Notes under the pieces: generated by a model
What the model was told of the DNA's origin: nothing
The model's input: only the letters and a program-made list of their open reading frames with translations
Databases searched by the model: none
Shown: in pieces, positions 1 to 64,000 of the stretch
Layout: the number at the start of each line of letters is the position of its first letter
Numbering within the stretch: position 1 is the first letter of the stretch
Translations under genes and position numbers: made by a program
Source: Bacteroidales bacterium
GTDB lineage: Bacteria > Bacteroidota > Bacteroidia > Bacteroidales > GCA-2748055
DNA: 64,000 nt
Assembly: GCA_016936975.1 (NCBI GenBank)
Contig: JAFGWU010000082.1
Span: 1 to 64,000 of the forward strand
Direction: 5' to 3'

Positions 1-168
1 ACGGGTGAAGGTCATCAAAAACGATCGTGAGGTCGTCCGATGACGGGTGAAGGTCATCAAAAACGATCGTGAGGTCATCCGATGACGCCTGAAGGTCATC
101 AAAAACGATCGTGAGGTCATCCGATGACGGGTGAAGGTCATCAAAAACGATCGTGAGGTCGTCCGATG
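1..168. repeat. 42-bp tandem repeat, four units
   Basis: Four head-to-tail 42-bp units occupy 1-42, 43-84, 85-126 and 127-168. They differ only at a few positions: a g/a change in 'ggtcgtcc'/'ggtcatcc', and 'acgcctg' in unit 3. A decaying fifth copy starts at 169. Each unit carries the palindrome acgatcgt and an inverted gtcatc/gatgac pair. There are no variable spacers, so this is not a CRISPR array. The array runs off the left edge, so its true copy number is unknown. Confidence 0.9.
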
Positions 169-317
169 AGGGGTGAAGGTCACCGGTAAGGATCAGGGGG
201 CGACTGAAATTTCGGGCCATTGACATTGCTGACAACTTCCGGGTTTCCCTGAAAAAGATATTAGCGCTGATTAAAATAGGTTCATGAACCGCAGTTCTGC
301 TTTAACTCTCTATTCAT
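169..317. other. Intergenic stretch without a recognised gene
   Basis: After the degenerate fifth repeat this stretch shows no convincing open frame on either strand. It is moderately AT-rich towards the gene at 399. I see no clear TAnnTTTG box in it. Confidence 0.5.
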
Positions 318-333
318 GAGGTATATATACCTC
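318..333. promoter_or_regulatory. 16-bp perfect palindrome upstream of the 399 gene
   Basis: The sequence gaggtatatatacctc is its own reverse complement over all 16 bases. It lies 65 bp upstream of the ATG at 399 in an AT-rich leader. The size and symmetry suit an operator for a dimeric repressor, but no matching regulator can be named from the sequence. Confidence 0.35.
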
Positions 334-398
334 TTAATTGTTATTTGCTTCTTTTTTTAAACCATTAACTTTTTTATTAACCTTTAAATTATTTATTT

Positions 399-1043
399 AT
401 GAAGAAACAATTTTCTAACAAATTCAATTCCTATCAGGGTATTGTTGCATTTCTCACAACACGTCGTTCTGAATATGAGAGTATTCAAAAGCTGGCAGAG
501 TATGCGGATGCGTTCATGTCTGTGGTTGATGAGATAAAAAGTCTGAATGACAAAACAAACAAAGATTTCCGGAGCCTGACAAAGGCCAAGTCTGCCGCCA
601 AGAATAAAATGGCAGAAATGGTTAGTTCATTTGCTTCTGCCGGGGCGCTCATGGCCCTGGAGAAAGCAAAACATGAACTGAAGGCAGAGATTGAGGTGAC
701 ATTCAGCAGGATCAACTATGCCAAAGATGCTGAAGCCATTAAAATCGCCCGGGATATTGAAACCCTTCTGCTGAATCACAAGGCTGATATGGAGGAGTAT
801 CTCATTACCGATGCAGATTTTCAGAAGTTTCATGAGGTTATTGAAGCCTACGACGCGCTCTACAGGTCCAGGGAAGAGATCTCGGATATGAGTGCGATGG
901 ATACGAAAAGACTGGAAGCTCTGTTTTCCAGGGCTGATCAAATCCTGAAGGAGAAAATCGACCGGTTCATAAAAAGGCTGAAAGTGTCGATGCCCGATTT
1001 TCATCTCCACTATTTCAAGGCCCGCATGATTGTTGACCTGTAG
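399..1043 (+). CDS. Hypothetical alpha-helical protein
   Basis: This is a 214-residue, lysine/glutamate-rich protein with no signal peptide and no membrane segment. Residues 30-160 look almost wholly helical, with heptad-like spacing of hydrophobic residues, so a coiled-coil or helical-bundle cytoplasmic protein is likely. I do not recognise the family. It is a single-gene unit: a palindrome lies upstream and a strong hairpin terminator starts 33 bp after the stop. The ATG at 399 follows an A/T-rich leader, usual for Bacteroidota. The function is unknown. Confidence 0.75.
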   Translation: MKKQFSNKFNSYQGIVAFLTTRRSEYESIQKLAEYADAFMSVVDEIKSLNDKTNKDFRSLTKAKSAAKNKMAEMVSSFASAGALMALEKAKHELKAEIEVTFSRINYAKDAEAIKIARDIETLLLNHKADMEEYLITDADFQKFHEVIEAYDALYRSREEISDMSAMDTKRLEALFSRADQILKEKIDRFIKRLKVSMPDFHLHYFKARMIVDL

Positions 1044-1076
1044 GTCTTGCAGGATTGAATTTTATCATGTTTGCCG

Positions 1077-1115
1077 CTCCCCCGGTCCCTGTTTCAAACC
1101 GGGGGAGTTTTCTTT
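1077..1115 (+). terminator. Rho-independent terminator after the 399 gene
   Basis: A 10-bp perfect stem (ctcccccggt / accgggggag, 1077-1086 and 1098-1107) closes an 11-nt loop and is followed by ttttcttt. It sits directly downstream of the plus-strand gene ending at 1043. Confidence 0.85.
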
Positions 1116-1140
1116 CAGGGTTGGTAAACTGCGACCCATC

Positions 1141-1198
1141 TCGCCGTCAAAGGCGGCTCATCAGGCGGGCGCAGAGCCAATCACGTGCCGGAGGCACC
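1141..1198. repeat. GC-rich hairpin element (REP-like), copy A
   Basis: This intergenic GC-rich segment contains two short hairpins (gccg...cggc near 1144, and gtgcc gga ggcac at 1184-1196). It shares the words tcacgtgcc, aggcacc and ggcggctca with the segment at 2043-2124 on the other side of the 1199-1777 gene. It lies just beyond the 3' end of that minus-strand gene and may act as a transcript end. Confidence 0.4.
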
Positions 1199-1777
1199 CT
1201 ATAACTTGAGTGCGATGCCGATGTTCAGGTAGGATATGCCGTAACCCAACTCGAGCATGGCGGCAAGACTTTCCGTAAAGTAGTACCGCGCACCGAGGAA
1301 CCACGACCATGCCAGTCCGCTGGAAGCCTGTGAATAATTGTACAGGGGATCGATATTACCGAACTCTGAGGAAGAGACGATATTGGCCCCAATCAGGAGA
1401 CCCGTATAGGTATCGAGCTTATCCAGGAAGGGATAGTGAAATGTTCCCCTGGCTCCAAAAATGATATTGGTGTATCTGTATCCCCAGTTGGCTCCCAGAT
1501 AGTTGTATTCCCACTTGTAAGAGGCAAATCCGACGTACGGACCGATCCCTACCACAGCTTTTTCCAAAACAGGTTCCTCAAAGTCCACAATACCCCACTC
1601 CAGGGAAGCGGATATGGGCGGAATCGTGGTTTTGTAATAAATCCCGGTATACAAAGTGGAGCCCAATCCAATCCCAACATTCAACACTTTGTCTCCTTTC
1701 AGGAAACTGGGTTCCTGAGCAGATAACTGCGTAAGGGAAAATAAGGCAATTAAAACAATGAGCGTAATCCTTTTCAT
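1199..1777 (-). CDS. Secreted outer-membrane beta-barrel-type protein
   Basis: This 192-residue protein starts at the ATG at 1777, chosen because it begins a clean signal peptide (MKRITLIVLIALFSLTQLSA, cleaved before Q). A longer frame reaching 1864 would put about 29 unlikely residues in front of it. The mature part alternates aromatic and glycine residues in strand-like segments and ends in a short hydrophobic beta stretch, as in small 8-strand OmpX/OmpW-like barrels. No specific ligand or family can be named. It is monocistronic and flanked on both sides by related GC-rich hairpin elements. Confidence 0.7.
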   Translation of the reverse strand: MKRITLIVLIALFSLTQLSAQEPSFLKGDKVLNVGIGLGSTLYTGIYYKTTIPPISASLEWGIVDFEEPVLEKAVVGIGPYVGFASYKWEYNYLGANWGYRYTNIIFGARGTFHYPFLDKLDTYTGLLIGANIVSSSEFGNIDPLYNYSQASSGLAWSWFLGARYYFTESLAAMLELGYGISYLNIGIALKL

Positions 1778-2042
1778 GATTTTTAATTTAACGGTTAATA
1801 AAAACATAAATATATAATTTTTATAACAATCTGAACGGATCCGGATGAGAGAGGTCCTTTGCACAGAAACCTATTAATAAATAATTAAATTCCGAACTCA
1901 AATATCCGTACTTAATCGATTACAGATTATTGCCATTAACATATTTAACATAAAAGACACAAAGAACTTCAGCCGGACCCAATTTATAACATAAATATAT
2001 GACAACCTTTCCCATGATCATGGGATATTTAACCGGCGGCCC

Positions 2043-2124
2043 GTCACGTGCCGCCTCTCTCCTCCGTATCCGCTGAAAGCGGAGAAGGAGGAAGGCACCC
2101 GTCACACCGCCGCAGGCGGCTCAA
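2043..2124. repeat. GC-rich hairpin element (REP-like), copy B
   Basis: A long imperfect hairpin lies at about 2048-2098. Its outer stem is gtgcc/ggcac, with a ctcc/ggag stem inside and an inner tccgct gaa agcgga stem. An accgcc gca ggcggc hairpin follows. It shares several 7-10-mers with 1141-1198, and its inner part resembles the hairpin at 23216-23244. It begins 8 bp beyond the stop of the protease gene at 2132. Confidence 0.45.
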
Positions 2125-2131
2125 CACCCCC

Positions 2132-5100
2132 TCACCTCGCCCTTACCGGGTACGGCGGCCGCACATACTCTTTCGGCGGATTTTTCTCCAGCTCTTCGAG
2201 AACCACTTCAATGGCCTTCTCCAGCTGGGGATCACGCCCTTTGATCACCTCGGCCGGCCATTGCTCTACCTCGATATCCGGCGGCACTCCCACATTCTCC
2301 ACAACAAAACCCTCCTCGGTCCAGATGGCCACATTGGGCGCGGTGACATATCCGCCATCCAGCAGTTCGGGATAACCCAGTGTACCGACCAATCCGCCCC
2401 AGGTACGTTTTCCGACCAGGGTTCCTACATTGAATTTCCTGAACATCCAGGGCAGCATATCGCCTCCCGAACCGGCCGTCTCGTCGATAATCATCACCCT
2501 GGGACCCTGGATGGAGGCACTGGGTGATTTGAGGTCGTTGGTATAACGGGAGGTCCAGTGAGCCTGGTAGGGCCGGAGCAGAATGTCAATATAATAATCG
2601 GCCAGGGAGCCTCCCCCGTTGAACCGTTCGTCGACGATGATTGCTTTCTTATCGGCCTGGGGAAAGAAATAGCGTTTGAAATATTCGTGGCCCAGACCCG
2701 ATGTATTGGGCACATACACATAGGCCACCTGTCCGTTTGTCGCTTCGTGAACTTTCCTGAGGTTTCCCTCCACCCAGTCGCGGTTCCGGAGGGCATATTC
2801 GTTTTCTATGGGAACGACCATGATATTCCGGGATCCGCTCCCGTCGGGATTGGGCCCAACGGAGAGCTCCACGATTTTCCCGGCGGTGTTCTCAAAAAAT
2901 TTAAAGAGGTTCTCCTCAGCAGTTACCTCTTTCCCGTTGACAGCCAGGATGTATTCCCCCTCCTTCACATTCAGTCCGGGCTCGGTCAGGGGAGAACGAA
3001 GCTGGGGATTCCAGTTCAGCCCTTCGAATATTTTCGTGATCCGGTAACGGTTATTTTCAACCGTAAAGTCGGCACCCAGCAGTCCTCCGCTGACCCTGCC
3101 GGGATCGTTCAGCTGTTCACCGCCTGCTACCCGGTGATGTCCCACGGCAAGCTCACTGCACATCCACTGAATCACCCTGTTCAGGTCGCTCCGGCAGGAG
3201 AGGTGGGGAAGGAACCGGGCATATTTCTCCTTCATGGCCGGCCAGTCGGCACCGTGCATCCCGGGATCATAGAAATAGTCGCGGTTTATCCGCCATGCTT
3301 CATCAAAGATCTGGGGCCACTCCGCAACCGGATCAATCTTCACCTCAATGCTGTTGGTATTAATCGTCCCCTTATCCGGTGCTGGTTTGGAACCAGCATC
3401 GGCGATTCCCCATGTCTGGCCCCTCCGGTACAGCATCTTCTTACCGTCAGCGGAGATCTCATAACCGTCGAGCTCCGTAACCTCCTCATCTTTCCTCTCC
3501 TTAAGACTGTATTTATGCAGGGTTCGCTTCCCTGCCCTATGCTGGATATAGAGTATTTCATCCTCCCGCGCGCATCCCAGGTCGTAAAACTCCCCGGCAT
3601 CCACCGGTATATCCAGGATCCTGTTCCGGATACCCTCCAGGTCAATCACCATTTTCTTCTCTTCCTTCTTATCACTCTCCCCATCTTTCTTTTTCTTCTT
3701 TGACTTTTCGTCATCCGCCTCTTTATCCTGTTCATCCTGTTTCTCAGCCACCGCTTCCTCGTCACTCTCTTTTGCAAAAGGGGAAAGGGTTTCACTCTGA
3801 AGGGTAACCAGGTAGATATTCCGGGTCATATCCATATCCGCATTCGACATGTCGAACCAGTTCACTACCGGACCGGCATCGGTGGAGGCAAAGAAGTAGA
3901 GGTATTTGCCGCCCCTGTCAAAAACCGGATTGGTTGCATCACTCATCCCATCGGTCACCGCGAACGATTGCCCCTGCTCCAGGGAGTAAAGGTAAACCCG
4001 CTGGAAATTTGTGCCGGTGAGCCGCGTATAGGCAATCCACTTCGAGTCGAAGGACCAGTCGCCGAATAAGGACCGGAATGGACCGGGAACATACAGTTCA
4101 TCCGAGTCAATTTTTTTAATATTCCCGGATGCAAGGTCCATCAGGTAAAGATTTCTTGCATTATCCACATAGCAGATATGGCTCCCGTCGGGCGACCACC
4201 GGATATCGGCGTAGAATCCCGAACCGGTCAGATCGTAACTTTTTGCCTCTTCTTTTCCATCCTGCGATTTTATGTGCAATTTGTATTCGCCGCTGGCATC
4301 TGAAAAATAGGCTATACTTTTCCCGTCGGGCGACCATTCAGGATCCTTTTCATGGACAGCAGTGGTCAGGGTCAGATTACGGGGATCGCCCTTATCCGCC
4401 GGAACGGTGATGATATCGCCCCTGAATCCGAAAACAGCTCTGACTCCGGAGGGGGATATATGGGCGCTTCGGATATACTTTCCTCCACTCACATACCGCG
4501 GCCTGAGCTCCAGCAGGTCCGTTGCAATTCCCACTGCAAGTCTGGCTGTGGAAGCACTGCCTGTATCGTAGGTATGCAGGTAGCCGGCCTGTTCAAAAAT
4601 GATCTTCCCCCCGTTTGCGGATGCCGTGATAATGGGGAAATCTTCAAAACGGGTATGCTGTTCAATGTGTTCCGTGACCGTATTGTAAGAAAAGAGATTG
4701 AATTCCCCGTTGCGATCGCTCAGAAAATAGATCTTATCGCCGATCCACATCGGGTTGATGTCATTGCATCCCCCCTCCGGTTTGGGAACCTCGGTAACCG
4801 AATGGTCATCGAAGGAGAAAATCCAGATCCGGGATATGGTTCCCCCGCGGTAATTCTTCCACTGCCTGAACGCCTGGTAAAGGGGAACATAAGCCATCGA
4901 TCGCCCGTCGGGGGAATAGGATGCTTCTGAAGCATTGGGAATTAACAGCTTCTCAGGAAATCCTCCCCCAATCGGAACCGTAAACAACTGCATGTACCGG
5001 TTTGAAAAGACCTCCCGCTGTGACAGGAACAGAACACCTTTTCCGTCGGGAGTGAAGCCACATACATGGTCGCCACCCGGGTGCCACGTCAGGCGTACCG

Positions 5101-5410
5101 GGATCCCCCCCTCAACCGGAACAATAAACACGTCGGTATTTCCATCATATTCCGCACTGAAAGCTAACTGCTTCCCGTCGGGGGAGAAGAAGGGTCCCGA
5201 TTCATGCCCCTCATCAACCGTCAGGCGCCGGGGATAGGTCCCATCGGCATTGGCCAGCCAGAGGTCGTGTGCGTAAATAAAAGCAATGTGATCCCGGCTG
5301 ATGGCCGGCTGGGAAAGGAGCCTCGTATCTTCGGGATCAATCCCGGAAAGGGTCGCTGACAATAATAAAAAGGTCAGACCCACGGATAATGATGTTCTGA
5401 ATGTTTTCAT
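2132..5410 (-). CDS. Tricorn protease homologue (S41 peptidase with PD40 propellers and PDZ)
   Basis: This is a 1092-residue exported peptidase. A signal peptide (residues 1-23) is followed by WD40-like PD40 repeats, recognisable from repeated 'SPDGK' turns (about residues 40-540). Next come a lysine/glutamate-rich linker (about 543-588), a second domain, a PDZ-like stretch (about 785-860) and a C-terminal S41 catalytic domain. The nucleophile serine lies in DETAGSGGDM, preceded by DERFNGGGS. Tricorn enzymes degrade peptides passed from other proteases. A signal peptide places this one in the periplasm or at the envelope, as is usual for the Bacteroidota homologues. The length matches the family. 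It is monocistronic, with 130 bp to the upstream porin gene. Confidence 0.92.
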   Translation of the reverse strand: MKTFRTSLSVGLTFLLLSATLSGIDPEDTRLLSQPAISRDHIAFIYAHDLWLANADGTYPRRLTVDEGHESGPFFSPDGKQLAFSAEYDGNTDVFIVPVEGGIPVRLTWHPGGDHVCGFTPDGKGVLFLSQREVFSNRYMQLFTVPIGGGFPEKLLIPNASEASYSPDGRSMAYVPLYQAFRQWKNYRGGTISRIWIFSFDDHSVTEVPKPEGGCNDINPMWIGDKIYFLSDRNGEFNLFSYNTVTEHIEQHTRFEDFPIITASANGGKIIFEQAGYLHTYDTGSASTARLAVGIATDLLELRPRYVSGGKYIRSAHISPSGVRAVFGFRGDIITVPADKGDPRNLTLTTAVHEKDPEWSPDGKSIAYFSDASGEYKLHIKSQDGKEEAKSYDLTGSGFYADIRWSPDGSHICYVDNARNLYLMDLASGNIKKIDSDELYVPGPFRSLFGDWSFDSKWIAYTRLTGTNFQRVYLYSLEQGQSFAVTDGMSDATNPVFDRGGKYLYFFASTDAGPVVNWFDMSNADMDMTRNIYLVTLQSETLSPFAKESDEEAVAEKQDEQDKEADDEKSKKKKKDGESDKKEEKKMVIDLEGIRNRILDIPVDAGEFYDLGCAREDEILYIQHRAGKRTLHKYSLKERKDEEVTELDGYEISADGKKMLYRRGQTWGIADAGSKPAPDKGTINTNSIEVKIDPVAEWPQIFDEAWRINRDYFYDPGMHGADWPAMKEKYARFLPHLSCRSDLNRVIQWMCSELAVGHHRVAGGEQLNDPGRVSGGLLGADFTVENNRYRITKIFEGLNWNPQLRSPLTEPGLNVKEGEYILAVNGKEVTAEENLFKFFENTAGKIVELSVGPNPDGSGSRNIMVVPIENEYALRNRDWVEGNLRKVHEATNGQVAYVYVPNTSGLGHEYFKRYFFPQADKKAIIVDERFNGGGSLADYYIDILLRPYQAHWTSRYTNDLKSPSASIQGPRVMIIDETAGSGGDMLPWMFRKFNVGTLVGKRTWGGLVGTLGYPELLDGGYVTAPNVAIWTEEGFVVENVGVPPDIEVEQWPAEVIKGRDPQLEKAIEVVLEELEKNPPKEYVRPPYPVRAR

Positions 5411-5540
5411 ATAATGCGATTTACAGTTTTAAGTTTCCGAAAAACGGTTTCTGAATTCTTTGGAAAGGATTAAAATTAAAAATTTGTATGGAAAAACAGG
5501 CAGGTTATCCTTCTTAATTCAGAGATCGTCAGGCGACCCA

Positions 5541-6830
5541 TCACTGATTTCCGGAAGCGAACGAAAACTCCGGCTTCACGGTCAGCATCAGGTAGGCAAA
5601 CTGCGGAAATTTAAGCGGGCTGTTGGTTACCCCCTTCACTGCTTCCAGCGTTGGAGCGGTCAGGAAGAAGGAGTAGCCGGCCTGAAGAGTTGCCTCTTTT
5701 GTCATTTTCCACTGAAAGGTCAGGTCCACCTCGTGTCCCAGTTCCCGGGAAAGTTCGGTTGAGGGGTCCGCAGGATCGAACATCCCGGCCGCGAGCCTGA
5801 AATAGTGGTAATCGGCCTGCAGCAAAAGGTTTTTTGCAAACCGGTATTCCGACTTGAACAGATAGTCCTGGAGTCCCTGTGCCGGCATCCTGCTGAAGTA
5901 ATCCATATAGCCATACTTACCGTGCCTGTTACCATATAACAGGTCGAAGGCATGATCGGCCCGGAGGTATTCCGGGTCGGCCTTTGTTTCATCCTGACCG
6001 GAGATATAATCGAGTCCCAGGCTCAATTTCAGTTTACCGGGCAGGACCTCACGGCCCACGTTGACCGCACCGCAGAAAGCCCGCAGCCGTCCGCCAGAAT
6101 CATTCAGGTTATGCTGAAAATAGAAAGAGCCATGGGCATCAACTCCTTCACCGCTGTAGCTCAGATTTGTGCCGTAGGTGGAGCGGTACCGGATCTCATC
6201 TGTCGTATCGTTTACCGGGTTTCCGGTTAAAAGGGCAATCGCGGACCATTTGAACGCTTCCCGGCTTCGTTCGTATCTCAGGAAATCAAAGGTCGTGAAT
6301 TTTTGCTGGGGCAGAATGGTGTATTTTGATGATTCGGCGTTTTTGGAAATCCCTATATCCAGACTATTTTCTGAGTTCCCAGCTTTTATGAGAAGGGCAT
6401 CATAGGTCACCTGGTAATCATTCCAGTTTCTGCTTGCGAGGATCCGCGTATCATCATAACTAAATAGTTGTCTTCCGATTTTTATTGAGATCCATTCGGC
6501 CGGTTTTAACAGGACCCATCCCTGGTGCAGGCTGATGCTCCGGGTGTTGCCGAACTGGCCGCTTCCGGAAAAATTATCATCATCTCCCCAGATCCGCACA
6601 TCCTGCACAGAGAGATAAGTCTCAACAAATTCACCGGCAAAAGTGGCATTGAACCTGGTTCGCTGGGACACATACACATGGGTGCGGCTCTCTTTCGTTT
6701 TGGGTATTGAGTAGCCATTATCCACGATAACGCGTGGCCGGAGCTCCGCCCCAACCCTGAATTGCGTGTAACCTGTAAGGGTGATCCCGAGAAGAATTGC
6801 CGAAAGGACCAATCTGCTGACCATAATCAT
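5541..6830 (-). CDS. Alginate-export-family outer-membrane porin
   Basis: The 429-residue protein has a signal peptide (about residues 1-22) and a mature part rich in amphipathic strands. Motifs such as 'RTRFNATF', 'SLHQGWVLLKP' and 'IGRQLFSYDD' are typical of the alginate_exp-type barrel family (Pfam PF13372). It begins 11 bp after pstB and is last in the pst gene row. A role in letting phosphate or phosphorylated compounds through the outer membrane is therefore a reasonable inference; the family name alone does not prove an alginate substrate. Start: ATG at 6830 or the second ATG at 6824. Confidence 0.75.
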   Translation of the reverse strand: MIMVSRLVLSAILLGITLTGYTQFRVGAELRPRVIVDNGYSIPKTKESRTHVYVSQRTRFNATFAGEFVETYLSVQDVRIWGDDDNFSGSGQFGNTRSISLHQGWVLLKPAEWISIKIGRQLFSYDDTRILASRNWNDYQVTYDALLIKAGNSENSLDIGISKNAESSKYTILPQQKFTTFDFLRYERSREAFKWSAIALLTGNPVNDTTDEIRYRSTYGTNLSYSGEGVDAHGSFYFQHNLNDSGGRLRAFCGAVNVGREVLPGKLKLSLGLDYISGQDETKADPEYLRADHAFDLLYGNRHGKYGYMDYFSRMPAQGLQDYLFKSEYRFAKNLLLQADYHYFRLAAGMFDPADPSTELSRELGHEVDLTFQWKMTKEATLQAGYSFFLTAPTLEAVKGVTNSPLKFPQFAYLMLTVKPEFSFASGNQ

Positions 6831-6841
6831 TGGATTTTTTT

Positions 6842-7603
6842 TCAGTTAATACTTCCCTTCAGATATGCTTTTGTGATCTCGGTCTGCGGCGATTTGAAAA
6901 ATTGTTCCGCCGGACCCTGTTCAATCACCTCGCCAAGATACATAAAAATGACATAATCAGCCAGCCGGATGGCCTGCCGGAGGATATGGGTTACCAGTAC
7001 GATGGTATAACCGTTCTTCAGCTCCGTGAATTTCTTCTCTATCTCCTGGCTGGAGATGGGGTCCAGGGCGGAGGTGGGCTCATCGGCCAGGATGATATCG
7101 GGATCCACCGCCAGTCCACGTGCCAGGCAGAGGCGTTGCTGCTGTCCGATGGAGAGGCTCGCGGCGGGTTCTTTCAGCCGGTCCTTCACCTCGTTCCAGA
7201 GATTGGCCTGTTTGAGATAGTGCTCAATCCGCTTATTCAGGAAGCGTTTTTTTCTTCTGCCGCTGATTTTCAATCCGAATGCGATGTTCTTATATATGTT
7301 CATCGGCAACGGATAGGGTCTTTGCGAAAGCAATCCCATCCGCTTGCGGATTTCTGTAACATCTTTATCCGTATGCAAAATATCCTCACCATCAATCAGG
7401 ATTTTTCCGCTGACGCGAATATCCGAATAGATATCCGTGAGCCGGTTCATGCTCTTCAGCAGGGTTGTTTTTCCGCATCCCGACGGACCGAGGATCACCG
7501 TGATCTTATGCTTCGGGATCTCCACGTTTATATCTTTCAGTATCTTTGATTTGCCGATGCTCAGGTTCAGATTCTCTATCCTGATCTTGGTCTCGTTTTC
7601 CAT
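6842..7603 (-). CDS. pstB: Phosphate ABC transporter ATP-binding protein PstB
   Basis: This 253-residue ABC ATPase powers high-affinity phosphate uptake through PstC/PstA. Walker A is GPSGCGKTTLLK (about residues 39-50), the signature is LSIGQQQR (the usual second glycine is replaced by isoleucine), and Walker B is IILADEPTSALD. It starts 3 bp after pstA and is followed 11 bp later by the porin gene, so all are likely co-transcribed. No phoU follows, although phoU commonly does in pst operons. Confidence 0.93.
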   Translation of the reverse strand: MENETKIRIENLNLSIGKSKILKDINVEIPKHKITVILGPSGCGKTTLLKSMNRLTDIYSDIRVSGKILIDGEDILHTDKDVTEIRKRMGLLSQRPYPLPMNIYKNIAFGLKISGRRKKRFLNKRIEHYLKQANLWNEVKDRLKEPAASLSIGQQQRLCLARGLAVDPDIILADEPTSALDPISSQEIEKKFTELKNGYTIVLVTHILRQAIRLADYVIFMYLGEVIEQGPAEQFFKSPQTEITKAYLKGSIN

Positions 7604-7606
7604 GGG

Positions 7607-8497
7607 TTAAAATTTAATGCTGTGTTTTTTGTACCTGTTTGAAAACACCCTGGAGAGGATGCTGGTAAGCAGAATAATGATCGTCAGCACTACTGCGGCT
7701 GCATAGGCCCGGTTCTTGACTTCCGGTATCGGTGAAGTGAGCTGGAAAAAAATGGAGAGGGGCAGCGTGGCTGTAGGCTGCGTCAGCGACGTCGGAATAT
7801 TATCAGTAAATCCTGTTGTAAAAAGAACCGAGGCAGCATCACCGATGGCTCTTCCGAAAGAAAGAAGTACCGCAGTGATGATCCCGGGAAAACACTGTTT
7901 GGCAAGAACTTTGAATCCCAGTTCCGATTTGGTGGAACCGAGCGACAGGGATGCTTCCGTTAACCCGGAGGGTGAGGTTTTCAGGGCTTCGTCTATGGCC
8001 CTGATCATGATGGGCAGGATAAACATTCCAACGACGATGATCCCGGCCAGGAGAGAAGTTTTCAGCCCCAGCATGATCATGATCATGAATCCGATGGCGC
8101 CGTAAATGATTGAGGGAACACCCCACAGCAGGTCCAGGATGAACCGTATGATATTCACCGTTTTTTTGTGTTTCAGCAGCCAGGTATTCATAAAAATGGC
8201 AACCGGCAACCCGATAGAAAGTGCCAGTCCGGTTGCCCCGACAGCGAGGTAAGCGGATCCGACAATGGCATTTAGAATTCCCCCTTCCTTGCCGAAATAG
8301 AATCCTCCTTTGGGGGTCTGCGTCAGCATTTCAAAACTCAGGGCGGGGATCCCTGTTTTCATAATACTGAAAATAATCAGGAGAAGCACACCAACAATCA
8401 CCATCGATGAGAATATCATCAGCGACCGGAAGAATGTTTCTTCAAAACGCCACCAGGTCTTTCTAAGCCTGAAAATATTACCTGTACTTATTCTCAT
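7607..8497 (-). CDS. pstA: Phosphate ABC transporter permease PstA
   Basis: A 296-residue inner-membrane permease with about six hydrophobic segments. The EAA-type loop ('GLTEASLSLGSTKSELGFKV') contacts the PstB ATPase. It overlaps the end of pstC by 20 bp, which points to translational coupling. With PstC it forms the channel that takes phosphate from PstS. The N-terminus carries an extra cytoplasmic stretch before the first membrane helix (about residues 28-50). Confidence 0.92.
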   Translation of the reverse strand: MRISTGNIFRLRKTWWRFEETFFRSLMIFSSMVIVGVLLLIIFSIMKTGIPALSFEMLTQTPKGGFYFGKEGGILNAIVGSAYLAVGATGLALSIGLPVAIFMNTWLLKHKKTVNIIRFILDLLWGVPSIIYGAIGFMIMIMLGLKTSLLAGIIVVGMFILPIMIRAIDEALKTSPSGLTEASLSLGSTKSELGFKVLAKQCFPGIITAVLLSFGRAIGDAASVLFTTGFTDNIPTSLTQPTATLPLSIFFQLTSPIPEVKNRAYAAAVVLTIIILLTSILSRVFSNRYKKHSIKF

Positions 8498-9380
8498 ACC
8501 TGATAATGATTAAACGTGAAGCAAGGTTGAAGAGCACTACAATCGCAAAGAGGATCAGGGCGGCCAGCATCAGTGCGGAATCGTAAAGGGGAATGGAGAG
8601 CATCTCTCCATAATTGTTCGCAATCAGGGCGGTAAGCGGATAACCCGGCTGAAAGACCCCTTCAGGAACGTGGGTCACGTTCCCGACCACCATCAGCACA
8701 GCAATGGTCTCCCCAAAAGCCCTGGAGAGTCCCAGTCCGATTGCAGAGATGATGCCCGGGAAGGCTTTCCGGAGAAGCACCGACCGGATGGTGATCCAGT
8801 TGCTCACCCCCAGGGAAAGGGTCGCTTCCCGCAGTTCCACCGGGATGGTATTAAATATCTCGATAAGGATATTCAGGATAAAGGGGATGATCATCACCGA
8901 TAAAACCAGTCCACCGGCAAGGATGGAATATCCCGATGTTTCCGCGTTAAAGACAGGTGCAAGGTGGCCGGAGATAAAAGGAACGATCACCACAACGCCC
9001 CATACGCCATAGATTACTGATGGGATTCCCGCCAGGATATCAATGGCAGGCTGCACAATCTTCATAAAAAATGACGGTGCGTAATAGGTCAGGTGAAGCG
9101 CCGAAAGGATACAAATCGGGCCTGCAATGATCAGGGCAAGGAAAGTGACCCATAACGAGCTGATGATAAAAGGTGAGAATCCGAACTTACCCGACAGGGG
9201 TTTCCATTCCGAGGAACCCAGCAGCTTCATCAGGGAATTCTCCTCCAGAAGCATACTTGATTTCCAGAGCAGAAACCCACCGATTATCACGGGTGTCAGA
9301 ATGATAATCACGGTCCATAGTGTCATCCAGACACGGTTAACCCGCTCTTTAACCAGCCTGCCAATCCGGAACGGCTTCAT
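8478..9380 (-). CDS. pstC: Phosphate ABC transporter permease PstC
   Basis: A 300-residue polytopic permease, partner of PstA. The EAA loop ('LREATLSLGVSNW') and the sequence 'GIPSVIYGVWGVVVI' are characteristic of PstC. It lies 25 bp downstream of pstS and overlaps pstA by 20 bp. The order pstS-pstC-pstA-pstB matches the classical operon. Confidence 0.92.
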   Translation of the reverse strand: MKPFRIGRLVKERVNRVWMTLWTVIIILTPVIIGGFLLWKSSMLLEENSLMKLLGSSEWKPLSGKFGFSPFIISSLWVTFLALIIAGPICILSALHLTYYAPSFFMKIVQPAIDILAGIPSVIYGVWGVVVIVPFISGHLAPVFNAETSGYSILAGGLVLSVMIIPFILNILIEIFNTIPVELREATLSLGVSNWITIRSVLLRKAFPGIISAIGLGLSRAFGETIAVLMVVGNVTHVPEGVFQPGYPLTALIANNYGEMLSIPLYDSALMLAALILFAIVVLFNLASRLIIIRYENKYR

Positions 9381-9405
9381 TCCTTTCTAAGATTGTATCA
9401 CCCTA

Positions 9406-10371
9406 TTAATTATGCAGTTTTTCCAGCTCCTGTGCCACGCGATCGTCCGAAAGCTTTACATAGCCGGCATCTCCGAGGTACTGTTGTCCGTCGGTTAGAA
9501 TCCATTCGATAAACCGTATGACGACCTCTTTTTCGGGCTTGCCCCTGGATACGAAATACAGGTCCCTGGCCGGCGGGGAGGGATACCTGCCATCCATGGT
9601 GGCCATTACGACCTCATCAAGGGTCTCATAGAAGCGCTCATCCGTCGAAATGGTGCCGTCACTATTGAGATCAAGCGGAAGGACCTCCATTTTATTATAT
9701 TTTCTTCTGGAATTGATATCATACACATACCCTACGTTGTTATACCCGATGCTTAGGGGATCCCTCTTCACGGCGTCGGCCACACCGGGATCCCCGAACA
9801 CCCCGAGTCCAAGCAGGTCCTCCTGGTTCACTCCCAGGTAAGCCGCCCACATTGCGGCAGCCCCGCACGCATCGGAACGGGTATAGAGCGTAATTTTAGT
9901 GGAAGGTTTACCGTCCAGCAGCTCTTCCCAGGTGGTTATCTCTCCGGAGACATACAGCTTCTCCAGCTTTTCCCTGGTGACCCCTTTCATCATCAGATCC
10001 TTTAGAAATGGATTGGCAGAGTTGATGGTGGGAAGAACAGCATCCTTCGTGAGAGCAATGTACCATGCACCCTTTTCCACCTCCTGGGGGGTGACTTCCC
10101 GTGAGAACATGCCCAGGTCAACCATCTTTGAAAGGGCATCGGCCATCCCTTTTCCGGCTCCCCCGGCTGAGATGTCGATGTTCACCCCGGGATGGATCTT
10201 CTGGAACTCCTCTGCCCATTTTACGGTTATAGGATAGAGGGCAAACGCTCCCGAAAGGCTGATGTTGCCCGAAAGTTCTCCCTCCCGGCCACCGGATGAC
10301 CTGTCGGAAAACCTGCATCCGCATAGAGCCAGGAGCAGGGCAAGTGTCAATAGAACAGACCGTTGTTTCAT
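9406..10371 (-). CDS. pstS: Phosphate-binding lipoprotein PstS
   Basis: A 321-residue periplasmic phosphate-binding protein. Its N-terminus is a lipoprotein signal (LALLLALCGC, candidate lipidated Cys17 or Cys19), so it is probably anchored in a membrane facing the periplasm. The segment 'SGAFALYPITVKWAEEF' and the glycine-rich 'SAGGAGKGM' are the anion-binding loops of the PstS family. It is the first gene of the pst row and has a candidate -7 box upstream. Regulation by phosphate starvation is expected but no Pho box could be defined. Confidence 0.93.
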   Translation of the reverse strand: MKQRSVLLTLALLLALCGCRFSDRSSGGREGELSGNISLSGAFALYPITVKWAEEFQKIHPGVNIDISAGGAGKGMADALSKMVDLGMFSREVTPQEVEKGAWYIALTKDAVLPTINSANPFLKDLMMKGVTREKLEKLYVSGEITTWEELLDGKPSTKITLYTRSDACGAAAMWAAYLGVNQEDLLGLGVFGDPGVADAVKRDPLSIGYNNVGYVYDINSRRKYNKMEVLPLDLNSDGTISTDERFYETLDEVVMATMDGRYPSPPARDLYFVSRGKPEKEVVIRFIEWILTDGQQYLGDAGYVKLSDDRVAQELEKLHN

Positions 10372-10425
10372 GATATCCAGGTATTTGAACTGGTCCTTTA
10401 TAGACCGTTAGTTGTTAGATTGATT

Positions 10426-10433
10426 CAAAAATA
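10426..10433 (-). promoter_or_regulatory. Candidate -7 box for pstS
   Basis: On the minus strand this reads TATTTTTG, a full match to the Bacteroidota TAnnTTTG -7 element. A TTG lies 15 bp upstream (10449-10451), a shorter spacer than the usual 17-23. It would give a leader of about 50 nt before the pstS ATG. Confidence 0.4.
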
Positions 10434-10525
10434 AGGGGATGGTTTATCCAATGAAACAGCCATTAGACGTAATCTGAACTGTGCGGTGATGTGCTTAACG
10501 ATAAGTACAAAGACGTAGAAGCGGA

Positions 10526-11167
10526 TCAGAGATCAATAATACCCGATTGGATGGCAAACATGACCAGACCGGCTGTATTTTTTGAGCCGGTCTTGAGCAG
10601 AAGGTTCTCCCTGTGTTTGTCGACAGTCCGCTTGCTGATGAAGAGTGTATCTGCAATTTCCTTGTTGGAGTAACCCTTGCAGATATAAAAAAGGACTTCG
10701 CTTTCACGTTCGGAAAGGTCGCCCTGTGCATTCACCTTTCTCTTCTTGGTAAGCTTTTGAACCATGCCGGAGACGATCTCCTGTGAGTAGTAATTTTTTC
10801 CGGCAATCACATTGTCAATTGCATTCACAACTTCCTGAATACCGGAATTTTTAAGGATAAATCCCATCACTCCCGCATGAATCATCTTCATGGTGTACTC
10901 CTCGTCACCGTACATGGAAAGGGCCACAATGCGAAGGTCAGGGAAGCGGTCAAGCGCTTTCGCCGTGGTTTCAATACCGTTCATGACGGGCATCTCAATA
11001 TCCATAAACACAATATCCGGGACCTTCTGCTCAAGAGAGTCCAGAAATGCTTGCCCGTCGGATGCCTCATACACCTCTACCACGTCAGGAATATTGCCAA
11101 GCAGCAGCTTCAGTCCTTCCCTGAAGAGCTGGTGATCATCAACGAGACATACTGAGATTTCAGGCAT
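10526..11167 (-). CDS. NarL/FixJ-family response regulator
   Basis: A 213-residue transcription factor. The receiver domain (about 1-122) has acidic residues in 'VDDHQ' and the phosphoacceptor Asp in 'VFMDIEMP'. The C-terminal LuxR-type HTH (about 145-205) contains 'LSERESEVLFYICKGYSNKEIADTLFISKRTV' in two adjoining parts. Its start overlaps the end of the sensor kinase gene by 8 bp, so the two form a cognate pair. It ends 154 bp before pstS; a link to phosphate control is only a positional guess. Confidence 0.9.
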   Translation of the reverse strand: MPEISVCLVDDHQLFREGLKLLLGNIPDVVEVYEASDGQAFLDSLEQKVPDIVFMDIEMPVMNGIETTAKALDRFPDLRIVALSMYGDEEYTMKMIHAGVMGFILKNSGIQEVVNAIDNVIAGKNYYSQEIVSGMVQKLTKKRKVNAQGDLSERESEVLFYICKGYSNKEIADTLFISKRTVDKHRENLLLKTGSKNTAGLVMFAIQSGIIDL

Positions 11168-12116
11168 GCTTACCGGTTTTTACAGCAATACTGATGAATA
11201 CACCCTCATCGGGATTGCTCATGACATTAAGGGTCCCGTCAATGGATTTAATTCGCGACCGGATGTTTGATAAGCCCATCCCAGTGTGAGCGTTGAGGAC
11301 CTCTTCCGGATCGAATCCTTTTCCGTTGTCGAAATAGTCAAGAGTAAGGTGGTTCCTGTCATAATTGAGATCAATGTTGACCTCTCCCGCATCGGCGTGG
11401 TTGATGGTATTGGATATCAGTTCACCTATCACCCTGTATAGGACCACCTCGATGTTGTAATCAAACCGGACATTTTCAATGTTCGAGTTAACCTTGACAC
11501 GGGGTTTGCCGGAAGGACCCATTCTTTCAATAAATGATTTTACAGCTTTGTGCAGTCCGAAATTATTCAGTACATGGGGACTTAATTTATTGGATATCTC
11601 TTTTATCGTGGACAGAGATTCATCGATCAGCCTGCTGGTATTATCAAGTATCTTCTGGTTTTCACTTTTTCTTTCTCCGGGCTTCAGGGCTGAAAGAGCC
11701 ATCTTCACGGATGACAGCAACGGGCCCAGTCCGTCGTGAAGCTCCTTGGCAAATTTTTGCCGTTCGGTCTCCTCCGTTTTGATAATGGCTGAAAGGACCT
11801 TGGCTTCGTTCTCACGCTGCATATCATCAATGCGTCTCTGGATCCTGAAAATCTGCTGGATGTAGATAACCCCTACCAGAATAAAGACGGATATGGCAAC
11901 AGCGGTCCAGGATGCAAACGGACTCCCCACTTTCATAAACCCCGATTGCCAGACCTCAATCAGTTCACTCAGCCTCCTCACGGCCATCAGTATAAAGGCA
12001 ACGGATATCAGCACCCATGAAAAATTGAAACGGGTCTGCCGGATCAGGCTGACGGCAATCACCGCAGCCACAAACTGGAAAACCACCGAAAACAGAAGCG
12101 CAACAGCGAGTATCAT
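11160..12116 (-). CDS. NarX-type sensor histidine kinase (HisKA_3)
   Basis: A 318-residue membrane kinase with three hydrophobic segments near the N-terminus (about residues 3-25, 30-50 and 70-90) and no sizeable periplasmic sensor domain. A coiled stretch leads to the HisKA_3 dimer helix with the phosphorylated His in 'KELHDGLGPLLSSVK' (about 127). The ATPase domain shows 'ELISNTINHA', 'DNGKGFD' and 'GMGLSNIRSR'. It phosphorylates the response regulator encoded next to it. The signal is unknown; small membrane sensors of this kind often sense envelope or membrane state. Confidence 0.88.
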   Translation of the reverse strand: MILAVALLFSVVFQFVAAVIAVSLIRQTRFNFSWVLISVAFILMAVRRLSELIEVWQSGFMKVGSPFASWTAVAISVFILVGVIYIQQIFRIQRRIDDMQRENEAKVLSAIIKTEETERQKFAKELHDGLGPLLSSVKMALSALKPGERKSENQKILDNTSRLIDESLSTIKEISNKLSPHVLNNFGLHKAVKSFIERMGPSGKPRVKVNSNIENVRFDYNIEVVLYRVIGELISNTINHADAGEVNIDLNYDRNHLTLDYFDNGKGFDPEEVLNAHTGMGLSNIRSRIKSIDGTLNVMSNPDEGVFISIAVKTGKHA

Positions 12117-12132
12117 CTTGAAAATATTTATA

Positions 12133-12140
12133 CAAATTTA
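12133..12140 (-). promoter_or_regulatory. Candidate -7 box for the two-component pair
   Basis: The minus strand reads TAAATTTG, an exact TAnnTTTG match, 16 bp upstream of the kinase ATG. No TTG stands at the usual -33 spacing. It suggests the kinase/regulator pair has its own promoter separate from the GH97 gene upstream. Confidence 0.35.
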
Positions 12141-12208
12141 TTAAAATACACCTCTGCATCCTCGAATGGATGATAAATCACCGGGGTGCTTCCCTGTCAA
12201 CCAAACAG

Positions 12209-14148
12209 TCAGATCTTACCGGCCCATCCTCCGCCCGGTGCCAGGTGAATCTTTAATTTTTGTCCTGAAACAACCTGTATTTCCGTCCTTTTATAATCCT
12301 GTGCATTCCGGTCGGCATTGATACCGTCGGCAAACTGTTCCAGGGTGTAACTGCCCCCGGGCAGAAAGGAGAGGTCCAGTTCCAGGTCCCTGGGTTCACT
12401 GTTGGTCATGGCCCCGATATACCAGGTATCCCATCTTCTTCTCGCAAGCAGGATATACTCCCCGACCCGGGCATCCAGGACCACCGTTTCATCCCAAACG
12501 GTCGGGATTTTTGAGATAAAACGGGTGCACTCCGCCTCCCTCCTGTAGTTCGTTGGATTATCCGCCAGCATCTGGAGGGGACTCTCAAAAACCACGTACA
12601 TCGCCAGCTGATGGCAGCGCGTTCCGATGCTCATGGGCCTCTCGAACCGGGCCATGAAGTTCCGGGGGTGTGCATTGTCATTGCTCCGGGAGTATAGTCC
12701 ATGGGTCCCGCTACCATACGTATGAAAGGCGCGGTAACATTATGGTCGGGATTGGCGTCGGTGCCCCATTTGCTGTGCTCCATGCCGAGGATCCCCTCCC
12801 TGGTCATTACATTGGGATAGGCCCTTCTCAGTCCCGACGGTTTATAGGAGCCGTGAAAATCGACCAGCAGGTTATGCTCGGCCGCCTTCCGGGCAATTTT
12901 CAGGTAATAGTTAACCATCCACTGATCATCCCGTTGCATAAAATCCACCTTGATGCCCTTCACCCCCAGCTTCTCAAACCAGGCAAGCGACTCTTCCAGC
13001 TGGTTATCAAGGGTCTTCCAGACCACCCAGAGGATGATGCCCACGCCTTTCTCCATGCCGTAATTACAGATCGCCTCCAAATCCATTCCCGGCGTAACCC
13101 TGAAATGATCGGACGGATGGCACCACCCTTCATCGAGAATGATATATTCCAGCCCGTATTCAGCGGCAAAATCAATGTAATGCAGGTAGGTTTCGGTATT
13201 GATCCCGGATTTGAAATCCACCCCGCTGATATTATTGGCATTCCACCAGTCCCATGCAACCTTCCCGGGTTTGATCCATCCGGTGTTTTCCAGCTCCAGC
13301 GGACGGGAAAGAAGATAGACAAGCTGGTTGCTTAAAAGATCCTTCTCCTCGCCGGCAATGCAGATCACCCTCCACGGGTAACTCCGGGTTCCGGTGGTTT
13401 CGGCAATATAATCCGCACGCTCCTCCGCTATAACCGTCCGGTCGTTGATCTGCCGCTCCTTCAGAACGAATCCGGGTTGAACCCCCTTAAGGCTGTACCC
13501 ATCTCCTTTCCGGTAATAGGTACCCGGGTAATCAAACAGATCCGCCTCGGTAAGCAGCAGGACCGGTCCGCCCTTGATCCTGACCAGGGCAGGCGGGAAA
13601 TAGAGACCCGAATCGGCCATATCCGATAATTTCATCTCTCTGAACAGCGCTTCCTGGTGGGTGATGAAACCCTCCGTGTGGGTCAGTATCACATCATAAT
13701 TACCGGGAAAAGAGTAATTGATCTCCTCGGACCTGATAATTAATTCATTCTCAATTTCTGTTATGAACCGGTAAGCCACACCGTTGTCATAAGCCCGGAA
13801 GGCAATGCGGTATTCGCCCCTGAAGGAGATCACGAGTTCGTTATATTTGTCGGCGATAATACTGCTTTTCACCGGGACAAACGATTGGATCCCCTGGTCC
13901 ACGGAATGGCTCTCCTGATTTATGATCCTGGGATTCAGCCCGAGTGTGCCGAATGAATCAAGGGTCAAGGAGATGCCGGAGGGTTCAAGGATCAGGATAT
14001 CATCATAGAAGACCGACCAGTTCACTTTCTCTCGGGTGTCGACCTCAATCCTGATCCTGCTGTCGGGGGAACTTAATGAATAAGTTCTGGCCCCGGCAGT
14101 TGCCATAACGAACCAGATTATAAACAGAAAACAGAAGCTCTTTTTCAT
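12209..14148 (-). pseudogene. GH97 glycoside hydrolase, split by a one-base frameshift
   Basis: Two frames together make one normal-length GH97 enzyme of about 645 residues. Frame one (12631-14148) has a signal peptide, the N-terminal beta-sandwich and the catalytic barrel up to 'DYTPGAMT'. Frame two (12209-12679) supplies 'NAHPRNFMARFERPM', 'GTRCHQLAMYVVFESPLQML' and the C-terminal domain. The reading jumps at about 12674-12676, where the coding strand has 'acaatgca' and 'acaaatgca' would restore the frame. The Asp in 'KVDFM' and the Glu in 'GILGMEHSKW' are what the retaining alpha-galactosidase-type GH97 subgroup carries, so that activity is the best guess for the intact form. Whether this is a real lesion, slippage or an assembly error is open. 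Confidence 0.85.
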
Positions 14149-14372
14149 GGCAGGTCAGATAGTATAGTTGTTGATGAAGCTTGTTGTAACGTATAAAAAT
14201 AAAAATAAAAAACCGAATCCTGATACAAACTGTCCCTGCAATTCACGGCGTTTGCCCCTGGACAAATCCCGGAATCCGGCTCCGGTCACGCTTATGTCAG
14301 CCAGACAGCCTGACAGATGACCGTTTTACTGTCAACCCGCATTTTTCGTATCTTGCATTAAACTTAGCCGTC

Positions 14373-15080
14373 ATGCCCTTTCGTCATAAAATCATTACGA
14401 TTACACTCCTGGCCATCGCCCTGGGGTTTCTTGAAAATGCGGTGGTCATCTATCTGCGGGAGTTGCTCTACCCGGATGGTTTCCAATTTCCCCTCTCTCC
14501 CATACCGGTTGACCTGGCTGTCACGGAACTGCTACGGGAACTGTCAACGCTGGTCATTCTCTTCAACATCGGGATGCTGGCCGGGAAAAGCTTCAGCGAG
14601 CGTTTTGCCTGGTTCTGTTATGTTTTTGCCATCTGGGACATTTTTTATTACGTATTTCTGAAGCTGATGCTGGGGTGGCCGGAGTCCTTAATGACCTGGG
14701 ATATCCTGTTCCTGATACCCACCACCTGGACAGGACCGGTTATTACACCGCTGATTGTATCAGCTACCCTGATCCTTTTTGCCTTGGTTATCCTGCTTCA
14801 CGCCAACAGGGGAGTGAATACCCGCATAAAACCATTGGAATGGAGCGGATTGATTATGGGTTCCCTGTTACTGATCCTCGGGTTTATCCTGGATTACTCC
14901 AACCACATGCTCGGTCATTTTACGCTGGTAGAGATGTCCCGGCTGAAAAATCCCGAAGTCCTGGAGGTGGCCATGCAATATGTTCCCGCCAGGTTTCCCT
15001 GGTGGATCTTCATATCCGGGGAGGTGATTATCCTGGGAACCATCTGGCGGTATGGAAGGAGACTGGGGAAAGGACCCTAA
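14373..15080 (+). CDS. Hypothetical integral membrane protein
   Basis: This 235-residue protein has about six hydrophobic helices (roughly 7-28, 45-70, 77-97, 112-140, 155-175 and 207-228) and no recognisable catalytic motif. I do not recognise the family. A conserved-looking block 'IWDIFYYVFLKLMLGWPESL' sits in the middle. It is a lone plus-strand gene between two minus-strand genes, and its stop overlaps the stop of the convergent epimerase gene by 4 bp. Confidence 0.7.
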   Translation: MPFRHKIITITLLAIALGFLENAVVIYLRELLYPDGFQFPLSPIPVDLAVTELLRELSTLVILFNIGMLAGKSFSERFAWFCYVFAIWDIFYYVFLKLMLGWPESLMTWDILFLIPTTWTGPVITPLIVSATLILFALVILLHANRGVNTRIKPLEWSGLIMGSLLLILGFILDYSNHMLGHFTLVEMSRLKNPEVLEVAMQYVPARFPWWIFISGEVIILGTIWRYGRRLGKGP

Positions 15081-16579
15081 AGTGTCCGGGGGGCCAGGAT
15101 CTGACTGAAATAATCGCTGTGTTCCGCAATATAGTCATAGTTCCATGGTGGATCGACACATTCCACACACCAGTGTCCTGCTTTTAAAACGGAATAGGGA
15201 GTTAACCGGAAAGTATGATTCTGACAGCAGGACCAGGTAAGACTGGTATTGAGATTTCCATCCCACTGTTCAGACAACAACCTTCCGCCCCGAAACCTGG
15301 CAGCCTTTCTCAAATCATGGATGTCCAGATTTGCCTTCTGTTCATCGTAACCATGGTCCAGGCGGATATAATCCATATTGTGATCCAGTGAAGGCAACGC
15401 TTCATCCCATCCGGCAATATTATGAAAATCCTCCATGGAACCATAAAACGCTTTGATTTTACCCTCATCATTCAGTCTGATCCATCTGAGGGTTCCATCC
15501 TTCTTTTGAGTCGTTTTCTTTAGTTTAAGCCAGGTGAATTTCTCAACCATCCGACGAACAGGGGGAACATGCCTGTTGATCCCGGCAAGAAATTTCATAG
15601 GCAGGGACAGGCTGTTCCATACTTCGATAAAATAATCCTCCAAAGTCTGTCCGCCTTCCCAGTGGTTCAGGTAGTCATTTAAAATATGCGCATCCTCAAA
15701 AAACTGCATATGAAAATTCTTTAGCGCGAACCAATTGCGATCCATCGCTTTCCTGTAATCGATCCCGAGCATGCCATATACCCGTTCCAGAAATTCAAGA
15801 AACGTTATCCTGCATGAATGACCTCCTGAAACATTGTAGCAATTTCGCCAGAAATCTGAATCATCTGGTATTTCCAGGCACTTTATCATGACCCTTCCTG
15901 AATCCTTTGCCGTTATAGTTTCCATGAAGGAATTAATGGGCTGGTGAAACATAATGGGATCCAACAAAGAAAAAAGGTCGGGTATCATGATGAAGGTTTG
16001 TCTCAACGAAACCCAGTGTCTGATTCCTGACTCCATCACTGCCAGCTCTCCCTTTATTTTTGAATTGGCATACATATCATAGATACTCGGCAGGATCGGA
16101 TCCCCCACCCTTCCAACATGGACAGGGGGCAGCCGATCGCCGTATTCAGCTATGGTGCCTATGTAAACCAGACGGATATGCTCCGGGTCCTGTTCTTCGA
16201 TGGCCTCTATAATGTATCGGATGGCATTCGTGTTTACCCGGCATGCCTCCTCAGGATGCCGGTCAGCTTCCGGGGATATCAATGCCATGCAGCAGAGGCA
16301 CCAGTCGATTCCCCTGCAAGCCTCGAAGACATCCTTGCGGTTGGTCGCGTCGCCCCATACAATCTTCAGGCCGTTTCCCTGTGTTACACCATTGCCATGA
16401 ATCCGGGGAACCCCGGCTTCTTTTTCGTATTTCCGGAACAACTTTTTATTGCTTCCTGAAGGCCTTTGAAGCAAAACTATGTCATACCTGTCGCGTTGCT
16501 CCCATAACAGTTTGAATGTCTCAAAACCCATGGAACCTGAGGCTCCCGGAAGAAATACAATGGATTTATGTTTGTTCAT
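15077..16579 (-). CDS. NAD-dependent epimerase/dehydratase-like protein
   Basis: A 500-residue protein whose first about 300 residues are an extended SDR Rossmann domain. It has the dinucleotide loop 'GASGSMG' and the catalytic YxxxK as Y-A-N-S-K. The last about 170 residues are an extra domain I cannot identify, with 'CCQNHTFRLTPYSVLKAGHWC' near the end carrying several Cys/His. The ATG at 16579 is preferred because the Rossmann fold begins there; an upstream extension to 16663 adds 28 unlikely residues. It overlaps the convergent membrane-protein gene by 4 bp. The substrate is unknown. Confidence 0.75.
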   Translation of the reverse strand: MNKHKSIVFLPGASGSMGFETFKLLWEQRDRYDIVLLQRPSGSNKKLFRKYEKEAGVPRIHGNGVTQGNGLKIVWGDATNRKDVFEACRGIDWCLCCMALISPEADRHPEEACRVNTNAIRYIIEAIEEQDPEHIRLVYIGTIAEYGDRLPPVHVGRVGDPILPSIYDMYANSKIKGELAVMESGIRHWVSLRQTFIMIPDLFSLLDPIMFHQPINSFMETITAKDSGRVMIKCLEIPDDSDFWRNCYNVSGGHSCRITFLEFLERVYGMLGIDYRKAMDRNWFALKNFHMQFFEDAHILNDYLNHWEGGQTLEDYFIEVWNSLSLPMKFLAGINRHVPPVRRMVEKFTWLKLKKTTQKKDGTLRWIRLNDEGKIKAFYGSMEDFHNIAGWDEALPSLDHNMDYIRLDHGYDEQKANLDIHDLRKAARFRGGRLLSEQWDGNLNTSLTWSCCQNHTFRLTPYSVLKAGHWCVECVDPPWNYDYIAEHSDYFSQILAPRTL

Positions 16580-16697
16580 GGATTCGGGATAATGAAACGG
16601 GTATTTGTAAAAAGATTTTGTATGAACCCCCCGCATTTTTCTGCTTCGGAAATAAACAGACAATGTATTGCGTGGAATTTTTCATATTACAGGGAAA

Positions 16698-19600
16698 TTA
16701 ATCGTTACGCAGTGCCTCATGAACCGACAGTTTACCGATTGTGTTCCTGCTGATGCCGAAAATCCAGAGCCAGCCGTTCAGGATGAGGAGAACCAGGATC
16801 CAGACAATGGACAGAAAGGATACTTCAGAGTTCGGACTGGTGAAGGATGGAAGGGTTGCGATGACCGCTGACAGGAAACCTGCTCCAACACCAACCGTCA
16901 GCAGCATCATGTACTCCCGGAACACCAGTTTCCTGATCCGTTTTCTGCTGGTTCCGGTGGCTCTCAGGATGGCAATCTCCTCTCTTCGTTCCAGGATGCT
17001 TCTTATCAGCACAACTGCCAGTCCGATGGTCCCTATCAGAAGACCAAATGCCCCCATCACCATAAAGATGGAAAGATAGGTGTTGGTAATGGAGTTGAAC
17101 TCTGCAAGCCGCCCGGGAGCATAGCTCATATTCCAGCCATAATCCCGCAGTCCCCTGCCAAGCTCACTGACAATAAGGGCAGTGTCTGAAGGGTTGCCAT
17201 CCACCAGGAAGACATTCGTGCCGCTGCTCTGGGGATAATTCCCGATAAAATGCTTGTTGGAGATCAGTACGCTGCCCTGAAAAATGGAGGGGGCCAATCC
17301 GCCGATGAGCAGGAGGCGCATTGTCCCTCCACCCGCATTCGTGTAGCTCAGGGTATCTCCGACTTTAAGTCCCAATCCCCATTTTATCACCGTTTCATCG
17401 GCGACAGCCGGGATGACACCCCCCGGAAGTTCACGGTTCAGGCTCAGCCAGGGGGAATCCTCATCCAGACAGGATGAACTGGTTATAAAACTGAACCGGC
17501 CCTGCAGGGCTTCCGGATCAACCCCCAGAATTTGCGGAGTAACAATCCTGTTCAGGTTCAGGCAACTGGCATCATCCCCCCCGGCTCTCCGCAACTGAAT
17601 AATCCGGTAATCCCCTTCAAACCCGAAATCAGCCCTGACCTCTTTATTGTTCAGATTTCGCAACACCGGGACGGTCGATTCGGCATAGTAGAGAAATCCC
17701 CCCGTGCCGCCTGACGGATCTCCTGCGTTGCGGAACAGATCCTTACGGTTGCTTCCCGTGGAAATGACCAGGAAGGTACCTATTGCAAACAGGATGATGA
17801 TGCTCAGACTCCTTGAGCGGTTTCGGAGGGCATTCCTCCGGCTGAGCAAATTAAGCGTGATGAACGTTCTGGATGGCTTTCCCGCTCTCCTGAGCAGATA
17901 GGCCGTACCGGTGAGAGCAGCAATCAGGATGAGAGATCCGGCGGCAAAGAAAATCGACGGATTGATCACCTCCCCTGCGGCATACTGGAGCCCAATCAGC
18001 AGGAGTCCTGCCAGTCCGGATAAAATTGATCCTGCACGCAGGAATCCGGAAGCGTTCGCACTGAAGCCCTTCTGCAGATGCTTTTGATGAAGGGTTATAT
18101 TTCTCTTCAGGGTCCGGTTGAGGGGAATCAGGAGCACAAAGAAGGAAACAACCAGACTGAGGATGAAACCGGTTGCAAGGGAAGATATCCGGATATTCAC
18201 CACCATCATTTCTGTACGGACAATCTCCTTCCAGACGCCGTTCAAAGCCAGAAAAACCATTTTATTATATAGAATCGCCAGCAACAGTCCCAGAAGGCTC
18301 CCGGCCAGGGCCAGGATCATCCCTTCTGCAAGGATGGCAAACCGTATCTTCCGGCCTGATATCCCCACGGATGAGAGCATTTTCAGCTGTTCCCTCCGGT
18401 TTTCGAGATTCAATATGAAAAGCAGGGCCGTCAGCAGAAGTCCTGCCACAATCAAAAAGAAGCTCAGACCCGCGAAGAGCTGGCTGAAATCGACCCCGCC
18501 CTCAGCCGCTTCAATCCCTTTATCCCTGACCTGCTCCAGCGTAAAACCGAGTTCCTGCGGCGAGATACCAGACAACAGGATGGAATCGATCTCTTCACCG
18601 GTGGTTTCAGAGGCATCGTATCTTAAGGCAGTATAGGTTCCGAAACGGTTCTGCCATAATTCGGCTGCCCTGGAGATTGAAATAAAAGCTTTCGGAGTAC
18701 CTTCCAGGCGGTCCCAGTATTCCTCATCCTTATCGCGTATCGCTTCAAGATCAACCGGCACACCGGTCTCCCAATCCCGGCAGTTACCTGCATCACTCAG
18801 TCCCGGGATGTTGGGCATAAGGGTTCTGTCGGCAAACAGGCCTTTGATTGGCACCACGTGCTTAACAATGAATTGTGCAGAATCCTCCCTGAGATCCCTG
18901 AGGAGCCCCACAATATAATAGCTAAGCTCAAGGGTGTCCCCCTCAGAAGCATTGAGGTCCTCTGCAAGCCATTCATTAATGATTATTTCATTGCGGCCCA
19001 GCCATTGGTCCGGAAGGGTGGAAACAAACGAATAGGGAGTCTTGCTCTCTCCCGATTCGATGGCATTTACGAAGTAGGTGATCACCGGATAGAGAACTCC
19101 CGGATCACCCGGGCGCTTTGCAGAAATCAGCGTGTCGATGAACACGCGATGGCTGATCACCTCCAGCATATTCAGGTCCCCGTTGCTCCGGATATGTAAC
19201 CCGGCATCTGCCAGGGACCATTCATTCGCGATGCTTTGCATCAAATCCCTGCCGTCCGGTTCAAACGCTCCTCCAAAGAGCAGGATATTGGCATTCCCCT
19301 CCAGATCCATAATTTCATTCAGCAGGGTAACAGACATGAAAACGTTAAAGGGAGCTGTCTGGGAAATCGTCAGGTTAAAGCGGCCAAGCTGATTATCTCC
19401 TGCAATCTTCCTGACCTGAACCCTGATGGATACGATATTTTCTGCGTCCGATACAAACGGTGCATTGAGCGGAATCAGGCTGGCCTTCCGGATGCGAAGC
19501 AGGATCTCCTCCCCTTCCGTCACATCAAGCCTGTCGGCGAGGTTCCGGCTTATGATCACCTCCTCTCCTGTCAGGCCGCTGTAAAACTCCGGGTATCCGG

Positions 19601-19955
19601 TGGTTATTCCGAAGGTGTTGTCGATCCCGATGATCTGTGCCTGGTTGACCCGTTTCTGTCCCCCTTCCGAAGAGGCAATTCCCTGGAGCAAAAGAACCGG
19701 AGAAACCGGTATATCATTTTCCAAAGCAAGATCTTCTGCCAGATCCATCCTAACATAACGGTCACCGGTTTTCAATATCTGGCTCACATCGCCGAGACGG
19801 TTATCCACAATTTTTTTCAGGCTGTATTCCACCGAGTCGCCAACAATCAGAACACCGGTTATCACCGCGGCACTTACTGCAATGCCGAGGACCAGGAAGA
19901 GGTTCCTCTTACCGTAATAAACAAGACTGCGTTTTATGAGATCAACCAATGACAT
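16698..19955 (-). CDS. ABC transporter permease with two FtsX domains
   Basis: This 1085-residue permease is of the LolE/MacB/FtsX superfamily in a double form. An N-terminal helix (about 18-40) is followed by a large periplasmic domain, then an FtsX three-helix block (about 505-640), further helices (about 660-780), a second periplasmic part and a final FtsX block (about 955-1075). Such two-FtsX permeases usually work as mechanotransmitters or export lipoproteins or peptides, not solutes. The partner ATPase gene lies 3 bp upstream. It is the last gene of the long minus-strand row beginning at 36209. Confidence 0.85.
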   Translation of the reverse strand: MSLVDLIKRSLVYYGKRNLFLVLGIAVSAAVITGVLIVGDSVEYSLKKIVDNRLGDVSQILKTGDRYVRMDLAEDLALENDIPVSPVLLLQGIASSEGGQKRVNQAQIIGIDNTFGITTGYPEFYSGLTGEEVIISRNLADRLDVTEGEEILLRIRKASLIPLNAPFVSDAENIVSIRVQVRKIAGDNQLGRFNLTISQTAPFNVFMSVTLLNEIMDLEGNANILLFGGAFEPDGRDLMQSIANEWSLADAGLHIRSNGDLNMLEVISHRVFIDTLISAKRPGDPGVLYPVITYFVNAIESGESKTPYSFVSTLPDQWLGRNEIIINEWLAEDLNASEGDTLELSYYIVGLLRDLREDSAQFIVKHVVPIKGLFADRTLMPNIPGLSDAGNCRDWETGVPVDLEAIRDKDEEYWDRLEGTPKAFISISRAAELWQNRFGTYTALRYDASETTGEEIDSILLSGISPQELGFTLEQVRDKGIEAAEGGVDFSQLFAGLSFFLIVAGLLLTALLFILNLENRREQLKMLSSVGISGRKIRFAILAEGMILALAGSLLGLLLAILYNKMVFLALNGVWKEIVRTEMMVVNIRISSLATGFILSLVVSFFVLLIPLNRTLKRNITLHQKHLQKGFSANASGFLRAGSILSGLAGLLLIGLQYAAGEVINPSIFFAAGSLILIAALTGTAYLLRRAGKPSRTFITLNLLSRRNALRNRSRSLSIIILFAIGTFLVISTGSNRKDLFRNAGDPSGGTGGFLYYAESTVPVLRNLNNKEVRADFGFEGDYRIIQLRRAGGDDASCLNLNRIVTPQILGVDPEALQGRFSFITSSSCLDEDSPWLSLNRELPGGVIPAVADETVIKWGLGLKVGDTLSYTNAGGGTMRLLLIGGLAPSIFQGSVLISNKHFIGNYPQSSGTNVFLVDGNPSDTALIVSELGRGLRDYGWNMSYAPGRLAEFNSITNTYLSIFMVMGAFGLLIGTIGLAVVLIRSILERREEIAILRATGTSRKRIRKLVFREYMMLLTVGVGAGFLSAVIATLPSFTSPNSEVSFLSIVWILVLLILNGWLWIFGISRNTIGKLSVHEALRND

Positions 19956-19958
19956 CTG

Positions 19959-20645
19959 TTACCCGTTCCTTTCCAGTTTACCATTACGGAGGGTAAATGT
20001 TTTCTGCATCCGGGCCGCCAGTTCCTGAGAATGGGTCACAACCAGCAGTGTAAGCCCGTCGTTCCTGTTCAAATCCAGTAACAATCCCGTCAGGATCTCC
20101 AGGTTCTCCCCGTCGAGTGCGCCGGTGGGCTCATCGGCAAGCAGAAGCGCCGGCTCGTTAATCATCGCCCGAACCAGGGCTGCCCGCTGACACTCACCAC
20201 CCGACATCCTGCCGGGCAGCTTATCCCGGTGCTCCCATATCCCGACCCGCTTCAGCAACTGCTCTGCCCTGTTAACCGACCCTGAACGGGCTCCCTTATC
20301 CCGGATCATCAAGGTAGGAATGAGCACATTCTCCAGCAGCGTGCATTGTGGCAGGAGGTGATGAAACTGAAAGACGAATCCTATCTGCCGGTTACGGAAA
20401 TGATCCAGCTCCTGTTCTGCCAGGTCGTTGATCCTTCTGTCACGGAACGTAACCGTTCCCGAATCGGGATAATCGAGTGAACCGATAATATTCAGAAGGG
20501 TTGTTTTACCCGATCCCGACGGGCCCAGAATGGCCACGCTTTCCCCCTCATCCATCTCAAAAGAAAGCTCCTTCAATACAATTCTTTCTGTTGCATCTTC
20601 CCTGTTTCCGAATGATTTGGAAATCTCTTCGAGTTTTAAAAGCAT
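19959..20645 (-). CDS. ABC transporter ATP-binding protein, LolD/MacB type
   Basis: A 228-residue ATPase with Walker A GPSGSGKTTLLN, signature MSGGECQRAALVRAM and Walker B LLLADEPTGALD, all intact. The family works with FtsX-type permeases, and the matching permease starts 3 bp downstream. Substrate unknown; a role in lipoprotein release or export for the neighbouring secreted beta-propeller proteins is an inference from position only. Confidence 0.9.
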   Translation of the reverse strand: MLLKLEEISKSFGNREDATERIVLKELSFEMDEGESVAILGPSGSGKTTLLNIIGSLDYPDSGTVTFRDRRINDLAEQELDHFRNRQIGFVFQFHHLLPQCTLLENVLIPTLMIRDKGARSGSVNRAEQLLKRVGIWEHRDKLPGRMSGGECQRAALVRAMINEPALLLADEPTGALDGENLEILTGLLLDLNRNDGLTLLVVTHSQELAARMQKTFTLRNGKLERNG

Positions 20646-20705
20646 AACATATTGATTTTTCGGAAATGCAGTGCGCGGATAGCCCTGAATACCATTCTTT
20701 GTGAT

Positions 20706-22013
20706 CTATGCAAACTGCATATAACCCCTGATACACTCCTCATATTCCCGGATCATACCATCGGCCTGTTTCCCGATATTAAAATGCTTTATCACACCGT
20801 CCCTTCCATTTTTGCTTAACCGGCTCATTTTCTCCGGATCATTCAGCAATTGCTGGAGGCTTTCCGACAGTGCAGAGGGCGTGTTGGGTTCGTAAAGTAT
20901 CCCGCCGCCAGCCCTATTGACGATTTCAGGAAATGCGCCCAGGGCGGGCTGAACAACAGGAATGCCGGAGGCCATACACTCCAGCTGGTATATCCCGAAC
21001 GCTTCCCCGTTCCTGACCGGAACGGATACCAGTGATACCTTACGGAAAAAATCCCGGAGCCCCTGTTCCTCGAAATCATCGTGCCAATCCACAAAATCCT
21101 GCAGATTGTTGTTTTTAATCTTTCTCCTGGCTTCGGAAAGACCTGCCTTGTCATCCCCCGTTGATCCGCCGGTCAGAACAAGCCGGACATCGCCGAAACC
21201 GTTTTGTTTTTTCAGGTCGATGAAGGCATCCACCAGGATATCCAAACCATTCTCCTGACTCATACGCGAGACAAACCCTATGCTCCTCGGTTTTTCTTCA
21301 ACCGGAACATACTCATAATCCTCCGGTTCGATGCCAAGGTGTACGGAAACAAGCTTATCCGCCGGCAGATTCATTTTTGTCTTCATCACAGTGGCGAAAT
21401 AATTGCTGACAGCAATGAACTTGTTCACATGCCGGGCCTTCCCCGACATCAACCTCCAGACTGTATCCCTGGCCCCCGGGCTCATCACATCCACCCAGAC
21501 ATCTTCATCCTGAAGGGAGCACACCACCGGTACGTTCATCTTTTCCCGGAGCCGCTGGGCCAGCCCGAGAAGCAGTGCGTTGGAGAGGTGTATGATATCG
21601 GGATTGAAATTTTCTGCAATCCAGTCAATCATATGCTCCAGTTCCTCCTTCTGCTGTCCCTCCTCTCCCAGCAGCATGGAGACCGTCATCTCCTCCAGCC
21701 CTTTGGCCCGTGTAGAACCCGCAAACCTGGAGGCAATTTTCAGCATGGGCTTCGAGTTCAGCAGCCTGTCAAACCACGCGGGTGCTTTCCGGAAAAACGG
21801 GAACATCTGTTTGAGATAAATGCTGATTGCTCCGTAGAAAACCGGAATTTCCCGGTTCAGATCGTGTTCATCGGCAAACAACGGCAGATACATCGGTAAC
21901 TTGACCACCTGGTGATCCGACTTTCTCATAGCCTGAACATATTTGCTGTCCCTGAGGCAATTGCCGCAATAAAAACTGCCTCCCGAACCGGGTATGATAT
22001 GCAATATATTCAT
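20706..22013 (-). CDS. Glycosyltransferase family 4
   Basis: A 435-residue GT-B fold enzyme. The ATG at 22013 is chosen because 'MNILHIIPGSGGSFYCGNC' is the standard N-terminal strand and loop; the open frame extends to 22154 but that part reads as antisense to the neighbouring gene. The C-terminal domain has 'IGFVSRMSQENGLDILV' and the E-x7-E-like 'GEAFGIYQLECMASGIPVV', which bind the sugar nucleotide. The gene starts 11 bp after the beta-propeller gene at 22024, inside the redox gene row, so it may glycosylate an exported product of that row. Confidence 0.85.
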   Translation of the reverse strand: MNILHIIPGSGGSFYCGNCLRDSKYVQAMRKSDHQVVKLPMYLPLFADEHDLNREIPVFYGAISIYLKQMFPFFRKAPAWFDRLLNSKPMLKIASRFAGSTRAKGLEEMTVSMLLGEEGQQKEELEHMIDWIAENFNPDIIHLSNALLLGLAQRLREKMNVPVVCSLQDEDVWVDVMSPGARDTVWRLMSGKARHVNKFIAVSNYFATVMKTKMNLPADKLVSVHLGIEPEDYEYVPVEEKPRSIGFVSRMSQENGLDILVDAFIDLKKQNGFGDVRLVLTGGSTGDDKAGLSEARRKIKNNNLQDFVDWHDDFEEQGLRDFFRKVSLVSVPVRNGEAFGIYQLECMASGIPVVQPALGAFPEIVNRAGGGILYEPNTPSALSESLQQLLNDPEKMSRLSKNGRDGVIKHFNIGKQADGMIREYEECIRGYMQFA

Positions 22014-22023
22014 ATAATTCAGT

Positions 22024-23145
22024 TTATTTCTTTCCAAAACAATAGATACGGCCATCCTGTGCGCCCGCGATGATGAAATCATCAATAACAGCAGGATTGC
22101 CGATGATGGGTGTTCCCAGTTCATAGCTCCAGGTGACCCGGCCGTTGTTTGCATCCAGCAGAAACAGATCCCCTCTCATATTGGCCACCAGGACCCGCCT
22201 TCCGACAATAACCGGTGAGGCATCGACCTGCCCTCCCGTATGATACTTCCAAACCAGCTGCCCGCTTTCCCTGCTGAGACAATAGACATTTTTATCCCTG
22301 TTCCCAATGTATATCCTGTCCTCTTTTATTGAAGGAGATCCGATAAACGGCAGGTTGGCCTCCTTATTTTCAAATTGCCAGGTTATTTTCCTCTCCGGAA
22401 TGTCAACAGAAGAAAATATCCCGTCGTAATCCCCGACATAGGCATGGTCATCCACAATGGTTGCTGAACTTGCCACATAGGTGGCCAGGCTGATCTTCAT
22501 GATCGGCTGTCCCGTCATCACATCAACCAGGTGCAGCAATCCGTCGCATCCCCCGAACACAGCCTGTCCGTCATATATGGCAGCGGCCCCGTTGATGAAA
22601 TTGTCCGATTCGTATTTCCACAACCCTTTGCCGGTCTCCGCATCCACGCCGTGCAAATAATAATCGTAACTCCCGACAACCAGCACAGCCCTTTTCCCCT
22701 TTTCATAGTAATTTGGAGACCCCATAATCTGGTTCTCGGTTTTATAGGTCCATTTAATATTCCCCGACTGTAATTCGATAGCATAAAGGGTTCCGTCAAG
22801 ATTGCCTGTATAAACGGTTGCTCCGACAATAAGAGCCGGTGCCTCAATGCTGTTTCCCGTATCGAGTTTCCAGATCAGTTTTCCTTCAGCAGAGATTCCG
22901 TACAAAAATCCGTCCATCGAGCCAACTACAATGACACCTCCGCAGGCTACCGGCGGCGCTTTAATGGCATCACCCGTTTTAAAGTTCCAGAGCAGGGAAG
23001 GCTTTTCAGGCAGAGAAGCAGGACTGACTCCCTGCAATTGCCTGTCCCCCCTGAAGTTCCCCCAGCAATCAGGGCTCTGTGCCAAAATGACGGAGCCTCC
23101 GATAATAAATATTGTTGTAACAAATAATAATCGCATTTTCTTCAT
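22024..23145 (-). CDS. Secreted PQQ-like beta-propeller protein
   Basis: A 373-residue protein with a signal peptide (MKKMRLLFVTTIFIIGGSVILA) and seven or so PQQ-type blades, each with a 'D..tG...W.y' turn, for example DAETGKGLWKY, SRESGQLVWKY and DANNGRVTWSY. This fold is shared by BamB and PQQ enzymes. I see no convincing PQQ-ligand set, so a structural or scaffold role is equally possible. Start at the ATG at 23145, with a longer alternative at 23166. It follows the flavoprotein gene after a hairpin-containing gap of about 110 bp. Confidence 0.8.
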   Translation of the reverse strand: MKKMRLLFVTTIFIIGGSVILAQSPDCWGNFRGDRQLQGVSPASLPEKPSLLWNFKTGDAIKAPPVACGGVIVVGSMDGFLYGISAEGKLIWKLDTGNSIEAPALIVGATVYTGNLDGTLYAIELQSGNIKWTYKTENQIMGSPNYYEKGKRAVLVVGSYDYYLHGVDAETGKGLWKYESDNFINGAAAIYDGQAVFGGCDGLLHLVDVMTGQPIMKISLATYVASSATIVDDHAYVGDYDGIFSSVDIPERKITWQFENKEANLPFIGSPSIKEDRIYIGNRDKNVYCLSRESGQLVWKYHTGGQVDASPVIVGRRVLVANMRGDLFLLDANNGRVTWSYELGTPIIGNPAVIDDFIIAGAQDGRIYCFGKK

Positions 23146-23215
23146 AAATACATTGTTTTCAACCATCCCCCTGATTCCCGCAAACCCTGAAATCCACTTT
23201 TCACTTTATCCTTCC

Positions 23216-23244
23216 CTCTCCTCCGAAGCTTCAGCGAAGGAGGA
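23216..23244. repeat. GC-rich hairpin element, copy C
   Basis: The stem tcctcc/ggagga (23219-23224 and 23239-23244) encloses the palindrome gaagcttc. The flanking words ctctcctccg and aaggagga also occur in the hairpin at 2057-2093. It lies 14 bp beyond the stop of the minus-strand flavoprotein gene and has no T-run. Confidence 0.4.
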
Positions 23245-23257
23245 TGAACTTTTTCCT

Positions 23258-24811
23258 TTACACCTTCCTGCTTATGGCTCCGGTCGGGCAGGCATCTGCA
23301 ACCTTCAGTGCCACTTTTCTCAACCCCTTTTTCAGGGATTCACCAAATGGAACCCCAACCTCAACATCAAAACCCCTGCCAATAAATGTCAGTCCGAATT
23401 CCTCCTTATGAGCTGACGTCAGTCGGACACAGATGCCGCATTTGATGCATTTGGATGGTTCAAATATAACGGCATCGTGCTGAATTTGTTTACCCACAAG
23501 TTTACGGCTGTCTGAACCAAATCGTTTTTGAGAGGCCCCGTACTGATCGGCATAAATCCGGAGTTTGCAGTCGGGGATACCCCGGCAGTCGCAGTGCATG
23601 CAGCGGGCAGCCTCCCTGATAACCTCCTCCCGGGAGAAACCCCGGTTATGGGAAACAGCGACACGCGCATCCGGAACAGATTCCTTAAGATATTCCTCAA
23701 ACTCCTCGGGAGCCAGTTTCCCGAAGCGGGAATTGAACAGGAAGGGCTCTCCCGTCACCTGCCGGCCGGTAAGAAGCTGATCGATACTGAAAGCAACCTC
23801 CTTCCCCTGTCCGAGTGCCCTGATCGCCAGCCTGGTCGGCCGGAGCGCACTTCCGACCGCGAAGATCCCTGTATCCCCAATCCTGAATGTATCCCCCGAA
23901 GTTTCCAGTCCCGTCCGGACTGTATTTAAACCCCATTTCCCGTATTCATCGTTATGATTTCCTGCTGCAATCAGCACCGCATCAAAATGTCCGTGCAGTT
24001 CCCTGAAGCGCTCGGCATCCACACGGATATCCTGGTGAAAAGTCACCCCCAGATCCCGGATAACCTGGATCTCTGCATCCAGGACCTCTTCAGGGAGCAC
24101 TGCAGCGTCAACCTCCTTCCGGAGGCTTCCCCCCGGCATCCTGTTCCGGTCGTAAACCTCACAATCGTATCCCCTGACAGAAAGATAATAGGCCGCAGAA
24201 AGTCCGGCCGGTCCGGCCCCGATTACAGCAACCCTCTTATTTTTTGGTGATTCCCTGAAGGGAAGATATTTCCGGTCCCCTGCCAGGTCATGATCCCCTG
24301 CAAATCGTTTCAGCAGGCAGATGGAGACCGGTTCATCAATGGTTCTTCTCCGGCAGGCCCCTTCACAGGGAGCGGTGCAGATTCTTCCCAGGACAGCGGG
24401 AAGGGCAATATCCTGCTTTACCACTCTCAGGGCCTCATCAAACTTGCCTTCAGCCAGTAACCTGTTCATGAGCGGTATATTCATATGGGCAGGACAGGCG
24501 ATCTGACAGGGGGCCTCACAGTCCCCTACATGCTCGCTCAGCAGCAGTTCCAGGGCAATTTTCCTGGACTCCCGAACCTCTTCATCCTCTGAAATGATTA
24601 CCATCCCCTCTTCAACCATATGGGAACAGGAAGGATAGAAATTGCCGGTTTTCCCATCCCTGACCAGGCAAACCATGCAGGAAGTAAAATGGTCGATACC
24701 GGTCATATAGCACATGGAGGGCACTTCAATCCCGTTTTCCCTCAGTGCGTCTATCACCCGGATTCCCGGTCTGACTGATATCTCTTTGTTATCTACTATT
24801 ATTTTTATCAT
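23258..24811 (-). CDS. 2Fe-2S / GltD-like FAD oxidoreductase with NuoG-like ends
   Basis: A 517-residue redox protein, starting at the ATG at 24811 where the ferredoxin fold begins. Residues 1-80 form a NuoG/HydA-type 2Fe-2S domain ('PSMCYMTG', 'SCMVCLV'). Next comes a GltD-type Fe-S domain ('CEAPCQIACPAHMNIP', 'CTAPCEGACRR'), then a flavoprotein core with 'VAVIGAGPAGLSAAYYL'. The C-terminus has 'CIKCGICVR' and 'ADACPTGAI'. The enzyme would take electrons from or give them to the NuoEF-like partner encoded 90 bp upstream. In [FeFe] hydrogenase systems the equivalent position holds the catalytic subunit; here the H-cluster domain is replaced by a flavin domain. Confidence 0.85.
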   Translation of the reverse strand: MIKIIVDNKEISVRPGIRVIDALRENGIEVPSMCYMTGIDHFTSCMVCLVRDGKTGNFYPSCSHMVEEGMVIISEDEEVRESRKIALELLLSEHVGDCEAPCQIACPAHMNIPLMNRLLAEGKFDEALRVVKQDIALPAVLGRICTAPCEGACRRRTIDEPVSICLLKRFAGDHDLAGDRKYLPFRESPKNKRVAVIGAGPAGLSAAYYLSVRGYDCEVYDRNRMPGGSLRKEVDAAVLPEEVLDAEIQVIRDLGVTFHQDIRVDAERFRELHGHFDAVLIAAGNHNDEYGKWGLNTVRTGLETSGDTFRIGDTGIFAVGSALRPTRLAIRALGQGKEVAFSIDQLLTGRQVTGEPFLFNSRFGKLAPEEFEEYLKESVPDARVAVSHNRGFSREEVIREAARCMHCDCRGIPDCKLRIYADQYGASQKRFGSDSRKLVGKQIQHDAVIFEPSKCIKCGICVRLTSAHKEEFGLTFIGRGFDVEVGVPFGESLKKGLRKVALKVADACPTGAISRKV

Positions 24812-24901
24812 GAGTCCTTTCCCATGCTTTATGTCACAGACCCGTATGGAAAATCCAAACAGAAGCACGAACGCTTCTTATGGGCCGGAAGTTAACCCGG
24901 C

Positions 24902-27244
24902 TCACCTGGTTATTACGGCATTCTCCGGGCAGACCTGTCTGCAGCTGTCGCACTTGATACAGCGTTCCGTATCAATCACGTGCCTTTCCAGCGGTTTGAA
25001 CGCAATGGCATCAGCAGGACAGGATTGGGCGCAGAGCGTACATCCAATGCAGTCCTCTGTGATGTAATATTTTATCAAATCCTTACACTTCCCGGTCGGA
25101 CAGGTCCCGTTAATATGGGCCATATACTCTTCCCTGAAGTATTTCAAGGTTGAGAGGACCGGGTTGGGTGCGGTTTTTCCGAGTCCGCACAGGCTCCCTT
25201 TTCTTGTCCATTCCGCCAGAACCTCAAGGGTTTCCAGGTCGCTTTCCTGTCCATTACCCTCCGTGATTTTCTCGAGAATTTCCAGCATCCGTTTCGTCCC
25301 GATCCTGCAGAAGGTGCATTTCCCACAGGATTCGTTCTGTGTAAACGACAGGAAATATTTTGCAATATCCACCATGCAATCGGTATCATCGAGCACCACC
25401 AGGCCGCCAGACCCCATCATGGCCCCGACTTCCGACAGCGACTCATAATCGATAGGCGTATCTGCCAGCCATGAGGGAACACAGCCACCGGAAGGCCCCC
25501 CGATCTGCACGGCTTTGAACGCCCTTCCATTGGCAATGCCACCGCCGATCTCCATAACCACCTCCCTGATGGTGATTCCCATCGGCACTTCTATCAATCC
25601 GCCCCTGGCCACTTTCCCTGCCAGGGCAAAAACCTTTGTGCCCTTCGAACCGGATGTGCCGATAGAATTGAAGGAATCCGACTGATGCCTCAGGATATAT
25701 GCGATCTGTGCAAAGGTTTCCGTATTGTTTACCAGTGTCGGTTTTCCCCATAATCCCTTATCTGCGGGAAAAGGGGGCCTGATCCTCGGGAATCCCCTGT
25801 TACCCTCTATGGAGGCAATCAAGGCCGTCTCCTCGCCGCACACAAAAGCCCCCGCTCCCTGGTAAATTGAGAGGTTGAACCTGAATCCCGTACCGAGGAT
25901 GTTTTCACCAAGGTACCCCTCCTCATAGCACCGGTCAATGGCTGTCTGAACGCGGCTTACTGCCAGCGGATACTCTGCCCGTATATAAAAGAATCCTTCA
26001 TCAGCACCGGTTGCATAGCCTGCAATGATGATCCCTTCGATGATACGATAGGGGTAGGATTCCAGTAACATCCTATCCATGAAGGCACCCGGGTCGCCTT
26101 CATCGCCGTTACAGATTACGTATTTCCTGTCGCTTTTTCGGGCGGCCACCAGTTCCCACTTCTTCCCGGTCGGAAAACCGGCTCCTCCCCGCCCCCTGAT
26201 TCCACTCCTCTTGAGTTCATCGATGATCCGGGAAGGATCCCCATTGAGGATATATTTCTGTAAAGCGGTGAATCCACCCCTTTCCCTGTACTCCTCCATA
26301 TCCACCGGGTTAATCTGCCCCCTGAATTCGGTGGCTATAGGCTTCTGTTTCCCGAGAAAGGAAGATACATGCTTCTCCCTAGTATCAAGTGCATAACGTT
26401 GTATTCCCTCCCATCGGCTGTCATCGAGGAAAGTATCCAAAAGATTCAGCAACCTGAAGCCTGTCTTTCTCAGGAATCCTTTTGGCTGAAAATGTTTGCT
26501 GATAATCTGTTCCACATCTGCCGCCTGCACCTTCGAATACAAAAAGGGTTCCCTGTTCAGGGGAACAATCTCAACGAGCGGGACCTGGTGACACATACCG
26601 ACACATCCCACATGCTTCAATTTAACATTCAGATTATTCCGCTCGATGCTGTCCAGAACTGCTTTTCTGATCTCCTCACTGCCGCTCGCAACACAGCACG
26701 ATCCGAGACCAATCCTGATTTCTCCCTCTATTTCTTCACCTTCAGCATTTCTGAATCGCTTTTTTCCGGTTGTATCCTTCTGTTCTTCGAAATCCCTGAT
26801 CAGGTTTCCAACCTGTCCGGTTGTTACATGTCCGTATGTGATTGAGTCGATCTGAACAACAGGAGCAAGGGTGCAACATCCCAGGCAATTCACTTTTTCC
26901 ACCGTATAACTGCCACTGTCAGTCGTATCTGCATTCCCCTTAAGATTAAGCGCTCTTTTCAGTGCATCAAATACCTGTTCAGAACCTTTAACATGGCAGG
27001 CCGTCCCGACACACACCTTGATCAGGTGCTTTCCTGCCGGTTTGAAACGAAACTGCGCATAAAAGCTGGCCACTCCCACAATCTGGGCGGGTGTTATTTC
27101 TGTGAGCTCACACACCCTGCGCAGAGCATCCTCCGGAAGATAATTGTATCTCTTCTGAATGGACTGAAGAATGGGAATAACATATCGCTGCTCTTTTCCG
27201 AGCGATTCAACAATAGCGTCTATATAGGAGAGATCCGTACTCAT
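24902..27244 (-). CDS. NuoE-thioredoxin-like-NuoF-diferredoxin fusion (NADH dehydrogenase module)
   Basis: A 780-residue fusion. NuoE-type 2Fe-2S domain (about 1-155): 'CVGTACHV' and 'CLGCCTLAP'. HndB-like second thioredoxin-type 2Fe-2S domain (about 165-255): 'GSCCVASG' and 'GCVGMC'. NuoF domain (about 310-710): 'GRGGAGFPTG' for NADH, 'GDEGDPGAFMDR' for FMN, and 'ESCGKCTFCRIGT' for its 4Fe-4S. C-terminal two 4Fe-4S clusters: 'CIGCTLCAQSCPADA' and 'CIKCDSCRQVCPENA'. All four elements normally occur as HndABC or HydBC subunits. Predicted role: oxidise or reduce NAD(H) in the cytoplasm and pass electrons to ferredoxin-type partners. It begins 2 bp after the beta-propeller gene at 27247. Confidence 0.93.
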   Translation of the reverse strand: MSTDLSYIDAIVESLGKEQRYVIPILQSIQKRYNYLPEDALRRVCELTEITPAQIVGVASFYAQFRFKPAGKHLIKVCVGTACHVKGSEQVFDALKRALNLKGNADTTDSGSYTVEKVNCLGCCTLAPVVQIDSITYGHVTTGQVGNLIRDFEEQKDTTGKKRFRNAEGEEIEGEIRIGLGSCCVASGSEEIRKAVLDSIERNNLNVKLKHVGCVGMCHQVPLVEIVPLNREPFLYSKVQAADVEQIISKHFQPKGFLRKTGFRLLNLLDTFLDDSRWEGIQRYALDTREKHVSSFLGKQKPIATEFRGQINPVDMEEYRERGGFTALQKYILNGDPSRIIDELKRSGIRGRGGAGFPTGKKWELVAARKSDRKYVICNGDEGDPGAFMDRMLLESYPYRIIEGIIIAGYATGADEGFFYIRAEYPLAVSRVQTAIDRCYEEGYLGENILGTGFRFNLSIYQGAGAFVCGEETALIASIEGNRGFPRIRPPFPADKGLWGKPTLVNNTETFAQIAYILRHQSDSFNSIGTSGSKGTKVFALAGKVARGGLIEVPMGITIREVVMEIGGGIANGRAFKAVQIGGPSGGCVPSWLADTPIDYESLSEVGAMMGSGGLVVLDDTDCMVDIAKYFLSFTQNESCGKCTFCRIGTKRMLEILEKITEGNGQESDLETLEVLAEWTRKGSLCGLGKTAPNPVLSTLKYFREEYMAHINGTCPTGKCKDLIKYYITEDCIGCTLCAQSCPADAIAFKPLERHVIDTERCIKCDSCRQVCPENAVITR

Positions 27245-27246
27245 TC

Positions 27247-29103
27247 TCAGTCACCAATACAGTATAAATTCTCTTTTCCCCGCAGGTAAATACGTTGATC
27301 GGCAAACGCCGGGGTTGCATACGCCTCCTCTCCAAGCGCCGGGGATCCTATTTCGGTACCTGTCCGGTCGGCTCTCAGAATGTGCATAATCCCCCCCAGA
27401 TCAATGGCATAAACCTTTCCGTCTGAAACCATCGGGGAAGAATAGAAGCCATGATCATACTCCTTTTCCCAATATTTCTCTCCGGTTTTACCATCGTAAC
27501 AAACCAGGACCCCGTAGCTCGTGGCAAGGTACAATAATCCTCCGGCAGCCACCGGACTGGATGCTTCTGAAAGATATTCATCGTTCTCCCAGACATATTC
27601 CGTACCGGTCGCCCCGGGCTTCACGGCAACCAGCCGTGCATATTCGTTGGTCGCATAAACCACTCCCCCGTCATAGGCCGGAGAGGGTCCAACCTCCCCC
27701 ATCATGGCTTCAACCTTCCACAACGCTTCTCCGTTTTCGAGATCATGACCTGCTACATAAGGATCTGCCGAGGTAACAATCTGAAATTTGTTATTCACCT
27801 GGATCAGAATGGGTGAGGCCCAGGATATTTTATTATCCCTCTTAATATCCCAGAGGGTTTCTCCTGTCAGGGTGTTAAGGACCAGCATCCGTCCCCCCTT
27901 TCCTGTGTCATACTGGACGACAAGCCTGTTATTCCAGACCTGCAGCGAAGAGGAGTGCCCGTAGTGATTATCCGGAACACCTAGATTTCTTGCCCAGATA
28001 CGGTTCCCCTCCAGATCAAATGCAATGATATCGCCTGTGGCAAATATGGCATACACCCGGTGGCCATCGGTTACCATGGATGGCGCAGACAGACCCGTAT
28101 CGTCCGTTACCCTGGGGGGAGAAGCAGGAGAGCCCGGGATCTGATCAACCGTTTTTCTCCACATCAGCTGACCGGTGTGCCGGTTATAGCAATAAACCTC
28201 CCCTGACTGCATATCCGCCCCGGACAGAAAAATTTTGTCTTTCCAGATCACCGGCGAATTATATCCGGACCTGGGAACCGCCACCTTCCAGAGTACATTT
28301 TTCCCTGAGGAGCCATCCCAATCAACAGGTATATCTTTATGATAATCCACTCCATGTCCAAACAATCCCCTGAATGCGTTGTGATTCTTCCTGAAATCCT
28401 CAATGCCAAAATAGACCCGGGAAGAAGTTGCATCCTCAGGATGGTCGCTTTCAGCAGTTGCTCCTTCTTCCTCCTCCCTGTTTTTTCCGGCATTAAAATC
28501 CTGTGTTGTGTCGACAACAGCAACGGCCGGTTGAGGTTCTTCAGCAGACGGCTCTTCAACAATCTCTATGATCTCCGGCTGGTCTTCACCGGAAGGAACT
28601 GTCCCCTGGGCGCTTTCGCCATAAAACTCATAATCCTTTAAATAATCATTGCTGAAAAAGGCGGAAACCAGGGCAAGGATCATTACCGCGGACCCGGCAA
28701 ACAGGATCCACCTCTGGGTTAATATGCGACCCTGAATAAATCCTGTCTCCTCTTCCCCGGATATCTCAATTTTTGATCTTAAATCGGTGTATATTTTAAG
28801 AGCCACGGCAAAAACGATACCTCCGAAAAGAAGCAGATACGCTCCTGTTTTTACCTGCCAGCGGCTGGTGAAATAGGCTTTTCTGGCCAGCAGGTCAAAA
28901 CTTCTGATCTCCTTCTTCAGTTGTTCATTATTGGGTTCACTTTTCAGCCGTTCAACCAGGGCCTCAATTGTGGCACTCTCAACCGGGTCGCTCCCTGTCA
29001 TCTGCCAGTAATTCAGGATAAGCAGAAGGGCTACCAGGAGGCAGAAAATTCCGGAGATCCAGAGAATACGGTATGAAAGATCCAATTTTGTTTTTTCATC
29101 CAT
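27247..29103 (-). CDS. Membrane-anchored PQQ-like beta-propeller protein (three TM)
   Basis: A 618-residue protein with three N-terminal membrane helices (about 12-34, 70-88 and 130-150), a glutamate-rich linker (about 165-220) and a C-terminal propeller with blades such as NRHTGQLMWRK, NTLTGETLWDI and DGKTGEKYWEK. The propeller is predicted to face the periplasm. Start ATG at 29103; a GTG at 29109 that overlaps the stop of the upstream gene (gtga) is an alternative and would mean direct translational coupling. It sits between the NapH-like and NuoEF-like genes, so it may couple the membrane Fe-S protein to periplasmic partners. Confidence 0.82.
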   Translation of the reverse strand: MDEKTKLDLSYRILWISGIFCLLVALLLILNYWQMTGSDPVESATIEALVERLKSEPNNEQLKKEIRSFDLLARKAYFTSRWQVKTGAYLLLFGGIVFAVALKIYTDLRSKIEISGEEETGFIQGRILTQRWILFAGSAVMILALVSAFFSNDYLKDYEFYGESAQGTVPSGEDQPEIIEIVEEPSAEEPQPAVAVVDTTQDFNAGKNREEEEGATAESDHPEDATSSRVYFGIEDFRKNHNAFRGLFGHGVDYHKDIPVDWDGSSGKNVLWKVAVPRSGYNSPVIWKDKIFLSGADMQSGEVYCYNRHTGQLMWRKTVDQIPGSPASPPRVTDDTGLSAPSMVTDGHRVYAIFATGDIIAFDLEGNRIWARNLGVPDNHYGHSSSLQVWNNRLVVQYDTGKGGRMLVLNTLTGETLWDIKRDNKISWASPILIQVNNKFQIVTSADPYVAGHDLENGEALWKVEAMMGEVGPSPAYDGGVVYATNEYARLVAVKPGATGTEYVWENDEYLSEASSPVAAGGLLYLATSYGVLVCYDGKTGEKYWEKEYDHGFYSSPMVSDGKVYAIDLGGIMHILRADRTGTEIGSPALGEEAYATPAFADQRIYLRGKENLYCIGD

Positions 29104-29105
29104 TG

Positions 29106-30458
29106 TCACATGCTGTTTTTAAAGGCCGTCCCGGGAGGGTTCCCGTTTACAAATTCATCATCCTGATTATCGGTATTCCGATCCTGTTTCTCAACCGGAC
29201 AATAATCCATACACCGGCCGCAACTGAAACAATCTGCCCTGTTCGGAACATAATCTTTTTGTTTCCTCAGTATAAATTGATTCATCAGCATCACCCCGAT
29301 AACCAGCCCGATGAATCCCCCGAAATACCAGCCGCCGGTTTTAAACTTCTGCCTGACCAGGGAAGCCTTTTCAACAAGCTGTTCAAATGAGTCCCCCGAT
29401 TCAAGGAAGGACTGGATATCGATATTATCCGGATCATTTTTCAACTCGGGATGATGGATCATAAGTTCGGCCAGGTACACATCCGGGTTGGCCTTTGAAA
29501 GGAAAATGTGTGCCCTGGAACCAATATAGCCACCTGCCACAATCCACAACGGAAGGGCAAGTGCAAAAATTATAAAACGGTTCCGGTTCCGGTTCAGTAC
29601 CTGGTCCGTCCGGTATTTTTCAACCACCGGGGCTTCAATGGCATCGAATGGGCAGGAGGCTGAACAGAGTTTACACTGAATGCATTCTGACGGGGTAATG
29701 GTCAGATGATATTTGGAAAATCTGGACATCCAGCTTAATAAAACGCCATAGGGACAGAATACCCTGCAATAAGGTCTGGCAAAGAACATCCCAAGCACAA
29801 GAAAGCAGATCCCCAGAATGACCATAATGAATGGGGCGTCCATCCGGAAAATCCCTACGAAGGGATCATACCGGCAGATAATGAAATCTGAACCTGTTGC
29901 GGCAAAGAGTATGGCCATTGCAAGATAGATATAGGGGAAAATGCCGAGGGTCTTTCTAACCCAGACCGGCAGGGAAACCGGCTTTATTACCAGCAGATCC
30001 TGAATAGCTCCAAGGGGACAGGCAGCGGCACAGAAAACCCGTCCAAAAAACAGTGCGAAGACCAGGGGCAGAAGGAAAAAAATCAATACCGTAACGGATA
30101 TTTTATACCCCGGATCAAATATCGACAGTGCCACATTCTGTATCGCCCCGATCGAACAGATGCAACCATTGCGGTAAAATCCGAAATAAACAAGTGTGAA
30201 TATGGAAGTCCAGAGCACACCTCTTCTCGAACGTTTCCGGATGATAAAATAAGTGACCAGTGAAAGGACCGCAGCCAGGATTATGGTGTCGGCTATTTCC
30301 ATCCCAAAAGATCTTGGCTCGGGGGTGGTGGGAGTTGGCTGTTCATACCCGGTCTCAAACTCCGGTTTCGGAAATCGCTGCTGGCCTGCCGAAAGTATTC
30401 CGGCAAGAATCAGAACCAGTAAAAACAGAATTTTCAAAAATCCCTTAAATTTCATCAT
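29106..30458 (-). CDS. NapH/NosR-like polytopic 4Fe-4S membrane protein
   Basis: A 450-residue inner-membrane protein. An N-terminal signal or anchor, then about five further helices, carry the NapH-family cysteine motifs (CSIG, CAAACPLGA, CRVFCPYG). They are followed by a ferredoxin module 'CIQCKLCSASCPFDA' and, after another helix, a C-terminal 'CFSCGRCMDYCP'. NapH-type proteins oxidise quinol and hand electrons to NapG-type ferredoxins; here the polyferredoxin gene overlaps by 4 bp upstream. The third, C-terminal cluster site is an addition to plain NapH. No nitrate reductase is nearby. Confidence 0.87.
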   Translation of the reverse strand: MMKFKGFLKILFLLVLILAGILSAGQQRFPKPEFETGYEQPTPTTPEPRSFGMEIADTIILAAVLSLVTYFIIRKRSRRGVLWTSIFTLVYFGFYRNGCICSIGAIQNVALSIFDPGYKISVTVLIFFLLPLVFALFFGRVFCAAACPLGAIQDLLVIKPVSLPVWVRKTLGIFPYIYLAMAILFAATGSDFIICRYDPFVGIFRMDAPFIMVILGICFLVLGMFFARPYCRVFCPYGVLLSWMSRFSKYHLTITPSECIQCKLCSASCPFDAIEAPVVEKYRTDQVLNRNRNRFIIFALALPLWIVAGGYIGSRAHIFLSKANPDVYLAELMIHHPELKNDPDNIDIQSFLESGDSFEQLVEKASLVRQKFKTGGWYFGGFIGLVIGVMLMNQFILRKQKDYVPNRADCFSCGRCMDYCPVEKQDRNTDNQDDEFVNGNPPGTAFKNSM

Positions 30459-31036
30459 CCTGCATCCTCCCCATTTTCCAGAAACATTCCTTTAATCATA
30501 TAAGGCTCATCAATCGGAACCCTTATAATTGCATCAGACGGACAAACCCTGGCAATGGAACATTCGTTGCAATTCAGGCACAGGTTGTGCCTGATCTGAA
30601 GCTGAAGGGACCCGTTCCCGAAAGAGGCACACCCCTTGACGCATTTGGCACAACCGATACAGAGCTCCTCATCAATAATATATTCAAAATAAGGCTCCTC
30701 AATGAATCGCCTCTGAATGGCACCGGTGGGACAAAGTTGATTTTCTGCACCGGTTTCCAGTTCATTCGGGCCCGGCTTGAAATAACCACCGCACAGATCG
30801 CAATAACCACAAACATCATAAGCATGAACACACTTGACTGCAGATGGCGTTCTCACACATTCCGTGGCACACCGGCCGCATTGTGTACACTTCTCCGGAT
30901 CTATTTGCCAGACATATTTTTTTGAAAGAGAGTCGCCCACCGACAGCGCCGTGACCCCTGCAAGAGACACTCCGAGGGTCACCCGTGCGCCCCGGTTGAT
31001 AAATTCCCTTCGGTTAATGGATCTATCTTTTTTCAT
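30455..31036 (-). CDS. Tat-exported NapG-like polyferredoxin
   Basis: A 193-residue protein with a twin-arginine leader ('NRREFINRGARVTLGVSLAG') followed by cysteine-rich ferredoxin sites: 'CTQCGRCATEC', 'CGYCDLCGG', 'CIGCAKCVKGC' and 'CLNCNECSIARVCP', enough for about four 4Fe-4S clusters. It would sit on the outer face of the inner membrane and carry electrons from the NapH-like protein. Its end overlaps the NapH-like gene start by 4 bp and its start overlaps the 68-residue gene by 14 bp. Confidence 0.9.
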   Translation of the reverse strand: MKKDRSINRREFINRGARVTLGVSLAGVTALSVGDSLSKKYVWQIDPEKCTQCGRCATECVRTPSAVKCVHAYDVCGYCDLCGGYFKPGPNELETGAENQLCPTGAIQRRFIEEPYFEYIIDEELCIGCAKCVKGCASFGNGSLQLQIRHNLCLNCNECSIARVCPSDAIIRVPIDEPYMIKGMFLENGEDAG

Positions 31037-31229
31037 GATTCCTGAATTTTTGGGACTTCTGCAGGGTGCAGTTTTTTAATCCGGGACATGTACCACAGGT
31101 TAAGGATGCATCACATTCAGTTTTAGCCGCTACCTTATTTTTGTAAATCAGACTGCCGGCCATCCCTCCAAGACCTATAAGTATGAAGGATCGCACAATT
31201 TTCTCGATACTCTGACGCCTTGTCATCAT
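31023..31229 (-). CDS. Small membrane peptide with four conserved-looking cysteines
   Basis: A 68-residue protein. The N-terminus has a twin-arginine-like 'TRRQSIEKIVR' followed by one hydrophobic helix (about 14-30). The C-terminal part holds Cys39, Cys45, Cys48 and Cys54 in C-x5-C-x2-C-x5-C spacing, able to bind an Fe-S cluster or zinc. I do not recognise the family. Overlaps with both neighbours (stop of the NHL gene shares one base with its start; 14 bp with the polyferredoxin) argue that it is a real, translationally coupled gene. Confidence 0.65.
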   Translation of the reverse strand: MMTRRQSIEKIVRSFILIGLGGMAGSLIYKNKVAAKTECDASLTCGTCPGLKNCTLQKSQKFRNHEKR

Positions 31230-32188
31230 TATTTGGGTTCAAAGATTCTGATCATCATTTTATCGAAATCAAGGGCATAGATAATTCCTGTTTCATCGGT
31301 ATCTACTTCCGGGGCCCTTCCTTCTTCCTTAAATTTATCGGGCGGGGCAACCACGCTTTTCAACCTTCCTGATGGATCATAAATCTTAATGCGGACCAGT
31401 CCCTTTTCACTGGTCACAAACGAACCATCCTCCATGACAGCTATTTCGGCAGGATTACAACAGCCCGTGAATCCTTCCACACTCATCGAACTTCCCTGCC
31501 AGAATCCCCTCATTTCACCATCATCCGTGTAGTTTTCAATGGCATGCTTTCCCGGATTCACCACCCATAACTCACCATAGTTATTCACCACAAGATCAAA
31601 ATTCGGGCTTGGAACGATGAATCCATGTCCTGCCTCACTTGTGGATTTCCCTTCAAATTCGTGCTTAACAACGCCTGAGGAGTCGTAAATAACAACCCGA
31701 CGGTTTCCTGCATCCGCCACATATATATATTCCCCCTTTACAGCTACTGAGGTAATGACGGTTTTTTCTCCCAGCTCTTCCCACGAAGCGAGCTTATTCC
31801 CTTCATGATCAAATAGCTGAAGGAACCTTTCAAAACCAATATACAATTTATCGTGTTCCGCCTTAATACAGGTCGGGATGGCCTCAAGCTCCCTGAACAA
31901 TTTCTGCCGTCCATCGGTTGTTATAACCTGCAGGAATTGTTCTCCAACAATATATATTTCATTTTCGAAAATATCAAATCCGGTACATTGCCTGTTTTTA
32001 AGAGGAATATTACGGGTTTCTTTATAATGAATCCATGAAGGATCCACTGTTACAAACTCATCAACATCATATGCATATGGATTTTCGCCCAGTTTTCCGG
32101 GCCTGTTCTTTGAAAAATCCATAACAATAATGAGAAGGATTACGGCAATAACCAGAACCACAATAACGGTCAGATTTTTTTTATTCAT
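31229..32188 (-). CDS. Membrane-anchored NHL-type beta-propeller protein
   Basis: A 319-residue protein starting at the ATG at 32188, which opens an N-terminal membrane anchor (about 4-23). NHL-like blades follow, for example 'VADAGNRRVVIYDSSG' and 'VVNPGKHAIENYTDDG'. A 'GCCNP' sequence lies in the propeller. NHL propellers bind proteins or ligands and are usually not enzymes. It lies in the redox row 54 bp after the propeller gene at 32243 and touches the 68-residue gene. Confidence 0.75.
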   Translation of the reverse strand: MNKKNLTVIVVLVIAVILLIIVMDFSKNRPGKLGENPYAYDVDEFVTVDPSWIHYKETRNIPLKNRQCTGFDIFENEIYIVGEQFLQVITTDGRQKLFRELEAIPTCIKAEHDKLYIGFERFLQLFDHEGNKLASWEELGEKTVITSVAVKGEYIYVADAGNRRVVIYDSSGVVKHEFEGKSTSEAGHGFIVPSPNFDLVVNNYGELWVVNPGKHAIENYTDDGEMRGFWQGSSMSVEGFTGCCNPAEIAVMEDGSFVTSEKGLVRIKIYDPSGRLKSVVAPPDKFKEEGRAPEVDTDETGIIYALDFDKMMIRIFEPK

Positions 32189-32242
32189 GACTGAAATAAT
32201 AATTTTTAACGGAATGCAGACCATTCTGTATAAAGATACCTG

Positions 32243-33670
32243 CTATCTTGATTCTGCCAGATCGATGCATAAAAGTGTTTTTGAATCTCTCAATACCATA
32301 TAGCCGTCGGCAATTGCAAGGGGGCCCCAGGCATCATGACCCTCCATTATCCTGGCCTGGTCGATCTGCACATACCTGTTGACATCGGGTTTTACCATGG
32401 TAAGGGTTCCGTCGTCATTCAGTATAAACAGCTTTCCGTCGGCAAGCATATAAGGACCTAATCCAAAGCGTACAGTTTGTCCGCTGGACCAGGTTATTCT
32501 CTTAAAGTCCTCCGGATTAACACATACCAGTTGGTTTCTCAGCGGCCCGGCATCCTTTGGCAGGATTCCGAACAGATGACCCTGAAAAACAACCGGCGTC
32601 TGCTGTTCGCTGGCCAGTCCTTCTTTGGGCAGGTACTGGTCCACTATTTCGACCTCGAAATCCTTCCCGTTCTTCCTGAGCTGCAGAACCATGCTTCCCG
32701 CTCCATATCCTGCCGTCAGGAATATTTTACCATCTGGAAGACAAACCGGGGAAGGGGCCACAACCTGGTGGTTCCATGCACTGGTTTCCCAGAGTACAGA
32801 CCCTGCATCACTGCCCTCGGCCATAATTCCGCAGGCGCCTCCGACCGCACTGTAAACATACATTTTCACTCCCCCGAAAGTAAATGGCATTATGGAGGAA
32901 TGCGACATATTCCATCCATGCGGATTAGGGGTTTCCCAGATAATCTCCCCGTTACTGCAATCAATAGCCACAATCAGCGATTTGCCGCCTGTCGCAATGA
33001 TAGCGAGTCCATTGTCAATCAGGGGACATTGTCCTGTATACCAGAATGGAATTTCCGACTCATATTCAGCCTCAATATTGAGTCCCCATAAAAACTTTCC
33101 ATCGTTTCTTTCCACGCACATTACATGTCCCCTCGGCCCTATTGTGAGAATATATTCATCGGTAACCGCCGGCACAGTCCGGGACATACCATGGTTCCTC
33201 TTGATGTGAACCTTATACCATCGTCTCCACAATTCTGTTCCCTCTACAAGTGAAAAACATCTCAGCATGTCTGCACCGGATGATTCATCATAGTCCAGAA
33301 CGTAAACTTTTCCCTTAAAGATGGCTGCACCCGCATGCCCCTCACCCATCTCAACCTTCCATTTTATTTCGGGATTACCGCTTTCGAAACGATTCAATAA
33401 TTTGACCTTTGAACGGCTGATATTATCAAAATTTTCGCCCCTGAAGCGGGGCCAGGTTTCCGTAAGGTTACTCTCTGAAGTCCCGTATCTTTCAAAATAC
33501 TCCCCAATATTCACGTTCAGGTTCACCGCTGCACCTTCCCCCCGGTTATCAAGCCCGGGTTCGGTTGTGACAAATTCCTTTACCGGATCATAGGTTACCC
33601 ACCAACCGACAGAGAGGACCGCTGCAAGAATCAACAATCCTGAAATTATGTTGGTCCATGTAAATTTCAT
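32243..33670 (-). CDS. Membrane-anchored PQQ-like beta-propeller protein
   Basis: A 475-residue protein with an N-terminal membrane helix (about 7-27) and a large periplasmic propeller with 'W'-docking turns such as 'DCSNGEIIWETPNP' and 'ERNDGKFLWGLN'. The motif 'WPRFRGENFDNIS' opens the propeller; an equivalent 'RWRGP.GNGIY' opens the two propellers encoded upstream. Part of the minus-strand redox row; 49 bp after its neighbour. Confidence 0.8.
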   Translation of the reverse strand: MKFTWTNIISGLLILAAVLSVGWWVTYDPVKEFVTTEPGLDNRGEGAAVNLNVNIGEYFERYGTSESNLTETWPRFRGENFDNISRSKVKLLNRFESGNPEIKWKVEMGEGHAGAAIFKGKVYVLDYDESSGADMLRCFSLVEGTELWRRWYKVHIKRNHGMSRTVPAVTDEYILTIGPRGHVMCVERNDGKFLWGLNIEAEYESEIPFWYTGQCPLIDNGLAIIATGGKSLIVAIDCSNGEIIWETPNPHGWNMSHSSIMPFTFGGVKMYVYSAVGGACGIMAEGSDAGSVLWETSAWNHQVVAPSPVCLPDGKIFLTAGYGAGSMVLQLRKNGKDFEVEIVDQYLPKEGLASEQQTPVVFQGHLFGILPKDAGPLRNQLVCVNPEDFKRITWSSGQTVRFGLGPYMLADGKLFILNDDGTLTMVKPDVNRYVQIDQARIMEGHDAWGPLAIADGYMVLRDSKTLLCIDLAESR

Positions 33671-33719
33671 ATCGAAATAACCGGTTTCTGTTGCAGGGCA
33701 ATTGATGCCCTTAAAAGAG

Positions 33720-34961
33720 TTAAGCTCTCAGATCGTATACCAGCAGGGTGGCACCATGCCTTATAAAGAGTCTGCCTCCATAAATCGAGGGTCTGGCCCA
33801 GTGTGCACCTGAGCCTTCAGTGACGCGGAACGAACTGACCAGTTCGAACTTATCGGGATTTGGTCTGACCAGTCCCACATTTCCCTGTTTGTCATCATAA
33901 ATATATAGCATTCCATCGGCTGAAATAACAGGGCCTTTATTCTGCCATTCGGTAACCCACATAATTTCTCCGGTATCCCAGTTCATACAAACCCATTTCC
34001 CAAAATGTCGCGTAAGAAAGTTGGAACCATAAACATATCCATCCAGCAGGACCAGTCCGTGATTTTGATTATCCAGGGTTCTGTCTATATATTTTTCTGA
34101 AACCGAAAGACCATCAGCTGATACTTCAAGCATCACCGTTTTATAGTCCCATCCGCTGGATAAAAGGATTTCATCGTTATGAAAAAGGGGTGTATTGGCC
34201 TGAATGGTCATATTTTCATCATCTTTTCCGAGATAACTATAATGATAGGTCCATAAAATTTCGCCATTGTCAGGATCCACGGCAAACGTATGGGTTCGCG
34301 TCATGGAGATAATAAATCTGAGTCCGAGCGTATCGTTAACAAACAATGCCGGTGATGCATTGGAACGCTGTCCTCCAATGGACCTGGATTTCCAGACCAA
34401 ATCGCCGGTCATTTTATCCAGTGCGATAATGGTGGTACTATCCCCGCCGGGCGTACAGATGACTTTATCATCCACAAGAAGGAGCGACTCTGATACACCG
34501 AACATATCCCAGTGGCTTCCATATTCTTCATGGACATCCACCGACCAGATCTTTTCGCCATGGGATGTATCAAAGCAAACCAGGTTATCCCGTCCGCTTA
34601 ACACATAAATCCGGTCATTTTCGATAAGAGGCGTACAGCGCGAATCGGGAACCGATTCATTCCATGCCGGTCCGAAAGAACGCTTCCAGATTAATGCTCC
34701 ACTAAAGTCAAATGCCATAAGCATATCCAGGGAATCCTTCAGCCCTGTGACAAAAATGCGGTCGTTCGTTGCAACCGCCGATGAAAACCCTCTGCCAATA
34801 TTATTGATCTGCAGCAATAAGGGAGGGCCTGTCTCAGGCCAGGATTTAAGAAGCCCGGTATCCGGATATATCCCGTTCCGGCCGGGTCCGCGCCATTGAG
34901 CAGTCTGAGCATCGGAAGCAACAGTCAGAAAAAGCAGAAATAACAGGGGAAACCATTTCAT
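33720..34961 (-). CDS. Secreted PQQ-like beta-propeller protein (tandem paralogue 2)
   Basis: A 413-residue protein with signal peptide (MKWFPLLFLLFLTVASDA) and PQQ-like blades (DTSHGEKIWSVD, DPDNGEILWTYH, NWDTGEIMWVTE). The propeller starts 'AQWRGPGRNGIYPDTGLLKS', closely matching the gene just upstream ('RWRGPQGNGIYFESGLLQR'), so the two arose by tandem duplication. Start at the ATG at 34961; the frame continues to 34982. Sixteen to 36 bp separate it from its paralogue. Confidence 0.82.
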   Translation of the reverse strand: MKWFPLLFLLFLTVASDAQTAQWRGPGRNGIYPDTGLLKSWPETGPPLLLQINNIGRGFSSAVATNDRIFVTGLKDSLDMLMAFDFSGALIWKRSFGPAWNESVPDSRCTPLIENDRIYVLSGRDNLVCFDTSHGEKIWSVDVHEEYGSHWDMFGVSESLLLVDDKVICTPGGDSTTIIALDKMTGDLVWKSRSIGGQRSNASPALFVNDTLGLRFIISMTRTHTFAVDPDNGEILWTYHYSYLGKDDENMTIQANTPLFHNDEILLSSGWDYKTVMLEVSADGLSVSEKYIDRTLDNQNHGLVLLDGYVYGSNFLTRHFGKWVCMNWDTGEIMWVTEWQNKGPVISADGMLYIYDDKQGNVGLVRPNPDKFELVSSFRVTEGSGAHWARPSIYGGRLFIRHGATLLVYDLRA

Positions 34962-34997
34962 AATTAAATCTGCAAAAGTCAATATTATACTGTTATA

Positions 34998-36209
34998 TCA
35001 CCTTACTTTATATGCTATCAGAGCATTCCCATGCCTGACGTACAAGATTCCATCATGGATAACCGGATGGCTCCAGTGTTGTTCAGAACCTTTCGTAACT
35101 TTGGTCATCCCTTTGATTTCAAACTTCTCCGGATTGGCACCGGCCAGTGCCAGCTCTCCGCGTTCGGAATAACAGTAAAGCATCCCGTCGGCATAAATTA
35201 CAGTGCCTTTGGCCAATTCCGATGATTCATATTTTATTTCTCCGTTATTCCAATCCAGACACTTCCATGAACGCGAAAAATCCCCGGAACCGTAAAGGTA
35301 GCCATTAACCAGTACTGCTCCCCCTATGCGGCTGTCGAACACCTCACTTTTCCAATCGACAGAGGCAGACTTCCCTTCTGCGTCAAGCTGAATCCTGACT
35401 GCACCCTGCCCATAGCCGCTAAAGAAAAGCAGTTCACCATTCCAGTATATCGGAGTATTGGCGTGAACCGAATACTGATTGGGATGGGAATAGGACCAGA
35501 GAAGTTCACCGGAACCGGCGTCGAGACAAAGAAAGTGGGAAGCAGTATGGGTGGCAAGCAGCTTCCGTCCATTATGGACAAAAAGCAAAGGGCTGCAGTA
35601 AGCCGACAGTTCACCCATTCCCCGGCTGGTCCAAATTACCTCCCCGTTGTGTCTGTTCAGGGCAACAATATTGTTTCTGGGACCACCGGGTGTACAATAT
35701 ACCACATCCCCGTCAATGACCACCGTTTCATTATATCCCCACGTAATAACCTTTCCACCGAGATCTTTGGGCATATCAACATTCCATATTTTTTTACCGG
35801 TGTTATGATCCATACAGACCAGATCACCGTAGGCACTGCAAATATATGCCGTATCGCCGAGTATTACGGGTGTGGAACGGGTGCCGTAATAACTTTCGGC
35901 AAATTCAGGACCATATGGAAATTTATTGACCAGTTCACCGGACAGCTTAATTTTAAATAGATACCCGCTGCTGTCAACCATTCCCGTAGTGAATACATAC
36001 CCGTCACGAACCACCGCCGATGAATGTCCTTTACCCAATCCTTCAAACACCCAGAAAATTTCGGGCCCTTCGGATGGCCAGCGCTGCAGAAGTCCCGACT
36101 CAAAATAAATGCCATTTCCCTGGGGACCCCTCCAACGCGTAGGCTCCTGTGCCTCTCCCGAGAGGCTGTAAATTATTCCCGCTGCAATGAGCCATATCAT
36201 TTTTCTCAT
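34998..36209 (-). CDS. Secreted PQQ-like beta-propeller protein (tandem paralogue 1)
   Basis: A 403-residue protein with a signal peptide (about 1-20) and blades DHNTGKKIWNVD, NRHNGEVIWTSR, DAGSGELLWSYS and DWNNGEIKYESS. First gene of the fourteen-gene minus-strand row; a candidate -7 box lies about 39 bp upstream of its ATG. Catalytic use of PQQ cannot be decided from the sequence. Confidence 0.82.
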   Translation of the reverse strand: MRKMIWLIAAGIIYSLSGEAQEPTRWRGPQGNGIYFESGLLQRWPSEGPEIFWVFEGLGKGHSSAVVRDGYVFTTGMVDSSGYLFKIKLSGELVNKFPYGPEFAESYYGTRSTPVILGDTAYICSAYGDLVCMDHNTGKKIWNVDMPKDLGGKVITWGYNETVVIDGDVVYCTPGGPRNNIVALNRHNGEVIWTSRGMGELSAYCSPLLFVHNGRKLLATHTASHFLCLDAGSGELLWSYSHPNQYSVHANTPIYWNGELLFFSGYGQGAVRIQLDAEGKSASVDWKSEVFDSRIGGAVLVNGYLYGSGDFSRSWKCLDWNNGEIKYESSELAKGTVIYADGMLYCYSERGELALAGANPEKFEIKGMTKVTKGSEQHWSHPVIHDGILYVRHGNALIAYKVR

Positions 36210-36247
36210 AAGATTTCCTTTCTTTAAAATGAATGTATTTTGAGGGG

Positions 36248-36255
36248 CAAAAATA
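36248..36255 (-). promoter_or_regulatory. Candidate -7 box for the redox gene row
   Basis: The minus strand reads TATTTTTG, an exact TAnnTTTG match, giving a leader of about 33 nt before the ATG at 36209. No TTG at ideal -33 spacing. It is the only full -7 match I found in the AT-rich divergent gap 36210-36447. Confidence 0.4.
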
Positions 36256-36447
36256 ATATTTAATCAGATGACTCCTTATAAAGGCAAACCACACTTCATC
36301 TTATTCAGAATCTTTCTAAGAACGCTGTTGATATGTTAATTTTTTTGCAACTCTTTGCATAATAAATAATTTATTTTATAGATTTACCCTCTAATTTTTT
36401 TCATAAATAAAAAAGAAAATAGCAAGATATTTTTTTTTTGAAAGGTT

Positions 36448-37098
36448 ATGACTGATCAAGGATATTTTGGGGTAATTGCCGGAAAATTGGCTGACTCTAA
36501 GCAAATAACTGACAAACAGTTCAGTAAAATTCCTGATATGATCAGGAACTCCTTTAAGAGGGTCAATTCCATCCTGGATATTGAGGATAAATTTGAATAT
36601 GAAATTATCCGGATGGATGAATTTCTGGCTAAAACCAGTAATCCGGGAACCGTTATTTCCAGGATTATGATGTTAATGAGTGCTTATCGTTCTATCTCCG
36701 GGGCGGAGCTGGGGATCAAGACGGAGCTGATAGTATCCGTCGGAATTGGCCCGGTGGAGTACATGCAGCATCAGCTGAGAGAATCAGATGGAAGTGCCTT
36801 CCGGCTCGCCATTAATGGTTTGAACAGATTGAAGCGATCCCAGCGTATCATAATCAGTACTGAAGATGAGAACATAACGGATGAATTTAAAGTCACCTGT
36901 GGTTTCATGGATATCCTGATACGGGAATGGTCGGATGAGCAGGCAGAGGCGCTTTTTCTGAAACTGACCGGTAACAACCAGGTACAGATCAGTGAAAAAT
37001 TGGGAATATCCCAGCCGGCAGTTAACAGGCGGTTGAAAGCCGCTCATTCAGATACAACTGAACGGTTTATCAAAAGGACTGTTCGCCTTTTAAGTTAA
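36448..37098 (+). CDS. SatD-like protein with C-terminal HTH
   Basis: A 216-residue cytoplasmic protein. Residues 8-150 resemble the SatD family pattern, starting with 'FGVIAGKLADSKQI'. The C-terminus (about 175-205, 'VQISEKLGISQPAVNRRLKAA') is a sigma-region-4/Xre-like helix-turn-helix, so it probably binds DNA. It lies 19 bp upstream of a GH2 gene on the same strand and may control it. The family assignment is from pattern only. Confidence 0.6.
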   Translation: MTDQGYFGVIAGKLADSKQITDKQFSKIPDMIRNSFKRVNSILDIEDKFEYEIIRMDEFLAKTSNPGTVISRIMMLMSAYRSISGAELGIKTELIVSVGIGPVEYMQHQLRESDGSAFRLAINGLNRLKRSQRIIISTEDENITDEFKVTCGFMDILIREWSDEQAEALFLKLTGNNQVQISEKLGISQPAVNRRLKAAHSDTTERFIKRTVRLLS

Positions 37099-37117
37099 CT
37101 ATTTTAATCTTTTGCCG

Positions 37118-39538
37118 ATGAGATCCTATCACTGGATAACACTCACAATAGTTCTGGCAATTTTGTTCTGGTATGTTTACCGTACGGGAGATGCAGATCC
37201 GCGCATCGAAAAAAATATTGATCTCAACTGGAAATTTACTGATTCCGATACGGTAAATGCCTTTAAACCGGAATTTAATGACTCCGAATGGAAATTTGTA
37301 ACGCTTCCGCACGACTGGATGATTGAACAAAAGGTTGAAAAAAACACTCCTTCAGGAAAAGCGGGTGGATTTTATCCCCCGGGAATTGGATGGTACAGAA
37401 AATCCCTTGACCTGAGTCATTATAAGGACAAAAACCAGTTCTATATTCTTTTCGAGGGTGTTTATATGAATGCTGATGTGTATTTCAACGGAGCATATCT
37501 TGGAAAACAGATAAATGGATACACCAGTTTCTATCATGATGTATCTGAACTGGTGAGAAAAGATACCATCAACATAATCGCTGTAAGAACAGATTGCAGT
37601 AAATTGCCTGTGGACAGATGGTACTCGGGAGGCGGACTGTACAGGCATGTAAAGCTGATCGCCACAGACAGAATCCACGTACCGGTCTGGAGTTACCATA
37701 TTCATTCTGAGATAGAAAATTCAGGGTCAGCAGAATTGCAGATGGCAATAGATGTATTTAATAACTCAAACAGGCAGGACCGCTTCAATGTTATCTGCGA
37801 AATCATCAGTCCGGCAGGAAAAGTTGTAGCCAGGGGTAAACAGTCCGCCTCCCTGAAACCGGGTGAAATCAATTCTGTCGAACAGACTTTTGTTATCAAG
37901 GAACCGGATTTATGGTCTCCTGATGAGCCATGTTTGTACAAAATTAAGTGCAGCCTGAAGAAAAACGGGACTTTGCACGACCGCATTGAATTAAATCATG
38001 GCATCCGCTCCATTGTCTTTGATCCTCAGAAGGGATTGGTTGTGAACGGAAATAAAGTCATCATGAAAGGGGTCTGCCTGCATCATGATGGCGGAGAATT
38101 GGGCTCAGCCATCACTGAAGCAGGATGGGAAAGGAGGTTTAAGATTCTCAAACAGCTTGGGGTTAATTCCATCAGATTTGCCCATAACCCCCATGCTCCC
38201 GGAGTACTGGACCTTTGTGACAGGATGGGATTTCTTGTGGTGAATGAGATGTATGATAAATGGGAAATGGCATGGAATGATGCGGGTCCGGTTGTTCAAT
38301 TCGCTGATACCTGGAAAAAAGACCTTGAGAACTTTATCAAAAGAGACAGGAACCATCCATCTGTGGTTCTCTGGAGCGTCGGAAACGAAGTGACTGAACA
38401 GAGATTTGATCCCGAGAAAGGCAGACAATGGTATAAATCATTGATCGAACTGACGCGATCGCTTGATCCTTTTCGTGAGGTTACCTGTGCCATGCATCCC
38501 GGATATGCGGAACAGGGTGATGAGATTCCTTCATCGATGATCCATCTCTCCAATATTGTGGCTTACAACTACAGGACCAAATATTTTGCTGAATGGCAAA
38601 AGGATTTTCCTGATAAGGTATTTATCGCAAGCGAAACCATGCCGTACCGATCGGAAAAACCGGAAGATTATCACAATATCAGCTTTCAGACCAATTCATG
38701 GTTTTACCTGCCGGAAAACAGCGCGGGACAATTCATCTGGGCAGGTATCGACTATCTTGGAGAATCCATGGATTGGCCCGACAGGGGATTCAAACACGGC
38801 ATTTTGAAAACGAATGGATTTCTCAAACCAATATCGTATTTCGTAAAAAGCATTTACAGCGAGGAACCAATGGTAAAAATAACGGTTCTGGATTCCTTGT
38901 GTGCAGACTCACTGAATAATCTGGATCACTGGCAGGTTAAATGGACTTCTCCTCCACTGGTTGATCACTGGACTTTTGAAGACATTGGTTCTATGAAGAA
39001 CCTGGTTATTTTTACCAATTGCGACGGCGTGGAGCTTTCCTTAAATGATCAAGTTATTGATACGCTTTACAAAAAATCGTTCAGTGACGGTGTTATTCAG
39101 AAAAAAATACCATTTGAACCCGGGATACTTTCTGCGAAAGCTTTCCGGTATACTAAAAATGAGGGAAAGGATATTGCCGGAGATACGCTGATTACAGCCG
39201 GGGAACCCTATGCCATAAGAATGGATCCTGATAAATATGCGGTCAAAGCCGACGGTACAGATATGATCCATATCACCACAAAAATCGTTGACAGTATCGG
39301 AATCCTGACACCCCGTTCAAACCATCTGGTAAATTATGTTCTTGAAGGTCCGGGGCAACTTAGGGTTATTGATAACGGGGATCTTTCAGACCTTACCCGC
39401 TATGGATTATTTTCAAAGGAAGTTCGAAACGGGAACCACCTGGTCATCATCAGGGCAGGAAATGAACCGGGCGATCTTATAATCAGTGCGAATGCCGAGG
39501 GACTGAATCCTGCGGTCGTAAAAATTGTATCGGAATAA
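37118..39538 (+). CDS. Glycoside hydrolase family 2 (beta-galactosidase-like)
   Basis: An 806-residue GH2 enzyme, anchored by an N-terminal helix (about 5-22). Domains in order: sugar-binding jelly roll, immunoglobulin-like domain, TIM barrel with the acid/base Glu in 'VVLWSVGNEVTE' and a likely nucleophile Glu in 'FIASETMPY', then a C-terminal domain. The ATG at 37118 is preferred over the in-frame TTG at 37112. Active outside the cytoplasm on beta-linked sugars; exact linkage unknown. Confidence 0.88.
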   Translation: MRSYHWITLTIVLAILFWYVYRTGDADPRIEKNIDLNWKFTDSDTVNAFKPEFNDSEWKFVTLPHDWMIEQKVEKNTPSGKAGGFYPPGIGWYRKSLDLSHYKDKNQFYILFEGVYMNADVYFNGAYLGKQINGYTSFYHDVSELVRKDTINIIAVRTDCSKLPVDRWYSGGGLYRHVKLIATDRIHVPVWSYHIHSEIENSGSAELQMAIDVFNNSNRQDRFNVICEIISPAGKVVARGKQSASLKPGEINSVEQTFVIKEPDLWSPDEPCLYKIKCSLKKNGTLHDRIELNHGIRSIVFDPQKGLVVNGNKVIMKGVCLHHDGGELGSAITEAGWERRFKILKQLGVNSIRFAHNPHAPGVLDLCDRMGFLVVNEMYDKWEMAWNDAGPVVQFADTWKKDLENFIKRDRNHPSVVLWSVGNEVTEQRFDPEKGRQWYKSLIELTRSLDPFREVTCAMHPGYAEQGDEIPSSMIHLSNIVAYNYRTKYFAEWQKDFPDKVFIASETMPYRSEKPEDYHNISFQTNSWFYLPENSAGQFIWAGIDYLGESMDWPDRGFKHGILKTNGFLKPISYFVKSIYSEEPMVKITVLDSLCADSLNNLDHWQVKWTSPPLVDHWTFEDIGSMKNLVIFTNCDGVELSLNDQVIDTLYKKSFSDGVIQKKIPFEPGILSAKAFRYTKNEGKDIAGDTLITAGEPYAIRMDPDKYAVKADGTDMIHITTKIVDSIGILTPRSNHLVNYVLEGPGQLRVIDNGDLSDLTRYGLFSKEVRNGNHLVIIRAGNEPGDLIISANAEGLNPAVVKIVSE

Positions 39539-39654
39539 AACCAGTATGCCAGACAGGGAAATGGCTCCTTATAATAATGGAGACCAACGGTCTGTGTGGA
39601 AAAGAAGAGTGATTGTGAGGATGAGAAAAGAGGAACGTATTCTTAATTATTGAT

Positions 39655-39972
39655 TCAGATATTGTTCCATTCCAGCGTTGAGTTCAAACGTTCCACCACT
39701 TCCCCGCTGATAATTTTATAGCGCTCAATCCGGTTATTTTCCAAATCCAGATCATCAATTACAAAATTGTATCCAGGAAATTTTTCTGATTGTTTGACAA
39801 TCTCCTCAATAACATTTTCAGTAGATTCAAGGTTGATGGTAGCGGAATAGACCGAATTGTATTTATCCTTAAATACGTAATCCGTATGGCGTTCCATGCC
39901 AAAAGCATAATGCACGTCCAGCTGTTTATCTTCAGGAATCTTCTCCACGGAACGTATTGTTAAAATTCTCAT
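39655..39972 (-). CDS. Hypothetical small protein
   Basis: A 105-residue acidic soluble protein with no signal peptide, mixed alpha/beta in appearance ('YNFVIDDLDLENNRIERYKI'). I do not recognise it. It is isolated on the minus strand between the GH2 gene and the 7TMR kinase. Codon use looks ordinary and the frame is clean, so it is probably real. Confidence 0.55.
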   Translation of the reverse strand: MRILTIRSVEKIPEDKQLDVHYAFGMERHTDYVFKDKYNSVYSATINLESTENVIEEIVKQSEKFPGYNFVIDDLDLENNRIERYKIISGEVVERLNSTLEWNNI

Positions 39973-40135
39973 TTTTTATGAAAAATAAGACATTGCATTG
40001 AAAAGATCACTATCGGGGTCAGCAAATTATTAACACGCCACTAAGCACATGAAATGCTTAAAATGCGCCGCACAATATTCTAATTCCTCAGGACAGGGAA
40101 GAGATCCCGGTTTCGGGAGCAGGTTCGATTTTTTT

Positions 40136-42193
40136 CTAAGCTTTTGCCGGTGAGGTTTTTATGCCGATTCTGAATGTTGATCCTTTGCCGCTTCTGCTGG
40201 TAAATTTTATCCAGCCTTTATTGGCTTCAATTATCTCTTGGCACAGTTTTAATCCCAACCCGGATCCCTTTTCATGATTGGTGCCATCCGTTGAGTAGTT
40301 TTCTCCGGGGTTAAAAATTTTAGCCTGTAATTTTTCAGGAATCCCTATGCCTGTATCTTTTATTTCAAGAATCAGTTCATTGTTTTCCGTTTCTTCTATG
40401 GCACGGATTGAAATCGTTCCGCCATGCGGAGTAAATTTTATTGCATTGCTTAGCAGATTACGAACCACAATCAACAGCTGATCGCGGTCAATCCACACCT
40501 CGTGATCCAGATTTTCCTTAATAACGACGTTCAGTGATTTTTCCCTGATTCCCAGGCCCATCACCTCCAGGCATTCTCCGATTATATTCTGCAGCTTTAT
40601 CATGTCTGGTTTTGGTTCGAGATTGCCAACCTGGGTCCGTCCCCAGAGCATCAGGTTTTCAAGCAGGTCATAAGTTTTATGCGCTGTTGAGGAGAGCAAT
40701 TTCAGCATCTCATCCCGGTCCTTCTTATTCAGACTTTTCTCCTCGTTCAGCAATTCAAGCCCCTGCCGGATATAACCGATAGGCCCCCTGATATCATGTC
40801 CGATGATGGAGAATAACCTGTTACGTGATAGTATTGCCCTGGACATCGCATTGTTGGAAATCTCAAGTGCTTCCCTTTGCTTTTCAAGCCTTAGGGAACT
40901 TTTCTCCAGTTCTGAGGTTCTTTCTCTTATCAGCATCTCAAGGTTCTCGTTGACCTTTTGTATTTCAGCAGATAAGGATTCGGTTCTGGAAATAAGTCTG
41001 ACGGATTTTGCTGCAAAGATATAGGCGTAAATTAACAGATAAGCCAACATGCCATATCTGGTCAGGTCTTCCGTTTCAACCATGTTGCTCATATTTAACA
41101 TATCATGGAACAGTCCGGCAACCAGAATGAAAATGGCAACGGTAAAGGTGGGCGCAAAGGTCCTTCCTCTGACCGACGCTTCGACCAGAACGTGAAAAAG
41201 TACCAGGACAACTACCAGAAAGAAAAGCAGATAAAACAGGATTGTATAAGAGAAAATATTCAGCGGTGTAAAGATTACGACGAAAATAAAAACAATACTG
41301 ATGAGGGCCAGAATCCTGAGCCATGTTTTTCTGAATTCAACAGGAAACATTGAATGAATCATCAGTAAGATAACCGGAACAAGCAAATAAATACTCAAAA
41401 ATTCCAGCCGAAACCTTGCTGTACCGGAAATCAGCAAATTTTGAAAAATAGCTATCTCGTCAACAATCAGGATCCTGAAGACCATCAGAATGCAAAGGAT
41501 TGAAAAATAGAACCGGTACTGTTCGAAGCTCATTAAGAAGATTATCAGAAAATAGATCCCGATAATGAGGAAAATCCCTATCAGGAGAAAACTGATATTT
41601 GACTTTTTAACACCTTTATCTATTATTTGATCAGGAAGCCCCATGACAATTCTTCCAGTAATGCCGCCTGTCCTGTAATCAAAATTTGAAACCTGCACAA
41701 TTAAATCAATTTCTTTGCTGCTGAGGGATGCTTTTATCATAGGGGAACGCACCCGGATGACAGTTTGATATTTATTTGCTGCAGGAAAGCCAACGTTCCC
41801 AATTTTATTGCCATTTATGTACCACGCCGAACTGGAAAGAACATCGTTAATTTCAAATCCCATCTGATCAATACCGGGGGGCAAAAGAATAGTCAGTCTG
41901 TAGGTTCCATAGCCGGTTCGTTCAATGGGCAGTCCGCTTTTTTTGTAATGACTCCAGGGGTTCGGTACTTTTAGAAAAATTCGGTCATTTTCGTATTTTT
42001 CAAACTCTTCCGCCAGCAGCCTGTTCCAGTAAAACGCCCACTCACCTTTCAGCGTAACAGGTCCGTCCGTAACAAAATTATAGTTACTTAAATCGAGTAG
42101 TCCACCTGATATAGATGGCCTATCAATTGCCGATAGTGTTTGAAGGCAGAATAGAAATGAGAATGACAGGTATATTATTTGCTTATTAAGCAT
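40136..42193 (-). CDS. 7TMR-DISM sensor histidine kinase
   Basis: A 685-residue kinase. After a signal peptide (about 1-22), residues 35-195 form an extracytoplasmic jelly-roll sensor of the 7TMR-DISMED2 type, related to carbohydrate-binding folds. Seven membrane helices (about 205-400) and a coiled coil (about 405-450) follow. The HisKA domain has His in 'FSIIGHDIRGPIG', and the ATPase shows 'LLSNAIKFTP', 'DTGIGIP' and 'GSGLGLKL'. No receiver domain and no response regulator gene adjoin. It follows the GH109 gene by 36 bp, so a sugar signal is a fair inference. Confidence 0.88.
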   Translation of the reverse strand: MLNKQIIYLSFSFLFCLQTLSAIDRPSISGGLLDLSNYNFVTDGPVTLKGEWAFYWNRLLAEEFEKYENDRIFLKVPNPWSHYKKSGLPIERTGYGTYRLTILLPPGIDQMGFEINDVLSSSAWYINGNKIGNVGFPAANKYQTVIRVRSPMIKASLSSKEIDLIVQVSNFDYRTGGITGRIVMGLPDQIIDKGVKKSNISFLLIGIFLIIGIYFLIIFLMSFEQYRFYFSILCILMVFRILIVDEIAIFQNLLISGTARFRLEFLSIYLLVPVILLMIHSMFPVEFRKTWLRILALISIVFIFVVIFTPLNIFSYTILFYLLFFLVVVLVLFHVLVEASVRGRTFAPTFTVAIFILVAGLFHDMLNMSNMVETEDLTRYGMLAYLLIYAYIFAAKSVRLISRTESLSAEIQKVNENLEMLIRERTSELEKSSLRLEKQREALEISNNAMSRAILSRNRLFSIIGHDIRGPIGYIRQGLELLNEEKSLNKKDRDEMLKLLSSTAHKTYDLLENLMLWGRTQVGNLEPKPDMIKLQNIIGECLEVMGLGIREKSLNVVIKENLDHEVWIDRDQLLIVVRNLLSNAIKFTPHGGTISIRAIEETENNELILEIKDTGIGIPEKLQAKIFNPGENYSTDGTNHEKGSGLGLKLCQEIIEANKGWIKFTSRSGKGSTFRIGIKTSPAKA

Positions 42194-42229
42194 GACCTAT
42201 TCAAAACATTCAAAGATAAATCCAATTTC

Positions 42230-43585
42230 TCAGAAGTCATCATTCAAGGCAAAAACTGGTTTCCTGTTTATCCACCTTCCCCTTGTAAAGTCAGGAAATT
42301 CCTGTGGTTCGCCATTATTTTGGATTGATTTCTCCGAAAGAGGGGTTATAGCGCTCCATGCTGCAGCATCGTATGCATCAAGCGGCGCTTCCATCCTTCC
42401 TTTGACTATTTCCACAAATGCATGATCAATGAAAAAGTCCATTCCTCCGTGCCCGGTCTCACTGGCAACCTCTCCATATTTTTTCCAGAGGGGATGGTCG
42501 TATTTTTTCAGATATGGATCCATCTGTTCCCAGGTATCCGACGGACTGATTCCCTCGATATAAATTCTTTGCGTATGATGGTCAAATTCGGCAAGTCCTT
42601 TTAATCCCTGAACCCTGAATCCAAGAGAATAAGGTCTTGGCAGATTACAATCGTGCGTCACCAGGATCGATTCTCCCCTGGCCGTGGAAATTGTGGAAGT
42701 GACAATGTCTCCAAGCTTCCACTCAATATTTGAATTCGGATGATCAGGACCCCCTTTCGGATGATTCAGTATATAATCTTTAAGTCCCCGGGATTTGGTC
42801 GCGGTGGATGTTATAGAGAGAAACCTGTTTCCCCGGTTTATATTAAATATGGTGGCGACTGGTCCTGCTCCGTGAGTGGGATATAAATCCCCGTTCCTGT
42901 ACATGGAGTGAAAGGTTCGCCATACCGCTTCAGAGAATCCTTTTTCCCCAAATTCCACGCCATTCCCATAAGGGGTCAGTCCATCATTGAACTTCACATT
43001 TCGAAGGTCATGCTGATATCCACACCGGGCATGTAATAATTCTCCGAATAAACCTTCCCTGACCATCTGAAGAACTGCCATGACATCCCGTCTGTAACAG
43101 ACGTTCTCAAGTATCATTAAGGGGACCCCGGTCCTTTCATAAGTATTCACAAGGTCCCAGCATTCTTCAATGGTGGTTGCAGCAGAAACCTCCACCCCTG
43201 CATACTTGCCTGCATTCATGGTATCCACAGACATCCGTGTATGCCAGAGCCATGGTGTGGAGATAATTATCCCTTCAGGTTCTTCCAGATCCAACAGTGC
43301 GCGGTAAGCATAATCATCTCTGCAAAAAATCTTTGGCACTTTCCTTCCGGCTTCTTCAATCATGTTTTTTGCAATCTGAACTGCTTGCGGATCGACGTCA
43401 CAAATAGCGCAAATATCCACATCCTTGCGGCTAAGAAGGTTATTCAGATGATCTCTTCCTCTCAGCCCCAAACCAATCAATCCTATTCGAACCTCCTTTT
43501 CAGAAACTGAGGACCTCAGAGCCGACGGAAATGATAATGCAGCCCCTGCCAGAGCTGCATTACGTATAAAAGTCCGCCTTTTCAT
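42230..43585 (-). CDS. GH109-type Gfo/Idh/MocA protein (alpha-N-acetylgalactosaminidase-like)
   Basis: A 451-residue NAD-dependent enzyme with a Tat-like leader ('MKRRTFIRNAALAGAALS'), Rossmann loop 'IGLIGLGLRGRDH', and the GH109 hallmarks 'LYPTHGAGPVA' and 'GHGGMDFFIDHAF'. GH109 enzymes cleave alpha-N-acetylgalactosamine by a redox mechanism that keeps NAD bound. It lies 1 bp after the GH2 gene and is exported, so both likely act on the same glycan in the periplasm. Confidence 0.85.
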   Translation of the reverse strand: MKRRTFIRNAALAGAALSFPSALRSSVSEKEVRIGLIGLGLRGRDHLNNLLSRKDVDICAICDVDPQAVQIAKNMIEEAGRKVPKIFCRDDYAYRALLDLEEPEGIIISTPWLWHTRMSVDTMNAGKYAGVEVSAATTIEECWDLVNTYERTGVPLMILENVCYRRDVMAVLQMVREGLFGELLHARCGYQHDLRNVKFNDGLTPYGNGVEFGEKGFSEAVWRTFHSMYRNGDLYPTHGAGPVATIFNINRGNRFLSITSTATKSRGLKDYILNHPKGGPDHPNSNIEWKLGDIVTSTISTARGESILVTHDCNLPRPYSLGFRVQGLKGLAEFDHHTQRIYIEGISPSDTWEQMDPYLKKYDHPLWKKYGEVASETGHGGMDFFIDHAFVEIVKGRMEAPLDAYDAAAWSAITPLSEKSIQNNGEPQEFPDFTRGRWINRKPVFALNDDF

Positions 43586-43586
43586 A

Positions 43587-46760
<3,174 letters not shown>

Positions 46761-46799
46761 TTATTAAGGTGTGAATTACGCTGCAGAACCATATTTCTT

Positions 46800-47708
46800 T
46801 CATTTCCACAGGGGAACCGGATATAATCCCTGTTTGACAAGGTTCTGAATCATCCCGGTCACATGAGGCTTATCTTCCTGATAAGTTACCCCGAACCATG
46901 ATTCAGGAGTACTTAAGACAGTCATACTTGCCGTTCCGCTGTTAATAAGATTATCGACCACCAGCGGGATGAACAGCTCGGCTTTGGGATTATCGATATT
47001 CTCATGAATAAACGACCTGAATTGATTTTCAATATGCTGAAAAAAATCAGGAGTGAATCCGAACAGATTCATTGATACCATTTCATCCGGATCCAGTGGG
47101 TTCCGTTTACCTTCATCAGTTTCATAAAAAATCTGATTGTTATCAACCAGAATCTTTGTGCGCTCGGTAATTTCCGTAAGATATCCATGTTCATCTACGC
47201 TGCAGATTCCCCTTGCCACCGATCCATACCGGGAGACTGTTTTGTCCAACTGAAATCCGACCATACAATATTGCCCGGGATGATCCCCGGATGTGTTTTT
47301 CAGGAACCTGTAAATTATCTCGTAAGACTTTCTTCCATAAAAATCATCAGCATTAATGACGGCAAAAGGTTCATCAATCACTTTCCTGGCCATTAAAACG
47401 GCATGAGCAGTACCCCACGGTTTCTTCCTGCTGTCTGGGACCTTAAAACCATCCGGCACATCATCAATTGATTGTAACACATAACCGACCTTCAATCCTG
47501 CAGGAAATCTCTTCAGATAGTTGTTATTAAAATCTTCTTCCATCTTCGGAGAAATTACAAAAACTATCTTCCCGAATCCTGCTCTCAGGGCATCGTAGAT
47601 TGAGTAATCCGTTATGGTTTCTCCCGACGGCCCGAAAGAATCAGTTTGTTTCATACCTCCATAGCGGCTTCCCATACCGGCCGCAAGAACTAATAATGCA
47701 GGCTCCAT
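46800..47708 (-). CDS. Sugar-phosphate nucleotidyltransferase
   Basis: A 302-residue enzyme of the NTP_transferase family with the nucleotide loop 'LVLAAGMGSRYGGMKQ' and the metal-binding 'VINADDFYG'. It would join a sugar-1-phosphate to a nucleotide (UTP-glucose-1-phosphate type most likely). It is 51 bp upstream of the GH2 gene on the same strand, so it may activate a sugar freed by the glycosidases. Confidence 0.8.
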   Translation of the reverse strand: MEPALLVLAAGMGSRYGGMKQTDSFGPSGETITDYSIYDALRAGFGKIVFVISPKMEEDFNNNYLKRFPAGLKVGYVLQSIDDVPDGFKVPDSRKKPWGTAHAVLMARKVIDEPFAVINADDFYGRKSYEIIYRFLKNTSGDHPGQYCMVGFQLDKTVSRYGSVARGICSVDEHGYLTEITERTKILVDNNQIFYETDEGKRNPLDPDEMVSMNLFGFTPDFFQHIENQFRSFIHENIDNPKAELFIPLVVDNLINSGTASMTVLSTPESWFGVTYQEDKPHVTGMIQNLVKQGLYPVPLWK

Positions 47709-48074
47709 TATTCAAATTATATTTATATAAAATTTAATCCCCGGAACTGAATTATTTCGTGACACAATTGAACAAAAATGTAAAACCTTTGAAGACAATA
47801 TAAGTAATTATATCCCGAACTTAATAGATTTTCACGATATAAAATGCAATTTGCTTTCATAGTTTAATGCAATTAAAAAAATTAGACCGAAAAAAAGCAC
47901 CTTCCGGGAGCAACCTCAGAATATCTTATCTGTCGGACATTCGTAAAAAACAAGCCCGGATTTTCTGAAATCCGGGCTATCCACCTGACCAGCTGCAAGA
48001 AATACTAACCCTAATTACATTTCTTATGAAAACAAAAACCTGCCAGGTAATATTATTATATCATTTATTGCATT
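47709..48074. other. AT-rich intergenic gap beside the recombinase
   Basis: No gene of convincing length is present. The left half is very AT-rich and holds two copies of atgcaatt (47843, 47866 area). The right half holds the recombinase terminator and, at 48003-48014, an 'aaccctaattac' motif followed by ATG AAA ACA at 48026, which looks like the start of a gene on the plus strand cut off by the recombinase. Confidence 0.5.
47945..47978 (-). terminator. Rho-independent terminator of the recombinase gene
   Basis: An 11-bp perfect stem (agcccggattt / aaatccgggct, 47953-47963 and 47968-47978) with a 4-nt loop. On the minus strand it is followed by a run of six T (47945-47950). It is 97 bp beyond the recombinase stop. 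Confidence 0.7.
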
Positions 48075-49277
48075 TCATTGAACCTTCTGATAGAGGTATC
48101 CTGTATTCTCAAATTCTCCCCGAACCACCTCCTCGAACATTCCCCGTTCCGTTTGATCTGATTCTGAATAGCCCCTTGCAGAAAATTCCGACATCATGGT
48201 GTGCGCCAGAAATGTATTTCTTGCAACACCCACGGTTATTTCCCGACATTTAGGCAGAGCTCCGGAATCATTAATGGTTTTATAGATTCCCGCCTGCTCA
48301 CAGAGCATCCTCAGATATTTATTAAATGTCGAAATACTCATCTGAGGAAATGCCTTCCCGTTTCGGAAGTACCTGTTCTCAAACTCCTTCAGTACCCTCC
48401 GGCTTCTGTTATCAAGTGGAATGGAACGGTTTCGCTTATGATCTGGCTGAACTATAATTCTATCCCTGACGATATCCTCTTTTTTTAAATTCTGAAGCTC
48501 TGAATATTTCAGGCCTGTATAACACATCAGGCAAAACAGATCACGGATTCTCTGCACTTTCCGGTCTGTTGTACTGAAAGACTCAATTTTCAATAACGCA
48601 TCCTTGCTCAGGAATATCTTTTTGCTTTCCGAAAAGTCCTGCTCCCCGAGAATACTTTTAAACTCCCTGAAATCTTTGAAAATATTATAGCCTTTATCGG
48701 CTGACCAGTTCAGGAACATTACCAGTATGTTAACCGCCTTGATGGTTGTATTACGACTGTTCCCCTTATCCCGGTAAAACTCCACGAAAAGATCCAGGAA
48801 TTTTCGATCTATCCGGTTAAAAGAGAGGGGATAATCATTTACCACCTCAAACTCTCGAAGCTGTTTATAGATTGTTCGGACGGAGTTATAGGTTGAATAT
48901 TTCCATTTTTGTCCGGCTTCACGCATATACTGGTAGAACAGATCAAAAAAACTCATGGAAACTCCGGGGCTGAGTTTCCTGAATAAATTGCGAAACTCAG
49001 TTATCCCCGGATCTCCAGACAGGCTTGCCATCGCATTCCAGGTTGCGAAGGCAGTTTTCTCCAGCGAATCAAGTTTCAGATTGAGAACAACTGAATCCCG
49101 GTGTTCTTCTCTTACTCTCTGCCTGACAGGGTCCCACCACTCCATATCGGTTTTAATCCCTGTACTCATACCTATTCGATTGCCGTTAAAGGAGATGACC
49201 ATGAACACCGGTCTGTCTTTCCTGAGCAGAGTTCCTTCTGCACCTCTGCGCTTCTCAATATGAAACCGCACTTTCAT
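48075..49277 (-). CDS. Tyrosine recombinase-like protein with degraded catalytic motifs
   Basis: A 400-residue phage-integrase-fold protein of Bacteroidota type: arm-binding N-terminus, SAM-like core-binding domain (about 105-205) and catalytic domain (about 220-400). The first catalytic Arg (usual TGLRxSEL) is Lys in 'TGLKYSEL'; the HxxR box reads 'GVARNTF', keeping Arg but losing His; the LGH motif is not recognisable. A terminal Tyr is present in 'GYLYQKV'. The protein may therefore bind DNA without normal recombination. No tRNA attachment site or cargo is visible. Confidence 0.8.
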   Translation of the reverse strand: MKVRFHIEKRRGAEGTLLRKDRPVFMVISFNGNRIGMSTGIKTDMEWWDPVRQRVREEHRDSVVLNLKLDSLEKTAFATWNAMASLSGDPGITEFRNLFRKLSPGVSMSFFDLFYQYMREAGQKWKYSTYNSVRTIYKQLREFEVVNDYPLSFNRIDRKFLDLFVEFYRDKGNSRNTTIKAVNILVMFLNWSADKGYNIFKDFREFKSILGEQDFSESKKIFLSKDALLKIESFSTTDRKVQRIRDLFCLMCYTGLKYSELQNLKKEDIVRDRIIVQPDHKRNRSIPLDNRSRRVLKEFENRYFRNGKAFPQMSISTFNKYLRMLCEQAGIYKTINDSGALPKCREITVGVARNTFLAHTMMSEFSARGYSESDQTERGMFEEVVRGEFENTGYLYQKVQ

Positions 49278-49378
49278 CTTTCCCCAAGTTATCTCAAAAA
49301 AACTTTGATGGTAAATAAATTATCAACAACGCATCCTCTCTCAGCGACACCTTTTACCGGTACGATTGTTTTATTTGC

Positions 49379-49386
49379 TACATTTG
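49379..49386 (+). promoter_or_regulatory. Candidate -7 box for mnmD
   Basis: TACATTTG matches TAnnTTTG exactly and lies 32 bp before the mnmD ATG. No well-spaced TTG at -33. Confidence 0.4.
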
Positions 49387-49418
49387 ACTGCCCGGTCCTC
49401 CGGATCTCCTTTATAACC

Positions 49419-50081
49419 ATGAATCGTACCATCAAAGTTACCGGTGATGGGTCTCACACCCTGTTCAACAATGACCTCCGGGAACCCTACCATTCCATCA
49501 ACGGGGCCATTGCAGAATCGATGCATGTGTTTATAAGACATGGCTTGAATGCCTGCACAAAATCAAAAATCAGGATTCTTGAGATAGGTTTCGGTACAGG
49601 TTTGAATATGCTGCTTACCCTGATTCAATCTGAAACCCGGAACATAAAGATATACTACCAGTCTGTTGACAAATATCCTCTTGAATCCTTTGAATACTCT
49701 TCCTTAAACTATCCCGACATTCTCGGAGAACACTACAGGGAAATTTTCCTCCGGGCACACGAATGCGAATGGGAGACAAAGGTTACTCTGAGTAAGAATT
49801 TCACGCTTTATAAAGAGCGAACCGATTTCAGGGGGATTCATCCGGACGGGAAATACAATATTGTCTACTATGATGCATTTGCACCTGATAAGCAGCCTGA
49901 ATTATGGGATTTGCATATTTTCAGGATGATCTACGACTCAATGGTTACAGGAGGAATATGGGTAAGCTATACCTCCAAAGGCACCGTACAACGCAATCTG
50001 AAATCCGCCGGATTTAAAGTAGAAAAGCTTCCCGGGCCTCCCGGCAAAAGGGAAATGTTAAGGGCCCTGAAAATATCTTAG
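49419..50081 (+). CDS. mnmD: tRNA (mnm5s2U34)-methyltransferase MnmD
   Basis: A 220-residue stand-alone MnmD. It makes the final methyl transfer of mnm5s2U at tRNA position 34. The SAM-binding site is 'ILEIGFGTGLNMLLTL' and the catalytic region contains 'VYYDAFAPDKQPELW'. In E. coli this domain is fused to MnmC oxidase; Bacteroidota usually carry it alone, as here. The ATG at 49419 is chosen because conserved sequence starts there; the open frame upstream to 49101 is antisense to the recombinase gene. Confidence 0.9.
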   Translation: MNRTIKVTGDGSHTLFNNDLREPYHSINGAIAESMHVFIRHGLNACTKSKIRILEIGFGTGLNMLLTLIQSETRNIKIYYQSVDKYPLESFEYSSLNYPDILGEHYREIFLRAHECEWETKVTLSKNFTLYKERTDFRGIHPDGKYNIVYYDAFAPDKQPELWDLHIFRMIYDSMVTGGIWVSYTSKGTVQRNLKSAGFKVEKLPGPPGKREMLRALKIS

Positions 50082-50145
50082 CGGATAATGAAATAATTCT
50101 ATTAACTTCGCGCCTGTTTAAAACAAATTAAATTCTTCAGAAATT

Positions 50146-50847
50146 ATGAACAATAAAAGTATTATCTCGCTGGTTCTCGTAGCAGTTGTTTCACTGGTAG
50201 CGGGGTACCTCATTGCCTTTATGATTCACTCTGTAAAGCCGGAGAACCGGGTTTCCATGAATAACGAAACAGACTCACTGAGTTATTTCCTGGGACTTAA
50301 TTTAGGTTATTCCCTGCAGCAAATGCAGATGGAGGACCTGGACGCCTCTCTCATTGCTTCTGGAATCAAGCAGGTTACTACCGACAGTTCTTCTTTTGAT
50401 CAGATGATGGCCCAGAGCGTATTCATGCAACTGCAGAATACCATTCAGGAAAGGCAGGCAATGGAAGAGATTGAGAAGGGAACCGCTTTTCTTGCTGAAA
50501 ATGCAGAAAGGGAGGAAGTTATCTCAACAGAATCCGGTTTGCAGTACGAAATCCTATTCGAAGGAAGTGGGGAAAGGCCTGCAGATACATCCACTGTTAC
50601 CGTTCATTATAAAGGGACCCTGCTGGACGGGACTGTATTTGACAGCAGTTATGACCGTGATGAGCCCGAAACATTCCGGCTTGACAGGGTGATTCCCGGA
50701 TGGACCGAAGGAGTCCAACTCATGCCTGTCGGTTCCAAATATAAATTTTATATTCCCTCCAATCTTGGCTACGGTCAGCGCGGTGGAGGAAGTATTCCTC
50801 CGAACTCACTTCTGATCTTTGAAGTTGAGCTGCTTTCATTCGAATAG
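50146..50847 (+). CDS. FKBP-type peptidyl-prolyl isomerase
   Basis: A 233-residue protein with an N-terminal membrane anchor (about 6-27), an FKBP dimerisation-type helical part (about 40-115, 'SYFLGLNLGYSLQQ') and a C-terminal FKBP domain (about 125-232) with 'VTVHYKGTLLDGTVFDSSYDR' and 'IPPNSLLIFEVELL'. Acts as a periplasmic folding helper of the Mip/FkpA type. A TAACTTCG element at 50103-50110 may be a weak -7 box. A palindromic terminator follows. Confidence 0.9.
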   Translation: MNNKSIISLVLVAVVSLVAGYLIAFMIHSVKPENRVSMNNETDSLSYFLGLNLGYSLQQMQMEDLDASLIASGIKQVTTDSSSFDQMMAQSVFMQLQNTIQERQAMEEIEKGTAFLAENAEREEVISTESGLQYEILFEGSGERPADTSTVTVHYKGTLLDGTVFDSSYDRDEPETFRLDRVIPGWTEGVQLMPVGSKYKFYIPSNLGYGQRGGGSIPPNSLLIFEVELLSFE

Positions 50848-50864
50848 AATCAGGTGTCAGAAAT

Positions 50865-50899
50865 TAAAAAACAGGTTAGTTAACTAACCTGTTTTTTTA
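50865..50899. terminator. Palindromic bidirectional terminator
   Basis: A 22-nt perfect palindrome (acaggttagtt / aactaacctgt, 50871-50892) is flanked by an A-run on the left and a run of seven T on the right. It ends the FKBP transcript and would work on both strands. Confidence 0.85.
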
Positions 50900-50977
50900 C
50901 AATCATAGGTTTACGGGATGGGCTATTCTTCAATTGAAAACAATCTTAACATGAACCAAGGTCTTATCTGAAATATC

Positions 50978-50985
50978 TACCTTTG
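50978..50985 (+). promoter_or_regulatory. Candidate -7 box for the DUF3127 gene
   Basis: TACCTTTG is an exact TAnnTTTG match. The predicted transcript would begin at about 50991, right at the motif 'aaccctaatta' that recurs in this window. Confidence 0.45.
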
Positions 50986-51021
50986 TTCGGGCAACCCTAA
51001 TTATTAAAAGTACTTTACACC

Positions 51022-51423
51022 ATGAGCTTCGAGGTTACAGGCATTATTAAAGAAATATTCGAAACACAACACGTTTCCGACCGCTTCCGGAAAAGGGAAT
51101 TTGTAATTGAGATCAGGGAATCCACAAACACAGGAACTGAATTTGTAGATTACATCAAATTCCAGGCAACCCAGGAAAGATGTGCTCTTCTCGACCAGTT
51201 AAAAACCAATGACCCGGTAAAGATTGGCTTTAATCTCAGAGGACGCAAATGGGAAAAAGACGGGCGTATCTCGTATTTTACCAACCTGGATGCCTGGCGG
51301 ATTGAGAAAGTGCATTCTGAATCTCCCTTAAAATCTGAAGATCTGAGTGAATCCGTTCCGGATGTGCCATTTCCAGAAGAACCTCCCCAATCTGATCCGG
51401 GATTCGATGATTTGCCGTTTTAG
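51022..51423 (+). CDS. DUF3127 domain protein (OB-fold, SSB-like)
   Basis: A 133-residue protein. Residues 1-95 match the DUF3127 pattern ('FEVTGIIKEIFETQHVSDRFRKREFV', written here in two overlapping parts: 'FEVTGIIKEIFET' and 'SDRFRKREFVIEI'). An acidic tail ends in 'DPGFDDLPF', which strongly recalls the C-terminal DDLPF tip of single-stranded DNA-binding proteins. A role in DNA metabolism is thus likely; no partner is nearby. Confidence 0.85.
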   Translation: MSFEVTGIIKEIFETQHVSDRFRKREFVIEIRESTNTGTEFVDYIKFQATQERCALLDQLKTNDPVKIGFNLRGRKWEKDGRISYFTNLDAWRIEKVHSESPLKSEDLSESVPDVPFPEEPPQSDPGFDDLPF

Positions 51424-51486
51424 AATGAAAACAAAAAACAAACCCTAATTACTAAAAAAACAGCAAAACATTTTAACACCCCGAGA

Positions 51487-52365
51487 TCAATGGTTCTGAA
51501 CTCTGACAGCACGATTGTTAGTCCCGGCACCTTTTCGCTCCTGATATTTTACCATTTCAACCGGTAAAATAAATCCAACGGTAGATCCATTCAATGCATT
51601 ATCCTCCAGGATCAATTCTCCTCCCATCTTTTCAACCAGACCCCTGGCCAGGGAGTATCCCAGGCCTATGGCGTCCGAACTGTTGAACCACTCTTCCCCG
51701 GTATTATTATTTTCAAAGACCTTTTTTACTCTCTCCAGAATCAGCGTTCCGCCGTCATCCTTGACAGAGAACACCATGTGATTTTTATCAAGCAGGGCGG
51801 CCCCAATCTCAACCACCCCCTTTGTTTTAAGCGCCAGGGCATTACCTATCAAACAATTAAGTGCTCTTGAAAGGCGCTGCCCATCAGCTATAATCTTTAC
51901 CGATTTCAATGAATCACGAACATTGAGCAGTAAGGCAACCCTGTCTTTGTTTGGTCTGTTAGGATCAAGATGATAGAAATCAAAAAGATCCTTAAGCAGA
52001 TCGTATATCAGGACCTCCTCTTTTTTAAGCTGAAGGTTGCCTGTTTCAAACAGGGTCAGATCAATCAGATTATCCAATAAATTTAAGAGCGAATTGCTGT
52101 TGCGCGTAATATGATCAATATACTCTGCACGCTGACTGTTATTAACCTCGTCGTCTCCCAGGAGATGAGAGAACCCGATTATGGCATTCATCGGCGTTCT
52201 GATCTCGTGGGATATATTTGAGAGGAATCGGGTTTTTACCCTGGTCCCATCAGACTGAAATTGCTTCAGGGTACCCTCCAGCCAGAGAATCTTTTTTTCC
52301 AACTGGCGGGTATAGTCCATCAACTCATCATATGTCGGTTTCTCTCTCATTTCAGTCAGATACAA
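51487..52365 (-). CDS. Soluble hybrid-type histidine kinase, ATPase domain partly degenerate
   Basis: A 292-residue kinase with no membrane segment. A short coiled coil (about 10-38) leads to HisKA with His in 'FLSNISHEIRTPMNAIIGFSH' (quoted as two parts: 'FLSNISHEIR', 'TPMNAIIGF'). The ATPase domain has N-box 'LNCLIGNALAL', but the usual DxGxGI box is reduced to 'VKDDGGTLI'; the last glycine box is 'IGLGYSLARGL'. Weak ATP binding or a regulatory role is possible. It lies 46 bp downstream of the TPR/anti-sigma-like gene on the same strand. Confidence 0.78.
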   Translation of the reverse strand: MYLTEMREKPTYDELMDYTRQLEKKILWLEGTLKQFQSDGTRVKTRFLSNISHEIRTPMNAIIGFSHLLGDDEVNNSQRAEYIDHITRNSNSLLNLLDNLIDLTLFETGNLQLKKEEVLIYDLLKDLFDFYHLDPNRPNKDRVALLLNVRDSLKSVKIIADGQRLSRALNCLIGNALALKTKGVVEIGAALLDKNHMVFSVKDDGGTLILERVKKVFENNNTGEEWFNSSDAIGLGYSLARGLVEKMGGELILEDNALNGSTVGFILPVEMVKYQERKGAGTNNRAVRVQNH

Positions 52366-52411
52366 CAGCTTAACAATTATGGATCCGTTCAGTTTTGTTT
52401 AAATTTGCCCC

Positions 52412-53182
52412 CTAGCGCTGCATTTTTTTGAGGATCTTGAAGGCCTCATCCTTATAATAGCTGCTGCTGGAAGCGATCCGGGCAAACTGCCGGCGGGCGC
52501 GATCGGTCTCATTGGTTGCAAGAAAGCATAATCCAAGATACCATTCAGCTTTTTCAAGAAACATGTTATCATGCTGTTCGATAACCTTGTTGAACGATGT
52601 ACTGGCCTTGTCGTACTGGTCTGTTTCCATATAGGCAATCCCTGAATACAACGATGCATCCATTTTACCGGAGTTCGCCTCAAGAACCTTCTCGTAATAG
52701 AAGATGGCCTGTTCATAATCCTTCAGCAGATAATACCTTGATGCCTGCTGCATCAGCAGCTCCTCGGTTGCCACATTCATGTTGATATTGGCGTCCTGTG
52801 CACGGTTGGTAAGAACCAGCTCGTAGGGCTTCATATATTTCTTGAACAGATCCTTGTTTGACAATGGTCTGCCAAGAATCGTTGCGAGTCCTATGGCCAC
52901 CAGCAGTGCCAGGGCCGCGGATGCGGCATAATGCCAGGGTCTTGTAAAACGAAGAAATTTCCTCCCCGTTTCACTTCTGTGGTTTTCATTTCTCAGGTCC
53001 GTAAGCTGTGCACGGAAATCCAATACATCGGTATCGGCTATGGCTTCATCAACCTCCTGGAAAAGGTTAAGGTCTGCCAATAATTCCGGACTGGCCTCCA
53101 GATCCTGTTCAAACTGGATCATCTCTTTCTCTGAAAGCTCATGGTCCAGATACTTCTGAATAATGTGCCTGTCGTTTTTCAT
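52412..53182 (-). CDS. Membrane TPR protein with anti-sigma-like N-terminus
   Basis: A 256-residue protein. The N-terminus (about 5-50, 'YLDHELSEKEMIQFEQDL') has the pattern of Bacteroidota anti-sigma factors without the zinc ligands. One membrane helix follows (about 84-103). The C-terminal half (about 130-255) is made of TPR repeats ('YEKVLEANSGKMDASLYSGIAY') and should be periplasmic. It sits in the same locus as a sigma-70 factor and a TPR-CHAT protease, the usual company of this protein type. A role as the membrane anti-sigma of the factor at 56649 is inferred. Confidence 0.75.
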   Translation of the reverse strand: MKNDRHIIQKYLDHELSEKEMIQFEQDLEASPELLADLNLFQEVDEAIADTDVLDFRAQLTDLRNENHRSETGRKFLRFTRPWHYAASAALALLVAIGLATILGRPLSNKDLFKKYMKPYELVLTNRAQDANINMNVATEELLMQQASRYYLLKDYEQAIFYYEKVLEANSGKMDASLYSGIAYMETDQYDKASTSFNKVIEQHDNMFLEKAEWYLGLCFLATNETDRARRQFARIASSSSYYKDEAFKILKKMQR

Positions 53183-53477
53183 ATCAATAAAAAGTATTTA
53201 GTTATTTCAAAGAATCCAGATAAAGCTGCAGATGCAGTAAACCTGCATCATCGCTCAACTGTTTTCCCGGTGTCCGCATGCACGCCTGCATTCTTCCAGG
53301 TCTGACATATAATTCCTTATATGTCCGGATTCAGGGAATCTGCAATCTGCTTATCCCGCCCGCCTGAATCACCATTCTCCATTTAAACCGGTGAATCCTG
53401 CGGAAATATCCTGTATCTTTTGCGGCAAAGCCGTCTTTTTGTCTCTACCAGTAAAATTTAAATGCCTGATCAAAGAA
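53183..53477. other. Intergenic stretch with two hairpins
   Basis: No gene was found. Hairpins lie at 53231-53249 (gatgcag/ctgcatc) and 53304-53325 (gacatataa/ttatatgtc, 9-bp perfect stem). They lie downstream of the 40-codon peptide gene on its strand and may protect or end its transcript; neither has a T-run. Confidence 0.45.
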
Positions 53478-53600
53478 TTACTTCATCGGAGGAATGATTA
53501 AATCTCCACCCTTTTCAATAGACATACCTCCTTTTAAATAATTCATCTCATTTTTTGACATAGCATCTTCTGCAAAAAAATTCAGATTTAATGTTCTCAT
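53478..53600 (-). CDS. Double-glycine leader peptide (RiPP/bacteriocin-type precursor)
   Basis: A 40-codon gene. The leader ends in 'SKNEMNYLKGG' (residues 15-25), the signature of Bacteroidales GG-type natural product precursors ('LSKEEM..hKGG'), which are cut after Gly-Gly by C39-type peptidase transporters. The predicted core is MSIEKGGDLIIPPMK, lacking Cys, Ser-rich or Thr-rich stretches, so lanthionine formation is unlikely. The ATG at 53600 is preceded by 'aaccctaattac' 8 nt upstream. No modifying enzyme or transporter is in the window; the neighbour is the TPR-CHAT gene, transcribed away. Confidence 0.7.
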   Translation of the reverse strand: MRTLNLNFFAEDAMSKNEMNYLKGGMSIEKGGDLIIPPMK

Positions 53601-53823
53601 GACTTCCAGTAATTAGGGTTTAACTTAAATGTGTTTGTTGATTGTTTTCACACATTAATTCCCGGAAGTCCCAAAACGTTACCCGGATTTTGCAACTTTT
53701 TTTATTGATATATCGTAAAACCTTAACAATTAGTATTTTGAATTAATGTTTTTTTTTGAATCCTTAAAAAAAAATCTTGGATGCTATTCGAATTTTTAGT
53801 TCATTTATACAAACATTTCCGGT

Positions 53824-56652
53824 ATGATTCGTCCCCCTAACATATGGATGCTCTCCGCCATGGCCGTTCTGTTGAATGTGTTCTCCCATGGACACGGTCA
53901 AACCACAGAAGAGACCATTGAAGACTTAATTTATAAGTACCAGGTTAAAGGATATGATTTTCTCACTCAAGAAAAAAATCTTGACAGTGCTGAATATTAC
54001 TATACTAAAGCATTGGACTTACAAATAGCTTCAAATGGGAAGAAAACAGAAAAAGCCGCAGTTATCTTAGTAAACTTAGCGACAGTGTTCAAAAGAAAAT
54101 ATGATTATAAGAATTCATTTGAATGTTCAAACGAAGCAGAATCTATTCTAAAAGAAATTGATCCAGAAAGTATTTACTTTGGATTTATTTACCACAACAT
54201 TGGTAATTATTATTATAGAAGACAAGATTTAATAGAAGCAAAAAGATATTTTGAATATACTTTAGACTGGTTTAAAAAACTGGATTACTACCAGAATGAA
54301 CATTTCTATCAAGCATTTGTAAATTATATTGACCTGTTATTTAAAATAAATGAAAGTGAATTAGCAGAGGAATTATTAAATAATTATGATATAAAGAATT
54401 TGGCAACAGATAATCTCACATTGCTGGATTATTTAATATTATACGCGGAAGTTTATCTTCGACTCTCTCAAACAGATAAAGCAATTGAAAATCTGAGGCA
54501 AGCTGAAAGAATATTAAATTCAAAGAAAATAACTAAATCAATTTATTATACAACATATTATTACACTACATTAATAAGTACATTAATTATGGTTAATGAT
54601 TTTGAAAACGCTAATGAACAAGTGCAAAAAGCATTAGCCTATTTTGAAACAGTTCCAGAAAATTCCAATGATACAAAATCTAAAAAAGCAAACATATATT
54701 ATATTTTTAGTTATCTTAAATTTCTTCAGGAGGAATATGAACGCTCTTTGGAAATTGCAGATTTAGGTTTAAATTTATTCAAAGAGGTATATAGTCAAAC
54801 GGATTTAGTCAATAAAGTCCATATTTTAAGTTCAATAGAAATCATTACTCATTTAAATCTGCTGAAGAGTAGAACTTATTACAAGCTCTACGAAAAAACA
54901 TATGACCTTTCTTCTCTCTTATCATCTTACAACAATTACGGAGAAACCATCGATCTTCTAAATAAGCAGAAGCTGGCCATGCAGAATGAGGGAAGCAAGT
55001 TTCTGGCAACAGAGAATCTCCTGGATGTATATCTTGAGGCAATCAATATTGCACGGATTTTATATCATGAGACCTCTGATATTTCGCATCTTGAAGCATC
55101 ATTCCGGTTCGCTGAATCAAGTAAATCCTTTGCCCTTCTTTCGGAGATCAGGAAGGTGGAAGCCATGCAATTCGCCGGACTTCCCGAAAATATCAAGGAG
55201 AAGGATGAGCAACTGACCCGTGAGATTCAGGCATATGAAAAGATCCTGTACGAAGAGGAAAACAAGGAAAATCCCGACAGCATGGTCATTTTGAATACAA
55301 AAGATAAGATTTTTCACCTCAGAAACAGCTACAATGATTTACTGCAAACCATCGAACACAATTATGCCAATTACTACAACCTGAAATACGATCCGCATTT
55401 CGTTACCATCGGGGAAATACAAAACAATTTGAAGTCCAACCAGACTCTTGTGGAGTACGTTCTTCTGGACACAGCATTGATTACCTTTGTCATTGAAAAG
55501 GATTTTGCGAAAATCCTGTCTCAGGAAATAGATCCGCAGTTTCCGGAGGAGTGTCTCGAATTCTACAATGTCATCCATAAGCAGGACTTCAGCAATGGGG
55601 CCCACAAAACCTACCGGAATTTTGTTACGCTTGGCCAGAAGTTTTACAAGATTCTGGTGGAGCCGGTTCTGAAAACAACAGACAACAAGAACCTGATTGT
55701 TATTCCCGACGGACCCATTACCTATCTGCCTTTTGAAGCATTCCTGACCGAAGGAGCCGATCCCGAGTATATCGATTATATGGATCTGGAATATCTCATT
55801 TATGATCTTTCCATAGGATACTCCCATTCCTCGACCCTGCTCTATACCGAGCGTTTTAAAACCAAGGCACCGGAAAACAAAGTCCTGGCTTTCGCCCCTC
55901 ACTATGAGGATTTATTGGATGTAATAGACCCCGCTTCCTGGAACCGACAGTCGAACCCGGATTTCCTCCTGCCACTCCCCGGAGTGATTCAGGAGGTTGA
56001 AAAAATCGAGTTAATGGTCCCGTCGAAGGCTTTTTACAGGGAAGAGGCCACCGAGAAGAACTTCAAGGAGAATTGCTCCGATTACAATATTCTCCATCTG
56101 GCCATGCATACGCGCATGAATGATAATGATCCGATGATGTCAAACCTCGTTTTTTCGCAAACGGAGGATACTCTGAATGACAACCGGCTTTATGCATACG
56201 AGATATATAATTTGCAGCTGAATGCCACGATGTCCGTTCTCAGTTCATGTTCGAGCGGCTACGGGAACATGATGCGGGGTGAAGGAATGATGAGCCTGGC
56301 CCGGGGATTTATCTATGCCGGATGTCCCAGCATTATCATGACCCTCTGGCAGGTATCCGACAACTCCAGCGCTGAATTAATGACCTCTTTCTATAAATTC
56401 CTCAGAAAAGGCAAGAACAAACAGGAAGCGCTCCGCCTGGCCAAGTTAAATTACCTTAAGGGTGCCGACGATCTGAAATCCAACCCCTATTTCTGGTCCG
56501 GATTCGTTGGCATTGGAGACAATTCTCCCGTCTTCAGGAGATTGAATATGTATTACTGGGGGTTCCTGGCATCAGGACTTGTAATGATTATTGCGGGGAT
56601 ACAATTCTATTCCTACTGGCAGAAAAGAAAACGGAGGACCAGCCAGGATTAG
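53824..56652 (+). CDS. TPR-CHAT caspase-like protease, secreted and membrane-anchored
   Basis: A 942-residue protein. Signal peptide or anchor (about 8-26), TPR repeats (about 35-440), CHAT domain (about 540-900) and a C-terminal membrane helix (about 909-932) with a short basic tail. The CHAT catalytic pair is visible: His762 in 'HLAMHT' and Cys809 in 'LSSCSSGYG'. CHAT enzymes are caspase-like cysteine proteases, with the TPR part sensing a trigger. Topology puts the protease in the periplasm. The TPR-coding half is strikingly AT-rich compared with the CHAT half. Its stop overlaps the stop of the convergent sigma gene by 4 bp. Confidence 0.9.
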   Translation: MIRPPNIWMLSAMAVLLNVFSHGHGQTTEETIEDLIYKYQVKGYDFLTQEKNLDSAEYYYTKALDLQIASNGKKTEKAAVILVNLATVFKRKYDYKNSFECSNEAESILKEIDPESIYFGFIYHNIGNYYYRRQDLIEAKRYFEYTLDWFKKLDYYQNEHFYQAFVNYIDLLFKINESELAEELLNNYDIKNLATDNLTLLDYLILYAEVYLRLSQTDKAIENLRQAERILNSKKITKSIYYTTYYYTTLISTLIMVNDFENANEQVQKALAYFETVPENSNDTKSKKANIYYIFSYLKFLQEEYERSLEIADLGLNLFKEVYSQTDLVNKVHILSSIEIITHLNLLKSRTYYKLYEKTYDLSSLLSSYNNYGETIDLLNKQKLAMQNEGSKFLATENLLDVYLEAINIARILYHETSDISHLEASFRFAESSKSFALLSEIRKVEAMQFAGLPENIKEKDEQLTREIQAYEKILYEEENKENPDSMVILNTKDKIFHLRNSYNDLLQTIEHNYANYYNLKYDPHFVTIGEIQNNLKSNQTLVEYVLLDTALITFVIEKDFAKILSQEIDPQFPEECLEFYNVIHKQDFSNGAHKTYRNFVTLGQKFYKILVEPVLKTTDNKNLIVIPDGPITYLPFEAFLTEGADPEYIDYMDLEYLIYDLSIGYSHSSTLLYTERFKTKAPENKVLAFAPHYEDLLDVIDPASWNRQSNPDFLLPLPGVIQEVEKIELMVPSKAFYREEATEKNFKENCSDYNILHLAMHTRMNDNDPMMSNLVFSQTEDTLNDNRLYAYEIYNLQLNATMSVLSSCSSGYGNMMRGEGMMSLARGFIYAGCPSIIMTLWQVSDNSSAELMTSFYKFLRKGKNKQEALRLAKLNYLKGADDLKSNPYFWSGFVGIGDNSPVFRRLNMYYWGFLASGLVMIIAGIQFYSYWQKRKRRTSQD

Positions 56653-57227
56653 TCTTCAACCATCGCCCTGTAATCCTTGTCTGCCTTAATCTGATTGACC
56701 AGAAAATCCTTGCAGAAGTGGCGCCTTTTCCTGACATATCCTTCACTCCTGAATCCCAGGCGCTCTGCAATCTCCCTGGCATTGATGTTCTGGGCGGTTA
56801 ATTTCAGGATGGACTGACAATCCTCGGGAATCTTGAGAAGGTTGCGCTGATAGATAGCCATCCTAAGGTCCTTATCCTGAACCGGCGAAGGTTCCTCAAA
56901 TTCAATCCGCTCCTCCATATCGCGATTTAACGGATCGATATGTATCTTTTTGATCTGCCTGAGGTGCTTCAGCCAGAGTAGCCGGGATATGGAATACATA
57001 TAGGTGTTAAATGCACAATCAAGCCTGAAATCAGCTTCGTCCCTGAGTTTCTTGTAAACAATAATCAGTGCCTCCTGGAATATGTCCTCAGCATCATTTG
57101 AAGAACCAGCATTGTTTATAACAAGCTGTTTGACAGAATTAAAAGCGTTTTTATAGATGTATTGAAGAACACGGTTATCCCGTTTTCTGAGACCCTTTAT
57201 AATATCATCGTCTGACAAACGCTTCAC
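56649..57227 (-). CDS. RNA polymerase sigma-70 family (ECF-type) factor
   Basis: A 192-residue sigma factor. Region 2 (about 20-90) includes 'DAEDIFQEALIIVYKKL' and region 4 (about 135-180) 'NAREIAERLGFRSEGYVRKRR', a promoter-binding HTH. Start is GTG at 57227; no in-frame ATG lies nearby upstream. Its end overlaps the TPR-CHAT gene end by 4 bp in convergent orientation. Likely controlled by the membrane anti-sigma-like TPR protein of this locus. Confidence 0.88.
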   Translation of the reverse strand: MKRLSDDDIIKGLRKRDNRVLQYIYKNAFNSVKQLVINNAGSSNDAEDIFQEALIIVYKKLRDEADFRLDCAFNTYMYSISRLLWLKHLRQIKKIHIDPLNRDMEERIEFEEPSPVQDKDLRMAIYQRNLLKIPEDCQSILKLTAQNINAREIAERLGFRSEGYVRKRRHFCKDFLVNQIKADKDYRAMVED

Positions 57228-57280
57228 CCGTAGAGAAATGATGGTTGTTTATAGATTGATTTACAATCCATATTAACGAA

Positions 57281-57288
57281 CAAATATA
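57281..57288 (-). promoter_or_regulatory. Candidate -7 box for the sigma gene
   Basis: The minus strand reads TATATTTG, an exact TAnnTTTG match, about 54 bp before the GTG start. No TTG at standard -33 spacing. Confidence 0.4.
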
Positions 57289-57372
57289 AACATTATGTCG
57301 AAGCCTCGGTATAACTGACAAAATTCTGTTGATTAATTTATAATTTGGGGTGAATTAACAAATTTTGCAGTC

Positions 57373-57672
57373 ATGATTGAAGAATGGATACTGAATTACA
57401 AAGCATTTTTTATCAGGATGGGGCTTTCGGAAAAATGGGATGAGAGCATTTCAACCATTCCCCCCTGTGCCCTGGTTTCAGAATCATTCAGTAACTGGAT
57501 CGGAATCTAAGGATCGGGAGGCAGACGCATTAAAATTTCCATCAATATTGATATGAAAAGTGTCAGATTCCTTGATGATCACCTAACTGAGAAGTTTAAA
57601 AACTTCGACCTGCGGGTTATACCGAACCCTTCCGGGGATGATCTCCGGAATATTAAAATTTCATCTGATTGA
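57373..57672 (+). pseudogene. 100-codon frame with one internal TAA
   Basis: From the ATG at 57373 the frame runs 45 codons to TAA (57508-57510) and then continues open for 53 more sense codons to TGA at 57670. The second part can also start at its own ATG (57553, 39 residues). Amino-acid make-up looks protein-like in both halves ('WILNYKAFFIRMGLSEKW'; 'MKSVRFLDDHLTEKFKNF'). It may be a gene with a nonsense mutation, two small genes, or chance. I do not recognise it. Confidence 0.35.
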
Positions 57673-57786
57673 AAGTATTTTATTTATGTATGTTTCAAAT
57701 CATTTATTTTTTTATTTTATTTCTTCAAATTGCAATTGAATTCGTAAAGAATTTAAAACATAAATCATAATCTGAATCCTGAAATT

Positions 57787-58251
57787 ATGGAAGAGAAAAT
57801 ACAGATCGACAGCCTCGACAGGAAAATCCTGTCGTTGATCACTGCAAATGCGCGTATTCCTTATCTCGAGGTGGCGAGGGAGTGCAATGTATCAGGCGCG
57901 GCCATTCATCAAAGAATCCAGCGTCTGGCCAGGCTGGGCATCATCACAGGGTCGGAATTCATATTGAATCCGAAAAAAATCGGATTCCACACCTGTGCTT
58001 ACGTTGGTATCTTCCTGGATAGTGCCAGCCTCTACCCCAAGGTAGTGAAGAAGCTTGAAGAGATAAAGGAGATCACTCAATGCCATTATATCACCGGCAA
58101 TTACTCCATATTCATAAAAATTTACACCCGTGACAATGAAGATTTGAAGCATCTTCTTGTGGATAAGGTTCAGGCCATCCCCGGGATCTCCCGGACGGAG
58201 ACATTCATATCTCTCGAAGAGAGTTTTAACCGCCAGCTTCCCCTGGAGTGA
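57787..58251 (+). CDS. Lrp/AsnC family transcriptional regulator
   Basis: A 154-residue regulator. N-terminal HTH (about 5-55, 'LDRKILSLITANARIPYLEVARE') and C-terminal RAM domain (about 65-145) that binds amino acids and makes octamers. Likely a feast/famine type regulator; the target is unknown. It converges with rlmB and overlaps its end by 26 bp. Confidence 0.9.
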   Translation: MEEKIQIDSLDRKILSLITANARIPYLEVARECNVSGAAIHQRIQRLARLGIITGSEFILNPKKIGFHTCAYVGIFLDSASLYPKVVKKLEEIKEITQCHYITGNYSIFIKIYTRDNEDLKHLLVDKVQAIPGISRTETFISLEESFNRQLPLE

Positions 58252-58990
58252 TCCTGGTTCTCTGCCTGACCACTTCGAACAGGAGAATGCCGGCCGCAAC
58301 CGAAACATTAAGGGATTCGATGGTTCCCTTCAAAGGTATGGATACTAAATCATCGGACTGCCTCATCAACGTGTCCGATATACCACTGTCTTCCGATCCC
58401 ATGATAATGGCAAGCGGGCCTTCCATCTGCATCTGATAGATTGTCACAGGTGCCTTTTCAGATGCAGCCACGATCTTAAGCCCGCTGTTCTTCAGATATT
58501 TCACTGCATCTGCGAGATTATCGTACCGACAAACGGGAATTTTATGAAGGGCCCCGGCGGAAGTTTTAACTGCATCCGCATTGATCATGGCAGAACCGCG
58601 CGCAGGAATAACAATTGCATGCACTCCCGCACATTCGGCAGTTCTGGCAATGGCTCCGAAATTTCTGACATCCGAAATCCTGTCCAGAACAAGAATAAGA
58701 GGATTCTCCCCGCTCTCGTAAATTCCCGGAACCAGGCTCGTGAGGTCACTGTAGGAAACCTCCGAAAGGTAGGCAATGACGCCCTGGTGATTTTTCCTGG
58801 TAATCCTGTTTAACCTTTCGAGCGGCACATATTGAATAACGCTTCGCTTTTCCCTGAGGTTCCTGATCATCTCCCGGAAAACAGGAGTGCCCTGTCCCTC
58901 TTTTACAAGCACCTTGTCCAGTTCCTTTCCAGCCTCCAGGGCTTCCATAACAGCCCGGATCCCGAAAATCATATGTTGTTGCTGTTTCAT
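58226..58990 (-). CDS. rlmB: 23S rRNA (guanosine-2'-O)-methyltransferase RlmB (SpoU family)
   Basis: A 254-residue SpoU/TrmH-family enzyme with an N-terminal substrate-binding domain (about 7-80) and the trefoil-knot catalytic domain. Motif 1 'LDRISDVRNFGAIARTA', motif 2 'IIMGSEDSGI', motif 3 'IPLKGTIESLNVSVAAGI'. The ATG at 58990 is chosen; a longer start at 59044 adds 18 residues overlapping the upstream gene. It is the last of three minus-strand genes after the ABC-F gene. TrmH-type tRNA activity cannot be excluded. Confidence 0.87.
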   Translation of the reverse strand: MKQQQHMIFGIRAVMEALEAGKELDKVLVKEGQGTPVFREMIRNLREKRSVIQYVPLERLNRITRKNHQGVIAYLSEVSYSDLTSLVPGIYESGENPLILVLDRISDVRNFGAIARTAECAGVHAIVIPARGSAMINADAVKTSAGALHKIPVCRYDNLADAVKYLKNSGLKIVAASEKAPVTIYQMQMEGPLAIIMGSEDSGISDTLMRQSDDLVSIPLKGTIESLNVSVAAGILLFEVVRQRTRITPGEAGG

Positions 58991-58997
58991 CACCTGA

Positions 58998-60278
58998 TCA
59001 GAGGCTATAAATCCTGCCTTTTCGCCAGGAACTAACCGCCTCATTCCAGAAGGTCATTGTTTCGGGGGTTCGTTTCCAGACAAAATAGTCGCTGGTATAT
59101 TTATTTTGCTGACGTTCAAACACAAACTCCACTGTTTTGCTTTTGCGCCTGGAAAAATAGAACCAACACTCCACCCCGCCGGTCATCAGAATTCTGTTAG
59201 GGGGTCCGAAGAGAATAAAAATCATCCCCATATCGGTCTTCCAGCCTTCCTTGCATGAGGTGAAATAGAGATTGGAGTAGAGTACACGGTTGTAATACAC
59301 CCGGATCAGTTCCCGCGATCGTTCAATACTGTTCCCACGTGCCAGCCAGAAATCATCAACCGCCAGCTTCCTGTTTGGCTCCCTGCGTAAATCCCTGTAC
59401 TCGGCAAGAGTGGAGAGGTAAAAGATGGGTTCCAGCATTTCAGCTTCTCTCTTAATCGCAGGAAAATCGGGTCCGAAATTGTGAAGGGTCAGTCCGGCTT
59501 TGCGCTCCGGATCAACCGTGATAAAATACATTCCTGTATTGATCAGGGAATAATCGATGGTATCGGCGAGCGGCAAAATGAAAAGTGTATCCGGGGTATG
59601 CTGCATCGTATAATCGGTGGTAGCGGTTATCGGAGGACGCGGCAATTCAAAATCGGCTTTATAATACTCGATAAAAACCGTATCAAAGGAGGGATCATTA
59701 AATTCAAGGAAGAATGATTCACCAGGCTTCAGAAACCGCAGAAACTTCGGATATCCGGTCTCCTTTGAAATAACCTTGAAATTCTGGGCACTGAAAGGAC
59801 CGGATTTATCGATAAAAATATAATCCCTTCCAAAACTGCCCCTCTGAAGATCCTGGGTCTCTATATCCATAAGATACTTTTCTCCTGCAATAAGCGGAAT
59901 ATTCAATGAGGCGAGAAAGGCGGACCGATGCATATCGTATTCATTCATTTGATAGGTCACACTGGCTGAATCAACTTCGATCCCTTCCATATTCGGACCC
60001 TCAAGCCTGATCAGCCGGTAACTGAGCCTCATCAATGCCCTGAACTCGGTTTGTTCATTAGCCTGACTGAATTTAAACTCTGAAGGATAGATTCTGATAT
60101 AAAGTGCCGAGAACCTGTCATTGGTGTGATAGACCATGAATTCGGGGTGCAGTGACAGCTTGCTGGGATTGTAAAGTGAAGAGAGGTTGGCTTCCGGGGA
60201 GCCCGTCACTGTTTTTTCCCCGGCACATCCGCCGACCAGGAGAACTATCAGGGTCAATATATAAATCAGGTGCTTCAT
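58998..60278 (-). CDS. GWxTD domain lipoprotein
   Basis: A 426-residue protein. The ATG at 60278 starts a lipoprotein signal (LTLIVLLVGGCAG, lipidated Cys17 or so). The name-giving motif is present as 'EGWKTDMGMIFILFGPP' near the C-terminus. The family is frequent in Bacteroidota; its function is unknown. It starts 20 bp after the ABC-F gene and ends 7 bp before rlmB. Confidence 0.85.
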   Translation of the reverse strand: MKHLIYILTLIVLLVGGCAGEKTVTGSPEANLSSLYNPSKLSLHPEFMVYHTNDRFSALYIRIYPSEFKFSQANEQTEFRALMRLSYRLIRLEGPNMEGIEVDSASVTYQMNEYDMHRSAFLASLNIPLIAGEKYLMDIETQDLQRGSFGRDYIFIDKSGPFSAQNFKVISKETGYPKFLRFLKPGESFFLEFNDPSFDTVFIEYYKADFELPRPPITATTDYTMQHTPDTLFILPLADTIDYSLINTGMYFITVDPERKAGLTLHNFGPDFPAIKREAEMLEPIFYLSTLAEYRDLRREPNRKLAVDDFWLARGNSIERSRELIRVYYNRVLYSNLYFTSCKEGWKTDMGMIFILFGPPNRILMTGGVECWFYFSRRKSKTVEFVFERQQNKYTSDYFVWKRTPETMTFWNEAVSSWRKGRIYSL

Positions 60279-60298
60279 TAAAGGTTTTGCTAATTTAA

Positions 60299-62233
60299 CT
60301 ATTTTCTTTGTTGCCTTATACGCTCCAGTTCCTCCATCACCTTTTCCCATTCAGAAAGAAGGCTGTCGTGCCGCATTTTACAGCTCTCATACTCTTTATA
60401 AATCTCATCATTCTTTATATGCTGTGGTTCTGCCAGGAGTTTTGAAATCCTTTCCATGGCCTGGTCCGTTTGGTCCAGATCGTTTTCGATCGCTTCAAGC
60501 CTTTTTGTTTTTTTGCGGAGGCGTTTTTCATACTCCTTCTTTTCCCGGTATTGCATTCCGCTTCCGGTTACGTTTGTTTGAGGCAGCGCAACAATTTCCT
60601 CTTTTCTTTCGATCTCCCTGAGGTTTTTCATCTTCTTCTTTGAAAGGAAATCATATATACTTCCCAGATGTTCCCTTACGGCCCGGTTGCTGAATTCATA
60701 GATTTTGTCAACCAATCCGTCAAGAAACTCCCTGTCGTGGGACACAACAATAAGCGTACCATTAAATGCCAGCAAAGCATTCTTCAGAATATCCTTCGAC
60801 CGCATATCCATATGATTCGTCGGCTCATCGAGGATCAGGAGGTTGAATGGCTGAAGCAACATTCTGGCCATAGCCAGTCTCGATCGTTCGCCACCTGAGA
60901 GCACCTTCACTTTTTTATCCACATCTTCCCCCCTGAAGAGAAATGCGGCGAGAATATCCCGCATTTTTGTCCGGATTTCCCCCACAGCGGACCGGTCGAC
61001 CGTTTCATATACGGTAAGATTCCCATCCATCAGTTCATCCAGGTTCTGGGCGAAGTACCCAATTTTAACATTATGCCCCATTTTCAGAAAGCCACTGTGA
61101 TCCAGCTCTCCGACCAGGATGCGGGACAGGGTGGTTTTACCCGCACCATTCCGTCCGACAAAAGCCACCCTGTCTCCCCGCTCAATCATCATATCAACCT
61201 TCTCAAGGACCACTTTCGCTCCGTAGGACTTCCCGAGATGTTTTGCTTCAACCACCACCTCCCCTGACCTGGGTGCCGGGGGGAACTTCAAGCTTATATC
61301 CAGCAGATCCTCCTCTTCCACCTCAATCCGGTCGAGTTTATTTAACTGTTTTATCCTCGACTGTACCTGAACGGCTTTGGTCGCCTTGTAACGGAACCTT
61401 TCAATAAAATTCTCGGTGTCCTGGATCATCTTCTGCTGGTTCTGATAGGCCGCCATCTGATGTTTGATCCGTTCCTCCTTTAAAACGACATATTTTGAAT
61501 ATGAAACCTTATAATCGTAGAGATGGCCAAGGGTGAGATCAAAAGTCCGGTTGGTAACCCGGTCCAGGAAAGCCCGGTCGTGGGAGATCAGCAGGATCCC
61601 TCCTTTATAGTTCTGCAGAAATTCCTCAAGCCATTGAATCGATTCTATGTCAAGGTGGTTGGTTGGCTCATCAAGCAGGATGTAATCCGGTCTTTTCAGA
61701 AGAATCCTGGCCAGCTCAATTCGCATGCGCCACCCTCCGCTGAATTCATGTACCAAACGGTTCAGATCATCCTTTTCAAATCCCAATCCGGTCAGGGTAT
61801 GCTCAATATCGGATTCTATATCCCTTCCGCCCTCCATTTCAAAGCGTTCGTTCGCATGGGTAAGCTCATCGATCAGTCCAAGATAAGACTTTGAATGGTA
61901 ATCCTTCCGCTCCGAGAGAAGGATGTTAATCTCATCGATTCTGTTTTTTATTTTCAGAATATCCTCGAAGGCGTCCTTCACTTCATGATAAACCGACCTC
62001 CCCTTTTTATGCTTCATTTGCTGGGGGAGGTATCCTATGGTGATCCCGGCCGACCTGACGATGGTGCCTTCATCCGGTTCCTGTAAACCCGCCACAAGAT
62101 TGAGAATTGTTGTTTTGCCGGCCCCGTTCCTCCCGACAAGCCCGATACGGTCGCCCCTGCTGAGCTGAAATGTAATCCCCTCAAACAGGGTGAATCCTCC
62201 AAATCTCATGGCCACATTTTCAGCGGAAATCAT
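60299..62233 (-). CDS. ABC-F family ATPase
   Basis: A 644-residue soluble protein with two ABC domains and no membrane part. Walker A: 'GRNGAGKTTILN' and 'GRNGAGKTTLSR'; signatures 'FSGGWRMRIELAR' and 'LSGGERSRLAMAR'; Walker B 'ILLDEPTNHLD' and 'LILDEPTNHMD'. The C-terminal tail (about 555-640) is a charged coiled coil as in Uup-like members. ABC-F proteins act on ribosomes. First gene of the ABC-F / GWxTD / rlmB row. Confidence 0.92.
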   Translation of the reverse strand: MISAENVAMRFGGFTLFEGITFQLSRGDRIGLVGRNGAGKTTILNLVAGLQEPDEGTIVRSAGITIGYLPQQMKHKKGRSVYHEVKDAFEDILKIKNRIDEINILLSERKDYHSKSYLGLIDELTHANERFEMEGGRDIESDIEHTLTGLGFEKDDLNRLVHEFSGGWRMRIELARILLKRPDYILLDEPTNHLDIESIQWLEEFLQNYKGGILLISHDRAFLDRVTNRTFDLTLGHLYDYKVSYSKYVVLKEERIKHQMAAYQNQQKMIQDTENFIERFRYKATKAVQVQSRIKQLNKLDRIEVEEEDLLDISLKFPPAPRSGEVVVEAKHLGKSYGAKVVLEKVDMMIERGDRVAFVGRNGAGKTTLSRILVGELDHSGFLKMGHNVKIGYFAQNLDELMDGNLTVYETVDRSAVGEIRTKMRDILAAFLFRGEDVDKKVKVLSGGERSRLAMARMLLQPFNLLILDEPTNHMDMRSKDILKNALLAFNGTLIVVSHDREFLDGLVDKIYEFSNRAVREHLGSIYDFLSKKKMKNLREIERKEEIVALPQTNVTGSGMQYREKKEYEKRLRKKTKRLEAIENDLDQTDQAMERISKLLAEPQHIKNDEIYKEYESCKMRHDSLLSEWEKVMEELERIRQQRK

Positions 62234-62397
62234 TGCGTATGATTTATTTTATTGCTACCTCCCTTTCTCCCCTGCCGGACCTGAATCGCCGCAGCAGGAT
62301 CATCTCCCCGGTCGGAATGATGCCGGGATGCCGGCGAAATTAATTAAAACAAATGAAACCGGGATGACCTGACTAATTATCGAACATTCATCCCTGT

Positions 62398-62424
62398 TTG
62401 TTTAACTGCTTTTTGTTAATTTAG
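62398..62424 (+). promoter_or_regulatory. Candidate promoter for rlmD
   Basis: A TTG (62398-62400) and TAATTTAG (62417-62424; 5 of 6 matches to TAnnTTTG) are separated by 16 bp, close to the Bacteroidota -33/-7 layout. They lie 27 bp before the start codon. Confidence 0.35.
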
Positions 62425-62451
62425 GTCCGTTACACATCTGGCAAACTTAAA

Positions 62452-63864
62452 TTGAAAATTGTGGGAAGAAAACAACTGCCCTCGTACGAAAACCTAATTA
62501 TTGAGGATATAGCCGCCGAAGGCAAATCCCTTGTAAGAATAGACAACCGGGTTGTATTTGTAACCGGGGCCGTGCCGGGTGACCGGGTCGATCTGAAGGT
62601 ATTCCGCAAAAAGAAAGGTTACATGGAAGCCCGCGTGACCAGGTTCCATGAGCTTTCAGAGGTAAGAACCGAACCGTTCTGTGAACACTTCGGCATCTGC
62701 GGAGGATGTAAATGGCAGCAGCTACCCTATTCCGAGCAGCTGAAATTTAAGGAGAGACAGGTGCTGGATGCCCTGAAGCATATAGGAGGGATTGAATTCC
62801 AAAACAATCGGTCCATCCTGGGATCAGAGGAGAACAGGTATTACCGGAATAAACTGGAGTATACTTTTTCAAATCGCTGTTGGCTGCTGAAGGAAGAGAC
62901 TGCGAATGAAAAACAGCCGGAACACACAAATGCCCTCGGGTTTCATGTCCCCGGTCGTTTTGACAGGGTGGTGGATATTAATTGGTGTTTTCTTCAGAAG
63001 GAACCCTCAAACCGCATCAGGAATCTCCTGCGTACCATTGCCCTGGAGAAAGGAGCCACATTCTATGATCAAAAAACCAATAACGGACTTCTGAGAAATC
63101 TGATTATCAGAACCTCTTCCCTGAATGAAGTCATGGTTCTTCTCTCTTTTCAATACGATGAACCGGTGATATACGAGATCATGAAGGCTCTGAAATCCGA
63201 GGTGCAGGAAATAGACAGCCTGATGTATGCCGTTAATCCCAAAAAGAATGAAACCCTGTACGACCTGGAAATAAAGACTTATGCCGGAAAGGATCATATT
63301 TTCGAACAGATGGGGGATCTGAAATTCAAGATCGGACCAAAATCCTTTTTCCAGACCAACAGCGGACAGGCAATAAAACTCCTTCGCACAACGGCTGAAT
63401 TTGCCGGCCTGGAAGGCCATGAAACCGTCTATGACCTGTATACCGGTACCGGAACCATTGCCAATTATATTGCCCGCAACGCAGGGAATGTGGTGGGCAT
63501 TGAATCTGTCCCGGAAGCCATCCAGGATGCTGTGGTGAATTCAGAGATAAATAAGCTGTCCAATACCCGTTTCGTGACCGGTGATATTAAAGAGAGCCTG
63601 AATCCGGAATTTACCGGAAGATATGGCAAACCGGATGTGATCATTGCCGATCCGCCCCGCGCGGGAATTCATCCGAAAGTCCTGGAGGAAATAAAATCCC
63701 TGAAACCCGAAAAATTCATTTATGTATCCTGTAATCCTGCCACACAGGCCAGGGATATCCGGATGCTATCCGATGTATTTAGGTTAAAGGATATTCAGCC
63801 TGTTGACATGTTTCCCCATACACATCACGTTGAGAACATTGCCCTGCTGACCCCTACTTCTTAA
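62452..63864 (+). CDS. rlmD: 23S rRNA (uracil1939-C5)-methyltransferase RlmD
   Basis: A 470-residue enzyme. TRAM RNA-binding domain (about 5-65), 4Fe-4S cysteines in 'CEHFGICGGCKW', SAM-binding 'VYDLYTGTGTIANYI', and the catalytic Cys in 'YVSCNPATQARD'. The start is TTG at 62452 or GTG at 62461; there is no suitable ATG. Its stop overlaps the convergent symporter gene by 11 bp. Confidence 0.9.
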   Translation: MKIVGRKQLPSYENLIIEDIAAEGKSLVRIDNRVVFVTGAVPGDRVDLKVFRKKKGYMEARVTRFHELSEVRTEPFCEHFGICGGCKWQQLPYSEQLKFKERQVLDALKHIGGIEFQNNRSILGSEENRYYRNKLEYTFSNRCWLLKEETANEKQPEHTNALGFHVPGRFDRVVDINWCFLQKEPSNRIRNLLRTIALEKGATFYDQKTNNGLLRNLIIRTSSLNEVMVLLSFQYDEPVIYEIMKALKSEVQEIDSLMYAVNPKKNETLYDLEIKTYAGKDHIFEQMGDLKFKIGPKSFFQTNSGQAIKLLRTTAEFAGLEGHETVYDLYTGTGTIANYIARNAGNVVGIESVPEAIQDAVVNSEINKLSNTRFVTGDIKESLNPEFTGRYGKPDVIIADPPRAGIHPKVLEEIKSLKPEKFIYVSCNPATQARDIRMLSDVFRLKDIQPVDMFPHTHHVENIALLTPTS

Positions 63865-64000
63865 TCCCCGCAGGAGTTTTCTCACCGGGCCAGTCTCTGC
63901 TGAAATCCACCCAGTATTCCCTGATGGTGTTCCGGATATCATTCCGGAGAATCAGCAATCCGAAAAGGTTCGGGATGGTCATGAGTGCAATCGTGATGTA
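63854..64000 (-). CDS. Alanine/sodium symporter (AGCS family), C-terminal part only
   Basis: The last 48 residues of a minus-strand gene that continues beyond the window. 'ALMTIPNLFGLLIL' matches the last membrane segment of AGCS amino acid:cation symporters (usual 'MAIPNLIALLLL'), followed by a polar tail with 'YWVDFSRDWPGEKTP'. It converges with rlmD and overlaps its end by 11 bp. Confidence 0.7.
   Translation of the reverse strand, partial: YITIALMTIPNLFGLLILRNDIRNTIREYWVDFSRDWPGEKTPAGIKK

Follow-up and report, generated by a model that had tools for sequence, protein, structure and literature searches.

A CRISPR-free CHAT protease, membrane anti-sigma and ECF sigma module in Bacteroidota: a probable proteolysis-gated switch with a likely secreted-peptide output

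Introduction

CHAT proteases are common in bacteria, and few of them have a known substrate. In Craspase (type III-E CRISPR), the TPR-CHAT protease Csx29 cleaves Csx30 and so relieves an ECF-type sigma (PMC10028731), the cut having been placed after Leu407 (PMC9729208) or in the loop around Met427 (PMC10028731). The determinants of a P1 Arg in clan CD are an acid of helix alpha1 (MALT1 Asp365, gingipain Asp163) and loop L5 (MALT1 Glu500) (PMC4357240); in separase (C50), the eukaryotic protease that cuts cohesin, Asp2151 recognises the P1 Arg, and the equivalent residue of the Craspase CHAT is Lys670 (PMC9729208). Further comparisons are offered by DdvA of Myxococcus xanthus (PDB 8rot, 8rw5), a transmembrane anti-sigma of the ECF sigma DdvS that has a TPR-CHAT fold, by the DegS/RseP-RseA-sigmaE and RsiW-type RIP systems, and by GG-leader peptides with TIGR04149 precursors and C39-ABC exporters (PCAT).

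The module described here lies in a 64-kb stretch of DNA from a Bacteroidales genome (the window), and its likeness to Craspase consists of a TPR-CHAT of the same fold, a proposed single cut in a sigma inhibitor, and an ECF-type sigma that would thereby be relieved. The Craspase protease is cytoplasmic and activated by RNA, whereas this one is predicted to be exported and held in the inner membrane by an anchor; the substrate there is Csx30, and here, as proposed, a one-helix membrane TPR protein; and Craspase carries a Lys in place of the Arg-binding Asp of separase, whereas here the P1 residue is mostly Arg, Glu724 and Asp846 of the protease are kept, and a GG peptide is the likely output. 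Although the logic is alike, Craspase was ruled out as a label for the module because the 64-kb window has no CRISPR array, nor any CRISPR-like repeat, and the neighbours are housekeeping genes.

With the DegS and RsiW-type systems the module shares a membrane anti-sigma, a proposed periplasmic site-1 cut and a likely M50 site-2 protease, but site-1 in DegS/RseP-RseA is a PDZ serine protease and here a membrane-fixed clan CD cysteine protease. DdvA unites anti-sigma and TPR-CHAT in one protein, whereas in the window and its relatives these are two separate genes. Separase resembles the window CHAT in its protease fold and in the P1 Arg preference proposed here, although its ExxR motif was not seen in the latter. 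The likeness to known GG-leader/PCAT systems lies in a leader ending in GG and a single C39 exporter in the genome; unlike in those systems, expression here is apparently tied to a CHAT-controlled sigma. We read the module as a proteolysis-gated sigma switch in which the CHAT cuts a membrane anti-sigma, with a secreted GG peptide as its likely output, and put the probability of this reading at about 0.68.

The Locus and Its Conservation

Read from right to left, the locus comprises an ECF sigma gene (minus strand), the TPR-CHAT gene (plus), and the GG peptide, TPR anti-sigma and histidine-kinase genes (all minus), the sigma and CHAT genes being convergent, with ends that overlap by 4 bp (Table 1). 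An earlier note, made from the letters alone, had placed a sigma, a TPR-CHAT, a GG peptide and a one-helix TPR anti-sigma within 5.7 kb, and all four genes are where it put them; its span, 51487-57227, begins at the end of a histidine-kinase gene that it did not mention. That gene lies directly downstream of the anti-sigma gene and is a conserved neighbour in the family. Kinase-like genes in two other loci (L082:5481, L141:4746) have starts resembling the window's, and the same promoter element precedes both, which suggests that the kinase belongs to the circuit.

Table 1. Features of the module in the window (positions of Glu724, His762, Cys809 and Asp846 of the CHAT and of Arg127 of the anti-sigma were checked).
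Feature	Position	Strand	Basis
ECF-type sigma gene, GTG start	56649..57227	-	TIGR02937 (sigma70-ECF) 51.8 bits, above cut-off 42.9; orthologues beside CHAT in relatives
Membrane-anchored periplasmic TPR-CHAT cysteine protease (predicted), 942 aa, proposed site-1 protease	53824..56652	+	Pfam CHAT, AF2 model, fold comparison
Catalytic His762 codon of CHAT	56107..56109	+	Invariant in alignments A1 and A3
Catalytic Cys809 codon of CHAT	56248..56250	+	Invariant in alignments A1 and A3
CHAT Glu724 codon, proposed S1-pocket acid	55993..55995	+	First helix after first protease-domain strand; covariation
CHAT Asp846 codon, proposed second S1-pocket acid	56359..56361	+	Loop after conserved Trp842; covariation
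Putative membrane anti-sigma, 256 aa	52412..53182	-	AF2 model; TPR matches; sigma gene adjoining in most relatives
Anti-sigma Arg127 codon, proposed P1 (cut before Ala128)	52802..52804	-	Invariant in 35-row alignment A4
Double-glycine leader peptide gene, 40 aa (MRTLNLNFFAEDAMSKNEMNYLKGG / MSIEKGGDLIIPPMK)	53478..53600	-	TIGR04149 22.2 bits, under cut-off 25; leader alike, conserved in relatives
Bipartite promoter element GGGTAACGTTT-N11-GGAATTAA of GG gene, proposed sigma target	53655..53684	-	Match counts in genome and relatives
Histidine kinase without obvious sensor domain, probable accessory part	51487..52365	-	HisKA and HATPase_c; synteny

The window's assembly is 3.48 Mb long and 90% complete, its closest relatives being Bacteroidales MAGs. 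Among relatives within the family, synteny extends over the block from sigma through CHAT, GG peptide and anti-sigma to kinase and to the housekeeping genes that flank it, AsnC/RlmB at one end and DUF3127/FKBP at the other, while identities fall to about 34-41% for the CHAT and to 37% for the anti-sigma; sigma orthologues adjoining the CHAT in relatives are 44-81% identical. An independent CHAT-profile scan of GTDB genomes returned 80 loci, 32 of them with 4 kb or more on either side and the remaining 48 ending early at contig ends. Both sigma and anti-sigma lie no more than 4 kb from the CHAT in 28 of the 32 two-flank loci, and the anti-sigma in 31 of them. Beside 20 unlinked control CHATs, picked regardless of anti-sigma, not one anti-sigma was found, and the only sigma was a weak match (L223). 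It is therefore a sigma-linked subset of CHATs, not CHATs in general, that carries the module. Across 149 genomes of the class, a CHAT occurs in 16 of the 17 with a full-length anti-sigma match versus 32 of the 132 others, and the module is also present in other families of the class and phylum samples. A regular separation of sigma and CHAT genes was not seen; they recur together in dozens of genomes, and both the co-occurrence of the three genes and the CRISPR-free module proposed in the earlier note are borne out.

Loci outside this pattern are also on record. Five genomes of 2-3 Mb (G097, G135, G165, G138 and G101) hold 7-14 CHAT matches each, and none of the CHATs sampled in them (L218, L219, L220, L222, L226) has a module sigma or anti-sigma next to it. 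One locus (L128) has two tandem CHAT genes, with no sigma or anti-sigma found nearby. In one class genome (G131, locus L190), alone of those with a full-length anti-sigma match, no CHAT was detected, and the linker of its anti-sigma homologue lacks the Arg discussed below. Several sigma/anti-sigma pairs (L051-L055) have the linker Arg but no adjoining CHAT, which leaves two readings, a CHAT acting in trans or a different role for the Arg.

The Sigma, the Putative Anti-Sigma and the CHAT Protease

The TPR protein has one hydrophobic helix, at about residues 87-103, and its AF2 model (pLDDT 86.6) consists of four N-terminal helices, then the membrane helix, then TPRs. TPR proteins fill the list of structural matches to the model, covering residues 132-256, and profile scores for a class I anti-sigma domain (ASD-I) stay below their cut-offs (NF052375, 21 bits vs 100; zf-HC2, 13.3 vs 22.2). 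From its architecture, this sub-threshold similarity and its pairing with a sigma gene, we infer that it is a membrane anti-sigma, which would be oriented with the N-terminus inside and the TPRs in the periplasm; the N-terminal helices would bind the sigma, and a cut would release it. In Prolixibacteraceae-type loci (L094, L112, L119, L123, L125, L132, L133) the anti-sigmas are about 505 aa long, the N-terminal sigma-binding part seemingly repeated in tandem, and these proteins perhaps hold several sigma molecules.

The window CHAT, the only one found in its genome, matches Pfam CHAT (PF12770) over residues 603-899 with 188.6 bits (cut-off 24), and also has TPR matches; His762 and Cys809, picked out in the earlier note, are correct by position and invariant in relatives. 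It has an N-terminal signal-like segment, and a C-terminal hydrophobic helix followed by a K/R-rich tail. A simple hydropathy rule finds a signal-like N-terminus in 105 of 109 linked CHATs and a helix close to the C-terminal end in 101, with a positive tail in 100 of these 101. Unlinked control CHATs have the signal-like N-terminus in 19 of 20 cases and the C-terminal anchor in none of 20, so the anchor is specific to the sigma-linked CHATs. The predicted topology is thus the secreted, C-terminally anchored, periplasmic one that had been put forward from the window alone, not a cytoplasmic one.

A sequence search of solved structures returned only TPR proteins for the whole CHAT profile and nothing significant for the protease domain, which made a comparison of folds necessary. 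With the AF2 model (pLDDT 86.0, pTM 0.82), the closest solved folds are Csx29 (VIA-align Z 26.7; Foldseek E 2.4e-14) and separase (Z 24.7, 306 residues), and Foldseek also ranks DdvA high (E 2.4e-13). Sequence similarity between DdvA, deposited as a 'CHAT domain-containing protein', and the window CHAT is near noise (E 2.6); the shared fold suggests that DdvA is a one-protein version of the module.

The Proposed Cut Site and Its Covariation with the Protease

Six residues are invariant in the 35-row alignment of anti-sigmas, Arg127 among them; the model places this Arg in a coil of low confidence that joins the membrane helix to the TPRs. Nearly all other linkers read R-S, R-G, R-A, R-D or R-N, with a minority having M-S/M-G or L-S/L-G at the corresponding place. 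These Met and Leu types were assigned from the linkers alone, by eye and regular expression, before any CHAT column was tested; partners were then reduced at 65% identity, leaving 82 non-redundant pairs, and 412 CHAT columns were tested. The best discriminator of the 412 was Glu724, present in 71/71 CHATs with an Arg-type partner, in 0/9 of the Met type and, with two Leu types added, in 0/11. Asp846 came second (70/71 of the Arg type vs 2/11 of the Met/Leu type), and His762, Cys809 and Trp842 are kept in all CHATs of both partner types. Both acids are found in all 20 unlinked CHATs, so their presence is probably the ancestral state, and their loss would have gone along with that of the linker Arg. 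On the tree there are four changes of each trait (P1 class and Glu724), and they fall on the same rows; counting switches on strongly supported branches alone leaves one independent pair, too few for a sign test. The P1/S1 covariation thus appears strong, but it is statistically not closed.

The structural setting of the two acids is consistent with a role in specificity. Glu724 is in helix 721-731 of the model, which follows strand 684-691, i.e., at the place where clan CD proteases bind a P1 Arg, and Asp846, which follows strand 836-840 and Trp842, lies in a region comparable to that of separase Asp2151. We propose that the two acids form the S1 pocket. The covariation of the linker residue with Glu724 is the best evidence that the CHAT cuts the anti-sigma at the Arg127 site, and it supports such a cut from sequence data. 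The earlier note had held that the CHAT cuts the anti-sigma within its periplasmic TPR half and so frees the sigma: cutting has gained independent evidence in the covariation, but the place has not stood, since this covariation and the invariance of Arg127 make a cut in the linker that joins membrane helix and TPRs the likely one.

The GG Peptide, Its Promoter and the Exporter

A GG gene lies within 1 kb upstream of the CHAT in 42 of 48 Bacteroidales modules, divergently in 40 of the 42, the background rate of such genes being about 0.02 per kb. Outside Bacteroidales-type modules it was found in 0 of 13 phylum loci and 1 of 19 class loci, the latter a spurious match. The promoter is missing there as well, so that the output of the module must differ in those lineages. 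Some loci (L079, L086, L088, L089, L093, L126) have tandem arrays of 2-5 near-identical GG genes upstream of the CHAT. No modification enzyme was seen beside the GG peptide gene.

Aligned intergenic DNA contains an 11-bp invariant block. The 3.48-Mb genome has the exact bipartite element once, at this GG gene, and a further match with 3 mismatches, and in five relatives all matches with 0-1 mismatch, except one, are at the GG gene. A wider form, GGGT(A/T)AC-N13..18-GG(N)AT(A/T)AA, precedes the GG gene with constant spacing in 45 of 58 loci; other matches to it number 32 in 1.05 Mb, mostly before sigma, further GG or kinase-like genes, and in other loci there is 1 match in 1.22 Mb. In Marinifilaceae the element stands 42 bp before the sigma gene itself. 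It resembles an autoregulated ECF sigma promoter, and the sigma of the module would be the one to read it, its most likely target being the gene for the small secreted GG peptide. In the tandem-CHAT locus L128, the gene that follows the element encodes a secreted protein with a Por_Secre_tail.

A single C39 peptidase was found in the genome, that of a C39-ABC transporter, whose gene directly follows a second sigma/TPR-anti-sigma pair (L204:5134-8836, contig G000:C101). The order sigma, anti-sigma, exporter recurs in most relatives with an orthologous exporter, most anti-sigmas of these exporter-linked pairs keep an Arg-Gly/Ser/Asn in the linker, and in six distant loci a similar exporter is inside the CHAT locus itself. 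The conserved GG peptide, its promoter and the linked C39 exporter together point to a secreted-peptide circuit. Among 21 genomes searched, 19 contain an M50 protease; none was found in the window's own 90% complete assembly.

Discussion

The proposed switch would work as follows. The TPR anti-sigma, as its architecture and gene pairing suggest, would hold the ECF sigma at the membrane by its cytoplasmic N-terminal part, and the TPR-CHAT, whose predicted topology is conserved, would be exported but stay tethered to the inner membrane through its C-terminal helix, both its TPR and its protease domain facing the periplasm. Once activated, the CHAT would cut the anti-sigma linker after Arg127, the Glu724/Asp846 pair providing an Arg pocket (as conservation and P1/S1 covariation suggest), and M50 and cytoplasmic proteases would complete the breakdown of the anti-sigma and set the sigma free, as after other site-1 cuts. 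The free sigma would transcribe from GGGT(A/T)AC-N-GGAAT(A/T)AA promoters, i.e., those of the GG peptide gene or genes and, in some genera, of the sigma gene itself; where the element lies, its fixed spacing and its rarity are observed, and its reading by this sigma is presumed. The C39-ABC exporter would trim and export the peptide, as indicated by the GG leader and by the exporter genes beside the second pair or the module.

What activates the CHAT may be the peptide itself: the exported mature GG peptide could be the ligand of the periplasmic TPRs and switch the protease on (or off), a form of self-sensing signalling. The divergence of GG gene and CHAT in 40 of 42 cases, a GG promoter that is the element of the proposed sigma, the tandem GG genes of Marinifilum-type loci and the alignment of the CHAT TPR half with the peptide receptors NprR (Z 24.1) and Rap all fit such feedback. 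TPR-to-TPR structural matches are generic, however, LGN scoring equally high, the GG peptides may act as bacteriocins or as effectors of another kind, and modules outside Bacteroidales-type loci keep CHAT and linker site yet have no GG gene; we therefore hold the idea as tentative. Equally speculative is the full circuit that it implies, in which a secreted GG peptide sensed by the CHAT TPRs would lead to a cut of the anti-sigma at one Arg and the sigma would make more peptide, Arg-type and Met/Leu-type pairs having co-evolved across Bacteroidota. The GG tail was also considered as an uncut pseudo-substrate; some tails have SRD after the GG, but those of the window and of many other loci have no Arg, and the idea was rejected as a general one. 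A signal from misfolded or damaged envelope material, sensed by the CHAT TPRs in the manner of DegS/RseA and with the GG peptide as one target among others, would suit the predicted periplasmic topology, the RIP-like anatomy, the secreted Por_Secre_tail protein behind one element and the occurrence of the module in non-GG lineages. With its single exact match and one more at 3 mismatches in the genome, however, the element reveals no broad envelope regulon, none of the genes found behind it codes for a chaperone or a protease, and we think such a stress switch somewhat unlikely.

An anti-phage switch like Craspase, in which infection activates the CHAT and the sigma is freed for defence genes, is brought to mind by Csx29, the closest solved fold and itself a protease that relieves a sigma by cutting Csx30 (PMC10028731), and by DdvS, the partner of DdvA, which controls a defence island in M. 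xanthus (PMC12288465). We consider it very improbable here: the window proteins have no PADLOC match (one relative gave weak TPR matches only), the neighbours are conserved housekeeping genes, the protease is predicted to face the periplasm, and CRISPR-like repeats are absent from the window. The suggestion in the earlier note of an envelope-stress or defence function accordingly found no support in the PADLOC search or among the housekeeping neighbours. More basic is the question of whether there is cleavage at all. If the genes were mere neighbours, Arg127 would be a structural or binding residue, as its presence in sigma/anti-sigma pairs without an adjoining CHAT might indicate, and Glu724 would have been lost by drift in some CHAT lineages. 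Across the 82 non-redundant pairs, however, its loss tracks the P1 class without exception, with catalytic residues retained, and all 20 unlinked CHATs have both acids, so that we regard the absence of cleavage as improbable.

The literature searched, which took in few subscription journals, held no description of a CHAT/sigma/TPR module in Bacteroidota and yielded CRISPR-protease papers only; in the papers searched, a CHAT protease sigma switch is shown only inside CRISPR systems. For this protease a substrate, a cut site and specificity residues can be named from sequence alone, and if the reading is true, the logic by which Csx29 and Csx30 control a sigma in Craspase has membrane-based relatives without CRISPR. 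In a survey from 2020, just 6% of the ECF sigmas of Bacteroidetes had an anti-sigma domain next to them (PMC7406223). The module would provide a widespread candidate anti-sigma family for these sigmas, together with its protease, and would give one family of secreted GG peptides a switch of its own.
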